Notes under the pieces: generated by a model
What the model was told of the DNA's origin: nothing
Databases searched by the model: none
Seen by the model: only the letters and a program-made list of their open reading frames with translations
Shown here: in pieces, positions 1 through 64,000 of the stretch
Position numbering within the stretch: the stretch's first letter is position 1
How the letters are laid out: every line of letters starts with the position of its first letter
Translations under genes and position numbers: made by a program
DNA from: Myxocyprinus asiaticus
Taxonomy: Eukaryota; Chordata; Actinopteri; Cypriniformes; Catostomidae
Direction of reading: 5' to 3'
Length of the DNA stretch: 64,000 bases
NCBI RefSeq assembly: GCF_019703515.2
Contig: NC_059368.1
Coordinates: forward strand, 34,746,735-34,810,734

Positions 1-388
1 CATTGGTGCGGTAAAGGCTTCTTTCTGGCAACTCGACCATGCAGCTCATTTTTGTTCAAGTATCGTCGTATTGTGCTCCTTGAAACAATCACACCGTCTT
101 TTTCCAGAGCAGTCTGTATTTCTCCTGAGGTTACCTGTGGGTTTTTCTTTGTATCCCGAACAATTCGTCTGGCAGTTGTGGCAGAAATCTTTCTTGGTCT
201 ACCTGACCTTGGCTTGGTATCAAGAGATCCCTGAATTTTCCACTTAATAAGTGACTGAACAGTACTGACTGGCATTTTCAAGGCTTTGGATATCTTTTTA
301 TAGCCTTTTCCATCTTTATAAAGTTCCATTTCCTTGTTATGCAGGTCTTTTGACAGTTCTTTTCTTCTCAAACTTTTCAGCACAACTG
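1..388 (-). pseudogene. Tc1-like transposase, N-terminal fragment
   Basis: On the minus strand this reads as the DNA-binding half of a Tc1/mariner transposase. A first helix-turn-helix region (KELSKDL, then KGYKKISKALKMPVSTVQ) is followed by a GRPRKISATTARRIVRDT hook and second-domain segment, and then by a segment ending in RRYLNKNELHGR. Known Tc1 transposases bind the terminal inverted repeats with these paired domains. The catalytic DDE part would lie to the left of the window and cannot be judged. The reading frame is interrupted, and the fragment stops at a (TA)n tract, so no complete gene is present. Confidence in the family is good; the subfamily is not determined. Confidence 0.75.
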
Positions 389-411
389 TATATATATATA
401 TATATATATAT
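389..411. repeat. (TA)n microsatellite
   Basis: About eleven TA units directly abut the Tc1-like fragment to the left. Tc1 elements insert at TA dinucleotides. Confidence 0.9.
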
Positions 412-430
412 TACATTTTCTAAAAAAAAA

Positions 431-525
431 ATCTTTGTGTTCTTTTGAAGAAAGAAAGTCATACACATCAGAGATGGAATGGGTAAATGACGAGAGAATT
501 TTAATTTTTGGGTGAACTATTCCTT
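431..525. repeat. End fragment of palindromic Angel-like element
   Basis: The stretch carries GAAAGTCATACACATC and, near its right end, GGGTGAACTATTCCTT. The same terminal sequence ends the elements at 7941-8626 and 50250-53478. Only one end is present, so this is a truncated copy. The name Angel-like refers to palindromic short inverted-repeat elements known from teleosts; it is assigned by resemblance only. Confidence 0.65.
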
Positions 526-1851
526 GAAGGTGGAAAGCCATTTTCATTGTTTTATTTTTCCATTGGCTAATTTGACAAATGTTTTATTAAATGTATTTGG
601 TTGTATAATGCCACTTTTAAAGCAGTTTGTGACCCAAACTTGTTTTAACAGTAGCATCAGAATTTTATTGGCTTTTGGGATGGATGTTTTATTTTTTTTA
701 AATGCTTGGTTGTGTAAAGTCATTTCTAATTGACTGTTCATGGAAATATTGTGTATTTTTCTATTGAACCTCAATTGTGTTTCATCTGAGGTATGCCAAC
801 ATGGAAAGCTTTTTTCATTGTTATACAGTGTGTATGTGTTATTCTTTGTTGCCTTGTTTTATACGTAAAAATGGCGGAAAGCCATTTTCATTGTTATATA
901 ATGTGTATTTGTTAATGCTTTGTCTGATATTATACACATTGTAAAAATGTTGTATTCCGACAAAATAAATGTTGGAAACATTTTGTCTGACACTTAGTCA
1001 TTCATATCTCACACAGTTGATAAAATCACACATTCTGAAAGTGAAGAAATGTCTTGATATTACATTGATTTTTTTTAATTGTATTTGTTTGGATATTTGG
1101 TTTGAAAAGAAGTAAAAAAAAATAAGTTCATACAAAGAGAAAACATTAAGACTAGTATAATTTGAGATTTCATTAAACTTAAAGACTTTATTTGGTTCAA
1201 AGACACTTTTTGCTTTGGATGACTAATGGATAATTAATTATGTCCAATGTAAACTTTTTAAGTTGAGAAAAATGTAAGTAATTATTTGTAACAAGTTGAT
1301 GCAGTTTTTTTACTTTGATCCAAAGAAAAAAAAAATCAGTGTAGAGGCATTAAAATGTGTTGTTTTTCAAATAATGCATTAGAGTAAAAGTGTTTCGATA
1401 TCATAACATAGCAGTGTGTAAGTAAAAGTGTAAAAATAAGTGTTTATTAAGACATAATCAGCAATTGTACTCGTGATTTGTGTGAAATTGAATAAAACGC
1501 ACAGTTGTTGTAGCGCCCCTAGTGTTAATTTTACCAGGAAACTGCAGCGGAAGTCAGTTTGGAAAAAATAGTTATAGTAACAATCATTCTATGAGACTCG
1601 GTTTAAAAGTAGTACGTGTAGTATGCTATTCCCAGAAATGACACGCTTCACCTTGTCTTCCTCATTATGGCATAAGTAATGCTTCTTGGTTCAAAAGGGA
1701 TCTGTCATTTTCATGCAGACTGTTTTTAAAAGACTCTTGTACTCACCAGGGGAAAATACTGAACTATGCGGTAACCCCACTGATATACTGTATAATATAC
1801 AACTGGATTGCTGATGAAGTCATAACAGTGAAGCCACTGTGCCGCCATATA
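526..1851. other. Unassigned AT-rich sequence
   Basis: No convincing gene is seen. A short motif, GGAAAGC followed by TTTTCATTG, recurs near 533, 801 and 874, the last two copies continuing into related flanking sequence. The dispersed repeat at 1352-1600 lies within this stretch. Small ORFs here (for example 512-733) are low-complexity and lack any recognisable domain. Confidence 0.6.
1352..1600. repeat. Dispersed repeat, copy 1 (family not recognised)
   Basis: This segment is closely similar, in the same orientation, to 30486-30745. Shared landmarks in order are GTGTTTCGATATCA, CATAGCAGTGTGT, AATAAGTGTTTAT, TGATTTGTGTGAAA, GTGTTAATTT, CCAGGAAACTGCAG and CATTCTATGAGACT. Copy 2 holds a short extra segment after the CTGCAG landmark. 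No terminal repeats or target duplications were found, so the class of element is unknown. Confidence 0.6.
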
Positions 1852-2184
1852 GACCTTATTCACGCTAGTGCCATCTTTGATTTTTAATGGGAGTGAAAAT
1901 GAGTCTGTGAGGGATAGACTAAAAGTCTCTTCAAGGGGCCTTACTGCAGTTTAAAGTGTTTTTGGGTCATTCCATGGACAAAACATTGATAAAATATTTG
2001 TCCAAGAACATTCAGTATACAAAGTACTCCAGACAACATGAGTTGTGGAAAATCAGATGTGATCAAGGAGCTTTATACAGCTTTATACTGTTCGTGCCAG
2101 TCTTGAAGAGACTGTAAGTCTATCCCTCACAGCCTCATTGTCATTCCCAATAAAAAACAAAGATGGTGCTAACGTGAATAAGGT
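1852..2184. mobile_element. Palindromic MITE of about 333 bp
   Basis: The left arm begins GACCTTATTCACG and the right arm ends CGTGAATAAGGTC. About 85 bp of each arm are inverted copies, including the pair TCTGTGAGGGATAGACT and AGTCTATCCCTCACAG, separated by roughly 160 bp. It contains no coding sequence. Whether it derives from a known DNA transposon superfamily cannot be told from the ends, and no clear target duplication is visible. Confidence 0.75.
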
Positions 2185-2229
2185 CCATTGTGTAGGGCTT
2201 TACCGGTTGTTTAGATCAGTGTTACTATC

Positions 2230-2612
2230 AGAAATAACCAATAATTATTTCTGTAGTTATTAATTAATATTTAAATTAATTAATTGGATCTAACTCATTA
2301 AAACCTCATATGGGGCTCCAGTAAATGTAGTGTGCTACGTTTAGGAGCAAGTTTGGTTAATTCGCAATAATTAATAATTATCAAAGATAATTATTAATTA
2401 TTAAAATCAATAGAACATTGATGAGAATCAATGTTAGCTTTTTAAAATCCTTTAAATCAACAATTATCAAAGATAATCGTTAATTGTTAACATCGATGAA
2501 ACATTCATTAAAATTAACACTAGCTTATGGATCATTCAAATTCAATCATCAAAGATAATTATCAATTATCAAAAATCAATAGAATATTAATAAGGATTAA
2601 CATTGACGGGGC
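2230..2612. repeat. AT-rich tandem repeat, three units of about 84 bp
   Basis: The marker TCAAAGATAA occurs at 2381, 2467 and 2549, giving periods of 86 and 82 bp. Each unit continues with related TTAATTATTAAAATCAATAG and CATTGAT/ATTAACA-type sequence. The units end at a GGGGCACCACCCTGG segment. The arrangement resembles AT-rich repeats inside some long fish LTRs, but no LTR boundary or coding region was found, so that origin is speculative. Confidence 0.6.
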
Positions 2613-4739
2613 ACCACCCTGGAATCAGGGACTAATAACCAAATAGTAAAACAGTCTCAATATTAGATTGTTTTCTTAGGAAAATCGTCATCCGAAGAAT
2701 ATCGATTTTCGGGAAAAAAAACAATGAATGAAGGTTTGAATCTGAGCACTGACATCGCGTCAGCATGACACAGGTGTATGCAAAACAAACCAAAACACTT
2801 CTCTTTGTAATATAAACAAAGTTTATTTATGCAGTAATATCAATTAATAATTAATACAATGCAGTCAATAAACTTCTGACTTACAACTACAAACTAAACA
2901 GTGATAAGATTAGATATGGAAATAAAAATAATCCTATAACACATAAGGTGTGTGTGTGTGTGTGATTAGTAAGAGAGAGAGAGAGAGAGAGATGATTAAG
3001 TGACAGCCCTAAAGCCGATTTCGCGATTGTGGGAGAGAAAGCAGCAGTGTTTATCACTCAGAGACGCGGTGGACGGCTCGTAAAAGTCCCGCGTTATTTG
3101 ACTCTTTAATGGATGAACTCAGTTGCTGTCTCACCCGCGATGGCGAAATTGCACAACAGTCCAATTTGGTTGGACCACAATACAGCAAAACAAATTCGTG
3201 ATAATTAATACCCTGAGCATTAATAATGAGCGGACATGGCGGTCCGTAAACTGTACAAGCAAAAACCTTGAAACACAAGAATAACACGCTATAATATTCT
3301 GTCTCTGCCCAGACTTAACCTCTTACTTGAATCGTATGAGGACACAGGTAGAATGTGTTTTCCTCCGTCCTTTAACTCTGACCCGGTTCCTTGAGGCTCG
3401 TGTGATGACGGGAGGCCGTTTCCTCGCTCTGTCAGCGGGCACGGCTGTTGATTCTCGGTGGGCTGGCAGAGAACTCAGAAATGTCGACTTGATTGAAGAT
3501 GGAAGAGAAATCTTTAATCTCTTCACTTCTGTAGGCAAACGGGTGAAGATGCAAATTGCTCAGCGGTCTCCTTCGGATCTGTTAGAGTGTTCCGTTGAAC
3601 ACAGAGTAATCTCAACTCGTCCAGCAAGATGGTGATTGTATGGCTACAGTTTCAAGTCGGACGTTAATTCCTTGTGCCACGAGGTTGCACCTGAGAGCAG
3701 CAAAGAGCTACATCTATTTTCGGTGAACAAAGTCGCTGGAAGCAATTTTTATCAGTAAGATTTACGACTTGGAAGGTGGGGGCTTGAGTTATGTTTTTAT
3801 GACTGTGTTAGGCCTGCCTTTGTCTTCTATCTGAATACATGAGGCCCAACAATTGCTATGCACAAACATTCCAATGTCCCTATTGACTTAATAGGAAATC
3901 ATCTCATTTCTGTGAGTAAACATTAGTCATTCAATCACGATTTTAGATCTAAAATCTGCATGTACATCCCTACAACGCAAACGTCATACACATTATTATT
4001 TATTTAAAGTCAGGAATTTTTCCTGTTTCTTGAAAGCCCGAGTGAGTTATGTCAAACAGTATCCACCACTAACAAACTTCGGTGGCGAACAGATCAGCTG
4101 AATGAAAACAAGACTTCTTTATTGTGAACATCGAAGTGTTTATTCAGAGTTACTTGTTTTATGTTTTCATCAAAAAGTGCCTTGTTCTCGCAGTCACTTG
4201 AATAAGAGCGTGCGCTCTCTCTCCCTCTATCACACGTGCAGCGGGCACGCAGAAAGGGAGACACGCAAAGCAAAATTGGTTAAAATTAAACTGATACACT
4301 AGGTTTAAATGGCAAAAGAACACACATTTATGACATGTATCCATGTATGACTACAGAGAGCACTTCAATATGAAATCAAGCAAATCTTGGGCATTTAAGG
4401 CGATTTAGAAATCCCGGTCTGACTTTTTAAAGGGGGTAGGATGTATTGTCACCCTAAACAAGCAGATATTACAGCTTTTCCTACTTACATTACAACTTGT
4501 AGACACTTTTGCCACTTCCTTTGGTGATCGTTGTGCTGCACTGATAGACTCAATACCGGGGCAGTTGAATGCGCTGACATCGTTATCCACATATATCTTC
4601 TCCCTCGAAAAGAAAATTATACATAACGAGCAAATAAAAAATCAAACATGATTGTCACTAGAGGGCGAAATACAACTGTTGTATCCGCAGGTCGGAGACG
4701 GTGAAATGGGGATGTTTTCGCCTGTCAGTCTTTGATGCT
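2613..4739. other. Unassigned sequence, possible old LTR or UTR remnant
   Basis: No gene is supported. Contents include (GT)n at about 2947-2963 and (GA)n at about 2973-2992. A moderately GC-richer block lies at 3000-3650, in which overlapping ORFs occur on both strands (for example plus 3327-3635, minus 3323-3538) without recognisable domains. A segment at 3806-3851 starts TGTTAGGCC and ends CCCAACA. The mix could be the remains of an LTR element, but PBS, PPT and coding domains were not found. Confidence 0.35.
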
Positions 4740-4830
4740 GTTTGACAGTTTGACAAACCAAGATGGCCGCTTGAACACTTCCGGTGACTTCACCTCCCGC
4801 AGGCAGTTTACCGTTGCGTCAGCGATCCAG
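4740..4830 (+). promoter_or_regulatory. Cluster of promoter-type motifs (weak candidate)
   Basis: Within about 60 bp lie AAGATGGCCGC (matches the YY1 consensus), CTTCCGGTGA (matches the ETS consensus) and TGCGTCAGC (CRE/AP-1 half-like), followed by CTATATATACTGTATAT. Such clusters mark broad vertebrate promoters, but no downstream exon was identified and repeats surround it. This is motif matching only. Confidence 0.2.
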
Positions 4831-5012
4831 TTCTCTATATATACTGTATATCAGTGGGTAACCCATCAATTCTCAAGACCACAGAAGAGAGAAAGCAGGG
4901 AAGAGTCCATCCTGGCCTTTCTGGGAATTGTTGGAACCATCCCCAACATACTTGTCATTATATTTGTCTACATCTATACTTTGCTCAGAGATTAGACTCA
5001 GATGTGGAAAAC

Positions 5013-5014
<2 letters not shown>

Positions 5015-5083
<69 letters not shown>
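5015..5083. repeat. (TA)n microsatellite
   Basis: About 34 TA units end exactly at the left terminus of the Tc1-like element that begins at 5084. Confidence 0.95.
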
Positions 5084-5088
<5 letters not shown>

Positions 5089-5608
5089 TACTGTGCAAAA
5101 GTCTTAGGCACATAAGATGTATTACAAAAACATTTGTCTTATGATGGTTATTTATATCTTCAGCTTTAGTGTGTCAATAAATATTAGACTCCCAAACATT
5201 ACTTTTGCATATAGAAAAGATTAGAATTGAAGAACAGGGAGCCCTGCAACTGATGTCATGGTCCCCCAAAAGTCCCCCACTGAACATCGAGTCAGTCTGA
5301 GATTACATAAAGAGACAGAAGCAACTGAGACAACCTAAATAGATAGAAGAACTGTGGCGAATTCTCCAAGAAGCTTGGAACATCCTATCTGCCAACAACC
5401 AAGAAAAACTGTGTCCAGGTGTACCTAGGAGAATTGGTGCTATTTTAAAGGCAAAGGTTGTCACACCGAATATTGATTTAGCTTTTTTATGTTTACTGGA
5501 CTTTGTATGACATTAAGTGATAAATGAAAACTATTTATTTCATTATTTTTGAAGACATCCTCACTATGAAACATTTTCACAAGTGCCTAAAACTTTTGCA
5601 CAGTAGTG
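5084..5608 (+). mobile_element. Internally deleted Tc1-like transposon
   Basis: The left end reads CACAGTACTGTGCAAAAG then TCTTAGGCAC, and the right end is its inverted counterpart GTGCCTAAAACTTTTGCACA then GTAGTG. TA dinucleotides flank both sides (5082-5083 and 5609-5610), as expected for Tc1/mariner insertion. At 525 bp it is about a third of an autonomous element and keeps only the C-terminal end of the transposase. Non-autonomous and inactive. Confidence 0.85.
5253..5476 (+). pseudogene. Tc1-like transposase, C-terminal relic
   Basis: The plus-strand reading gives SWSPKSPPLNIESV, which matches the Tc1 family motif (P.QSPDLN.IE) that holds the last catalytic acidic residue. It is followed by a degenerate EELWRILQEAW segment and an RRIGAILKAKGGHTEY tail typical of Tc1 C-termini. 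At least two stop codons interrupt it, and the first two catalytic aspartates are missing because of the internal deletion. Confidence 0.75.
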
Positions 5609-5610
5609 TA

Positions 5611-7936
5611 TATACAAACTTGACTTTTGCTTCCCAGGCACTGGATAAAAGATGAGATTTAGCATGCATTATCTCACAGACATTTAAACTGAATGGTGTG
5701 TACATAATCTAGCCTTTTGGGCCATATCCGTTAGTATTATTGACAGTTATTTACAAATTCTTCATATGTTCAGACTTGAATCAGAGAGAATATTTTGTAG
5801 CTTTTCATATTTCTGAATTTGTTATTAAGTATTAATCTATCTGCAAAAAGTAGATATTAATACCATTAACCACAATTTAATCACTAATTTATAGTGTATA
5901 TCATAAAGGAGCTTTTGACTGATTTTTGTGATTTCATCTTAGCTTTTAGAAATTTTTGCTGTTGAATACAATATCTGTAGAGATTTAGATGAATAAAATA
6001 CTTTGACCACAATGAGTAGATTATCTTCCCTGTTTGCCAAAATTTTATCAACTGTTTTAAGTGTTGAGAAAATTTTTCAAAAGTGTTTTGTTATTGTTTT
6101 GGTACAATCTGGAAATAACATAATTGTAGTTGCATTATAATTCATATTTTCTGACCACGGTGCAACCATACATTTTTCTGTATTCTCAAATGAAGTTTAC
6201 TGTTATTGTACTTGGTATATTAATGGCCATAGTATAACATATTTAGAGCTTTGTTTAAGGCACTTAAAACTAAAAACGTGTCTAAAAATGTGACTACTGC
6301 ACACAGCACAACAACCCATGCTCATATGAGAACACCAATAGACTTTCTACTAACCCTAAATTAACCATCTTCCTAACAAACATAAACATTAATCTACTGT
6401 AATCCCTAAATTGCTTCCTTGCTAATTCTAACCCTACCAACCCTCTCGCACTAACCCTTGTCAACTCTTGTACTGGCCCTAACACTGACCAACTCCTTCA
6501 CAAACACATTGCCGTTCTCATTTTAATGACACTCTTAAAACCACACTGTCAAATTTGATTCATTTCTTTTGTACAAAATTTAAAACTAATGACAAAAATT
6601 AAAAGTATTTTGAAAGTAATAATATCATGGATTTGAATATTTTATCTGTTTCTTATCAAAAGACTTTTGTCAAAAATGTAGCAATATTTGAGCTGGTTAA
6701 ACTTTGATGAATCCAAAGGATTTTTGTGACACTTGGTAGTAGGGAAACATCCAATCCAGACCAAATTCAGGGCAAGAAAAACAATGTGAAGAACAATGAG
6801 GACTTCTCATATTTTCTGTTAACACACTGGCAGTAAACACAAATTTTGCCTGTTTTTCACAGATACATTGTGGAGCTTGTTTTCAGTTATCACAATAATT
6901 TCCTCCATTGTTAAGGCTTAGGAACAAACAGCGTTATTGTCAGCTGCACTTTGGGAGGTTCATAATGAGGACTGAAGGGATTTGGCACTTATAAAACAAA
7001 ACAAAATTTGTACTGCAATTTTCTTGAAATTACCGTCATATTCCTCTGGAATATTGAAGAGGGGCTGAAACACAACAACATGATTTATCTCAATAAGACT
7101 AGTTTATGGATCAACATCCTTTGTTGGTCCTGGAACAAATTTGCTATTAGCAATTCCAATTTTAGGGTTAGTTTTTATCAGTTTTCATCAGTTATTAAAA
7201 AAACATTTGATGCGATGTAGGTATAGGTTAGGTTAGGTTTATGATTGTTTGATAGGAATGTTGTTCTTTAGCAGTGGTTCCCAAACTTTTATTTACTGTT
7301 TATATAATTTATTCTATGTATTAAACATTTACATATATACACACATATACAGTACATTTACATATACATCTATATACCGACAAACTGTATATATACATAT
7401 CTTTCTGGTATTGCGCATTTTATGTAAAGCATTTATATGACGTTCTGCGCCCCGCTTGTGAGCTCTTGGCCCATTAATGAATCATAATTCTACAGTACAG
7501 CACAACACATAAGCTATAAACCACACCACAGTAAATCATTCAAAAATTATTCATGTATTACTCAAAGTCAGAGAAATGGTATCTCTTTTTAATTCTATTT
7601 GAAAAAGTGGGTGTTGTTGACAGAGTAAGGGCACTAAACAACACATTTCTGCCTTTTACCCTTCTGAATAAGATCACATGGACATGAGGGTAACTATAAA
7701 AGATCTTGGATACATTTGATGAATCCAATGAGTAAAAGTCAGACTCTTAATAAAGAACTTTTTTCATTTGTACATTTTAAGTGTTATGTCATTTTTATTT
7801 AATTTATTTCTGAAAGAAGAAAAAAAATTAACCTAAAAATGTGCCTCAAGTCAAAAATATTATTTAACATCAATGAATCAACCTGTAGATTTGGTTACAC
7901 CAACAAAACAAATTTTTATGGGTTAGAATTAGCTCC
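5611..7936. other. Unassigned sequence
   Basis: AT-rich DNA without a supported gene. ORFs at 6294-6485 (minus) and 7008-7220 (plus) have no recognisable domains. A segment beginning GCAGTGGTTCCCAAAC near 7272 resembles the ends of hAT-type fish elements, but no matching opposite end was found. Short TAGGTT runs at 7217-7240 are too few and imperfect to be telomeric. Confidence 0.5.
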
Positions 7937-7940
7937 TTAA

Positions 7941-8626
7941 AGGAATAGTTCACCCAAAAATGAAAATTCTCTCATCTTTTACTCACCCTCATGCAATCCC
8001 AGATGTGTATGACTTTTTTCTTTAGCTGAATACAAAGATTTTATAAAAGAATATTTCAGCTCTGTAGGTCCATACAATGCAAGTGAATGGTTGCCAGAAC
8101 TTTGAAGGTCCAAAAAGCATATAAAGGCAGCATAAAAGTAATCCTTAAGACTCCAGTAGATTAAGCCATGTCTTCAGAAGTGATATGATAGGTGTGTGTG
8201 AGAAACAGATTAATATTGAAGTCCTTTTTTTTACTGTAAATTCCCTGCTAAGTAGGTGGTGATATACATGAAGAATGCAAGTCGCCAAAAACTAAAGAAT
8301 AATGGGAAAGTGAAAGTGGAGATTTATGGTAAAAAAAGGATTTAAATATTGATCTGTTTCTCACCCACACCTATTATATCACTTCTGCAGACGTGTATTT
8401 AATCACGGGAGTTGTATAGATTACTTTTATGCTGCCTTTATGTGCTTTTTGGAGCTTAAAAGGTCTGGTCACCATTAACTTGCATTGTATGGACCTACAG
8501 AGCTGAAATATTCTTCTATAAAATCTTTGTTTATGTTCATCAGAAGAAAGAAAGTCATACACATCTGGGATGGCATGAGGGTGAGTAAATGATGAGAGAA
8601 TATTTATTTTTGGGTGAACTATCCCT
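7941..8626. mobile_element. Palindromic Angel-like element, 686 bp
   Basis: The left arm opens with AGGAATAGTTCACCC and the right arm closes with GGGTGAACTATCCCT. The arms are inverted copies for nearly 300 bp each, sharing TACTCACCCTCATGC, CCCAGATGTGTATGACTT, TTCAGCTCTGTAGGTCC and GGCAGCATAAAAGTAAT. TTAA precedes the left end and GTAA, one change away, follows the right end, suggesting a TTAA target duplication. No coding capacity. The transcript or single strand could fold into one long hairpin. Confidence 0.85.
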
Positions 8627-8630
8627 GTAA

Positions 8631-9151
8631 TGTAACAATTGCAGGTTACACCTTTTTACAGTGTTCATTCCAAGTCATGTTGTCTCTCAACGTATGGAAA
8701 GTATATACAGGATGGAATATACATTGAAAGCTCTAAAGATTTAAAGATGGTAGAAAAATAATTAGAGGATGCTCTACTTTGCATACACAGAGCACCTCAA
8801 GTCTGTTATTTTTAGAAAATTACCTCTAAAAAACATTCTGTTGAACCTCTTCACATGCAGTAATGTACCTCATTATTGATACACATTTAAGTTCCTAGCA
8901 AAAAGAAAGCAATTAGAAACCGATGTGTCTATATTGAGACACAGGGACAAGACACAGTAATCCTAAATGTATAATAACAAAGACCAAGCTCATCTTATGA
9001 AATGGATTTTGCTAATATTTACAGGAGAAAATGTGAGAAGTAGAACAGCAAAATATTATATAAAGCTTTCACTATTCACCATCATTCTCAAACATCTGGG
9101 TTTGACATTAATATGATTAGCTAGTTGGTTATCAGTAAGATTATCATAGAC
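8631..9151. other. Unassigned sequence
   Basis: About 520 bp between two MITEs. No ORF with a domain, no repeat structure and no RNA gene was recognised. Confidence 0.5.
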
Positions 9152-9154
9152 TAA

Positions 9155-9784
9155 AGCCCCGTACACACCGCCAGTGACACAAGGCGATAAAGCAACAGGA
9201 TCTCATTCATTTTCAATGACAGCAGATCGACGTCCAGCAACACGAGCAACAGTGACTGTTGATGATAAGATGTGGGCATGGCTAGTGACATGACAAAGTT
9301 GTGAAAAGTTTAACTTTATGCAAATGACGAGTGACATTTGGGAGCGACTACCAATGGGAGAGAAGGCAGTGGAGCTCATGTCATCCATCTCCTTTGCCTG
9401 TACTGGAGTCAAGACAGAGAAGTTATAATGTTGTGAGGAATTTCACTGTTCAGTATCATTTGTCTGTAACCACATGCATGAATATAATAAAACAATGTTT
9501 AATCCATATATTGATAGATTGTTCATTTTGTTAATAATACAGTATGATGCAATGAGCACTGCTGCAGGTTATATAAAAATACTCTCACCTGCAGCCTGTT
9601 CATTTTAAGAGGCAAGAGAGCTGATTCCTTGTCAAATTAGAATGAAATCTTAGCTTTATCTGATTTTCAGATTTTCTAAAGCTATGGCCAGATGTGCAGT
9701 CCACCAATAATGGCCACTAGCGACTTCACAGTACAGAGACTAGTGACATTCAGCAACAAAGTCGCTGGCTGTGTGAACTGAGCT
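9155..9784. mobile_element. PIF/Harbinger-like MITE, 630 bp
   Basis: The left end AGCCCCGTACACACCGCCAG and the inverse of the right end, AGCTCAGTTCACACAGCCAG, agree at most positions and both continue with (T/C)GAC. TAA flanks both sides (9152-9154 and 9785-9787), the 3-bp target duplication expected of PIF/Harbinger elements. There is no transposase; the ORFs at 9203-9412 and 9331-9534 overlap on opposite strands and look accidental. Confidence 0.7.
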
Positions 9785-10086
9785 TAAGGAGGTCTATTCA
9801 GTAGTTCGTATGTTAATACGTACTTTATCTCTGTACTTTACTTATTTAGATAAATGATGAATCTAGAGAACTTTTGGAGATGGGGTGGAGGAGGGATGTC
9901 AGGAGAATTGTCACGGGAAGCAGGTAAACAGCGGCTTATATACTCCTACTCGCGGGCTGTGATTTGTCAGATTAAAATTAACATGTTCCTCCCGAACCTC
10001 TGTTAATTAACTCCATTTATACCTGGAGAGAGCGGTCTAGTAGCATTCCCATTTGTCTTAATGGCAGTTGTGCGGTTGGTGCATGA

Positions 10087-10476
10087 CTAATCACTCTGGA
10101 GCTGTAGTAATATAAGTTCCGGAGCTGTGACGTCAATGGCAGCAGATAGGGAGTCCATTTCATGCTTTAAAGAGCCCTCCAAAACCAGGGTTTCTGGCAA
10201 AACATCTACTATAACACAATGAAATTTTAGCGATTTGTCTCTTGATTTAGCTATTCTCACTCTCAAGGCGACAAATACTGTCGCTTGTGCATGGCCCCCC
10301 CGTGTCAGTATGTTGACACCAAAAAAAGCCTTCTGCATCTGTTTCCTGACATGGCCGGCAAACTCTTTGCTTTCAATACGAAACCTTTGGCATGAACAGA
10401 CTAGCGCGAAGGGTGCCAGCATTTTATCAACCTGAAATGATATGTCAGGGTACAATTTTGTAATTTTACATGGCAT
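10087..10476 (-). other. Uncharacterised 129-codon ORF
   Basis: The longest open frame of normal composition in this stretch, starting MPCKITKLYPDISFQVDKML and ending at a TAA-flanked site. The predicted protein is soluble, with a basic middle (VRKQMQKAFFG) and a hydrophobic beta-like run (ATVFVALRVRIAKS, FHCVIVDVLPETLVL). The VDVLPETLVL run is vaguely like aspartic-protease segments of retroelements, but no catalytic DTG/DSG is present. It may be a degraded transposon fragment or a chance ORF; I do not recognise it. Confidence 0.15.
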
Positions 10477-10930
10477 GTTGGGGTATGATTTTCATTTCAT
10501 TTGAACTCTGCAATATGTATTTACAGTGGTTGATGTTTATTCAGCAACAATCAGTTTAATCAGTTCACAGTGGTTAGTGTTTAATCTGTTGTTTTCTGTA
10601 CCTATCCTGAAGTGACCTTTTCATTTTTGTACCCAAATTGGAGTCTTTATTCAATGATCAAGGTCCCCTGGTGTCCGCCCGCCCGAAACAAATCCCACAC
10701 TTGTTTTAACATTTAAAAATTGTTGCCTCAAGAAGCGTTATGACACAAGTCTGATGTCAGAGGTGTAAAATGCCATTGGCTCTCGCGTGAATGATTGCAA
10801 CAAGCACAAGTTTTCGAATGTATCCTTTGAATGAGATGTGACTGCCATGACAAAGAGGAAGATTTTCAGCAATTTAAACCTTCAGTTTCACTCTGTTCCT
10901 CACACAAAGTATGGTTTGGAATTTTTTAAG

Positions 10931-10933
<3 letters not shown>

Positions 10934-10959
<26 letters not shown>
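10934..10959. repeat. Poly-T tract
   Basis: 26 consecutive T residues, possibly the poly-A tail of an old retroposed sequence on the minus strand, although no body was recognised beside it. Confidence 0.8.
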
Positions 10960-10961
<2 letters not shown>

Positions 10962-11432
10962 TAAATTATTGTGACTGTACTTGTATCTGTTTGTCATATT
11001 GTTGTGAATTGGTTAGGTTTAAGAGTAAGGGTGGAGTTGAGGCTCAAAATATCTATATAGGCTAACAGTGTAATGTAAATCAGATTATTGTGAATATATT
11101 TACCTGTCTGTTACATATTTTATCTTGATGATAATTGGTTAGGTTTAGGAATGGGGTTAGGTTAGGGGAACTAAAATATTGATATGATTGCATAATTCAA
11201 CTACACTTTCATATTTATAAGTATAATAAATCATATTTTGGTTAAACACACTCGATAACCAACTGCCATGGGGTTACCAGCCACGTCTGGAAACAGATGC
11301 CGAAGGCTGCTTTTGGCGTCTAAATATTGACACGCTGGGCTCTTGCACAAGCACCAGTATTTGACACCTCAGGAGTCAGAATGGTTTGCATTTCTTGCAA
11401 TGCTTGCAAAACAAACAAACAAACAAACAAAA

Positions 11433-11435
<3 letters not shown>

Positions 11436-11515
<80 letters not shown>
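11436..11515. repeat. (TA)n microsatellite
   Basis: About 40 TA units. Every long tyrosine/isoleucine-repeat ORF in this area comes from this tract. Confidence 0.95.
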
Positions 11516-11517
<2 letters not shown>

Positions 11518-12598
11518 GCATGGATATAATACATGGATTCTTTTGAATGTCTATCAATGGAGAAAGAAGCTTTTTTTCCCTGCGTAATGGTGTAGTCATG
11601 GCATCTACCAGCAGGGGCTGACAGGACCGTGCCAACCAGCCAAATCCTGTCCTGTTGTTGACTCATTGCACAGTGTTTTGGTCCTTTCAGTTTATGTATA
11701 CTAGCAGAATATACAAGTAAATAAATAACATTAATATTCAGTAAGAATATGTTTAAGAAGAAATTATTTCCAATAATTTTTACACATTTTATTCCTTTGT
11801 GGTACCAATGCCACATTGTAGCATACATGAGATATGTAAATATATTGTTTAGCCTAGTGATTTTCAGCTGAGATATTGGAACACCACCCACTGACTGCTT
11901 TATGAAATATGCATGTAGTGAAAAAATGTGATTTAGCACTATCGTTAACATGCCTGTGTCTGGTTTAATCAGATTTTCACCTCCAGATTAGATTTTCCCT
12001 AAAATAATTTGGTAATGTATTAGTACAGCAGCCTAAAACTTGTACATTACAAGGTCTTGTATGATTATTAAATGAAGGGATAGCCATCTTTAAGTCCTTT
12101 TAAGTCTGATTTCTTTCTCATACAGTACATCTGTAGTCCTTGAACATACAAAATCAGTCTGCTATATTAAGATCCTCCCCTGTGGGAATCTAGCAGATGT
12201 GCCTCAGCGCACACTTCCTTATCATTGTGATGTGTCAAGCCCTGGAGCTGAATGATGGAAAAGCACGGAAACCTGGTGACAAGCCTTCTGCAGTGAGAAG
12301 AACAGACAGAAAGGAGGAGGTGGCGGGGGAAGAGCAAGAACATGAATGGGAGAGAGATAAAGAGCAAACATTCATTTGCTCAAAGGCACTTATTTGCTAT
12401 CTTAACTTTTACACTCCTAATCTTTTTAATAACACTGGTTGTAACAAATTTTACTGTGTGTTGTAACAAAAGAGATGTTCAGGTTGTAATAGAAAAATCC
12501 AGGAAGAGAATTAGCATTTTCTAGCTATGGGTTCCCTCAGGATTTTCCTATGGGTTTTTATAATCACGATTTTGGACATATGAATAAAATAAAGTCTG

Positions 12599-12668
12599 TG
12601 GTAAACATTACTTGAAGATTCTTGGATGTTTTGTTCTACAACATAAATTACACCCAGTCATACCTCTT
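12599..12668. repeat. Left arm of inverted repeat flanking LINE and DIRS
   Basis: The sequence contains TTTTGTTCTACAACATAAAT and ACTTGAAGAT, and is an inverted copy of 17723-17797. The two arms lie just outside the LINE/DIRS block, so they may be the termini of one older palindromic element split by later insertions. Confidence 0.6.
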
Positions 12669-14391
12669 TTTTTCTCTGATTAAAATGTTTTATTGATTCA
12701 TATAGATAAGAAAAGCAAAACATATATATATATATAAAATCACACACATTTAAAACTAAACTTCTCTCTCCACTGCCCCTCCCCGAGAGCCCTCCAAAAA
12801 CACCAAATAGCTGCCCCATTTCCCATCAAACGAATCTCAATTCCCTAGCCTTCTACATGATGCTTCCTCAAAAGCCGCCACCCTCCCCATCTCCATGCAC
12901 CATTCTTGAAATGAGGACGCTTCAGCCGACTTCCATCCCCTTTAAACAATTTATCTGCCAATCATAACACTGGTTAGGACCCAATTTTTATGCGTTTATC
13001 CCCTATATTGATGACCGCCCCATCGCCTAAAATACAGAGTCTGGGGCAAAATGAAATTTGAGTGCCCAATACATCACAAATAAAACTCTGAACCTTCAAC
13101 TAAAATTCTTGGATCTTTACACACCACCAAAAAACATGAGTTGTGTCTCCATCTTCTGATTGGCATCGCCAGCAGGTGGGTGTGTCTTTAAGACAAAGCC
13201 TATACAATCTAGAGAGGGTCCAATAGAATCTATGTAAAATCTTGAATTGCATAAGGCGCACCCTTGCATCTCTAAATGCAGGCTTGATGTTTTTTTAGAA
13301 TCCTAGCCCACACTCCCTCCTCCAATACTATATTTAAATCTTTCTCCCATAATCTCTTCACAGAAGTTAAAGCTCTATCCTCCAGACTCTGAATTAGCAA
13401 GGAGTTATACAATGATGCCTCATGACCTTTTCCAAAAGCAGTAATCACCACTCCCAGAGTATCTGCCACTTTAGGTGGGTGTATGCTACTCCCAAAAATA
13501 GTACAGAGCAGGTGGCGCAGAGATCTGGGAATCCCAAAATGTTGAACCAAATTTTCAAAGGATCTCAACACTCCACTCTCATATAGGTCACCAAGTGTAT
13601 TAACCTCCCTCACAATCCACTCTGACTAGCAGAAAGGGGACTTATTAATACATAATTTTGGGTTCAGCCATATGCTCGAGGCAACATTTAAATAAATGTC
13701 CGAATTAAACACTCTGGACACTTTTGTCCATACCGAATGCAAATGCGAGATAACGGGGTGTAACTTAACTTCTCCGATTAGTTTGAAAGAAAGGCTTTGC
13801 AATGGTGAAATAGGGGCAAGATCTTCCTGTTCATTTACAAAACCAGGGAGGGGCTCTCTCAGGTGGAAGCGACCAATGAGCCAAATTTCTGATACCGAAT
13901 GCATAATAATAAAACAAAATCTTGGGTAGGCCTAGCCCACCTTTTTCAATCGGCCTATGCAACTTACTAAAATGTAATCTGGGACGTTTACCATTCCAAA
14001 TGAAGGAGTTCGCTATGCTATCACATTGCTTGAAATAAGAGAGGGGGATATCCATAGGCAGAGACTGTAGCAGGTAGTTGAATTTTGGAATACAATTCAT
14101 TTTGGTAACATTAACCTTCCCAATCATAGATAAATGTAATGAAGCCCACCTGCCCACATCGCTCGAAAACCTTTTTATTAAAGGGTCAAAATGAACTCTA
14201 ACTAACTCACACAAATTTGCTGGGAATAAAATACCCAAATACTTAATGCCCTGTTTGGGCCATTGGAAGGCACCCGGATGAAAAGCCGTTACCGGGCAGT
14301 ATGCTGTCAGAGACAAAGCTTCGGATTTAGAACAATTAACTCTGTATTCTGAGAACTTAGAAAAGGAATGAATAATTTTGTGGAGGCAAGG
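12669..14391 (-). mobile_element. Tx1/L1-like LINE, 5'-truncated copy 1
   Basis: Minus-strand LINE 3' half of about 1.7 kb. Its 3' end lies at the left and contains (TA)n at 12722-12736 followed by AT-rich tail sequence. The end of copy 2 at 24124-24180 has the same layout. The coding part is the C-terminal half of ORF2. The right edge abuts the DIRS terminal repeat at 14396, so either the DIRS element inserted there or a deletion joined them. No target duplication is visible. Confidence 0.8.
13140..14391 (-). pseudogene. LINE ORF2 C-terminal region (copy 1)
   Basis: Three consecutive minus-strand frames (13831-14394, 13626-13904, 13272-13613) give the post-catalytic part of a Tx1/L1-type ORF2 protein. 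A KYLGILF block and YFKQCDSIANSFIWNGKRPR come first, then KGGLGLPK, AFGIRNLAHWSLPPERAPPW, and the tail to a CWQC...H..C cysteine-histidine motif near 13145-13175. Such proteins nick DNA and copy LINE RNA. The endonuclease and the RT active site are absent here, and frameshifts separate the blocks. Copy 2 has the same blocks with about half identical residues by eye. Confidence 0.8.
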
Positions 14392-14395
14392 CATA

Positions 14396-14790
14396 GATCG
14401 TCTCGGTTACTGTCGTAACCTCCGTTCGCTGATGGAGGGAATGAGACATTGTGTCAATGTAGTGACACTAGGGGTCACTCTTGAGAGCCCCGATCACCTC
14501 CGATCTTTGAGAAAAGGCCAATGTGGAATTTGCATGCCACTCCCCGAGACATACGGGTATAAAAGGGAGCTGGAATGCAGGATTCATTCAGGTTTTGTGC
14601 TGAGGAACCGAGACATGGTCCTGGCCATTTCAGCGGCTAGTACAGCGTTGTGGCAAGAGGGACACAACGTCTTGTACCCTCCATCAGGGAACGGAGGTTA
14701 CGACAGTAACCGAGACATTCCCCTTCTGTCACTCACTCGACGTTCTGTCGATGTAGTGACACTAGGGGTCCCTATGGAAAAATGCCACAA
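14396..14790. repeat. DIRS left terminal region with internal palindrome
   Basis: GGTTACTGTCGTAACCTCCG near 14403 recurs inverted as CGGAGGTTACGACAGTAACC near 14694, with further arm sequence on both sides. The arms enclose about 250 bp that carry an octamer, a TATA box and a short leader. A third segment, GACACTAGGGGTC, occurs at both 14465 and 14757. The same arrangement is found at 58663-59060, so it is the normal end structure of this DIRS family. Confidence 0.75.
14528..14565 (+). promoter_or_regulatory. DIRS core promoter: octamer and TATA box
   Basis: ATTTGCAT (14528-14535) lies 22 bp upstream of TATAAAAG (14558-14565), followed by GAGCTGG. The same pair occurs in all four DIRS ends of the window (57323, 58829 and, inverted, 62360 for the TATA). 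Conservation of both elements at fixed spacing supports a Pol II promoter in the terminal repeat. Confidence 0.6.
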
Positions 14791-15555
14791 CAGCTGAACT
14801 GTTTTACGTGAACTGCCGATGCAGGTGCAAGCAAGCTGCTGTGTACGTAATAGCTGGTGCATCAGACTGCATGTAACCTCCCCAAATGCCCCAAAATACG
14901 TCATGTAGTTCCCTGCATCCCTGGGGGGGTAAGCGACGTAACTAGCATGGGAGCAGGCCGCGCCAGCCGCGGCCTTTTCTCTCTATGCTTTCTCTCCACA
15001 GAGTAATAGATTCAGCTGGGGCCATATAACGCTATCATACACATCGGGGAAGGTGTTCTTTTCCTTTCCTATTCTTTCAGGGGGAAAAGTCCCCATGGAG
15101 ACCACATCCTGCCCAAAAGGGGAGGTTGACATGTGGCAATACGACACATGGGCTCAGCAGCCGCACATGGAAGAGGTGCGGTGGTAGGTCCCACCACGAA
15201 AAAAAGGGGGGAACTCTACAAACACAGCAACCGAGGGCAGAGAAAGCTCTGCCCAAGGGAGATGCGGGTCCGCCGACAGGGTGACCGTACCGCGGAATAT
15301 ACATCACAGGGGTTACCGGAGTAATCGGCACCTGTGGAGCATCTATCCCAGTACAGGGCATATTAGACCCCGTAGTGGGGCTGGCTGCGAACTCCTCCAC
15401 CGAGTTCGTGAACCATAGGGCTAGGGAGGAAGGACATCCGGGGTCCAAGACTTCGTGAGCTCGACTGGTGGTAAAAGCGCACGTTCTCGCCTCAGTGGAG
15501 GGGAATGGCACTATACGCAAGCGATACACCCGGCCAGCTGTTCCGTATTACCGAA

Positions 15556-16190
15556 CTCTACTTGTTCTTACCTGAAAGAACACGGGATGAAACCGGCTCA
15601 ACCCGGAGATTGTAAAATCTCGCGAAAGTATTGGGTGTTGCCCAGCCTGCTGCTCTGCAGATGTCTGCTAGAGAGGCGCCATTGGCCAGTTCCCACAAGG
15701 ATGCCACACTCCTTGTAGAGTGTGCTTGAACCCGCAAGGCCAATGCAATGGCGTCCACGATCCAGTGGGCAAGCCTTTGTTTGGAAACAGCGTTCCCTTT
15801 CCGCTGTCCACCACAGCAGACGAAGGCCCAGGAGGACCACGGTGAGATCCCATGAGGGGAAGAGGCATGGCCTGGGAGGATTAAGCCTCCGGGCGCCTTT
15901 GAGGAACCTAATGATCAGGTCGTGCTGTCCAAGGGACTTACCGTCGACTGTGTCGTGGTGAGCCGCTATAGCGGCTACATAAACCTTCAAGTTGGAGGGG
16001 GACAGCCGCCCTTCCAGCCTCTCCTGCAGAAATGAGAGCACTGACCCGACTGCGTATCTCTGGGTGTCTTCGGCTCGGGAAGAACACCAATTCACGAATA
16101 AGCACCGCTTTAGGGCATAAAGCTGCCTGGTAGAGTGAGCTCTGGCTTGAGTGATCGTGTCTACAACTGCTGGTGGTAGACCACTTAGAC
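15556..16190 (-). pseudogene. DIRS tyrosine recombinase (copy 1, internally deleted)
   Basis: The N-terminal part reads ARAHSTRQLYALKRCLFVNW, then LSPSNLKVYVAAIAAHHDTV and LIIRFLKGARRLNPPRPC. It then jumps, at about 15830, to a CGGQRKG-type segment in another frame and ends with QAHSTRSVASLWELA and NTFARFYNLRVEPVSS. The last parts supply the HxxR box and the nucleophilic tyrosine of the family. Compared with copy B at 59808-60640, about 115 residues holding the first catalytic arginine (SIKRVGDLQ) are missing, so this copy cannot catalyse recombination. Confidence 0.8.
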
Positions 16191-17498
16191 CTTCCGCGTC
16201 CCATCCAGGGGCCAGACATGGAGATTCCAGAGGTCTGGGTGCAGATGCCAGAGGGTGCCCTGTCCCTGAGAAAGAAGGTCCTTCCTCAGGGGAATCTGCC
16301 AGGGAGGTGCTGTCGCAAGGAGCGTGAGGTCTGAGAACCAAGTCTGAGTGGGCCAGTACGGGGCCATGAGGGTGACTTGTTCCTCGTTCTCCCTGACCTT
16401 GGACAAGGTCTGTGCAAGAAGGCTCACTGGGGGGAACGCGTATTTGTGCAGCCCCTGGGGCCAGCTGTGTGCCAGCGTGTCTGTCCCGAGGGGGGCTCCC
16501 GTCAGGGAATACCATAGCGGGCAGTGGGAGGATTCCCAGGAAGCGAACAGGTCTACCTTTGCTTTGCCGGATCGACTCCAAATCAGCTGGACTACCTGGG
16601 GGTTGAGTCTCCACTCTCCACTGAGTGTTGCCTGCCGCGACAGCGTGTCCGCTGTGGCGTTGAGGCTGCCCGGGATATGAGTGGGCTGTAGCGACCTCAG
16701 CCACTGCTGACTCCAGAGGTGGAGATGGCGGGCGAGTTGCGACATGCGACAAAAGCGTACTCCGCCTTGGCGAATTATATATGCTACTGTCGCTGTGTTG
16801 TCGGAGCGGACCAACACTTGATTGCCCTGGATCAACGGCAATAGCCTCCACAGGGCGAGTAGTACAGCCAGAAACTCTAGGCAGTTGATGTGCCAACCCA
16901 GTCACAGTCCTGACCAGGAACCGGCTACTGCGTGCCCGTTGCACACAGCGCCCCAGCCCAGTTTGGAGGCATCTGTGGTGACCACGACACGTCTGCACAC
17001 TTGCTGTAGGGGAACTCCTGCCCATAGAAATGCAAGGTCTGTCCAAGGGTTGAATAAGTGGCGGCAGAGCGGCATGATAGCTACGCGATGTGTGCCGCGG
17101 TGCCATGCCCGTCTCAGGACTCGAGTCTGAAGCCAGTACTGAAGCGGTCTCATATGCATCAACCCAAGCGGCGTGACTGCCGCTGAGGAAGCCATATGCC
17201 CCAGGAGCCTCTGGAAGTGTTTCAGTGGAACCGCTGTCCTCCACCTGAATGACTTCAGGCAGTTCAGCACCGACTGCATGCGCTTGCTTGTGAGGCGCGC
17301 TATCATTGAGACCGAGTCTAACTCCATGCCGAGGAAAGAGATGCTCTGAACTGGGGAGAGCTTGCTCTTTTCCCAGTTGACCTGAAGCCCTAGATGGCTG
17401 AAGTGCCTGAGCACCAAATCCCTGTTCGTGCACAGCAACTCTCGAGAGTGTGCTAGAATCAGCCAGTCGTCATGATAGTTGAGTATGTGGACGCCCAC
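16185..17498 (-). pseudogene. DIRS reverse transcriptase and RNase H (partial)
   Basis: Two overlapping minus-strand frames cover this. The first (16902-17498) opens with the RT catalytic motif ILNYHDDWLILAHS, a DIRS-type YxDD box, then the thumb segment VNWEKSKLSP and FLGMELDS. It continues into RNase H with VVTTDASKLGWGAVCNG. The second (16185-16841) supplies VRSDNTATVAYI, IPGSLNATADTLSR and the region after RNase H (KVDLFASWES, WPTQTWFSDL) that is typical of DIRS elements. RT motifs before the YxDD box are absent, and a frameshift separates the frames. Confidence 0.85.
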
Positions 17499-17505
17499 TT
17501 CCCTT

Positions 17506-19418
17506 AATGTGTAATCCCTTCAGTGTGTTACTCCACTGACTTTATGAAAGACATCAGTCATACCTTTTGTAAAATAGAATGTTGCTAACATGTTGCTAGA
17601 CAAGGACCACATGTTTTTCTGTTTCATCAGGAACGTATGTGGTAGTTGTTAGCGTCTTGTTGGAAATTGTTTTTTTTGTTGTTGTTATTTTTGGTAACAT
17701 GGTGGCTTCAAAATTCACATTTGAGGTACAGTATGACTGTGTGTAATTTATGTTGTAGAACAAAACGCCCAAGTATCTTCAAGTAAGGTTAGTTTATTTT
17801 TCAAGTAAGGATAGTTTACCTTAAAGTCTTGGCAACAAATTAGCTACTGAACATTTTCTTTGTTAATGGCCAGGGAAAAATATACAGTGCACCAAACACA
17901 TGTTGACCTTTTGTGACAATTTGCACAATTTTGTCACATTAAATGGGGTAAGATGGGGTAACAATGGAATGTACTATTTCATGTGAACATCTACACTTGC
18001 ATTAAAGAGAGTTTTATAAGCTTTTCAGTAACATTTAATAAGTAAAACAATTATGAAGGAGGCACAAAATGATTCATGAAACAAAAAATGGAAAAGATAA
18101 AATACAGAAATATTAAAGCATTGTTTTGGCCAACAAATATTGTAATTGATAAAGTGCGTACATTTATGTCATTTAAAACCCATGAGTTTTTTGAGACTTG
18201 ACCTTTGATCAAGACTCACAACATTAATGAACTAATTATACAGGCTTTGATCCATTATACACATTTATCAGTGTTACATATAAGCTGGTCATACATAACC
18301 AGCAGTCCTGCTCTGAGCCAGTATACATAACTTGCAACAAATTGTTACTCTGGGATATTCAACTCAACGCCTCTCTGGTGATGTAGATCTGGGGCAAAGA
18401 GGAAGATGCTGATTAATGGTGTAAACCATCCACCAAGGCATATTAAACCTTTTGCTTAGGGAAACACTTAATGTTATAATATTGTGCTGCCCTTCATCAT
18501 ACACATATCAGTACTTTCTCTGTACTCACCCACATATTACTCACAGACATTAAAATGATGATGCATGCTTTTAAAGGGAAAGTGTGCAATTTCTATGCCA
18601 CTGACATCACCAAATTGAAATGCAAAGATCATTTCTGATTTCAAAACGTTTTCCTGAATATCTAAAAAATGATACACTTCACCTTGTACCGTAGTTTGAG
18701 ATTAATTTCATCTAAACAGATAGAAACATTGGTGGACAGTAACAACATATTTTTAGGTCATTTTTGGGTAATTTCTTCATTACAGGTGACCCTTGCTTTA
18801 ATGAATGCCAGTATGGTTTTATAATATGAATAATCATATAATTAAAAATAATCATACTGTACCATTGCATTCACATCAAGTTGCATTAGTTTAACCATAT
18901 TTACTACTATTGTATTGTTCAGTTCGGTGCTGTCATTTTACAGTTTAAATGTAGAAAATGCATTGTATGTTTGCAAAAAAGTTTTAATTGAATAGTAGCA
19001 ATTAAAGGTCATTATATTTCAGGTCAGCACTACATCAGAGACCATCTGGGAAAAGAGATCAGGTCCTGGTCACCAGGTGATACCCATAACACTTCTGATG
19101 AAGAAGACTTGAAACACAAATACACTCTGGAAAGTGCCAGGCAGTCGGAGGTTGCCTCCTACTACTTTTAATCAAGTTACTATTTAAAAGGAATAATTTT
19201 ACTTTGACTGGAGTAATATTTCATCAGGTTATCTGTACATTTACTTTTACTCAACTCGGGATTAGTGTACTTTGTCCACCACTGGATAGCAATCAGGTGG
19301 GATTGAAAATGAAATACTCTCAAATTATTATAAACTCACATCGAAATTGAATGAGTGTAAAAACATGTCACTTGTAAAGCCCAAGACCAGTGGGCAGTCT
19401 ACATTTGCATTTAGGTCT
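17506..19418. other. Unassigned sequence
   Basis: The first 220 bp may be the remainder of the element whose arms are at 12599 and 17723. A segment at 18574-18620 starting AAAGGGAAAGTGTGCAATTT resembles the MITE ends at 27445 and (inverted) 31760-31800. No gene or RNA was recognised. Confidence 0.45.
17723..17797. repeat. Right arm of inverted repeat flanking LINE and DIRS
   Basis: Contains ATTTATGTTGTAGAACAAAA and ATCTTCAAGT, the inverse of the left arm at 12599-12668, with a few substitutions and short gaps. See the left arm for interpretation. Confidence 0.6.
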
Positions 19419-19420
19419 AA

Positions 19421-19908
19421 AGCCCAAAGTATACTTCGGTCAGACGCAAATGCTAGGCATCTGCGTATAGAACACATGACGCAAATTTTGTCATCAGCAG
19501 AGTGCTCAAGCACTGAACATGTGCAGCCCGATTTTTCTAACCATGCATACTCTAAACATGCATTGAATTATTTGCATTAATTCATGGGTCCACAAGGTGA
19601 AAACACTCACAGTTGAGCCGCTGCTGCCACAATACAAGCGCTAGAAGATGTAATTGCCGCTAAACAGACAAAGGCAGAAAAAACATCAGTGGATGTGCAC
19701 TTCAAGAGCATGTGTGTGAGGAGGTCAGGAAATACCCGCATTTGTATAACTTGAGTCTGAAGGAATATAAAGACATCTTTTGCGTCTAAACTCCTGAAGA
19801 GAAATAGTCCTGTATCTCATAGCAGTCGTATTCACAGTCATATCAAGTATACTTCGGAAGTCTAGCGTTTGACACTATGCAGACACTAAGCAAAATATAC
19901 TTTGGGTT
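19421..19908. mobile_element. MITE with AGCCCAAAGTATA ends, 488 bp
   Basis: Left end AGCCCAAAGTATACTTCGG and inverse of right end AACCCAAAGTATATTTTGC match at most positions. TAA lies before the left end and TCA after the right end, so a degraded TWA target duplication of PIF/Harbinger type is possible. No coding sequence; the ORFs 19328-19513 and 19347-19580 overlap on opposite strands. Confidence 0.6.
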
Positions 19909-21074
19909 TCATGTAAAGTGTTTTCTCAGACAATAATGATTCAAATTCTCCACAAAGGATGAGCATGCTCAATTTCCTGCCTTACAAAGTTTTTATCTCT
20001 TATCTTCATCTTTTTTGAATTAGGACAAAAGTCCCCAGTGCCTGCGGAGGCGCTGTGTCTGAATAGTGTCCATTATCTTCCAATGCTTCCACTCAAATGA
20101 TTATTTTCAAGTGAGGAATGCACGGTTCATTTTTTATGATGCAGAATAAATTAACATCTAAAGTGGAATGCCTCCCAAAATTTGCATTCAAATTAGATCA
20201 CGCCCCCTCATGCTCCATGTGAGCAATGGCTCTGCTCTCTCCCTGTCCTGTCCTACTTCCCTGGTACTGTCATCATTATAGACTCCATCTGTTCATCTAC
20301 AAGGGAGAGAGATTTGGCATTAAGATTCATCTGTAGCCCAAGTTATAAATCACATCTTGACTGGATGAAAGCAGGCAGTTAGCAGAAAGCAATGAGTATA
20401 CAGTTTGTGCATGTCGGTGCACAGTAATGAAAGTAAAATAAAATAGGGTATGAAAGGCTGGTTTCTTTGTACAGTGGCTTAAACACTCAAGATTATGATT
20501 CAGCAAAGTCATATGATGATAAATTTAATGTGCTATGTCTCTGCAGTTAATTTTTAATCATGTTATATTTTAATTATTATGATCATGTTATAATTTTCAG
20601 AGATCCAAAGGCTTAAGGCTGTAACCTTAAAATCATATAAGTATTTTTTTTTTTAATTGTGAAGGGATATATTTTATTTAATCCAGAGAAAATCTTGTCT
20701 TTGGGAGAGAAAAAACTACAATCAATACAAAAGAGTTATTTTATTATCAATTCAAGTATTTGCATACCTGGAAAATATAACATTATCTGTGGTGACTAAT
20801 TATGGTGACTAAATAATATATCACATGTGACTGACTCAACATATTTCACATGACTAAGCAAACTGGGAAAGACCATTTGCATTAGGAAAAAGCAAAACAG
20901 CACACTACATCTGAAAAGGTTCAGCATTTTCTGGCCAACAGGTCTGGAAGTTATATTCAATATCTGTTCTGTATAATTTTTCATTTCAATCACCATTTTA
21001 ATCCTACACAATATTTATCATCATCACGCTGTCTTTTCACTTTGAATATGGAATACACATGATTTTGAACTTCA
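19909..21074. other. Unassigned sequence
   Basis: No gene or repeat structure was recognised. The part at 20035-20290 is non-repetitive with balanced composition, which is compatible with conserved non-coding DNA but does not show it. Confidence 0.4.
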
Positions 21075-21940
21075 TTTGAACTTGCGCATCTTGATCTGTC
21101 TGAATATGTATGCACCCAATGCTGATGATCAGAACATTTTGATAGATCTTGAAGGGAATCTTCAAGCAGCTGGGCTCCTTCATGATATAGTTTTGGGTGG
21201 AGACTTCAATCTTTTAATGGATCCAGTCCTTGATCATAGATGATGCAAAGGTGTGTAGACCCTTTACAGGAACACTGACACTACAGAGGATGTGTAAAAA
21301 TCTTACAGACATTTGGAGACTTCTGAATCCATCTGGGAGGGACTACACTTTTTGTTTCATCAGTCTGTAATATTTACTCTAGAAGAGATTTCTTTTTGAT
21401 ATTTAAGTCCCTTATTCCATCTGCCACTGACTGATCAAATGGGAACATTTTAGTTTCAGATCATGCTTTGGTGTGTTTAGAGATGTTGCCGCATGATGGC
21501 GCTTTAATACATCCCTTCTACAGGACCCGGCATTTCAACAAATGTTAAAGACAGAAGTCAGTGTTTATGTAGAAACCAATTGGTCCTCAGTGTCCTCTGT
21601 GGGCATGGCATGGGAGATGCTTAAGGCAGTTCTTAGGGGGCAGATCATACAATATGCCTCATTCATTAAAACGATCAAAGCACAGGAATTTGTAGAATTG
21701 GAAAAGAGTATTAAAAGTGCTGAAACAGAGCTGAAGCACCAAATGTCATCCAATGGTCTTAGAGAGTTGACTCAGCTAAATTATAGGTACAATACTATTT
21801 TGTCACAGAAGGTAGAGTTGTGGTTATTCAGGGCAAGACAGACATACTTTGAGTCAGGGGACAAAGCAGGGAAAATTCTTGCCAGATATGCAAAACAGAG
21901 AGAGTTTATTTCCACAATTCCTTCAGTGAAGTCTTCTTGA
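21075..21940 (+). pseudogene. LINE ORF2 endonuclease end and linker (copy 2)
   Basis: The first part reads ICLNMYAPNADDQN and then DIVLGGDFNLLMDPVLDHR, matching the APE-type endonuclease block with its GDFN motif. Stops follow. The frame 21542-21940 gives the helical linker between endonuclease and RT (SIKSAETELKHQMSS, LWLFRARQTYFESGDKAGK), which matches the W..ra...w...Gd...k pattern upstream of LINE RT domains. The N-terminal catalytic residues of the nuclease are missing. Confidence 0.75.
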
Positions 21941-21959
21941 GGCAATATATTTACTTCTG

Positions 21960-22656
21960 CAACAGATATTAATAAAGCCTTTAAAGAATTATATTTAGAT
22001 CTTTATAGCTCCACGTCTATGTCTACCGATAAGGATATTTGCAACTTCGTAGAGCAATTACAACTTCCTAAATTGATGAGTGATCAAAAAGACTTTCTTG
22101 ACTCAGATATTACTTTGGAGGAGCTTGTTGAGGTAATTAAAGCCTTGCCAACAGGTAAGGCACTGGGGCCAGATGGTTTTGCTGTTTTTTAGATCTTATG
22201 TCACAGAACTGGCTCCATTTATGATATAAGTTTACACAGAGTCATTAAAGAAAGGTGAACTACCGCCAAACATGATGCAAGCCCAGATCAGTCTCATTCT
22301 TAAAAAGATAAAGACCCAAATGAATGTAAGAGTTATCGTCCAATTTCCCTGATCCAGTTAGATGAAAAATATTGTCTAAAATTCTGGCTAATCGATTAAG
22401 CAGAGTAATTACATCTATTATACATATAGATCAAGTGGGATTTATTTGTGGTTGTAGTTCTTCTGATAATATTAGACATTTTATAAATACTATATGGTCA
22501 GTAGTGAATGATCAGACCTCGATCGCTGCCATCTCACTTGACACCAAGAAGGCGTTTGAAAGGGTGGAATGGGACTATCTTTTTAAGATTTTGGAAATGT
22601 ATGGGTTTGGAACACTTTTATTGGGTGGATTAAGTTACTTTGTAAACAACCGTTAG
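21960..22656 (+). pseudogene. LINE reverse transcriptase, N-terminal half (copy 2)
   Basis: Pieces in order: ALPTGKALGPDGFAVF (entry motif), then NRLSRVITSIIHIDQVGFI, DNIRHFINTIW and AAISLDTKKAFERVEWDYLF. The last is RT motif A with its first catalytic Asp. The domain then stops after FVNNR, so the YxDD active site never appears. At least two frame changes occur between the pieces. Non-functional. Confidence 0.8.
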
Positions 22657-22699
22657 CATCAGTACAAACTAATGGATTCATTTCAGATTTTTTTCTCTT

Positions 22700-23660
22700 C
22701 TCTTTTTGTATTTTAAACAATTTGATAGAATATCTAAGTCTTTTATTTGGAATGGTAAACAACCTTGGTTGCATTTCAGTAAGTTGCATAGACCAATTGA
22801 CAAAGGAGGTTTAGGCCTCCCCAAATATTTTTTTTATTACTATGCTTTTAGTCTCAGACACCTGGCCCATTGGTCTCTTCCACCTGAGAGAGCCCCTCCC
22901 TGGTACAACACTGAACATCAAACTGCCTAGAGAAGTAAAAATGCATCCCATTATTTCACACTTTCATTCAGTATGGTCAAAGTTTTCCCGTATGTTCAAT
23001 TTTGATACTTACCTAAATGTTTCCTCAAGCATATGGCTGAACCCCAACTTGTGTATTAACAAATCCCCCTTTTGCTGGAAAGAATGGATGGAGAGGGGTG
23101 TTGCAACACTTGGTGACCTTTATGAAAATGGAGCTTTGAGTTCATTTGAAAATATAACACAGCAATTTGGGATTTCTAGGTCTCAATTTTTCAGGTTTTT
23201 ACTGTTGCGCCATCTACTTGGTTCTATTTTCGGGGGTAGTACACAGCCCCCTAAAGCTGCAGACACTCTCTGTATGGTGCTCATAGAAGTTGGAAAGGGT
23301 CATGAAGCATCAGTGTATTACTCCTCGTTGATTCAGAGTTTTGGTGATGGAGCCTTAACAGCTCTTAAGAGGTTATGGGAAAGAGATTTTAACTTGGTAT
23401 TAAAGGATGGGGAGTGGGAAAGAATTTTTTTTTTTTTTAAAACTATGTCTAGGGATGCAAGGGTATGCCTTATTCAGTTTAAGATTTTGCATAGTTTCTA
23501 CTGGACTCCCTCTAGATTGTTTAAGCTTGGTTTAAAAGGCACACCTACCTGCTGGCAATGTCAACTGGAGGATGGAGACATAGCCCATGCTCTGTGGTTC
23601 TGCACTAAGATTCAAGAATCCTGGTTGATGGGGTGGTTATTAAAGTAGGTGACAAACATA
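22700..23660 (+). pseudogene. LINE ORF2 C-terminal region (copy 2)
   Basis: Begins YFKQFDRISKSFIWNGKQPW, continues KGGLGLPKYFFYYYAFSLRH and HWSLPPERAPPW, then in a second frame (22842-23648) runs to the C..C...H..C box (TCWQCQLEDGDIAHALWFC). It matches copy 1 block by block. A poly-T run at 23426-23438 may have shifted the frame. The join to the preceding RT part removes several hundred codons. Confidence 0.8.
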
Positions 23661-24180
23661 CAAAAAGCTGGGTCCCGACCTGTGTAATGATTAGCAGACA
23701 AATAATTCTTAGAGGATGGAAGTCAAAAGGCGCTCAATTTTAAGAATGTTTCACTGAATTGGGCAGGGTGGTGGCATTTGAAAATATGTCATATAAACAG
23801 CTTGGCAGATTGGTCGCATATGGTAAGAGATGGGAAAACTACTTGGCCTTTCTGGAGGGCTCTCGGTGAGGATCATGTGGAGAGAAACATGATTGTGATT
23901 GAAACTGTGAATTGTATTCTTTGTGGAATTTTACTTTTCTTTATTTTTTTGATTTTTATAGTTTTATTTTCTCATATATTTTTTTTTTTGTTTTGTTTGT
24001 TTTGTTTTGTTTTTTTGTTTGTATATATGTGTGTAACTCATGTGTGATATTTGTTGAGGGACAGGGTGGGGCTGGGGTTTGGGAGGGGGACAGGGAAATA
24101 ATGAGGGTTAAAATTTTATTCTGTATATATATATATATATATGTTGCATCATCTGTTTGAAATATGAAATATAAAACATC

Positions 24181-25577
24181 AAAATATATCAGAATATATT
24201 CTATTCTATTTTTTAATTGTCTTGAAAATGTCTTGAAAATGTGACAATTTCAGGGCATTTTGTAGATCCATTTGTGGTAGATATATACGTGCCGGGTCAC
24301 TAAAGACTTGAGGTATGTAATACATTTTGTCGAAACACCGATGCATTTAAGGGTTAATATCACATTTAATTATGTTAATTTTGTTACAGATAATATCCAA
24401 TATTTTCAGCAATGACTTTATATTCACTTCTAACATGCAGTAAATGTGACAGTTACACATGCCTGGAGTTCAGCTGTCTCTAATGAGAGGAAACATTAAA
24501 GGTCAAGTCACTGCATAATGAGCCATTACACACCCCTAAACTGTAATACACTGTGAGGGGGGATTTACCTACTAAAGCTGCCTGTTATTATGGTGCACTG
24601 AACCTGAGACACAGTTGAAAATGCAGATTTTGTTAAATGGGTAATTTTTTTCTTGACTCAGACTTGATTATAACAGGTATTGACTTGGAATGATATATAA
24701 TTCAGATCTTGAGCTTTTCTAAGAACTCTCTTTGGGCCTCTTTTAAAGATGAGAGCAGTTCTTGGCACCCATACATTTGGTCACCTCTGTCGACGTCGAG
24801 GTTTACTGTAATTTGGTGCTGTCCTGAGATAGTGGTTTGGTAGGTAAAGGGCAGCAGCTGTGGAGTGGTAAATTGCTGGATATTATCTCATTAAGGCTGC
24901 CAGTGCTAAAGGTGACCTGGCAGAAGAATCGACAAATACCCATTATCTCTTCTTCACAGTAAGACATGAGACACATCTTTAACTTCTTCAAGGTTGTATT
25001 TGTTCTTTTTGTAACAGAGAGCTTGTTTAATGTAATAGTTTTGTCAAAGAATTGTTGTTATTTTTGGACAAAATCTAAATTATGCATAAAAGGATTTAAG
25101 ACTTTTAGATTTTACAGACTTTAGAAGCTTAAAGTGCTTCGCCAAGTACAAAAAAATGTTACTTGGTGCGGTTGTCGACATAAATTAACGTCAGTAAAAT
25201 GCAATAAAAAGTTAAAATATGACATATATGCATATAAATTTACATACGTACATGCATACATGTACACATAAGTATGCACCTACAGTAAAATTACAAGAGC
25301 AAAGTGACAATTACAGAACAGAAACAAAGCTGAAGTTGGGAAGTTTGTTCTGTGGATGTTAAAGGTAAGTTGGCAACACTTTAATGTTCCCCTTGTTAAG
25401 GGTTTATAAAAGTGTTCATTAGTGACTCATATGTTATTTGCAAATGAATAATAAATAATTAATATGTGATTAAAACAACATGAATAAAAAGGGCAACTTT
25501 CATGCAATACTTGCCAAATAGTGAGCATTTTAATTTTCATGTTATAAATGCTTAATAAATGCACTTATTCATACATA
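24181..25577. other. Unassigned sequence with a MITE relic
   Basis: Mostly unassigned. From about 25378 to 25560 the pattern AACACTTTA...TATAAATGCTTAATAAATG resembles the ends of the common fish MITE that starts GGTAACACTTTA (compare 49911). See the separate entry for 24440-24990. Confidence 0.4.
24440..24990. promoter_or_regulatory. Candidate conserved non-coding DNA (weak)
   Basis: Two blocks, about 24440-24620 and 24780-24990, are free of repeats. They have balanced composition and contain homeobox-like TAAT cores, an E-box (CAGCTG at 24853) and GATAAT-type motifs. Such islands between repeats often prove to be enhancers in fish gene deserts, but conservation cannot be seen from one sequence. 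Confidence 0.2.
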
Positions 25578-26428
25578 CACTGCCTGGCCAAAAAAAAAGT
25601 TGCCATTTGGATTTAAGGCAGTGTTATGATCTGAGGTTTCTTCAGTTGGTCAGGTCTAGGCTTAGCAATGTTATACCACCTGAATATACTGAATGACCAG
25701 GTTATCCAATCAATTGATTTTTTTCTTCCCTGACGGCACAGGCATATTCCAGGATGTCAATGCCAAGGTTCATCAGGCTCAAATTGTGAAAGAGTGGTTC
25801 AGGGAGCATGAGGAATCATTTTCACACATGAATTGACCACCACAGAGTCCTGACTTTAACCCCATTGAAAGTCTTTGGGATGTGCTGGGGAAGACTTTAT
25901 GGAGTGGTTTGACTCAGTACCATCAATACCGCCTTTAGCTTTTATTACGGTGCACATTCGTCGTGACATGGTTTAGACAACCTTATGCAACGTCACAACA
26001 TTTATTTCCATCCAGATTTGCATACATTTTTGGTCGAGATCTTGTACTGACAACGGGAGAGTCGAACCACTTCATAAAGTCTTCTCCATACATCCCAAAG
26101 ACTTTCAATAGGGTTAAGGTCAGGACTCTGTGGTGGCCAATTCATGTGTGAAAGTTATTCCTCATGCTCCCTGAACCACTCTTTCACAATTTGTGCTCAA
26201 TGAATCTTGGCATTGTCATCCTGGAATATGCCCATGATGTCAGGGAATAAAAAATCCATTGATGGGATAACCTGGTCATTCAGTACTCAGCTGACTTCAT
26301 TTTATTGCTGCATAACATTGCTGAGCCTAGACCTGACCAACTGAAGCAACCCCAGATCATAACAATTATTTAAATCCATATGGCGATTTTTTATTTATTT
26401 ATTTATTTATTTTTTTGGCCAGGCAGTG
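25578..26428. mobile_element. Palindromic Tc1-derived element, 851 bp
   Basis: Left end CACTGCCTGGCCAAAAAAAA and right end TTTTGGCCAGGCAGTG are inverted, with TA on both sides (25576-25577, 26429-26430). Almost the whole interior is also inverted: about 25615-25925 against 26060-26380. Both arms are the same C-terminal transposase fragment (plus strand: SPDFNPIESLWDVLGK). It is a fold-back product of a Tc1 element, non-autonomous. Confidence 0.85.
25735..25935 (+). pseudogene. Tc1 transposase C-terminal fragment in palindrome arm
   Basis: Reads [19 protein letters not shown], then [16 protein letters not shown], a stop, and PPQSPDFNPIESLWDVLGK. The last motif carries the final Glu of the DDE triad. 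The reverse complement of 26090-26250 encodes the same segment, showing that the two arms were copied from one source. Confidence 0.75.
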
Positions 26429-26430
26429 TA

Positions 26431-28083
26431 TATTAATAAAAACATACAGTGCCTTGTCCTGTTACCTAAAGTCCTTTGCAAAACACTCCCAGGTTTTTAT
26501 ACTCTTTCACAGCATATACCATAAAAATAGGGCTTTTTGACCAATAACCATATAGATCTTTATGTACATTAATTACTAATGTTGAATACGTCTTATTAAG
26601 CATTTCGAAAAATTATAAGGACTTTACATTGTTCTCGTATAGCACCTCCTGTTTTAGACTGTGGGGTTTCCTTTGCAGTATTTCCATATCATTAGACAGT
26701 GATCAAACAAACAGCACTTCTATTGGCAGCATGTGTCCAAAGTGCTTCGTTGGAATTTTTCTGGAAGACAAATGGTTTGATTAAGTTTCTCTAAAGACAA
26801 AGGAAGTCAGTTGCAGAGACACAGGCTTTGCACTATATCTGTTTCTATATGGATACTGAGTGCCAACCAAACATAATGGAGAACCAAAGTGAATCAGACA
26901 ACCCTTTTAAAAGCCTGCTTCAAAACTAGACAAGAGGAGAACAAAACCAATATGGTGTATGTGTGCTTCCTTTTTTGGAAACAATGTTTTTTTTTATTTT
27001 TATTTTTATTTTTTTTTACTTTTTCTGAGCGCCCTCAGGATTGGTTTTCCAGATGTTGGCTTCACCATATTCAGTGAAGCAGCTCAGATTACATTGAATA
27101 AATCATTCTGACCTTTACCACCCCAAAAATTAATTTTGACTCAGCCTGTCAAACTGTTGTGTTTAGCTCCTGCCATTTGTTTAATACTGTCAGCCTCTTG
27201 AGTGTGTTATGTAAAGGGAGGATCTATATACAATGAAGTACTGACCTTCATTACATTAAAAGGGTGGAGAGATGCACATAAAAATGATTAAAACTCTTCA
27301 TTCATCTTGGTGATGCAGATGGTGAAGATGAGGTTGACCAAAAGCAAATAACATTTCCTGAATTTCCTTGAGAAACCATGTTAATTTCACCATTCCTTTA
27401 ATAAATACTCATTAATGTTTAAGGGTGAAAACTTCAGAAATGTTTAAAGGTGAAGTGTAATTTTTGTGCCAAAAACGGCACCAGAGGAAATGTGTGTTTT
27501 TAATGTTTTCAAACAGGTTTCTCAAACGCCTGTCTGCTATTGGTGGAACAGAAACTCCCGTCCCAAACAGCCTGATCTAATAAACATGTGACCTTGACAC
27601 ATTTTTTCAAAATGAAATTACGTGCTTCATTACAGGTTTTGCTGCAGTTTCCCAGTAAAATGTCCAGCAGGGGCATTGAAAGCTGGTGAAATGGTGAGGT
27701 ATTTAAGGTGAATATTAGATGGAGATTTTAATGGGTAAAACTTACCTCCCTAACCTAAAACCAAACCAATAGTGTCAAAAAAGCAAATGCGACATGAAAA
27801 GCAAATTTTCGGAAGCAAGCATTTTGTGTCACTTGAATGACACTTATGTTTTATGTGTCAGCTTGAGTGCTTCTATGGGCTCGGACCATGTAGTGATATT
27901 TCGTTCTTGAACTAATCAGTCTTTTTAAAATAATCTTTTAACTGAATAAATCATTCTCATTCACCTCCATACATTGACTCATATTTCTCTTTCACTGACA
28001 TCGCTCCCTTTCGATGACAATGAGCTCTAAATGAGTTTGAAGCATGAGAGTGCTTTGGTGGCTTTTCATGCCTGTAAAGATTG
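26431..28083. other. Unassigned sequence
   Basis: No gene seen. A MITE-like end starts near 27445 (AGGTGAAGTGTAATTTTTGT, preceded by TTTAA). T-rich runs at 26987-27018. The ORF at 26889-27077 is T-rich low complexity. Confidence 0.45.
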
Positions 28084-29340
28084 ACTATAGCATGACCCAA
28101 TAGTATTCATGTGCGGGCTGTGTAAGAGCATATCTTTGGTTTCACCCTCTGAACGAATATGCCCCTTCACTGAACTAGTCGAGTCGGTCATTCATGTCTA
28201 AATGAGACCTCTTGTTCATGAATGAACTGAATGTATGGGTATACTCGTTTTACGAATGAAATTAATGAATCATCTCGTTCATGAACAAAGATCTGCTGAC
28301 CAGTTTGGTGAGTCAATCCCATTCAACAAGGAGAGAAAGGGGTGAAATGCCCAAAGACAAGTTCATAGGTATGCACAAAGCATAATCCCTAATTTATGAA
28401 TATGTAAAAATGACTGAAGACCAAATGGTATAAATTACATGAATTACGAATGGAAATTTAGTGCTGTGGTGCACACTTTAAGATATTTAGGCTATTATTT
28501 TCTTTTTCTATGTCTTGGTAAAAATTATGCCCAGAGTTTGACAGAATATATGAAAAATAAGATTCCATTTGTCTTCCTTTGTCCTGCTTTTGAAGACTGA
28601 CTGTAGCACCAGCCAATAGTATTTGAGTGCAGGCTGTGAAGAAGTATATCACTGGTTTGACCCACTGAATGAATATACCCCTTCACTGATCTAGCTGGAC
28701 ATCTCATTCATAAATGAATGAATGTTGCATTTATATAGCATTTTTCTGATACTACACTCAAAGCGTTTTACACAGTGAACAGGGGATTCTCCTTAACCTC
28801 CACCAGTGTGCAGCATCCACCTGGATGATGCGACGGCAGCCAAAGTGTGCCAGTACACTCACTACACACCAGCTGTTGGTGGAGAGGAGAGAGTGGACTG
28901 ATACAGCCAATTATTGGATGGGGATTATTAGGGGGCCATGATGGATAAGGGCCAACGGGGGGAATTTGGGATTTTTAATGACTACTGAGAGTCAGGACCT
29001 CGGTCTCATCCGAAATGAACTGAAAGTACTGGTACTCGTTTGCAAACGAATTGAATGAATCAGTCATCTCGTTCATGAACGAGGATCTGCAGACTGGCTG
29101 AATGAGAGGAGGAGACAAATCAGTTCCCTAATCTCATTCAACAAGAAAAGGGACTGGATGAATTATTAATAAAAGTGACTGATGACTCATTACAATGACA
29201 TATGGACATTATTGAAACACATAATTATTTTTTAGGCTAGTGTTGTTGTCTTTTTTTGTATAGCTTGATAAAAAGTTGTGCCCAGCAGTTGCACAAGAGC
29301 ACAAGATGATATACAATATATGCTTTGTTTTCATTTGTGG
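28084..29340. repeat. Tandem duplication of about 517 bp, second unit interrupted
   Basis: Unit 1 starts near 28084 and unit 2 near 28601. Shared landmarks include CCAATAGTATT, GGCTGTG.AAGA, CCCCTTCACTGA.CTAG, ATCTCGTTCATGAAC and GATCTGC. Further sequence to about 28600 and 29340 also corresponds (GCCCAG.....TTG). Unit 2 is split by about 290 bp of an unrelated dispersed repeat at 28721-29012. Confidence 0.65.
28721..29012. mobile_element. Dispersed fish repeat inserted in duplication
   Basis: Begins TTGCATTTATATAGCATTT and ends GGTCTCATCCG. It contains CAGTGTGCAGCATCCACCTG and GAGTCAGGACCTCGG, sequence I recognise as a common fish interspersed repeat of uncertain class. AAATGAA lies on both sides (about 28712 and 29013), suggesting a target duplication of seven bases. 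Confidence 0.5.
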
Positions 29341-30485
29341 GGAAAGGCTTATGATGCTTTAACACTCTGAAATGCTGAAGTCTCTCAATCAAATTATAGA
29401 CACGCACATTTTATTAAAAGATAGTTAGACTTGTTTTGGTTGTGAATTACAATAGTGTTTTTGATTTCATGCAATTAACTTAAAAACGAAAAAGACGGTC
29501 ACTGGCACCATCTACTGCCGCAAAAGCGTAATTTGAAGAAATGGTCAATGAACGAATCAATCAACGAATCTGAAAGAATCTATTTGGTGAACAGATTCAA
29601 AAGACTCGAGTCACTGACATGAAACAAAATCACACCACTAAATGCCAGTGTTAAAGTCCTACACCATGACGCCTCTCACTCTCAGCACCCCATCCTCATA
29701 CTGTTCTCCTGATGAGTGTTTGACCTCAGAACAGTCACCTGTCTTCCACCCGCTGAGATCTGCTCCTCTATTTCATGTCAAACAGGCCATTTGTCAAGCT
29801 GAAACAACAGGTCAAGTTAAAGTGTGACTAAGTTTTAGTTTTTGTGTCATTGCTAAAACAAGTTGTAGATATCTGAAAGACCTGGGAGGACAGGGACTGC
29901 AAATCATAGGATAAGAGGAAAATGAACATTCCAAACTCATTCTGGAGAGGGCTTCAAAGTCTAATTCATCTAAAACATCCATGCATCCATTTCTTTACAT
30001 AAAATGTGAGTAGGGATAGCCTGCGAAAAACTTGCCGCACACTAGGGCATTGTGGCTAGTTATTTAACTTGGCAATGCAGTTACTAAGGCACTTTGTGTG
30101 GCTTTTAGTGTGTTAATATGTGTGTTAAATGTATACTTAATATACACTAATAAAACTAGAAATACCCTATTTTAAATAACTGAATCAAAATATGGTGATA
30201 AACAGCAGAATTTAATGAAATATTTCACTTTTAAAAAAAAGAGGCAAAATGCCTTTAAGGCTGTGCAGGGCTCAAGGGAATCAGTGAATCATTTATATGA
30301 ACTAATTCATTTAAATTAGCCATCCGAAAGAACCGACTCACTAAAATGATTCAGAGTGATTGATTCCCAACTCTAGAACCATGGTCATTCGAGTCTGAAA
30401 TCCAATACTATCAGATGAGCTCTGCGGAAGCTAATCCTATTGGAATGAGTGTGTAAATGTAGGTTGGTCTGTAATACAGGCGTTT

Positions 30486-30745
30486 AAATGTGTAGTTTTT
30501 CAAATGTAAAAGTGTTTCGATATCACAACATAGCAGTGTGTGAGTAATAGAGCCAAAAATAAGTGTTTATAAAGTCATAATCAGCTGTTATAGTCATGAT
30601 TTGTGTGAAAGTAAATAAAACACACTTGTTGTAGTACCTCTTGTGTTAATTTCACCAGGAAACTGCAGTGAAACGTAAAACGTGGCACATAAAAGTCAGT
30701 CTGCAAAAAAAATAGTTATAGTTACGTTCATTCTATGAGACTAGG
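30486..30745. repeat. Dispersed repeat, copy 2 (family not recognised)
   Basis: Same-strand relative of 1352-1600; see that entry for shared landmarks. It contains an additional short segment (AACGTAAAACGTGGCACATA) relative to copy 1. Confidence 0.6.
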
Positions 30746-31559
30746 ATGGTCCCAAACTCACTCCACTGGTTGAGCCAATGTTGCTATGTTTGCTGGTCCG
30801 GTCAGGAAGCTCAAACAAACAGAACAATGTTTTTATAGGGCCATAGAGCCACAGTGTTAACACTTTTTGGGGAAGTCAGCCTTCGAATGGCTTACTTATA
30901 GTTGACTGTATAGTAGCATATTAAGCTGAGATATAAGTATTTAAACCACCACAACACACAACAAACACAATATTTTTTTATTTATTTTTTCCTCTTCAGG
31001 GCCTCTTCCTGTTCTACAAGGCAAGTTTCTTCCACTCTGTTCCCATCTAGAATGGAAGTAAATAATTGAAGCAGACAATGGGGGAGGGATCTCTCTTTAC
31101 CCTTTTATATATATAGCTTCACATAAAATGTTTTAGGTAATACATTTTGAAAAGACAACAGCTAAGCTTGCCTCAGATAATCACACATCCCAATCAACAT
31201 TCTCTTCTCTACTTCCATTATGAATGGATTTCTCCCAGCATGCATTGGTACAGACACACTTCTGAATTAGGTCGACTGAAGATTGCAGACATCTTCGTTA
31301 AAGCAACTGCACAGAGAAGCATTAAGATACTTTTCTGGCAGCAGCTGTTATCAGACTGTAGAGTGAAAAATAATTCTGTTATTTGTCGAGGAGCCAACCG
31401 GAGCAGAAAATCAGCTCCATGGAGGACTAACAGATACGTGACATTAGACAGTTAACTGCAGTCTACAGTTTTTTGTTTTGTTTTTTTTGGTAGGTTTAAA
31501 GGAAGAGTCTGTCTCTCTCATAGAGCCCCAGACACAATATGCAGTGTACTGTAATATTT

Positions 31560-31801
31560 CATAATATAGGGGCTGCATTTTCCTATGCAAATACCAAAAC
31601 TGCAATCTTGCTGCATATTAAATCAAATCAATAACACATGGCAAAAACACATGCCACTAGTTTCACCAAACAGAGCTGCAAAACAATTACTGTCTTCCAT
31701 TGGTCACAACAACAGACGGCTTACTTATAGTCATCTCTGCATAATAAGTTGGGATAGGCGAAGTATTTTAACATCCAAAAAATTACACACTTCACCTTTT
31801 G
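31560..31801. repeat. MITE fragment ending TACACACTTCACCTTTT
   Basis: The right end, inverted, reads AAAAGGTGAAGTGTGTAATT, similar to the element ends at 18574 and 27445. The left limit is uncertain. No coding sequence. Confidence 0.4.
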
Positions 31802-32139
31802 TTTATGAGTGTACCATTTTAGAGCTTTCTTAGCATTAGAGGCACTGTGTACAATTCAACCATATTTACAGTGGAGAATGTCTTAATCTTTATGAACTGA
31901 AAATCTTTTCATAGTTTGCTCTATGCGGTCAGTAAACAATGAGCAAAATATTTTATTTTTTTTACTTTAAAAGCATGCCTCAACCTAAGCTCTCAGGACC
32001 TGAGCGTGACTGATGTGTGCATTTCCCATTTCCCTTTGTGATTTAAACTAGTAGCACCTAATAAACAAGCAATAAATAAATAACATTCTAGAGCAAATAG
32101 TTTTCCTAAAAATTAATGTACACATGAGATCAGAACTGC

Positions 32140-32785
32140 CCCTCACTGGATGTTTTTATTTTATTTTATTTATTTATTTTTTTTGGCATTTTTTGGCAAA
32201 TTTAAGAGACTGTTGTACGTGAAAATCCCAGGAGATCAGCAATTACAGAAATACTCAAACCAGCCCGTCTGGCACCAACAATCTTCCATGTAATTATCTA
32301 ATCAGCTAATCGTGTGGCAGCAGTGCAGTGCATAAAATCATGCTGATATGGGTCAGGAGCTTCAGTTAATGTTCACATCAACCATCAGAATGGGGAAAAA
32401 ATGTGGTCTCAGTGATTTGGACCGTGGCATGATTGTTGGTGCCAGATGGGCTGGTTTGAGTATTTCTGTAACTGCTGATCTCCTGGGATTTTCACAGTCT
32501 CTAGAATTGACTCTGAATGATGCCAAAAACAAAAAACATCCAGTGAGCAGCAGTTCTGTGGACGGAAATTCCTTGTTGATGAGAGAGGTCAACAGAGAAT
32601 GGCCAGACTGGTTAAAATTGACAAAGTCTACGTTAACTCAGATAACCGCTCTGTACAATTGTGGTGAGAAGAACAGTATCTCAGAATGCTATTCTGAGAT
32701 GCGGGTTGCTGCTGTTTTGGTGGCACGAGGGGGACCTACACAATATTAGGCAAGTGGTTTTAATGTTGTGGCTGATCAGTTTATA
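32140..32785 (+). mobile_element. Tc1-like relic with fold-back left arm
   Basis: The right end reads AAGTGGTTTTAATGTTGTGG then CTGATCAG, a familiar fish Tc1 terminus. The left 150 bp (32146-32292) are an inverted copy of 32429-32548. They share GAAAATCCCAGGAGATCAGC with its complement, and TCACTGGATGTTTTT with its complement. The expected left terminus was replaced by this inverted piece. Confidence 0.7.
32390..32749 (+). pseudogene. Tc1-like transposase, N-terminal relic
   Basis: Reads MGKKCGLSDLDRGMIVGARW, then AGLSISVTADLLGFS, in the position of the first helix-turn-helix. It continues WPDWLKLTKSTLTQITALYN in the second DNA-binding region and closes with ISECYSEMRVAAV. The family motif order is clear, but a deletion and stop follow and no catalytic residues remain. 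Confidence 0.65.
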
Positions 32786-34149
32786 TATACTGTATACCTT
32801 GGCTATTCAAATTTTTGAGAAATTTTTTGACACAAACATAATTCTGATGGCCAGCATCACCCAATCAATGCCAGTCATGTTAAAATAAAATTATTTATTA
32901 AAATTGTCGCATGTCTGCCAAACATGTTAAGTGGTGCAAACATCATCTTTTTGGTTGGATTTTAGGAATGAATGTACTTGGCAGCATGGGAAAGTTATAG
33001 GACGCTCCCTTCCTCCCTATTTAGTGAATGACTTAACCTCCAGTGTGCTGCCTATCTGTACTGGTCTCAGAACAGTTCAAAATTCACCTTATTTTCATCC
33101 TACTCCATATAAACCCTCCGAAAACCAATTTTTCAGCTTTTGGATGAACTGATTGATTCTCAATGTGATAATGTACAGTAAATATAGGATTTCTAAGGAA
33201 AAAATAGCACTATTGTACACTATTGTATACGCTGTATTTAGCAGCATGCCGTTTCGCAAAAAATCGCGTACATTTTAAAAATGCCATATCGGATGAAACT
33301 AAAGACTCTAATGTTTTGACTCAAACAGGTTTCAGTGTAAAAACTTCATTAGGTTTCTTACCAAACAAAGTGTTGTTGACATTTCTCCCATAAACAAACT
33401 CACAAGTTTTGTCACATAACACATTTCGTGCTTGGAAAGTTTAACTCTTTACAGACAGCCCAGTCTTCTGAACTGAGATCAGTCAGTTAAAATTTATTTA
33501 AATTATGCGTTGCGTACAGTGAAGCCAAAATACAATGTCCATGCGTGTGTATGCAGGATCACATGAGGCTAATGCGCAAACGATCCAATGTCCCAACATG
33601 TAATGCATGAAAATGCACAGAAGATTGTAACAAATGGGCCATCATACATCAAAATGGAACCATTTTACCTGATTAGTGTATCTGCAGTGGTCTTATGGCA
33701 ATCACTATGACCTCTTAAAAAAAAAAAAAAAGGAAAAAAAAAACACTGGATTTAGAACATAGATAACACACTAAAATGATATAATACATTGGTATTTTCA
33801 GTCCTAAGACAACTGAGTGCATATAACCTGTTGGGTCCCTGGGCTTTTTAAGACATTCATTTCTTTCAAAGTTTCATAGTTTTATTTAAGCTCATATTAA
33901 CATTCAGCTCTGTTACCTATGAAGTAATGCCTGATAAACCAGGTTCAGGCAGATTCAAAATGTGCCAAGTAGACAGCATTTAGAAGCAGCAGTGGGATGA
34001 TATATATTCAGCAGTTTAGAGAGGGCAAGAGCTCATCTCCTCTGCTCTAATTATGCATTATCTGTACAGCATGGTGATGGCTCGTGGTATTTACCGTGTT
34101 ATATAGTCTGTGAATTGGTTTTATCAGAAGTATCACCTAAAACTGGGAA
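32786..34149. other. Unassigned sequence
   Basis: No gene, RNA or repeat family recognised; poly-A-rich run at 33717-33745. ORFs 32661-32888 and 32931-33152 have no domains. Confidence 0.45.
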
Positions 34150-34164
34150 AGAGATTACAGTCTA

Positions 34165-34390
34165 CAGTAGGGTGACCAGACATCCCCGTTTTCCAGGGAC
34201 AGTCATGGTTTTTGATGGTCTGTCCCTGACTGGAGCTGTCCCTGGAAATGTCCCAGTTTTTACTGCGTGTTCAAAACAAGGTTTACCGTGTGCTGTTTAT
34301 TTTGGCCAAAAGAGGGGGCTGCTCGCTATAGCAGCTTTAAGTAATTCGTCTTCCTTTACTGAGTACTTGTTCTTGCCAGTTTTATAAAGA
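34165..34390. repeat. hAT-like element end fragment (weak)
   Basis: CAGTAGGGTGACCAGACATC followed by CCCCGTTTTCCAGGGACAG resembles the terminus of a common fish DNA transposon of hAT type. No opposite end was found. The ORF through it (34115-34387) is not recognisable. Confidence 0.35.
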
Positions 34391-35454
34391 AGTTATATTG
34401 TTAAAATAAGAATATGTCATTAATAACATGGAAAAATAAATGAAATTTATAATAAAGTATCTGCAAAGAACAACAATAAATGTAAGTCAGCACGTTACAG
34501 CATAGATTACATTGCGCTTTGCTGGGAAAGAAGTGACTGAAAAGAAACATCATAATGCATAAGAGATCAAAATAAAAGATATAATTAAGAAAAACAGGTC
34601 CATAGGATATACCATTTGAGATAACTGATAGAAACAGTTAGGTGAAATAATGTAATAATAATAATAATTATTATTATTATTATACAACATTGAATATCTT
34701 TGTGTCATGACTACAAAGTGGAAAAATCCCCAACAATATGAGGCATCTAAGGGGGGGCAATCAGCCCTTCAGAAATGAATTTCAGGCCCTGATATAATAC
34801 ATAGTGTGTTTCATATGATTTCAGTTGTAATACTGAGGGAAATGGTAGTCAAGTGAGATAATTTCTTTTGAAATTCCTATGCCAGTTTGTCAGCAAGCAA
34901 GTTAGTAGAATACCGTCTTACTTTTAGGAAAGTTCTAGATAAAGGTGAGGAAAAAGAGGAGAAGAGAAGGAATTTTAGAAGAGAGTAAGAAATGTGATTC
35001 GAAGAGTGTGACCAAGGTCAGGGCCCCTGTGCTGTGGAGTCAGCTGCAATATTTCCTGTATTCAAACATTGTTTATATATGTTTAGTTCACTTTTATGCC
35101 ACAATGTCATCTATTGTATACAGTGTAGAAAATAATAAAGTCATATGCAACAGAAGGCAATTTAAAACTTTACCACCATATCAGAATTTAATTGAGACCT
35201 ATTCAGTAAAGTATGATACACTATAGTTCATGACATCACTACATTCACCATGGTCAAAATACACAACATCCGAATTGTCCCCCTTTTTTAATTAATAGAT
35301 AATTCTTTTGTTTGTGTTGTCTTGGACTTACACTGACACCTAGTGATGTGGATGCAGCAACAATAGTTTTCAGTAACTGATACCATTGTAGAAATTCACT
35401 ATTCACAGTCAGCCATGTTTAATTTAATCCATGAGTGAAAGGGTCCAATAACAT
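34391..35454. other. Unassigned sequence
   Basis: Nothing recognised except a 30-bp (AAT)n/(ATT)n palindrome at 34653-34682. Confidence 0.45.
34653..34682. repeat. (TAA)n(TTA)n palindromic microsatellite
   Basis: Five AAT units switch to ATT units, making a perfect self-complementary stretch that could extrude as a cruciform. A similar one lies at 63821-63854. Confidence 0.85.
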
Positions 35455-36719
35455 GATGACGTGGCCCGGAATTCCATCTGGACCCGTGGCTTTACAGATA
35501 TTCACCCGTCGGAAGGATCGTTACATCTGCTACAGAGACGGAGAGTGAACTAACCTCTGTAGCGCCGGCCTCGAGAGCTCTCTCCACGAGGGCGGTGTTA
35601 TTTCCCTCGAAACGTGCATAAAAAGTATTTAGCTCATCCGGGAGAGAGGCAGAGGTGTTCACGGTGGAGTTTTTATTCCCTTTAAAGTCCATGATGATGT
35701 TAATTCCTTGCCACATGCTTCTAGAGTTGGTGGTGTTAAACTGTCCTTCAATCTTGTTCCTGTACTGGCGTTTTGCTGCTCTGCGTTCCTGGAATTAAAA
35801 GCAGAGGTCTGTGCATTAAATGCCGCGCGAACATCGCTATTAATCCAAGGTTTCTGGTTCGGGTTTATCCGTATTGTTTTGGTTGGAACAACATCCTCTA
35901 CGCACTTTCTGATGAAATCAGCGTAAAGCTCGATGTCGTCATCAGAGGCGGACCGGAACATCTCCCAGTCCACATGATCAAAACAGTCTTGTAGCATAGA
36001 GTCTGATTGGTCCGACCAGCACTGGATCGTTCTGAGGGTGGGTGCTTCCTGTTTCAGTTTCTGCCTGTAAGCAGGCAGAAGCAGAATGGAAGAGTGGTCC
36101 GATTTGCCAAATGGTGGGCAGGGGAGGGATTTGTAGCCATCCCGGAAGGGTCCAAAACCTGGTCCCCTCCTGTGTTAAAACTGATGTGTTGGTGGTATTT
36201 TGGTGCGATTGATTTGAGATTGGCTTTGTTAAAGTCCCCGGTCACAATGAACATGGCCTCAGGGTACAGGGTTTTCTGCTTGCTTATAATCCCATACAGT
36301 TCCTTGAGTGCCCGGTCTGTGGCGGCTTGTGGCGGAATGTACACAGCTGTGATAATGACTGCTGTGAATTCCCTCAGTAGCCAGAATGGTCGACACAGAA
36401 GCATGAGAAATTCCAGATCAGGAGAGCAGAAAGACTTGACAGAACGTACATTCCTCTGATCACACCAGGATTTGTTGATCATAAAACATACACCACCACC
36501 TCTGCTTTTACCTGAGAGGTCTTTCGCTCTGTCCGCTCGGTGCACGGAGAACCCCGCGGGTTCGATGGCTGAGTCTGGAATCTCCGCAGACATCCAAGTT
36601 TCTGTAAGGCAGATAATGCAGCAGTCCCTTGTCTCTCGTTGGAAAGAGATCCGTGCTCTCAGCTCACAGAGCTTGTTGTCCAGAGACTGAACATTTGCCA
36701 GTAGAATACTGGGTAGCAA
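35455..36719 (-). pseudogene. Jockey/CR1-like LINE endonuclease region
   Basis: Minus strand. The first frame (36054-36719) is an APE-type endonuclease: NVQSLDNKLCELRARI, CLTETWMS with the catalytic Glu, SRGGGVCFMI, then IITAVYIPPQA and FIVTGDFNKANL. A second frame (35659-35997) and a third (35492-35716) cover the linker, PNQKPWINSDVRAAF and FYARFEGNN. The last recognisable block is KATGPDGIPG at about 35460-35500, the entry to the RT domain. RT and the 3' end are missing, which is unusual because LINEs normally lose the 5' end. Frameshifts separate the frames. Exact clade is uncertain (Rex1 or CR1-related). Confidence 0.8.
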
Positions 36720-37429
36720 TCTTAAATTGCTCTAAGAATTAGCACTCTCATAAAAAGACCCAGCACACGGTCATAGCACTGTGCTTACAAAAATAGAGCC
36801 CTTCATCTCATGTGAGTGCTCATGATTTTAAATATATGTTTCAAAATTACAATTAATTTCTTTAAGAGTAAATGTGCTCCATATGGTAACATATAAATGA
36901 ACTGGATTCGTTCAAGTCAAAAACTGAATCAACCAGACTACATTAGGTTACACCAAGAATACCTTTTCTACAAGGAATGTAGAAATATCTCTTTAACTTA
37001 ATAATTGCAGCTTACCACTTTTGACAGTGTACACCCCAACATATGCTTCAAAGGTGAATGGACCAGATATTTACAGTACAGTACAGCACTGTATAACATA
37101 ACTCAGCATTAAGGATGCCATTAAAATCACATTCTTCCATCAGATTAATTACCAAAAAGATTTATTCCATTTCTTACTTGTTTCTAACAATTTGTCTCTG
37201 TTTAAATGATGTTAATAAGCAGAGTGTGGGTTCACTCTCCAGGCCTGTAATGGACTTCAGATCCACCCACCCACTCAACTAACACTAATGAGCAGAAATC
37301 TCTAGTCCCCAAAGGTTTCAGTCATGGAGGCCTGTTGCTAGGAGACAGACATTTAAACAGAAAGTGTGCCCTAAACTTTATCGATGACTGAAGGAATGTT
37401 CTGTTATATACATTAAAAATGTATGCATC
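36720..37429. other. Unassigned sequence
   Basis: No gene or repeat recognised between the LINE fragment and the miniature LTR element. Confidence 0.45.
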
Positions 37430-37617
37430 TATAACAGCAGCCAGCTGATACATGCTGTGCATTGTGTGTAAAACCTCACTCCCCTGGCCTCAAGAGGCGC
37501 ACTAGCGACTGATGCTGGGGGCTGTATACTTTAGCCTCCTCATTAGTGCACCCGCCTCCCATGCCGGAGACGCCGGTTTGAATTTTGCTTGGAGTGGGTC
37601 GAGCAGGACTGGTTACA
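37430..37617 (+). repeat. TRIM 5' LTR with tRNA-like segment
   Basis: Ends GACTGGTTACA. Its first base pair set is TATAAC, one change from TGTAAC. The tRNA-like part spans about 37531-37595, with a D-arm-like TTAGTGCACCCGCC, an anticodon-arm-like CTCCCATGCCGGAG and a degenerate box B GGTTTGAATTT (37575-37585). Confidence 0.6.
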
Positions 37618-37618
37618 T

Positions 37619-37636
37619 TGGTGCTGTGACCCGGAT
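37619..37636 (+). promoter_or_regulatory. Primer binding site, tRNA-His-like
   Basis: TGGTGCTGTGACCCGGAT begins one base after the left LTR. It matches the complement of the eukaryotic tRNA-His 3' end (TGGTGCCGTGACTCGGAT) at 16 of 18 positions, judged from memory of that tRNA. Confidence 0.6.
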
Positions 37637-37643
37637 GGGCGTG

Positions 37644-37659
37644 AGGTTTAGGGGGTGAG
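37644..37659 (+). promoter_or_regulatory. Polypurine-tract-like sequence
   Basis: AGGTTTAGGGGGTGAG directly precedes the right LTR. It is purine-rich but interrupted by four T residues, so it is only a moderate match to a plus-strand primer. Confidence 0.45.
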
Positions 37660-37847
37660 TGTAACGGCAGCCAGCTGGTACGTGCTGTGTAGTGTGTGTA
37701 AAACCTCACTCCCCTGGCCTCAAGATGCGCACTAGCGATTGACGCTAGGGGCTGTAGCCTTTAGCCTCCTTGTTAGTGCACCCACCTCCCATGCCGGAGA
37801 TGCTGGTTTGAATCCGCCTCAGAACAGGTCGAGCAGGACTGGTTACA
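37660..37847 (+). repeat. TRIM 3' LTR with tRNA-like segment
   Basis: Same length as the left LTR, with TGTAAC...GTTACA ends. Box B GGTTTGAATCC (37805-37815) matches the Pol III consensus GGTTCGAATCC at 10 of 11 positions. The stretch 37781-37817 resembles the anticodon and T arms of tRNA-Gly(CCC) by eye. The A-box region (37762-37780) is more degenerate. Confidence 0.6.
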
Positions 37848-38673
37848 TATCTGCTATTCTGAGGGTAGTTTTGTGCTGTGGCCATAACAGAAACAAAATT
37901 CTTTTGAGAAGATAAGTTTGCCTCTTCTCTCCTGTAGCTGCACTGGCACATTATATTGCAACTCTCTCGCAACTGGATCCATCATTGTCATTTTTTTGGC
38001 ACTTCTTCCCATCGGACATTTGCAGTTTTGAGTTTGAGTGTTTGTCTGGCAGTTCAACAACTCTTTGCTTTAAACTGTTTGTTTATCATACATAAACGAA
38101 ATGTTGAAAGGTTTCGGCAAAGTGTCTCCTCAGCTGTCTTCAGAATTATTTGGTGAAATACAGGAGTGTTTGCCACCAGTACAGCAATTCTGTCTTTTAA
38201 GCCCCATTAGCTGTTAAGAGGGTGGCTTAGTTTTGGTCACAGGCAAAGAATGACAATTAGCATTAACATTTGCAATTCAGATAGTTTTAATGCATGAAAG
38301 AGAGAGAGTGGCGGTTCAACACTCTTCCATAAACAGTTGCTGGATTCATGTGTCCAGTAATGACTCTTTCAGTCCGACACCTTCAGCTCCTAATAAGTAC
38401 TTGTGATTAAGCAGCAAGAGAGCCAATTGATTTTAAGATATTTCAACCTCATATAATATGTAAAGATTAAGATTATTAAATTTGAATCCAAATCAGTGTT
38501 ATTTACAATTAGTAGTGAGTTTCATTTAAAACAAAAGCTGAATATGAAGACAAATGATCTCTTTACAGATATTAGCAAAAGTTGCATTGCCCCCCTTGAT
38601 TTACCTTGTATCATCCCTGCAACATCTGATGCCCAAAGACCAACGCTGAAACATGATCAAGGGGGACCAAAAC
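37848..38673. other. Unassigned sequence
   Basis: No gene or repeat recognised. Overlapping small ORFs on both strands (37745-38156) have no domains. Confidence 0.45.
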
Positions 38674-38984
38674 CAGTGTTGGGCAAGTTACTTTCAAAAG
38701 GTAACCCACTACTGATTACTATTTACTTTAGGAAAATTGTAATTATATTACTTTACTAATTACTTCATCTGGAAAGTAATTACATTACTAATTACTTTGG
38801 TTTTAGAAAGTAACTTTCTAAAAGTAATCAAATCTGCAGAAAAAAAAAATGTGACACTATTAGCTCTTTTAATACTTTAATATTGACTGAAATATTAGCC
38901 AAATTACAGCAATATGACAAAGACAGCAACTTGGCTAAAGAGATCCAGTGCATTTCTAAAAATGCTGTAGTAGTATATTCAGGT

Positions 38985-39003
38985 ATGTGTGTGTGTGTGT
39001 GTG
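38985..39003. repeat. (GT)n microsatellite
   Basis: Short GT run of nine to ten units; a second GTGT-rich stretch lies at 40471-40530 beyond the Tc1 element. Confidence 0.8.
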
Positions 39004-39230
39004 TCTGCTATCTACAACCTTCTTAGCTGTGTGTGGCATGTATGTGTACATTAAGCTTGTTTACCTGTATTTGTATTGGTGTGAAAGACAGAAAAAGAAT
39101 ACTAATGAACTGAAAACATTTCTGAAAACCCATTTGGAGACAGCTTTGATAGTAAAATCATTGTATATTTGAATGCTTGTTGTTTCAGTGTGAATATACA
39201 GGTTTGCTTGTATGTTGCATCAAGCATGTA

Positions 39231-40471
39231 GACTATATTGCCAAAAGTATTCGCTCACCCATCCAAATAATTGAATTCAGGTGTTCCAATCACTTCCATG
39301 GCCACAGGTGTATAAAATGAAGCACCTAGGCATGCAGACTGCTTCTACAAACATTTGTGAAAGAATGGGCTGCACTCAGGAGCTCAGTGAATTCCAGCGT
39401 GGTACTGTGATAGGATGCCACCTGTGCAACAAGTCCAGTCGTGAAATTTCCTCCAACTAAATATTCCACAGTCAACTGTCAGTGGTATTATAACAAAGTG
39501 GAAGTGATTGGAATGACAGCAACTCAGCCACGATGTGGTAGGCCATGTAAAATGACAGAGCGGGGTCAGCGGATGCTGAGGCGCATAGTGCGCAGAGGTC
39601 GCCAAATTTCTGCAGAGCCAATCGCTACAGACCTCCAAAGTTCACGTGGCCTTCAGATTAGCTCAAGAACAGTGCGTAGAGAGCTTCATGGAATGGGTTT
39701 CCATGGCCGAGCAGCTGCATCCAAGCCATACATCACCAAGTGCAATGCAAAGCATAGGATGCAGTGGTGTAAAGCACGCTGCCACTGGACTCTAAAGTAG
39801 TGGAGACGCGTTCTCTGGAGTGACGAATCATGCTTCTCCATCTGGCAATCTGATGGACGAGTCTGGGTTTGGCAGTTGCCAGGAGAACGGTACTTGTCTG
39901 ACTGCATTGTGCCAACTGTGAAGTTTGGTGGAGGGGGGATTATGGTGTGGGGTTGTTTTTGAGGAGCTGGGCTTGGCCCCTTAGTTCCAGTGAAAGGAAC
40001 TCTGAATGCTTCAGCATACCAAGAGATTTTGGACAATTCCATGCTCCCAACTTTGTGGGAACAGTTTGGGGATGGCCCCTTTCTGTTCCAACATGACTGT
40101 GCACCAGTGCACAAAGCAAGATCCATAAAGACATGGATGAGCGAGTCTGGTGTGGAAGAACTTGACTGGCCTGCACAGAGTCCTGACCTCAACCCGACAG
40201 AGCACCTTTGGGATGAATTAGAGCGAAGACTGCGAGCCAGGCCTTCTCGTCCAACATCAGTGTCTGACCTCACAAATGCGCTTCTGGAAGAATGGTTAAA
40301 AATTCTCATAAACACACTCCTAAACCTTGTGGAAAGCCTTCCCAGAAGAAGCTGTTATAGCTGCAAAGGGTGGGCCAACGTCATATTAAACCCTATGGAT
40401 TAAGAATGGGATGTCACTTAAGTTCATATGCATCTAAAGGCAGATGAGCGAATACTTTTGGCAATATAGTG
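39231..40471 (+). mobile_element. Near full-length Tc1-like transposon, 1241 bp
   Basis: Left end GACTATATTGCCAAAAGTAT and right end ATACTTTTGGCAATATAGTG are inverted, with TA on both sides (39229-39230 and 40472-40473). Length and layout fit an ordinary Tc1 element with a single intronless transposase gene on the plus strand. The gene is broken, so the copy is inactive, but it is the most complete transposon in the window. Confidence 0.9.
39365..40403 (+). pseudogene. Tc1-like transposase, stop- and frame-disrupted
   Basis: Starts at MGCTQELSEFQRGTVIG, a typical N-terminus 130 bp inside the left end. The first helix-turn-helix is cut by a stop and frame change near 39460. The next frame holds CGRPCKMTERGQRMLRRIV (hook and second domain) and SSRTVRRELHGMGF. 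A stop precedes [15 protein letters not shown] (first catalytic Asp), and another follows VWGCF. The last frame has FQHDCAPVHKARSIKTW (second Asp) and SPDLNPTEHLWDELERR (final Glu). All three DDE residues are retained; at least three disabling changes remain. Confidence 0.9.
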
Positions 40472-40546
40472 TATGTGTGTGTGTATGTATGTCTGTTTGT
40501 GTGTGTGCATGTGCAGCATGTGTGTGTTTACACAACTTTACAGTGA

Positions 40547-41222
40547 GTGGATTATCTCCCTGCTGTTGAACACAACATCACCGTGCAGCTGGGTGCAACT
40601 ACAGCAACGTCTTCCAAAACGGTCAGAAATCTAGGGGTAACCATCGATAACAAACTAAATTTCACAGACCACATCTCAAAGACTGCAAGATCATGTAGAT
40701 TTACACTCTACAATATCAGGAAGATAAGACCCTTCCTCTCTGAACATGCCACACAACTTCTTGTTCAGTCACTTGTCATAACTAGACTGGACTACTGTAA
40801 TGCTCTCATTGCAGGCTTCCCTGCATGTGCAATTAGACCCCTGCAAATGATCCAGAATGCAGCAGCACGTCTGGTCTTTAATCAACCAAAGAGACCGCAT
40901 GTTACACCACTCCTTGTCTCTCTTCACTGGCTGCCGGTTGATGCACGTATCAAGTTCAAGGCTCTGATGCTGGCATACAGTACAGTCACTGGGTCCAGCA
41001 TACCTAAAATCAATTCTGCAGAGCTACGTGCCCACTAAGCCTGCGGTCGGCTAAGGAATGTTGCCTTGTTGTACCAACACAAAGAGGCACAAAAACACTT
41101 TCCCAGACTTTCGGCTTCATCATACCACATTGGTGGAATGACCTTCCCAACTCCATCCGTGAAGCTGACTCACTCTCTGTCTTCAAAAAATGGCTAAAAA
41201 CACATCTTTTCCATGAGCGCTT
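40547..41222 (+). pseudogene. L2-like ORF2 C-terminal region
   Basis: The frame 40547-41038 reads VRNLGVTIDNKLNFTDHI, CRFTLYNIRKIRPFL, then QLLVQSLVITRLDYCNAL and LQMIQNAAARLVFNQPKR, followed by LLVSLHWLPVDARIKFKALM. These blocks follow the RT domain in L2-clade LINEs. A stop at 41036 is followed in another frame by HIGGMTFPTPSVKLTHSLSS, which continues the family pattern to its end. Confidence 0.85.
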
Positions 41223-41431
41223 AACCAGTCATAAAAAAATAAAAATAAAAATAAAAACATTTCTTGTTGCACTTTAATCTGTTTTGATTACTATTCTGAT
41301 GCTAGTGAAACTTTGTAATATGGCACTTTTCATACCACTGTCTACTTAAGATGATTCGCTTATGTTTTCCACTTTTGTAAGTCACTTTGGATAAAAGCAT
41401 CTTCCAAATGAATAAATGTAAATGTAAATGC
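40547..41431 (+). mobile_element. L2-like LINE, 5'-truncated
   Basis: The 3' end reads AAGTCACTTTGGATAAAAGC, then AATGAATAAATGTAAATGTA, the short-repeat tail characteristic of fish L2/CR1-type LINEs. The preceding 670 bp are the C-terminal part of ORF2. Truncation at the 5' side is the usual outcome of target-primed reverse transcription. It inserted into the decayed DNA transposon to the right of the Tc1 copy. Confidence 0.85.
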
Positions 41432-42052
41432 TTGTGCTAGGACAAATTGAGTATCCTTTATCACTTGCGCATCTGTAACGCTATAGCATTGTGCTTGTGT
41501 TTTATTGTGTACAGTACATAAAGAACACGAAAGAGCTGTTTGCTTAGCGACGTCTTTTTCAAGATGCCGCTCTGCAAATGTTCCCACCTAGTAAGCAATA
41601 TATCCCTCTGTCAGACGGTGAACGAGCGCTGTTTTCCATATACACCTGAAACCAATCCCCTCTCCTCCCGCGGCAGCTGCAGAGGGATACATGAGGGAGG
41701 CGTGTGAGGATGGGGTAGAGCTTGGAGATTTGAGGAGGAGCCTTGCTGGGAGCAGGGTTGGGAGCATGCTGACAAAGCCCACGCTGAGATTGATTGTGAG
41801 TGCATGAAAACTTCAAACGCTTCACTTTCGTTTTCAATTTGAATAAACAACTACACTCCGCTGCATCCATAGTAACAGCTCACTCATCTGCCATCACCTC
41901 GATACATGTCCTCTATGCTATGGTGGTTTGTTAGAGCACATGCTCATTAGCTGACACAGCAACACACATAAAAGTACCAATATAGGAATGTAATACATTT
42001 TAAAATGCATTCTACTTAATTAATATTATTGTTTTAGCAATAAAACTGTAAT
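41432..42052. other. Interior of the decayed transposon, no gene
   Basis: Overlapping small ORFs on the minus strand (41360-41870) show no domain. Composition is moderately GC-rich at 41600-41780. Confidence 0.4.
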
Positions 42053-42154
42053 CCAAGTCAATTTAATTTTATTCATGTCAGTAACTGTAATCAGATTACT
42101 TAATTTTGTTAAGTAAGGCATTACATTACTGCGTTACCACAAAATGTAATCAGA

Positions 42155-43505
42155 TTAGGTCTGTACCAGTCCTTTGTGAGACTTGAGAGAGAATGTCTGT
42201 GAGAGGTGAGTATTTGTAGCATCCTTGATTAACTGTGTGATTGTGTGCAGGTGTTCGTGATCAGAAGTCCAGAGAGCCCGGCGTGGGCGTGACAGAAGGC
42301 CCTGAGCCCCCAATGCCGTGAACGACCTCATCCACGCTGCGCTGGACAATCGGGATGTTCCGCATGGAAGTTGGTAAGCAGGGCTGGGTCCAGGATCCCT
42401 CCAGCGCCGGGAGTCCAGGATGTCCCATATAGAGTACACATGACCGTCCTCCAGGAGCAGTGGCAGAGGGGGATCACAACCCTCACCAGACTCTGGGGGA
42501 AGAGAGGGAGAAGGATGGTAAGGTTTTAGAAGAGAAATATGAAATGAGGGTACAATACGGTAATGAGGGGGTAGTTGTAGACGATATTTGACAGCATTTA
42601 TCTGTTCTAAGATGGTGAAGGGACCAGTGTAGCAGGGACTTAACTTGCAGCATGGCAGCCGGAGTTCAGTGTCTCGGGCGGAGAGCCAGACATTCTGCCC
42701 GTGCTGGTACTGGGGTGTTGCTGAGCGCTGAGCATCAGCCTGGCTCTTCTGTTGATGGACGGCCCGTTGAAGATGGATGTCACCACTGTCCCAGACCCTC
42801 TCACTCTCCCTGAACCAATGGTCTACTGCTGGGACGTCCGAAGGTTCACCCGACCAAGGGAAGAGAGGTGGTTGGAAACCGAGTATGCACTGGAATGGAG
42901 TGATGCTGGAGGCTGGTTGGCGAAGGGAATTCTGAGTGTATTCATCCCAAGGAAGGTAGCGACTCCATTGGTACAGATGGCAATGGCTGTAAGTTCGTAG
43001 GGAACGGCCTATTTCTTGAATCTTCCTCTCTGTTTGCCCATTTGACTGCCGGTGGTAGCCGGAGGAGAGGCTGATGGACATGAAGCGTGCCTTCCAAACC
43101 TTTGAGATGAATTGAGGACCACGGACAGACACTATGTCTTCGGGGAAGCCATAATTTCGGAAGACATGATAGAACAGTGTTTCCGTGGTCTCGAGGGCAG
43201 TGGGCAGGCCCTTTAATGGAACCACCCGACAGACATTGGAGAAGCGATCTACTATGAGCAGCACGCAAATGTAACCATTGTAGGAAGGTAAGTCTGTAAT
43301 GAAGTCCACTCCTAGGTGTGACCAGGGTCGGCGAGGAACGGGCAACGGGAAGAGATGCTGGTTGGTAGGTGATGAGGAACTTTAGATATGGCACAGTCTG
43401 GGCAAGCTTTGATGAAGTGCTGGATGTCGCTGGACATACTGGCCACCAAAAGCGGTTCTGAAGGAACGAGAAGGTCTGTGCTGTGGCAGGATGTCCAGAG
43501 CCCAA
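42155..43505 (-). pseudogene. Gypsy integrase with chromodomain remnant
   Basis: The upstream frame (42942-43505) contains HPATAQTFSFLQNRFWW and the cysteines of the HHCC zinc-binding domain region. The long frame (42155-43345) opens [19 protein letters not shown] with the first catalytic Asp. The second Asp is replaced by Val in [14 protein letters not shown], and the Glu is kept in [16 protein letters not shown]. The GPF/Y-type segment [16 protein letters not shown] follows. The chromodomain-like [17 protein letters not shown] is then frameshifted. Chromodomains direct chromovirus insertion to modified chromatin. The D-to-V change alone would abolish integration. Confidence 0.85.
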
Positions 43506-43689
43506 AGATGAATGAAGGGTGTTGACCAGTTGGTTTCTCAGCCCCGCTGGAATGTAGGTGCGATTAGGTGGACATCCAGTGGGAGCTGGGTCGGTGTTAC
43601 TAGCTTAAGTGATGTGCTCATCCAGGGTCTATTGGATGGGGTTGATGATGATGGTTGGAGGGAGAATAGGTTCAGGAGTTGAGATGACT

Positions 43690-44520
43690 GGCTCGGAGGA
43701 GTGAATTCAAGAGAGAGCATCGGCTTATCTTGGACCCTGGATGACAGGTGACAGTGAAGGTATTCCTGGTTCTGATGATCTGTGATGACCTGGAACGGGT
43801 GACGGTAACCCTCAAGCCAGTGGCACCACTCCTCAAGCGCCAGCTTGATGGCCAGTAGCTCCCGGTTGCCAATCTGCTGCTGAGGGTTTTCGGGAGAAGA
43901 AAGCACATGGGAATAGTTTGGGAGGAGTACCTTGCCACAGAGAAAGCACCGCCCCTTCGCCAGTGGTTGAGGCGTCAACTTCTACCATGAAGAAGAGCTC
44001 GGGATTTGGATGGCGGAGAATGGGTGCCGAGGTGAACATTTCCTTAAAGGTTTGGAATGCCATGGAAGCTTTCAGAGACCATGGAAGAGTTCTAGGTTTA
44101 TGTCGGAGGAGGGAAGTTAACGGAGCAACGAAGGAGATTAAATTTCTGATAAAGTGCCTATAGAAATTTGCAAATCCCAGGAAGCATTGGAGCTTCTTCA
44201 TTGTGGTGGGTTGTGACTAAGAGAGAATGGCTTGCACCTTCCATGGATCCATCTGCACACCAGTGGGGCTGATGGTGTAATCCAAGAACTGTATGGAGGA
44301 CTGATGGAAGGAACACTTCTCCACTATGAGCAACAACGGATGGTTACGGAGACGTTGAAGAACAAGTTTTACGTGTTGACTGTGAGTTGCCAGACTGGTG
44401 GAGTAGATGAGTATATCATCAGTGTAGATGATGACAAACTGGTGGAGATACTCTCGGAAGATCTCATTCATGAAGCCATAGAAGACTGAACGGGCGTTGG
44501 CCAGCCCATACGGTAATGTA
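43690..44520 (-). pseudogene. Gypsy reverse transcriptase end and RNase H
   Basis: Starts within RT at MNEIFREYLHQFVIIYTDD, where YTDD stands for the usual YIDD catalytic box, and continues LVLQRLRNHPLLLIVEKCSF and FLDYTISPTGVQM. The next frame (43833-44201) gives [17 protein letters not shown] and the RNase H motif [16 protein letters not shown] third (43538-43978) gives [19 protein letters not shown] and [13 protein letters not shown]. Two frame changes and one stop separate the parts. Confidence 0.85.
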
Positions 44521-44560
44521 CTCCTCCATGGCTTTCTGCTTTGGAAGAGTATGACTATGT

Positions 44561-44583
44561 GCAGGTGTTAATGATCAGAAGTC

Positions 44584-44624
<41 letters not shown>

Positions 44625-44660
44625 GAAAGTGTAAGGAGAGAGAGAGCCCGGTGTTAAAAA
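44561..44660. repeat. Repeat of gypsy-flank segment with (AG)n expansion
   Basis: GTGCAGGTGTTAATGATCAG then AAGTCTGGAGAG repeats the sequence at 42247-42280. An (AG)n run of about 20 units (44583-44622) has expanded inside it before GAGAGAGCCCGGTGTT, which corresponds to GAGAGCCCGGCGTGG at 42275. Confidence 0.6.
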
Positions 44661-44729
44661 AAGTTAAAAAAATAAATAAACTAATAATAAATTATATATA
44701 TACTGTATATATACATAAATATATATATA

Positions 44730-45060
44730 CAGCTCTGGAAAAAATTAAGAGACCACTACAAATTTATCAGTTTCTCTGGATTTACTGTTTATAGGTATGT
44801 GTTTGAGTAATATTTTATTTTATTCTATAAAGTGCTGATAACATTTCTCCCAAATTCCAAACAACAATATTGTCATTTAGAGCATTTATTTGCAGAAAAT
44901 TACAACTGGTCAAAATAACAAAAAAGATGCAGTGTTTTCAGACCTCGAATAATGCAAAGAAAACAAGTTCATATCTATTTTTAAACAACACAATACTAAT
45001 GTTTTAACTTATTAAGAGTTCAGAAATCAATATTTGGTGGAATTAATTTGAGTGTGAAAA
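44730..45060 (+). mobile_element. Tc1-like transposon, left-end fragment
   Basis: Begins CAGCTCTGGAAAAAATTAAG, AGACCACT, after TA, a terminus I recognise as a frequent fish Tc1 family. About 330 bp of untranslated left region follow, including GAAATCAATATTTGGTGGAA at its end. The transposase and right end are absent. Confidence 0.75.
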
Positions 45061-45427
45061 ACTGCAGCCTAAAAATGCCACAGAGTTGAAGAGGTTAATG
45101 CTACAAATTGGTAACTCATAACAGCCACACAGCATCTCACCCTTGCTGATTATTTCAGACCCTTCTGCATGCATTAAGACATTTTCTTTTTATAGTGTTG
45201 TTAATCATAACACAGCAATGGATCCACATACATTAAATATTTGACACGCTCCTCCAACCTCATTTATCATAAAGTATTTAGTTGCATTTGGCTTCATATT
45301 GCATTCTCTTTTTTTATACACTGCATATCGCGACCACTATTTTGACCTCATAATCTCACGTGCAGCCTTGACAAAGCTTTTTCTAAAAGTAAATCTCTCT
45401 TAGACGGTTCTGTCACGATTATTAAAC

Positions 45428-45521
<94 letters not shown>

Positions 45522-45801
45522 AAATGTCTCAATTGCCCACCCTCTCTCTCTCTCCCGCCCCCTTTCTTCTTGTTTTCCTCTCCTCCGGTTTGTCTCACAA
45601 CTCCCGTCTCGCTGTTGATCCTTCTGTAAAATGACCGCGCGCGCACATATGATCGTAAGGATGCATGTGGAGGATGGAGCTGAACTCGACGATATCATTC
45701 GGATGTAAATAGGTTAACCTCGTGGACAGATCAGATACAGAAATTTAGCATCCTGACCTTTCTGACGCTTTACTTATTGTTATTCTAAAAAGCAAACCAT
45801 C
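45061..45801. other. Unassigned sequence, possible promoter side of exon
   Basis: Between the Tc1 fragment and the candidate exon. It holds a poly-A/(TA)n tract (45427-45518), a CT-rich stretch (45537-45600) and a short CG-rich GACCGCGCGCGCAC segment (45632-45645). No TATA or initiator assignment can be justified. Confidence 0.4.
45427..45518. repeat. Poly-A followed by (TA)n
   Basis: About 28 A residues run into about 32 TA units. The long minus-strand ORFs across it are artefacts. Confidence 0.95.
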
Positions 45802-45828
45802 ATGGATCTGTCATTTATGGCTGCGCAG
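45802..45828 (+). CDS. Candidate first coding exon (9 codons)
   Basis: An ATG preceded by ACCATC (moderate Kozak context) opens MDLSFMAAQ and runs without a stop into CAG followed by GTAGGA at 45829, a good splice-donor match. The upstream 150 bp are non-repetitive and lack upstream in-frame continuation. The next exon is not visible downstream, so either the intron is long or the exon is false. I cannot name the gene. Confidence 0.3.
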
Positions 45829-47000
45829 GTAGGATTTTTCACTCTTTTGTCTTGCTAGCAAAAAAAAAAAAAAAAAAAAAACAGTCGTAGGCTACATTAA
45901 ACTTGGAACTTCAAATGGAACTCATAGTTGTGGGTTGGGGTTAGCATTTCGAAACTTGATGTTACATATCAGGATCTTGTATGGTTGGCAGCAAACGTAA
46001 TTTCTTTGCAAAAATAATGTACTGTAGCCTATGCATATTTAATTTATAGACTGAGACCAGATTGCACATCTGAGATTTAAAATGCCATTTATACCTGGAA
46101 ATAATTTAAAAACAAGACAAGTTATGATGTAAAATGAAGAAGAAACATGCAAGACTCTGTTCTACTCTATCTACTAATTAAACTCTACTTCTAGGTCACT
46201 GCATGTTAACTCCTTTGAACAAAAAGTCAGATTTGTTTTTTGTTTTTGTTTTTTTGCTTCCATTAAAACACACAAGATGCATTTTATGTCATTAACAAAT
46301 CGTGCTGGATAATATGATCATCAGGTTTCGCGCAAACCTGTGGAGTATATGCCAGCCTTAGTGCATACGCATGTCATTAATGCAATACAGGGACATACGC
46401 AGTACTAAGAAATTCATCATTCCATTTTTCAACTCAACTTTTCAATCACACTGTTATGCTGATAATAACATATGAAAAGGATTTGCTACAAAAAAAAAAA
46501 AAAAAAAAAAAAAAACTATTACTGTAAATTAGAAAATAATAGCAAATACAATACATTTTCACTAGTGGCCTTATGTACAGACTACATAGGCTACAGACCA
46601 TACTGTACATAAAAAAAGTAAAGCATTAAACCTCTTGCTCATTTTGTTTTTAATCTTCTTTCAGATGCCATAAAAAAAAAAAAAAAAAAAAAAAATACTG
46701 TATTACTTTAATAGTCATATGCCAACTTCTACAATATTATAGCCTACTACTTTAAGAACCACAGTGTCAGGCTATTGTCAATGTAGCTGTCAATCAATCG
46801 GCAAGCAAACTGTTTGTGTTCCCATTATTGTTAGGATTTTTATTCCAAAAGGAAAAACAGGTTGCAAGGCCAAGCAATACACTAAACTTGAACTGCAGTC
46901 GTTGTGTTCTTACCGTTCCACAGAGACCTGACAGAAGAAAGATAAATAAATAGAAAAGACAGACAGACGGACATATAGACAGACAGACAGATAGATAGAC

Positions 47001-47032
<32 letters not shown>

Positions 47033-47154
47033 TTCCTCACGTTTCATTAACTTCTCAAGGCAATAGAATGACAGGTTTTCACACTACTGTAGTATCATTA
47101 GAGTTAGATAATACATATAATGTGTGTGTGTGTATATAAATATATATATGCACA
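45829..47154. other. Unassigned, possible intron start
   Basis: Contains three poly-A tracts (about 45860-45881, 46491-46515, 46672-46695) and a GATA/GACA microsatellite (46958-47032). No other feature was recognised. Confidence 0.45.
46958..47032. repeat. (GACA)n/(GATA)n microsatellite
   Basis: Mixed GACA then GATA units, the Bkm-like type frequent in vertebrates. Confidence 0.9.
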
Positions 47155-47380
47155 CAGTTGAAATCAGAAGTTTACATACACCTTAGCTACATACATTTAA
47201 ACTCAGTTTTTCACAGTTCTTGACATTTAATCGTACAAAACATTCCGTCTTAGGTCAGTAAGGAACACTACTTTATTTTAAGAATGTGAAATGTCAGATT
47301 AATAGTAGAGAGAATGATTTATTTCAGCTTTTATTTCTTTGATCACATTCCCAGTGGGTTAGAAGTTTACATACACTTTG

Positions 47381-48330
47381 TTAGTATTTGGTAGCATTGC
47401 CTTTAAATTGTTTAACTTGGGTCAAACATTTTGTGTAGCCTTCCACAAGCTTCTCACAATAAGTTGCTGAAATTTTGGCCCATTCCTCCAGACAGAACAG
47501 GTGTAACTCAGTCAGGTGTGTAGGCCTCCTTGCTCGCACACACTTTTTCAGTTCTGCCCACAAATTTTCTATCGGATTGAGGTCAGGGCTTTATGATGGC
47601 CACTCCAATACCTTGAGTTTGTTGTCCTTAAGCCATTTTTCCACAACTTTGGAGGTACGCTTGGGGTCATTGTCCATTTGGAAGATCCATTTGTGACTGA
47701 GCTTTAACTTCCTGGCTGATGTCTTGAGGTGTTTCTTCATGATGTGAAGTGTACCAGTCCCTCCTGCAGCAAAGCACCCAAACAACATGATGCTGCCATC
47801 CCCATGCTTCACAGTTGGGATGGTGTTCTTCGGCTTGCAAGCCTCACCCTTTTTCCTCCAAACATAATGTTCATGATATTCATTATGGCCAAACAGTTCA
47901 ATTTTTGTTTCATCAGATCAGAGGATATTTCTCCTAAAAGTAAGATCTTTGTCCCCATGTGCACTTGCAAACTGTCAGAATCCTTGCTGAGCAGCCTTTC
48001 AGGTTATGTCGATATAGGACTCGTTTTACTATAGATACTTGTCTACCTGTTTCCTCCAGCATCTTCACAAGGTCCTTTGCTGTTGTTCTGGGATTGATTT
48101 GCACTTTTTGCACCAAACTACATTCATCCCTTGGAGACAGAGTGCGTCTCCTTCCTGAGCAGTATGATGGCTGCGTGGTCCCATGGTGTTTATACTTGCG
48201 TACTGTTGTTTGTACAGATGAACGTTGTACCTTCAGGTATTTGGAAATTGCTCCCAAGGATGAACCAGATTTGTGGAGGTCCACAATTATTTTTCTGAGG
48301 TCTTGGCTGAGTTTGAAGGTAGGACTTAAA
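47381..48330 (-). pseudogene. Sleeping Beauty-like transposase, fragmented
   Basis: The N-terminal frame (47934-48284) reads VDLHKSGSSLGAISKYLKVQ with RSSVQTTVRKYKHHG, the paired-like first helix-turn-helix. SGRRRTLSPRDECSLVQKVQ and NPRTTAKDLVKMLEE then form the second domain. The middle frame (47591-47812) has GSIMLFGCFAAGGTGTL and FQMDNDPKRTSKVVEKWL with the second catalytic Asp. The last frame (47381-47563) begins at WAELKKCVRARRP, just after the final Glu segment. The first Asp region near 47880 is degraded. Stops and frameshifts prevent function. Confidence 0.85.
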
Positions 48331-48404
48331 ATACATCCACAGGTACAGGTCCAATTCAGTACACCTCCTATCAGAAGCTAATTGGCTAATTGTCTAGAGG
48401 CTTG

Positions 48405-48589
48405 TGTAACCAGTCCTACTCAACCCACTCCGAGCGGGAATTGAACCGGTGTCTCTGGCATGAGAGGCGGGCGCGCTACAAGGAGGCTAAAGGCTGCAGC
48501 CTCTAGCATCAGTCACTAGTGCGCCTCTTGAGGCCAGGGGAGTGAGGTTTACACACTGCACAGCTACCTACCAGCTGGCTACCGTTACA
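48405..48589 (-). mobile_element. Solo LTR of the TRIM-like element
   Basis: Reverse-oriented 185-bp relative of the LTRs at 37430 and 37660, beginning TGTAAC and ending GTTACA on the plus strand. CTTG flanks both sides (48401-48404, 48590-48593), a clean 4-bp target duplication. Removing the insert and one CTTG restores a continuous Tc1 sequence (AGGCTTGACATAATT). Minus-strand box B is GGTTCAATTCC at 48437-48447. A solo unit with a target duplication argues for LTR biology or SINE-like retroposition, not segmental duplication. Confidence 0.75.
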
Positions 48590-48769
48590 CTTGACATAAT
48601 TTTCTGGAATTTTCCAAGCTGCATAAAGGCAAAGTTAACTTAGTGTATGTAAACTTCTGACCCACTGGAATTGTGATATAGTCAATTAAAAGTGAAACAG
48701 TCTGTCTGTATACAGTTGTTGGAAAAATTACTTTTGTAATGCACAAAGTAGTTGTCCTAAACGACTTGC

Positions 48770-49645
48770 AGAGTAGTTTTGCTTAAAATTACATCAGAAA
48801 ATTGCACTCACACCGTCATTGCAATTTTTGCAAAAGTAGGCAGCTAAGTGAAGTGAACAGCATCATTGAAACATCAGCCAGTGATAGAATTGAAAACCCT
48901 TTTCCCCCTCAGTTGTAATGCTGAATAAGCTATAGAAATGACTTTTAGGTGTGTATCACAGACTAGACCATGCTGTGTCTGCGGATTTGATCTGGGGCCA
49001 GACAGAAATAGGTTAAAGGGCATCAGGGAGAGATCTCACCATTTGTTTGTGTCTTCTCTCACTGTAATTTCCCTTGACAGCCAAGAGGCAGTCGCTGTAT
49101 TATTAATGCCCGAGATTAACTTCAAGCCCTGCCAGTGCCCAAATTAGCCTGGCAGAACAGTGTTATTCCCTAAGAATAGACAATACCCTCATAAAGTCAC
49201 TTCTGATAGGTAAAATGTTGGTTTGAATGATTTCCGATGCCAAATCTGATCTGTTTCAGCAAGGACCTCTCCAGTAACTGTACAGAGTGGATTGAGGTCT
49301 CAGTTTCAATGGGCTTGTGGCTCTAAATGGAGAGTATTTAGACTGGGACAAATCTAAGGCTAAATGATTTTACAGTTCAGTTTCATCCCTCATTTGTGCC
49401 TTTGAAGCAAATTAATCTTTGGCTTTATGTGTTTCGACAGGTGTTGAAAATGGCCACTGTTGGTGCAGTCTTTCACAATGGCCCTGATTGCCGGCTAAAT
49501 TTCCGTTATTGCTCCAACTTCCCTAATTTATCTCGTGGCTCAGATAGTGTTGTGTCCTCTCGCTACCTTTAATTGAATTGCTCCATTTTGCTAAAATGGT
49601 GCAGAAAGGTGAATTTAATTTTTTTGTCAACAAGCTAACTTATGT
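48770..49645. promoter_or_regulatory. Candidate conserved non-coding DNA (weak)
   Basis: Two repeat-free blocks stand out. One is at 49025-49145, containing TATTATTAATGCCCGAGATT. The other is at about 49430-49620, containing GATTGCCGGCTAAATTTCCG and ACCTTTAATTGAATTGC. Both are of balanced composition and rich in TAAT/ATTA cores. This looks like enhancer-type sequence downstream of the candidate exon. One short ORF (48938-49147) is not convincing. Confidence 0.25.
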
Positions 49646-49791
49646 TAATAGGAAGGCGGGAATGATTTTTTTCTCTGCATTATTTGTACAGTATTGGAAT
49701 TAATAGGTGCACATCTTTAATAAGGAGTTAGGCACCTTTTTAATTCCAATTCTGTAAGAGAAAAAAAAAAATCATTCTTGCCTTCCTATTA
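49646..49791. repeat. 146-bp hairpin sequence
   Basis: The left arm TAATAGGAAGGCGGGAATGA then TTTTTTTCTCT pairs with the right arm AGAGAAAAAAAAAAATCATT then CTTGCCTTCCTATTA. The pairing continues inward with ATTGGAATTAATAGGTGC and GCACCTTTTTAATTCCAAT. The loop is about 21 bp. It could be a tiny MITE or a structured RNA precursor. Confidence 0.7.
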
Positions 49792-49910
49792 TGTAAACAT
49801 TCATTAAGGTTCTCACAAATGGTTTACATTCATCTTTTGGGTCATTCTGTGTCAACTCAAGTAGAGGTTTGTTTTTATGTGACTAAATAAAGGTACAGTT
49901 CTGGTTTTAA

Positions 49911-50117
49911 TGGTAACACTTTACAATAAGGTTCCATTTGTGAACTAACAATGAACAATACTTTTGCAGCATTTACTAATCTTAGTTATTGTTAATTTCA
50001 ACATATAATACATTTTTAAAATCAAAAGTTAAATTTTTTGTCATTAGTTAATATACTATGAACTAACAATGAACAGTTGCATTTTTATTATCTAGCATTA
50101 ACAAAAAATACACACAC

Positions 50118-50118
<1 letters not shown>
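49911..50118. mobile_element. Half of a common fish MITE
   Basis: Starts GGTAACACTTTACAATAAGG, TTCC, followed by GTGAACTAACAATGAACAAT and a related second block, sequence I recognise as the left half of an abundant fish MITE. The right half is replaced by a (TA)n tract. Confidence 0.65.

Positions 50119-50195
<77 letters not shown>
50119..50195. repeat. (TA)n microsatellite
   Basis: About 38 TA units after a short CACACACA run. Confidence 0.95.
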
Positions 50196-50198
<3 letters not shown>

Positions 50199-51149
50199 GT
50201 AGGGCCTTATAATGGAGTCTAAAATGATATTAATATATCTTTAATTTAAAGGGTTAGTTCATCCCAAAATCTAAATTCTCTCATGATTTACTTACCTTTA
50301 AGCCATCCCAGATGTGTATGACTTTCCTTCTTCAGCAGAAACAAATTGAAGATTTTTATGAGCCCATTTCAGCTCTGTAGGTCCTTATAATGCAAGTAAA
50401 CAGGTGCCATCTAAGGCTGGGCGATATGTCTAAACAATTATATTTATATATTTTTCAGCCTATTGACAATATTCGATATATATCTTGATAATTATGTATT
50501 TGCTCTAAAATGGCTCAAAAGGTTGTTTTGTTTTTTATAAGAGGAACCATCATTTCATCCAAACAGCCATTGTAGCCAAGTAGATTAAATATTTTAAAGG
50601 CATTAAATAAAAATCTAATAATTAATTTTTCATTAAATAAACACAAGGGAGAATGAAATTCAATAATGTTCATTGATATGCACTTTATATTTATATTTCA
50701 TATACAATGAAACATAGCAGCTTAATAAAAAAGCGTTATTTACCTTCAAATGTTTTTACTAATACATTTTGGTGAATGAACAAGGTGTGCAAAGCTACTT
50801 CACTGACTTATTTTGTAAACCCCAGTTAAACATTGCATAATACTAAATTATTACTTTAGGACACATCAGGTTTATTATTATAATAAAATGCTGAATTAGC
50901 ATTATTATTCTGATTATTAGATTTGCGTTATACAAAAGTAATTTATTTCTGTCCTGTTTACTTCACCTGGGGCTTCTATTTTGACACTGAAAGTGCTGTC
51001 GTATTTACTTCAACTTCACAAGGAGCTTTAATTTCGACACAGAAAAGGTAATGTGTATTTGACAGTTTACAATGTTCCTCATTTCCTGAAATGCTGTAAT
51101 CTTCTCTTTTTTTTATTATGTGCTGCGTTTGTAGATAATAACTTGTAAC

Positions 51150-52447
51150 TAGGGCTGGGAATTTTTAACTAATTAATCGCACAGTTTTCTGTGTCACAGT
51201 CTGTCTCCCTCATTCTCTTCAAGGACTCTTATTTTGAAGTTTTACCCCGGACTTCATTTCCCAGAATTCTCTGCCTGATCACTTCCACCTGTTCCTTATT
51301 TTCCTCACCTGTATTCCATTCCTTCATTTAGTGCTTTGAGTATAAATACTCTCTAGTTTTGTTAATTCATTTGTCAGTCCTTGAAGTGTTACGTTGAGTT
51401 AGTGAAGTGTTATGTTGAGTTAGTGAAGTGTTATGTTAAGATTTAGTATTTGTTCTACTCCAACGATTGCTATTAAAGGATTTAAAGATTCCGCTCCTGC
51501 GTCTCCCCTCTTCCACTCCTAGACACCCAATGTTACATTCTGTAATTAATTGTGATTAATCACAATTAAATTATGGTACATGATACATTACAAAAAAATA
51601 AAAATAAATGAATCATCCTAAATATTTAATTTATACTTTGTCTTTAAAGAACTTGCAAGAAATTGGTTATTCATCTATTTTAAATAAAAATTTGTATGTT
51701 CAAATGTTCAGGTTTTTTTCTTTTTTGTGGATAGGTAATAAGACACAATTTTACAGGTATTAATCTTTGATACAAGTATACGTATACATGCCATAAAATC
51801 AATGGACATGCTGACAGCTTTTGGTTATTGTATTACAGTGAGATTGCTCCTCACTGTTAGGAAAGCATAATGCTGTTATTAAAAGTTGAGCAAAATCCTC
51901 TGGCATTTTGTGGAATTTGTTTAATAATAGGATCAAATGGGCAGCTTCAATTCATGTCGAGCTTTATTGGCAAGAGAAATGTAAGTGTACTGTGCACTGA
52001 CAATGCATTATTCTTCATTCTCCGTACAGTTAATCTGCTCCCCTGTTTATTATGCCCGGGACAAGTGTAACTAAACATGCACTGCTCCACACAATTAGTT
52101 TTTGTGCTAGGATGTGCAGTTGTGTCGAGTGTGTACCTCCTAAAAATTTATATATGCCAATTAGCCACAGAAAGTGGGGAAAAACATTAGTAAAGTTTCA
52201 CCCATTGTACAAAGGTGCCGCTGTTTGTTCCAGGCAGGCAGCATGACCCCACCCCCACCCTGTTCCAAACCATATGGAGCCAGTAAGGCTGAGTAGCCTG
52301 CCAGGAATAACCTGAGGCACCTGTCTGCCTTCTCGCAAGGGCTCAGGAAGGGGAAAAAACAGATACTGCATTAATTGCGTTAATTTTTTACGCATTGAAC
52401 AAAAAATATTAATCGCAGAAAGTAACGTGTTAAATTTCCCAACACTA
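51150..52447. mobile_element. hAT-like element B, third layer
   Basis: Ends TAGGGCTGGGAATTTTTAAC and GTTAAATTTCCCAACACTA are inverted. CTTGTAAC flanks both sides (51142-51149, 52448-52455). The related element at 54905-56018 shows the unoccupied site as the complement of ATAACTTGTAGTGGTTAC, supporting the boundary. There is no transposase; the ORFs 51870-52070, 52052-52246 and 52198-52593 lack domains. Related to element A only in the first bases of its ends. Confidence 0.85.
51192..51537 (+). mobile_element. Solo LTR, innermost layer, 346 bp
   Basis: Starts TGTCACAGTC and ends AATGTTACA, with TTCTG duplicated on both sides (51187-51191, 51538-51542). A TATA box (GAGTATAAATACTC, 51339-51352) and an ATTAAAGGATTT polyadenylation-like signal at about 51471 lie in the order expected for U3 and R. 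A 5-bp duplication and this length fit a Ty3/gypsy-type LTR left after recombination between two LTRs. Confidence 0.75.
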
Positions 52448-53482
52448 CTTGTAACTGTTACTAATGTTTGGAATTGCACGAATGCTTGAACCTGCATTAA
52501 TTTGATTTCACAATGCACGTGAACTGATCTGAGAGAGCTGCCATGCACATGCACACAGATCAGCGCATCATTGGTTTGTTCTGAATCACACACAGACCAT
52601 GTTTATCTGTCTTTAAATCACAGCCTTTTGTGGATTAATAATCACATATGACCATTTTGTTTAATTGTGCAGCCCTGAAGGATCGTGAAATTAGTCTACT
52701 TTTGCGCTCTTTATAAAAACTTAATGGCCAAATGAAAGCACATTAAAATCATCACGATTTTCACGATATTGGTCAATTTTACATTACAAAATTATTTCGA
52801 TTATATTGTTAATATTCAATATATCACCCAGCCCTAGTGCCATCAGGCTGCCTGCTGTTTGACAGTCCAAAAGGCATATTTAGGCAGCATAAAAGTAACT
52901 CACACGACTCCAGTCGACAAATGAATGTCTTCTGAACCAAATCGATACGTTTGTGTAAAAAATAAATAGATAATTAAAACTTTATTAACTTTTAAAAATC
53001 GCTTCCTGCCAACAGTTGACGCATCTTGTTACTGTCATGTGACGTAAGCACAATGGCGCGTTCACGTGAGAAGTCGGAAATGCACGCTTTGTTTACAACA
53101 GAGGAATGAACGTCATGTTAGAGTTAGGTCATTTCAAACAGCAATGCCGTGCAGGCTGGAAGCAACGATTTAAAGTTAAACACTTTTTAATTATCGATTT
53201 ATTTTTTACACAAACCTGTCGATTTGCTTCGGAAGACATTAATTGATTGATTGGAGTCATGTGGATTACTTTTATGATGCCTAAATATGCCTTTTGGACT
53301 GTCAAACAGCCAGCAGCCTGATGGCACCCATTTACTTGCATGGTATGGACAAAGAGCTGAAATGGGCTTTTACAATTATTAATTTCGGTTCTGCTGAAGA
53401 AGGAAAGTCATACACATCTGGGATGGTTTAAAGGTAAGTAAATCATGAGAGAATTTTCTTTTTTGGGTAAACTAACCCTTAA

Positions 53483-54904
53483 AAGCAATTATAACTTTGG
53501 AAAAACAACACACACACAAAAGTGGGGTTTTTTTCCCCTCATTTTTGGACTCACCCCATTGGCATATAATGCAACAAGTGAAGCTGTAGCCAGTTGAATT
53601 TAGTAACAGACCTAACTATTGATGCCACCTTTCTAAGGTTATTTTTTAACTGTAGTTTTGCTCCAAAATCATACGTACAAATTGTAATTTTGTATGTAAC
53701 AACATACTGGAGCTGCATTGGCAAAAACACTAAGACCATGACTCAGTGGTACACGTTCTAATACCATATTCTTGGTGGGAAATGTTTTCTGTATTCTGTA
53801 TCATTGCAACGAAACAACATTCCTTTACCCAAGTTGTGCTCAACACTCTCTTTGTGTACAATCAGGAAGCTATACACCTTTTTGGCTGCTTGCAGATTTC
53901 AGATTTCTTTTCAAATTTCCAGGTATAGCCAGCTCTGGTTTAAATGTGATACTGTGGTCCTCTTGATGTTTGAGGGATGACTCTTAGATATATGTCTCCT
54001 GATGCTGCAATTTGGCACTGTTATGTTGTAGGATCTGCATAAGACAATACTTTTCCAAACCTTCTGTCTAGTCTCAAGTTCTGCTCTGCAACATTGTCTG
54101 TTTGTCCTTGAGATGTTAAAGTCATGGGGGTTTGAGGGTGGATGGACTGGAAGAAAGGGGGTGGGTGGTGGGGGGGGGGGGGTGTTAGAGGAGATTGGTT
54201 ATCCAGCGGCCTTGAGCCTTGAAGATTGATGGTCGATTGAACTTGGTGAATTTAAAGTTTTCACAGGCCCAATAGAGCTCCTTTTTAATACATGTACTTG
54301 TATATGTAATATTACGCAATATGAAGGTCTCCACTTCAGAGCTCATCAGGGCTGGACCTGAGATAATGCACCCAAATCCATCAGAAGAGGCACCATCAGA
54401 CAAACTAGTCTGTCTGTCTGAGCGATACTGTTTAAACTTCATGAAGGTTTTCTGTTTTTCGGCTCAGCGATTAATCAAAATAGAATCGAAAGTGTGATAT
54501 GAACTAGTGCGATATCAAACTGCAAGGGCTGCAATTTAATTACATAAATAAATAACCTGCACAAACTGCTCGCTGCGCTTACTGTATGAGCACAGCTCGG
54601 TTCTCTGTAATGTTTTACACATACTCAATGCATGTGTGAGGCTCACCACACAATGTTTTCAGTGGTTTCAGAGCGGTCTGAGCATGCATGAGGCTCTTGA
54701 TACTGTTTTCAGAGAAGTTTTGTGCTTGATAAATAAAACTTTCCTTTTGTGCTCAGAGTTAAAAGATGTGCGCTGAATTTGGTTTGGTGTACTGTTGTGC
54801 ACTTATTAACTTATTATTGGGTTCTAAACATATAATGTTTAAAAGTGGGCTGAAACCCTATCACAAAGTGGACAAAAACACGTACACTTTGGATAGGTAC
54901 AATA
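53483..54904. other. Unassigned sequence
   Basis: No gene recognised; the ORFs at 53551-53966 and 54185-54442 show no domain. A long G-rich run at 54157-54182 is listed separately. Confidence 0.45.
54157..54182 (+). repeat. G-rich run with G-quadruplex potential
   Basis: Reads GGGGGTGGGTGGT followed by a run of G residues, giving four or more G tracts with short loops. Confidence 0.8.
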
Positions 54905-56018
54905 AAGGGCTGGGCGATATATCAAATATTCAAGATATAATCGTAATAATTTGCTGACTGATATTAAGAAATATTGTGAATATCGCAATGACTTTAATGT
55001 CCTTTTTATTTGGCCATTAAGTTTGATTAAGAATGCATCAGTAGACTAATTTCATGATCCTTCAGGGCTGCACAATTAATAAAAAAAAAAAAAAAATGGC
55101 AATGTGGTCATATGCAATGATAAAACTGCAAAAGACAGCGATAGATTAAAGACAGATAAACTGGGTCTGTGGGCACTTCTGAATAAACCGATTATGCGCT
55201 GTTCTATGCATGTTCGGTGCTCATGGGCTCGTGTTTTTAGTGGGTTTAGAGCAGTTCACATGCATTGTGAAAGGAAAGTACAGCATGTTCAAGTATATGC
55301 ACAATTCCAAACATTAGTAACCACTACAAGTTATTATAGAAACCTACAAAGGCGGCACAGTATAACAGAAAAGGAGGAGATGACAGCGCTTCACCAGATA
55401 CGGAACAATGTAAACTACACGCTTCAATTTCAGAGTCAAAATAAAAGCTCCAGGTGAAGGTGCAGTAAATAGGTCAGAAATATATTACTTTTAGATCAAA
55501 TAAAGTGAATCCTCAAAATAATAATGATAATTAGGTATAATATTACAGTTATAAACTTGACTGGGTCCAACAGTAATAATTTAGTATTATGCAATATTCA
55601 ACTGGCTTCCAAAATATAAATAGTTTTTGCACACCTTGTTCATTCACAAAAAAATAAATGCTTTAAAATGCTTTAATATACTATATATATCATTGTATAT
55701 GGAATATAAATATAAAAGTGCATATCAAAGAAATGGTTAGATCTCATTATCCCTTGTGTTCATTAAGAGAAAAACAGTGGGGAAACATGCCTTTTTTATT
55801 TTTAAATAGATTTTTATTCAGTGCCTTTAAAATATTGAATCTAATTGTCCACAATGGCTGTTTGGATGAAATTATTGTTGCTCCGATAAAAAATAAATAC
55901 AAAATAAAATAAAAAAAACACTTTTGAGCCATTTTAGATATAAATAGAAATATTGAATATCGTCATTAGGCTGACAAATATCAAGATATAATTGTTGTAG
56001 CCATATCACCCAGCCATA
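54905..56018. mobile_element. hAT-like element A, second copy (inverted)
   Basis: Ends AAGGGCTGGGCGATAT and ATATCACCCAGCCATA are inverted. Flanks GTACAATA (54897-54904) and GTAGAATA (56019-56026) match at 7 of 8 positions, a hAT-type target duplication. The 1114-bp interior matches element A at 50412-52836 in reverse orientation, with CTTTTTATTTGGCCATTAAG, TGCACAATT and CTTTTGAGCCATTTTAGA as landmarks. It lacks the inner insertion and serves as an empty-site comparison. No transposase. Confidence 0.8.
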
Positions 56019-56026
56019 GTAGAATA

Positions 56027-57179
56027 TGAATGCAAAATGAATCCCTCTGTGTTTTACTGTATTTTTTAGTTTTTATCTTTTTAATAGGACCTAAGTGTGA
56101 GCACAATCTCTTGAACAGTATTTCTGTTGGCAGTAGAGTATATTTTCCCATGACTTTTTGGACAAAATGAATCACTGAATTTTTATTATTTTCAATAAAC
56201 ATTTTGTGCAAATCATTCAGCTCTATGCAGGACCATTCGTTTTCTACCTTGAAAAAGTCTCTGGTTCTGTCAGCTCTGCAATGTTAGGAAGGAATTTTGT
56301 GTTGTAATTTACAATGCCCAAGAATCACTTGACCATCACCAACTATCTCGTAAAGTAATGCATGTATTATTTATAAATATTTCTAGCTTTTATTTTATTA
56401 TATTTTAAAAGCAAATTCTGGCATTTTGATTGTCTTTGGATCTACGTCTTCTATGGTGACATGCCATCCATTCTTTGCAGCACCTCTTTTACTCTTTCAT
56501 CATGGGCAAAGCAAGATTTAAGAGGTGGCTCATTCTTTTAGCTTAACAATTAATTCTATGTCCTGATAACTTTGTCTGTAAAGTTCTGTGCAGTTTGGCA
56601 TTGGTGTGGCCATTTGATAAAAATAAAAAAAAAGAATAGTCAAACACAAACACTAGGTGCTGTACTCTTTCACATCATGTGATGTGCCCCATGATTGCAT
56701 TTTCTCTTGCTCTAATATGTTGCTTTGTTTGGTTTCTTAATACAATTATGGATGCCATGACCAGAATTCTTAACACACTCTACCATGTCACTTTGACATG
56801 TTACATCCTGCGGCAAAGTGTGCACTTCTGTGGGATTTTCTACCCTCAGCATTGAGAGAGTGTGCTTGTTGCTTTGCCCACCATCAGCATCCTTTGTTTC
56901 CATCATTGTGAGTTGGGAAAATGCATCCGTTTGCTTGTGCACCCTTCATCTGCTTTTTAACCTCACCACATCCATACTGGCCTCTTTTATTTCCCCGCTG
57001 GCTGTCTAAACATAGATGGTTGCTTTTTTATTCTTTCACTCAATTTTTTTTTTGTGTGATGGCTTTGCCGAGAGTTAGTGTTGGGTCTAACTGTGGTGTC
57101 TCTGACAGTAGTGATGGCTAATGCATGCTTATAGTTTTGAGTAGTTTTTCTTTGGGACAACCTCAAGCAATACTCCATT
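56027..57179. other. Unassigned sequence
   Basis: No gene or repeat recognised. Overlapping ORFs on both strands around 56712-57009 have no known domain and appear accidental. Confidence 0.45.
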
Positions 57180-57322
57180 CCCTATCTGTCACTCACTCAA
57201 CGTTGTGTCGATGTAGTGACACTAGGGGTCACTCTTGGGAGCCTGAGACACCTCTGGTCTTTGTAAAAGGCCAATGAAAATTGGCGAGTGGTATTTGCAT
57301 GCCACTCCCCCGGACATACGGG

Positions 57323-57330
57323 TATAAAAG
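57323..57330 (+). promoter_or_regulatory. DIRS A TATA box
   Basis: TATAAAAG followed by GAGCTGGTATGCAACCAC, with TATTTGCATGCCACTCCC upstream. The same arrangement occurs in the other DIRS termini. Confidence 0.6.
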
Positions 57331-57685
57331 GAGCTGGTATGCAACCACTCATTCAGATTTTCTCTTCGGAGCCGAACGGTCATGCTCACTGAGCTGAATT
57401 CCCATGACTGTTCATTCACCTCTGCTGGATCTGATGGCGCATTTCAGCGGCTTCTCCCTCCTCTGCACTGGTGCACTGCAGAGAATGCCCCTGGGCGCTT
57501 CGGCAGAAATAAGAGTATATTTCTCTAAAAGAGCGGCACACATGGAACGTCTTTTTAAAGACGTGTCTTTTTAAAGATGCCTTTGTGTGTTATTCCTGGT
57601 TGCGCTCATTATCTCTCACCTTCTGACGGTCACGATCACTGTCTTTCATGTCTGGGCACTGCTCACGTGGAGATAGCGTTCGTGG

Positions 57686-58575
57686 ATGGGTCATGTACTC
57701 ATTGCAAGAACATGTCCATGGCAACGATGCGGTCGCGGCTTACCTTCATATGAAAGCAAGTCACCCCAGAGGCTCCCCGCCTCGGTCCTTCTACCTACGG
57801 GTATGAGGCCAGCGCAGCTAGCACTGGGGGCGATTTGGGGACCCCAATGGGACCGCCTCCGCCGGGTATCCCCCCGCAGACCTCCCATTCTCCAGCACAC
57901 TCGTCTGCCCTGATCGGGCTTCCGGATGAGTCCCCCGGCTAGTCTCATGGCGAGTTTGACCTCTTATTCGGAGCCTGTGAAAGTGATGAGCTCTTGAGAG
58001 CAGCATCGGAGAGCGGGCTCATCCAGTTGGACGCGGTAGCCTCAGCTGGGCTCCTCCCTTCGGGTGCAGTCGCCCAGTCACAGGCTGACGCAGAGATGAC
58101 AACATGCTTTCCCAGGCAGCCACGAGCATCGGGCTAGAGTGAAACCCTCCACTCTCCCCTGAACCCTCGCGGCTCGATGATTGGTTCCTGGGCTCACGGC
58201 ACTGCTCAAGCCACGCCCCCCCCCGTTCCTTTCTTCCCGGAAGTGCATGAAGAGCTGACAAGGTCGTGGGAGGCACTTTTTACTACCGGGTCCCGATCTT
58301 TCAGCTTCCCTGCCCTCACTACCCTCGATGGTGGGGCGGCCAAGGGCTATTCGGCAATCCCCCCGGTGGATAAAGGCGCTCGCGGTGCACCTATGCCCGC
58401 AGAGTGCTGCCACCTGGCATGAGTGCCCAAAGCTCCCATCCAAGGTCTGTAGGTTTACGTCGTCTCTGATGGCCAAGGCCTACGGTGCTGCTGGACAAGC
58501 CGCCTCCACCCTGCACGCCATGGCTCTCCTGCAAGTCTGCCAAGGCGCTAAAGGAACTGCACGAGGGTAGTTCCG
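57686..58575 (+). pseudogene. DIRS gag, degraded (element A)
   Basis: The plus-strand frames correspond piece by piece to the better preserved minus-strand gag at 60660-61900. The matching pieces are SFLPG-type sequence before a charged segment, PHYPRWWGGQGLFGNPP, LPPGMSAQSSHPRS and KSAKALKELHEG. Many stops occur. DIRS Gag is a capsid-like protein of poorly known structure. Assignment rests on the element context and similarity between the two copies. Confidence 0.55.
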
Positions 58576-58662
58576 CCCCAGGCTTTCTCTGTCTGCGGCA
58601 AGGAGTTCAGAGTGATCAGTCACATGGAATTTTCGGATCAGGTGATTAGCTCGAAAACATCC

Positions 58663-58985
58663 TGGTTACTTTCGTAACCTCCGTTCCCTGATGGAGGGAA
58701 CGAGACGTTGTGTTGATGTAGTGACACTAGGGGTCACTCTTGGGAGCCCCAAACACCTCTGATCTTTGCAAAAAGGCCAATGGGAATTGGTGAGTGGAAT
58801 TTGCATGCCACTCCCCCAGACATACGGGTATAAAAGGAGCTGGTATGCAACCACTCATTCAGGTTTTGTGCTGAGGAGCCGAGACAAGGTCCCGGCCATT
58901 TCAGCAGGTAGTTCAGTGTTGTGGCAAGAGGGACACAACATCTCGTTCCCTCCATCAGGGAACGGAGGTTATGAAAGTAACCAGG
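58663..58985. repeat. DIRS B left terminal palindrome
   Basis: GGTTACTTTCGTAACCTCCG and TTCCCTGATGGAGGGAACGA near 58665-58705 recur inverted at 58940-58984. The roughly 230 bp between carry ATTTGCAT (58799-58806) and TATAAAAG (58829-58836). Confidence 0.75.
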
Positions 58986-59807
58986 ACGTTTCCTATCTGT
59001 CACTCACTCGACGTTGTGTCGATGTAGTGACACTAGGGGTCCCTATACAAAATGCCACAACTAGCCGAACTGTTATGTGGACTGGCAGTGCGAGACGGGC
59101 AGACCGCTGTGTGCCTTGTAGCCAGGGCAACAGGCCATCACGTAATCACCCCCAACGTTCTTATGGGCATCGAACGGTCCTTCAGGAACAAGTCGACTGC
59201 CCAAAAAATAGGGACAGGCTAGCCCAGCCATGGCCTCTTTTCCTCTCTTTTCTCCCCAAAAAAAGAGTGGAATTTGTTAACCGACTGGGGGCCCATAAAT
59301 GTCTACGTCGGGGGAGTGTCACTCCCAAGGGGAAGACACCACGGAGACCACACCCTGCCCGGGGGGGGGGGGGATATTTTGAGTGGAATTACATCACATG
59401 GTCTTACCGAGTCTTGTCGGAAGTATGTCATGTGGAGAAGTCCCATGGTAGGTCCTACCTAGAGGGGAGGAACTCTACAAACATGGTGGGGAGGAACCTC
59501 TGCCAAAGGAAGACGCGGTTTACCAACAGGGAAATGATTTAGTGGCAAATGTAAATCACATGGGGTCACCTATGGGGAACCAGCATATGTGGAGCACCTA
59601 CCCCAGTACAGGGCTTAGTTAGCACATGTACTGGGCCGGCAGTGTGCCGGCAGTCTCCGCAAACTCGTCTGTCACAGGGCTAAGGAGGAAAGTCATCAAG
59701 GGATCACAACTTGTGAACACTACTGGGAGTCAACAGCATACGTCTTCACCTCAAGGGAGGGAAAGGCGTTATGAGCAAGTGGTACACCTGGCCAGCTGTC
59801 CCGGAAC
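58986..59807. other. DIRS B 3' non-coding region
   Basis: Continues from the terminal repeat (GACACTAGGGGTCC at 59029) through non-coding sequence homologous to 14760-15560 of the other copy. The long plus-strand ORF 58766-59542 runs antisense through it and is not supported as a gene. A short G run lies at 59358-59371. Confidence 0.5.
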
Positions 59808-60640
59808 TTACCTGTTCATACCTGACAAAACACGGGATGAAACCGGCTCAACCCGGAGATTGTAGAACCTCGCAAAGTTGTTGGGTGTTGCCCAGCCCGC
59901 TGCTCTGCAGATGTCTGCTAGAGAGGTGCCATTGGTCAGGGCCCAGGAGGCCGCCACACCCCTGGTAGAATGGGCTCGTAGCCCCACGGGGGACGGCACA
60001 TGCTGAGTGTGATATGCCATCACGATGGCATCGATGACCCAATGGGTGATACTCTGTTTGGAGACAGTGCTTCCTTTCCGCTGTCCGCCAAAGCAGACAA
60101 AGAGCTGCTCGGAGTTTCTAAAGCTCTGCGTGCGATCCAAATAGATGCGTAAAGCGCACACCAGACACAGCAACACAATGGCTGGGTCTGCCTCCTCCTG
60201 GGGCAGCGCTTACAGGTTCACCACCTGATCCCTAAATGGGGTCATGGGAACCTTGGGCACATAGCCCGGTCGGGGTCTTAGGATCACGTGAGAGTAGCCC
60301 GGGCTGAACTCCAGGCACGTTTTGGTGACAGAGAACACCTGCAGGTCCCCTACCCTCTTGATGGAAGTGAGCGCAGTCATGAGGGCAGTCTTCAGAGAGA
60401 GTGCCTTTAGCTCAGATGACACCAACAGCTCGAAGGGAGCTCCCCGTAGTCCCCGAAGGACTACAGAGAGATCCCATGAGGGAATGAGGCACGGTCTGGG
60501 GGGGTTCAACCTCCTAGCGCCTCTCAAGAACCTGATGATCAAGTCGTGCTTCCCCAAATACTTACCATCCACTGCATAGTGATGTGCCAAAATGGTGGCT
60601 ACATACACCTTTAACGGATGCCTGGTGAACTGAATCGCAC
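59808..60640 (-). pseudogene. DIRS tyrosine recombinase (element B, nearly complete)
   Basis: The N-terminal side begins inside the core-binding domain (KVYVATI, KHDLIIRFLRGARRLNPPRP). It continues with FELLVSSELKALSLKTALMT and the first catalytic arginine in SIKRVGDLQVFSVTKTC. A single TAA at about 60208 follows VVNL. The next frame then reads VCALRIYLDRTQSFRNSEQL, FVCFGGQRKGSTVSKQ, the HxxR box in LRAHSTRGVAAS, and the tyrosine in NNFARFYNLRVEPVSSRV. These enzymes insert DIRS DNA through a covalent tyrosine intermediate. All key residues are present; the loss is one nonsense codon and the missing start. Confidence 0.85.
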
Positions 60641-60659
60641 AGCGGTTCTTCTCGTTCCT

Positions 60660-61900
60660 GGGTCGCCCGTCTCAGGGACGCTTCGAAGCCATTCTTGGGT
60701 TCTTGGTGGCCGGCCGTGAGACGGGTGGCATCTGCTTCCTGCGGTAGGCTCCACGCCGGGGCCGGGCCGTGGGGGCGGGCTGCGGCAGAGCCGGTACTGT
60801 TGCTGCAGGAGGTCGCCCTTTGCAACGAGCAGACGGGGTGCGGGGTCTTGAGCCGCGCTGATGCAGGATATGTTGAATGGCCTCCATCTGCTGCTTCACC
60901 GCCGAGAACTGCTGGGCAAAGTCCTCGAAGGTGTCGCTGAACAGGCCAATCTGGGAGATGGGGGCATCAAGGAACCGTGCCTTTTCAGCCGCTCTCATCT
61001 TGACCAGGTTGATACAAAGGTGGTCCTGGACCACCAGGGTGGACATCGCCTGCCCGAGAGACTGCGCCGTGACCTTCGTCGCCCGGAGAGTAAGGTTGGT
61101 CGCCGAGCGCATTTCCTGTATCAATCCCCGGTCAGAACTACCCTCATGCAGTTCTTTCAGTGCCTTGGCTTGGTGTACCTGCAGGAGAGCCATGGCATGC
61201 AGGGCGGAGACGGCTTGTCCAGTGGCGCCATAGGCCTTAGCCGTCAGAGATGAAGTGAACCTACAAGCCCTGGACGGGAGCTTCGGGCGCCCGCGCCAGG
61301 TGGTAGAACTCTGGTGGTAGCGAGTGTCTTATCCACATGGGGGATCCTCGAATAGCCCCTGGCCGCCCCACCATCGAGGGTAGTGAGGGCGGGGGAGCTG
61401 AGAGATCGGAATCGGGTCGTGAAAGGTGCCCTCCACAATCTTGTCAGCATCACGTGCACCTCCGGGAAGAAAGGAACTGGGGCTGGGCACAGCCGTGAGC
61501 GGCGCTCCGAGCTGAGGAACCAATCGTCGAGCCGCGAGGGTTCAGGGGAGAGTGGAGGGTTCCACTCTAACCTGACACTCGCGGCTGCCTGGGCAAGCAT
61601 GTCAGCCAGCTCCACGTCGGTCTGCGACTGGGCGACCATACCCAAGGGAGGAAGCCTAGCCGAAGCCTCCGCGTCAGACTGAACGAGCCCACTCTCCGAT
61701 GCTGCGCTTGAGAGCTCATCATCTTCCCGGGCTCCGAATAAGAGGTTGAACTCGCCCTGAGATGAGCCGGCGGTCTCATCTGAGAGCCCGACCGGGGTAA
61801 GCGAGCGTGCTGAGGAATGGGAGGTCCGTGGGGGGATACCCGTTGGAGGTGCTCCATTGAGGTCCCCAAATCGCCCCCAGTGCTGACCGCCACGGCCTCA
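60660..61900 (-). pseudogene. DIRS gag (element B)
   Basis: The N-terminal frames (61567-61893, 61244-61645) give DVELADMLAQAAASVRLEWN, SRLDDWFLSSERRSR and PVPFFPEVHVMLTRLWRAPF, then SPALTTLDGGAARGYSRIP. The C-terminal frame (60672-61193) is MALLQVHQAKALKELHEGSS and LTLRATKVTAQSLGQAMSTL, then AAEKARFLDAPISQIGLFSD. A glutamine-rich segment and a basic Pro/Arg-rich tail finish it. Length and order fit a DIRS Gag. It is split by frameshifts and joins the recombinase at about 60640. Confidence 0.65.
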
Positions 61901-62359
61901 TACCTCTAGGTAGAAGGACCGAGGTGGGGAGCCGCTGGGGTGGCTTACTTTCTCATGAAGGCAAGCCGCGACCGCAATGTTGCCATGGTCATGTTCTCGC
62001 AGTGAGGACAAGACCCATCTACGAACACAGCAATCGTGGACGTCAGAAGACAAGAGATAACATCCGCAACCAGGAATAACACACAAACAGAAAGGCATCT
62101 TTAAAAAGATGTTCCGTGTGTGCCGCTCTTTTAGAAGAAAATATACTCTTTTAGAATATACTCTTTTTGTTTTAGTTATTTCTGCTGAAGCGCCCAGGGG
62201 CGTTCTCTGCACTGCACCAGTGCAGAGGGGGAGAAGCCGCTGAAATGCGCCATAGAATCCAGCAGAGGAGGTGAATGAGAATCATGGAGAATTCAGCTCA
62301 ATGAATAGAACTGCTTGGCTCCGAAGAGAAAATCTGAATGAGTGGTTGCATACCAGCTC

Positions 62360-62515
62360 CTTTTATACCCGTATGTCCAGGGGAGTGGCATGCAAATTCC
62401 ACTCGCCAATTCCCATTGGCCTTTTTTCAAAGATCAGAGGTGTTTGGGGCTCCCAAGAGTGACCCCTAGTGTCACTACCTCGACACAACGTCGAGTGAGT
62501 GACAGTTAGGGAACA
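62360..62515 (-). promoter_or_regulatory. DIRS B right terminus with promoter
   Basis: Inverted TATAAAAG at 62360-62367, inverted ATTTGCAT at about 62392-62399, and the outer terminal repeat GACCCCTAGTGTCACTA, then CGACACAACGTCGAGTGAGT. It is the mirror image of the DIRS A terminus at 57180-57330. Confidence 0.65.
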
Positions 62516-62856
62516 AATAGTTTCCATTAGGGATGTGCCTGAAGCCGAATACCTTATTCGGAAAGGAATGTATAATGACTTCAAAACAAATAAGGAATTC
62601 ATCCGAATAAAATAAAAAATATTTGTTTGACTGATTATCCATGAAGTACAAGGATAAAGTGACATTTTAAATAAATATATCCAAAATTACAACAAATGTA
62701 TGAGTGTGTGAAGCCAATATTACTAAGGTGTAAACCTTATGAAAGAAAATGTGCACAGTGTGATTTTAAATTGGATTGCCACGGTCTCAACTCCGCTTGC
62801 GATCTCCGAATATTGTGCGTGTCTGGAGCTTGTCAAGAGTAACATCAACTTAAGAT

Positions 62857-62972
62857 ACTACATAATTAATATTTTCCACTTCTAGAAATGTCTATGTTAA
62901 TGTATCACACAAATACTACATCATTTACATTTTCCACTTCCTGAAATGTCTATGTTAATGTATCACACGATT
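62857..62972. repeat. 58-bp tandem duplication
   Basis: Two units, 62857-62914 and 62915-62972, share ACTACAT, TTTTCCACTTC and AAATGTCTATGTTAATGTAT, CACAC with few differences. Confidence 0.8.
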
Positions 62973-63254
62973 CACACATAATGATTGCCATGTATTCATT
63001 TATAAACCAACCACATGTTAAATTCCTAACCGAAGTGATGATTTCACAGTGGAGCTCGTCTGTCCTTCTCTTAAAGTTCACCACATTTATATCCACATTG
63101 GTGATTAAGGTTAACTGGTTAAGCCTTTTTTTTAAGTCAAATTGCTCCATTAAGGTTTAAATGCTCAACAAAGTGTACATCTATTCAGAATATTCCTGCT
63201 GAAGTGATACAAAGAAATTGAAACATGCTTGTTTTTTGTTTTGTTTTTAAACTG

Positions 63255-63361
63255 TACTACATTGGAGAATGCTAAGTGTCCTTGAGCTCTGGAAAGGCCC
63301 TATATAAATGTATTATTATTATTATTATTATTATTACTATTATTATTATTATTATTATTAT
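63255..63361 (+). repeat. Retroposon 3' tail with (ATT)n
   Basis: GCTCTGGAAAGGCCCTATAT, AAATGTATTATTATT resembles the 3' end of a fish LINE or SINE whose body is not seen upstream. (ATT)n spans 63310-63361. Confidence 0.5.
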
Positions 63362-63820
63362 CCCACTATTCTCTTCTAGAAATACTGTATATAGAGACTC
63401 GCTCTTGCCATTTCTCTAATTCTGCACATGTAATTTAACTAAATGATGATGTCCTTCACATTATGTTAAAATACGTGTGCACAAATCAGCCTCGAGTATA
63501 TAGTAAAAATTCCTGATAGACTTACAAGACTTTCACCTGTTTGTTGGGTATATTGATTTATTTTCATTAATTTATTTTATGTTTGTATTTGTATTAAATA
63601 TTCACTGCAAAATGTGTGCTTGACATTTAACAATTACTTGACACCTCGTGCCTCCAGAATTATGTTGTTACACATGCACCTACATAAACTTAAATTCTGT
63701 TTCAGCAGGAGAAACCACAGTTAGCAGCATATTACACAGTTAATGAAGCGTACATATTCAGCTTCATCTGGTAAAAAACAAAAGAATAATATAATTTAAA
63801 AAATAGCATATTATTATTGT

Positions 63821-63854
63821 TAATAATAATAATAATAATTATTATTATTATTAT
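63821..63854. repeat. (TAA)n(TTA)n palindromic microsatellite
   Basis: TAA units switch to TTA units, giving a perfect inverted repeat like that at 34653-34682. Confidence 0.85.
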
Positions 63855-64000
63855 AGGCCATAATTTTGAATAGGCTTATGCAAGGCATAGTTTATTTATA
63901 GAACCTATAAATTTAAAAGAGCAACATCAGAAGCAGTAGGTTGACTTTTCTTTCACTAAAATCTGTCTGCACTTAAAGGGAAAGTAAATTGAAGCCGATG

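What the first reader, a model, noticed from the sequence alone, without database searches (positions are those of the whole stretch)
37430..37847. Minimal TRIM-like retrotransposon whose LTRs carry a tRNA-like Pol III promoter
Seen: two 188-bp direct repeats, GTTACA right ends, 42 bp between them, an 18-base stretch matching a tRNA-His primer binding site at 16 positions one base inside the left repeat, and a purine-rich stretch directly before the right repeat. Each repeat has a box B (GGTTTGAATCC in the right one) and arms resembling tRNA-Gly(CCC). Known: plant Cassandra TRIMs carry a 5S-type Pol III promoter in their LTRs. Inference: this is an independent animal case using a tRNA-like promoter, with one of the shortest internal regions possible.
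Basis: partly seen in the sequence, partly recalled or inferred. Interest (0 to 1): 0.85.

Follow-up and report, generated by a model that had tools for sequence, protein, structure and literature searches.

The report
Fish mini-retrotransposon with tRNA-like LTRs
This is an old, decayed copy of a very short non-coding retrotransposon whose ends contain a piece resembling a transfer RNA gene; it is real, but a group of such elements was described in fish and other organisms in 2024, so it is ordinary for its kind.

Summary
Two 188-bp repeats (37430-37617, 37660-37847; 162/188 identical) enclose 42 bp that begin with a 16/18 match to a tRNA-His primer binding site and end in a purine-rich tract. 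Ends are TGTAAC...GTTACA (TATAAC in the left copy). The flanks hold a 4-bp target duplication with one mismatch (CATC/TATC). A second family member, a 185-bp solo LTR on the minus strand (48405-48589), has a perfect 4-bp duplication (CAAG) inside a Tc1-like transposon. This is LTR-type integration, not a SINE or satellite.

The LTR resembles tRNA around the anticodon/T-arm region and box B, but no tRNA model match or cloverleaf is recovered, so Pol III transcription stays inferred. Two leads not seen in that paper's text: no Pol III terminator shared by the copies on the sense strand, and a marginal antisense tRNA-Lys-like stretch. The source genome could not be searched; copy number and host are untested.

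The parts
37426..37429 (.). left target-site duplication CATC
   Evidence: flank letters; pairs with TATC at 37848-37851, 3 of 4 identical; chance of 3 or more of 4 is 0.0585
37430..37617 (+). 5' LTR, 188 bp, TATAAC...GTTACA
   Evidence: 162 of 188 identical to the 3' LTR
37532..37585 (+). tRNA-like segment of the 5' LTR (placed by register with the 3' LTR); box B decayed to GGTTTGAATTT
   Evidence: best score of the whole LTR to recalled tRNA-Gly(CCC) 38, 0 of 1000 shuffles; box A plus box B pair not better than shuffles, 933 of 1000
37618..37659 (+). internal region, 42 bp, too short to code for a protein of the element
37619..37636 (+). [quoted passage not shown]
37650..37659 (+). polypurine-like tract AGGGGGTGAG, 9 of 10 purines
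   Evidence: sequence
37660..37847 (+). 3' LTR, 188 bp, TGTAAC...GTTACA
37762..37773 (+). box A-like TAGCCTCCTTGT, 9 of 12
   Evidence: joint box A plus box B score reached by 28 of 1000 shuffles
37805..37815 (+). box B GGTTTGAATCC, 10 of 11
   Evidence: only GGTTYGANTCC in the window
37848..37851 (.). right target-site duplication TATC
37702..37752 (-). antisense stretch resembling the 5' two thirds of tRNA-Lys(CTT); tentative
   Evidence: score 30, 9 of 3000 shuffles; 34 and 32 (1 and 5 of 3000) in the left and solo copies; not corrected for 8 tRNAs and 2 strands
48405..48589 (-). solo LTR of the same family, 185 bp, TGTAAC...GTTACA
   Evidence: 84.2% and 84.8% identical to the left and right LTR over 184 aligned positions, 5 gap columns
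48401..48404 (.). target-site duplication of the solo LTR (CAAG read on the minus strand)
   Evidence: identical to 48590-48593; chance of 4 of 4 is 0.0049
48590..48593 (.). target-site duplication of the solo LTR (CAAG read on the minus strand)

Best explanation
It is an old, non-autonomous LTR retrotransposon of the TRIM type with a tRNA-derived segment in its LTRs, that is, a Helenus element (Kojima 2024), most likely of the group related to zebrafish LTR-11_DR. Likely mode of action, inferred: Pol III starts near position 90 of the 5' LTR, just upstream of box A, and runs through the 42-bp internal region into the 3' LTR. tRNA-His primes minus-strand synthesis on the 18-base site. Strong-stop DNA jumps to the 3' LTR, and the purine tract primes the plus strand. 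An autonomous element, probably Gypsy-type, supplies reverse transcriptase and integrase and inserts the copy with a 4-bp duplication. LTR-LTR recombination leaves solo LTRs. Shown here: LTRs, primer site, purine tract, 4-bp duplications, a solo LTR. Not shown: Pol III transcription (which I put at about 0.55) and the partner. The confidence given is for the identity and LTR-type mobility.
For: LTR-42-LTR anatomy, primer site and purine tract at the correct ends. 4-bp duplications at both loci, 3 of 4 and 4 of 4. Solo LTR with exact LTR ends nested in a Tc1-like transposon whose inverted repeats lie at 47322-47383 and 48636-48697. tRNA-Gly-like segment and box B; in a scan of the whole window in 188-bp pieces the three LTRs hold the top scores to tRNA-Gly, 42, 38 and 34, the next other place 28. 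The published group has the same combination: tRNA-like LTRs, His/Leu/Lys primers in vertebrates, 4-bp duplications in animals, Ostariophysi among its hosts.
Against: No Rfam tRNA match up to E 10 in the right and solo LTRs, nor up to E 1 over both loci. ARAGORN finds no tRNA in the window and, with lowered thresholds, gives weak and discordant calls in 2 of 3 LTRs (tRNA-Arg, tRNA-Ser) and none in the right one. RNA folds are no better than shuffles, z -0.21, 1.52 and 0.54. The box A plus box B pair of the left copy is not better than shuffles, 933 of 1000. Only three LTRs and one internal region were examined.
Confidence: 0.88

Rival explanations
1. A TRIM of the same identity but transcribed by Pol II; the tRNA-like segment is a fossil of an old SINE insertion into the LTR and no longer serves as a promoter. 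It differs from the best explanation only in the transcription step.
For: No tRNA model match, no cloverleaf, decayed box B in one of three copies, no T4 run on the sense strand in two of three LTRs or in the internal region.
Against: Box B is recognisable in 2 of 3 old copies, and with box A reaches a score met by 28 and 25 of 1000 shuffles; Kojima reports box A and B conservation across Helenus families. Decay of old copies is expected under either reading.
Confidence: 0.35
2. A tRNA-derived SINE that happens to lie as a tandem dimer.
For: Small size, tRNA-like segment, single unit elsewhere in the window.
Against: No A-rich or simple tail at either locus. The unit has TG...CA ends with 6-bp inverted termini, 4-bp duplications, and a primer site and purine tract only in the spacer; the solo unit lacks the 42-bp spacer exactly, as LTR recombination predicts.
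Confidence: 0.03
3. The fragment is a piece of a tandem array (satellite) rather than an insertion.
For: Tandem Repeats Finder reports period 230, 1.8 copies; tandem arrays of LTR-11_DR are reported in zebrafish. The repeat finder extends the pair 8 bases past the LTR end.
Against: The similarity past the LTR end is only 5 of 8 bases (read), the unit ends coincide with those of the solo LTR and are flanked by near-matching 4-bp duplications.
Confidence: 0.04

Closest known systems
Helenus (Kojima 2024, PMC10886601), especially LTR-11_DR and relatives in Ostariophysi
   Same: TRIM with tRNA-like segment in the LTRs, tRNA-His among vertebrate primer types, primer site and purine tract, 4-bp duplications in animals, total length within the stated 311-1263 bp (418 here); solo LTRs are described for fungal members.
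   Different: No difference was established. Sequence identity to LTR-11_DR, its internal length and its exact tRNA segment could not be compared (consensus and supplement not available). The paper aligns fish Helenus to tRNA-Val(CAC) (figure legend); here the score to recalled tRNA-Gly(CCC) is higher than to Val in 3 of 3 LTRs, with tRNA-Asp close behind in the solo copy (42 against 40), so the isotype is not settled.
Cassandra (plant TRIM with 5S-type LTRs; passages seen)
   Same: Non-autonomous TRIM with a Pol III-type small-RNA segment in the LTR.
   Different: 5S instead of tRNA-like; Cassandra has conserved Pol III terminators, whereas no sense-strand T4 run is shared between the copies here; plant hosts.
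Other animal TRIMs: bivalve biv-TRIM (PMC6934838, passages seen); ant PbTRIM (PMC3532108) and cestode TRIM (PMC4558846), both seen as search listing and start of abstract only
   Same: Short LTR-type elements without coding capacity.
   Different: biv-TRIM has 202-218 bp repeats, a 77-80 bp internal domain and no unambiguous primer site; the internal region here is 42 bp with a clear tRNA-His site.
HAmo SINE of cyprinid fish (PMC2873951, PMC2653535; search listing and start of abstracts only)
   Same: Short interspersed repeat of cyprinids; tRNA-derived (recalled).
   Different: A SINE with a partner LINE; sequences were not compared here.

Membership tests
TRIM | under 1000 bp, two direct terminal repeats, no coding capacity | tested here: met
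   418 bp, 188-bp repeats, 42-bp internal region; no frame of 100 aa or more overlaps the element
TRIM | primer binding site next to the 5' LTR | tested here: met
   16 of 18 to tRNA-His at offset 1
TRIM | purine tract before the 3' LTR | tested here: met
   AGGGGGTGAG, one T interruption
TRIM | short fixed target-site duplication | tested here: met
   4 of 4 at the solo LTR, 3 of 4 at the full copy; two loci only
Helenus | tRNA-derived sequence inside the LTR, around boxes A and B | tested here: met
   similarity to tRNA-Gly beats shuffles in three of three LTRs; but box A is weak (9 of 12), box B is decayed in the left copy, and no covariance-model match appears
Helenus | 4-bp target duplication in animals | tested here: met
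Helenus, LTR-11_DR group | sequence similarity to the LTR-11_DR consensus | not testable with these tools
   no Repbase library is among the tools; supplement look-ups capped at 0
Helenus, LTR-11_DR group | host in Ostariophysi | not tested
   host of the window not identified; the genome search unanswered
TRIMp3 | transcription by RNA polymerase III | not testable with these tools
   needs RNA or ChIP data
tRNA-derived SINE | A-rich or simple 3' tail and long variable duplications | tested here: not met
   no tail, 4-bp duplications at two loci

The most novel reading that the evidence does not exclude
The LTR carries two tRNA-like pieces head to head: a Gly-like one on the sense strand (from about LTR position 103 rightwards) and a Lys-like one on the antisense strand (from about position 93 leftwards, ending at a TTTT in two of three copies). 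It would be a divergent Pol III promoter that makes a terminated antisense RNA and an unterminated sense genomic RNA, with strand transfer tolerating read-through 3' ends instead of needing the terminator that Cassandra has.
Probability: 0.1. Interest if true: 0.5.

Novelty: already known. Interest (0 to 1): 0.25.

Why it matters
Anatomy and target duplications show that the element moves as an LTR retrotransposon although it looks SINE-like, a warning that tRNA-like repeats in animal genomes need not be SINEs or tRNA genes. The apparent lack of a sense-strand terminator is a concrete, testable difference from Cassandra. The element itself adds one decayed full copy and one solo LTR to a described group.

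Tried and rejected
Rejected: SINE dimer (no tail, LTR ends, 4-bp duplications) and satellite fragment (unit ends coincide with the solo LTR's ends). Also rejected: a functional tRNA gene. ARAGORN found none in the window and Rfam had no match at gathering thresholds. There was no Rfam match at E up to 1 over either locus. At E up to 10 the right LTR gave 3 matches and the solo LTR 2, none of them tRNA and all below their curated cut-offs; the left LTR was not scanned at E up to 10.

Searches that led nowhere: exact patterns from the element in viral contigs and genome contigs, 0 matches each; blastn of the 418-bp element against plasmids and phages, no match. These collections hold no fish genomes by design, so the blanks say little. 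Paper searches: five sequence strings, 0 papers; LTR-11_DR and Helenus + TRIM + retrotransposon, one paper each, Kojima's; zebrafish Pol III / SINE / tRNA genes (15 of 18 papers listed) and TRIM + teleost terms (3 papers), of which only Kojima's was used. No second tRNA-His primer site above 13 of 18 is in the window.

Inverted similarity between the two halves of the LTR was tested with two scorings and is inconsistent: strict 1352, 125 and 1011 of 2000 shuffles reach the observed score; loose 26, 0 and 896 of 2000 (left, right, solo copy). I do not rely on it. Absence of a T4 run is not rare: 63 of 636 window pieces of 418 bp and 137 of 638 of 230 bp lack one.

Full report
Observation. The window holds two direct repeats of 188 bp at 37430-37617 and 37660-37847, 162 of 188 positions identical without gaps, separated by 42 bp. 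The repeat finder draws the pair as 194 bp, 37432-37625 and 37662-37855; the last 8 of these match at only 5 positions (read), so I set the ends by the inverted termini, TGTAAC at the right copy's left end (TATAAC in the left copy) and GTTACA at both right ends. One base into the internal region, 18 bases match the complement of the tRNA-His 3' end (recalled) at 16 positions. The next best on either strand of the 64-kb window is 13 of 18, and 4 of 20,000 shuffled internal regions reached 16 of 18 to any of eight recalled primers at offsets 0-4. The last ten internal bases are AGGGGGTGAG.

Integration signature. The four bases before the left LTR are CATC and the four after the right LTR are TATC. 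Three of four match, which two random 4-mers of the window do, or better, in 5.85% of trials. With 26 of 188 differences between the LTRs, one changed base in the duplication is unsurprising. A second family member lies at 48405-48589 on the minus strand. It is a single 185-bp LTR, TGTAAC...GTTACA, flanked by CAAG on both sides (4 of 4, chance 0.49%). It is nested between the inverted repeats (47322-47383 and 48636-48697) of a Tc1-like transposon, whose frame at 47934-48377 matches the Sleeping Beauty HTH domain. The three LTRs are nearly equidistant: 86.2% between left and right, 84.2% and 84.8% to the solo copy. Most differences are transitions: 20 of 26, 24 of 29 and 23 of 28. This fits old copies of one source sequence, though with three copies and no outgroup the branching is not resolved. 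A solo LTR without the 42-bp spacer is what LTR-LTR recombination leaves.

tRNA-like segment. Against eight recalled human tRNAs, the best sense-strand score of each LTR is to tRNA-Gly(CCC): 38, 34 and 42, reached by 0, 4 and 0 of 1000 shuffles (left, right, solo; maximum over the eight tRNAs). tRNA-Asp comes close in the solo copy (40), so the isotype is not settled. In the right and solo copies, whose alignments were printed, the match covers the anticodon and T arms including box B. A box A-like TAGCCTCCTTGT (9 of 12) lies 43 and 42 bases upstream of box B in the right and solo copies; the joint score is met by 28 and 25 of 1000 shuffles. In the left copy box B has decayed and the pair is not better than shuffles (933 of 1000). 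Against the tRNA reading: no Rfam tRNA match in any of five scans, only weak and discordant ARAGORN calls at lowered thresholds, and RNA folds no better than shuffles. So the segment looks like a decayed promoter-bearing tRNA remnant, not a tRNA gene.

Known status. Kojima 2024 (PMC10886601; Results, Discussion and figure/table sections read, outline and abstract, passages) named TRIMs with tRNA-derived LTR segments Helenus. Members in fish include LTR-11_DR of zebrafish (5575 LTRs, 2618 internal portions, tandem arrays) and relatives across Cypriniformes, a catfish and the milkfish. [quoted passage not shown] What I could test here fits. Sequence identity to LTR-11_DR was not testable. The host of the window was not identified and no relative outside the window was found (in collections that hold no fish genomes by design); the search of the source genome did not complete 8 times. 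That the host is an ostariophysan fish is therefore inference from the match to the published description.

How it works (inferred). Transcription from the tRNA-like promoter would start near LTR position 90. It would cross the primer site, the purine tract and the 3' LTR. The only T4 run on the sense strand of the element (37583) is private to the left copy and, by the majority of the three copies, arose there; the right and solo LTRs and the internal region have none. Cassandra, by contrast, is reported to have conserved terminators and to end its RNA in the 3' LTR. A sense Pol III RNA here would run on to the first T run in the flank (37869 in this copy). Strand transfer would still work, because strong-stop DNA can pair inside the 3' LTR. 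The lack of T4 is not statistically unusual, so this is a prediction, not a finding.

Tentative lead. The reverse complement of LTR positions 43-93 resembles the 5' two thirds of tRNA-Lys(CTT): scores 34, 30 and 32, reached by 1, 9 and 5 of 3000 shuffles for the left, right and solo copies. In a scan of the window the LTRs score highest, but other places reach 28, close to the right copy's 30. Lys was one of eight tRNAs on two strands, and the copies are not independent, so the corrected significance is marginal. On the antisense strand a T4 run lies at the end of this stretch in the left and right LTRs (37473, 37703); the solo copy has only three Ts there (alignment). The terms antisense, opposite and inverted do not occur in the main text of Kojima 2024, and terminator occurs once, about Cassandra.

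Verdict. Interest is low to moderate.

Noticed in passing
47322-48697: Tc1/Sleeping Beauty-like DNA transposon with 62-bp inverted repeats (79% complementary) that carries the solo LTR nested inside it.
   Followed up: partly
42155-44567, minus strand: Broken Gypsy-type pol remnants: Tf2-1-like SH3, a weak integrase-core match and an RNase H-like domain in the frames scanned (42155-43381 and 43538-43981); the frames up to 44567 were not scanned. Same superfamily as the proposed partner of animal Helenus, but no second tRNA-His primer site above 13 of 18 is in the window.
   Followed up: partly
39414-40403: A second Tc1-like transposase remnant: HTH_Tnp_Tc3_2 and DDE_3.
   Followed up: no
15558-17519 and 59808-61897, minus strand: Two G+C-rich blocks with related frames sharing the peptide ADICRAAGWATPN; they recall DIRS-type tyrosine recombinase elements (recalled, not tested). 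The one frame scanned, 15598-17469, had no Pfam match.
   Followed up: no
36054-36731, minus strand: Frame with a weak endonuclease/exonuclease/phosphatase match (E 0.00053, below the curated cut-off), probably a LINE remnant, about 700 bp upstream of the element.
   Followed up: no
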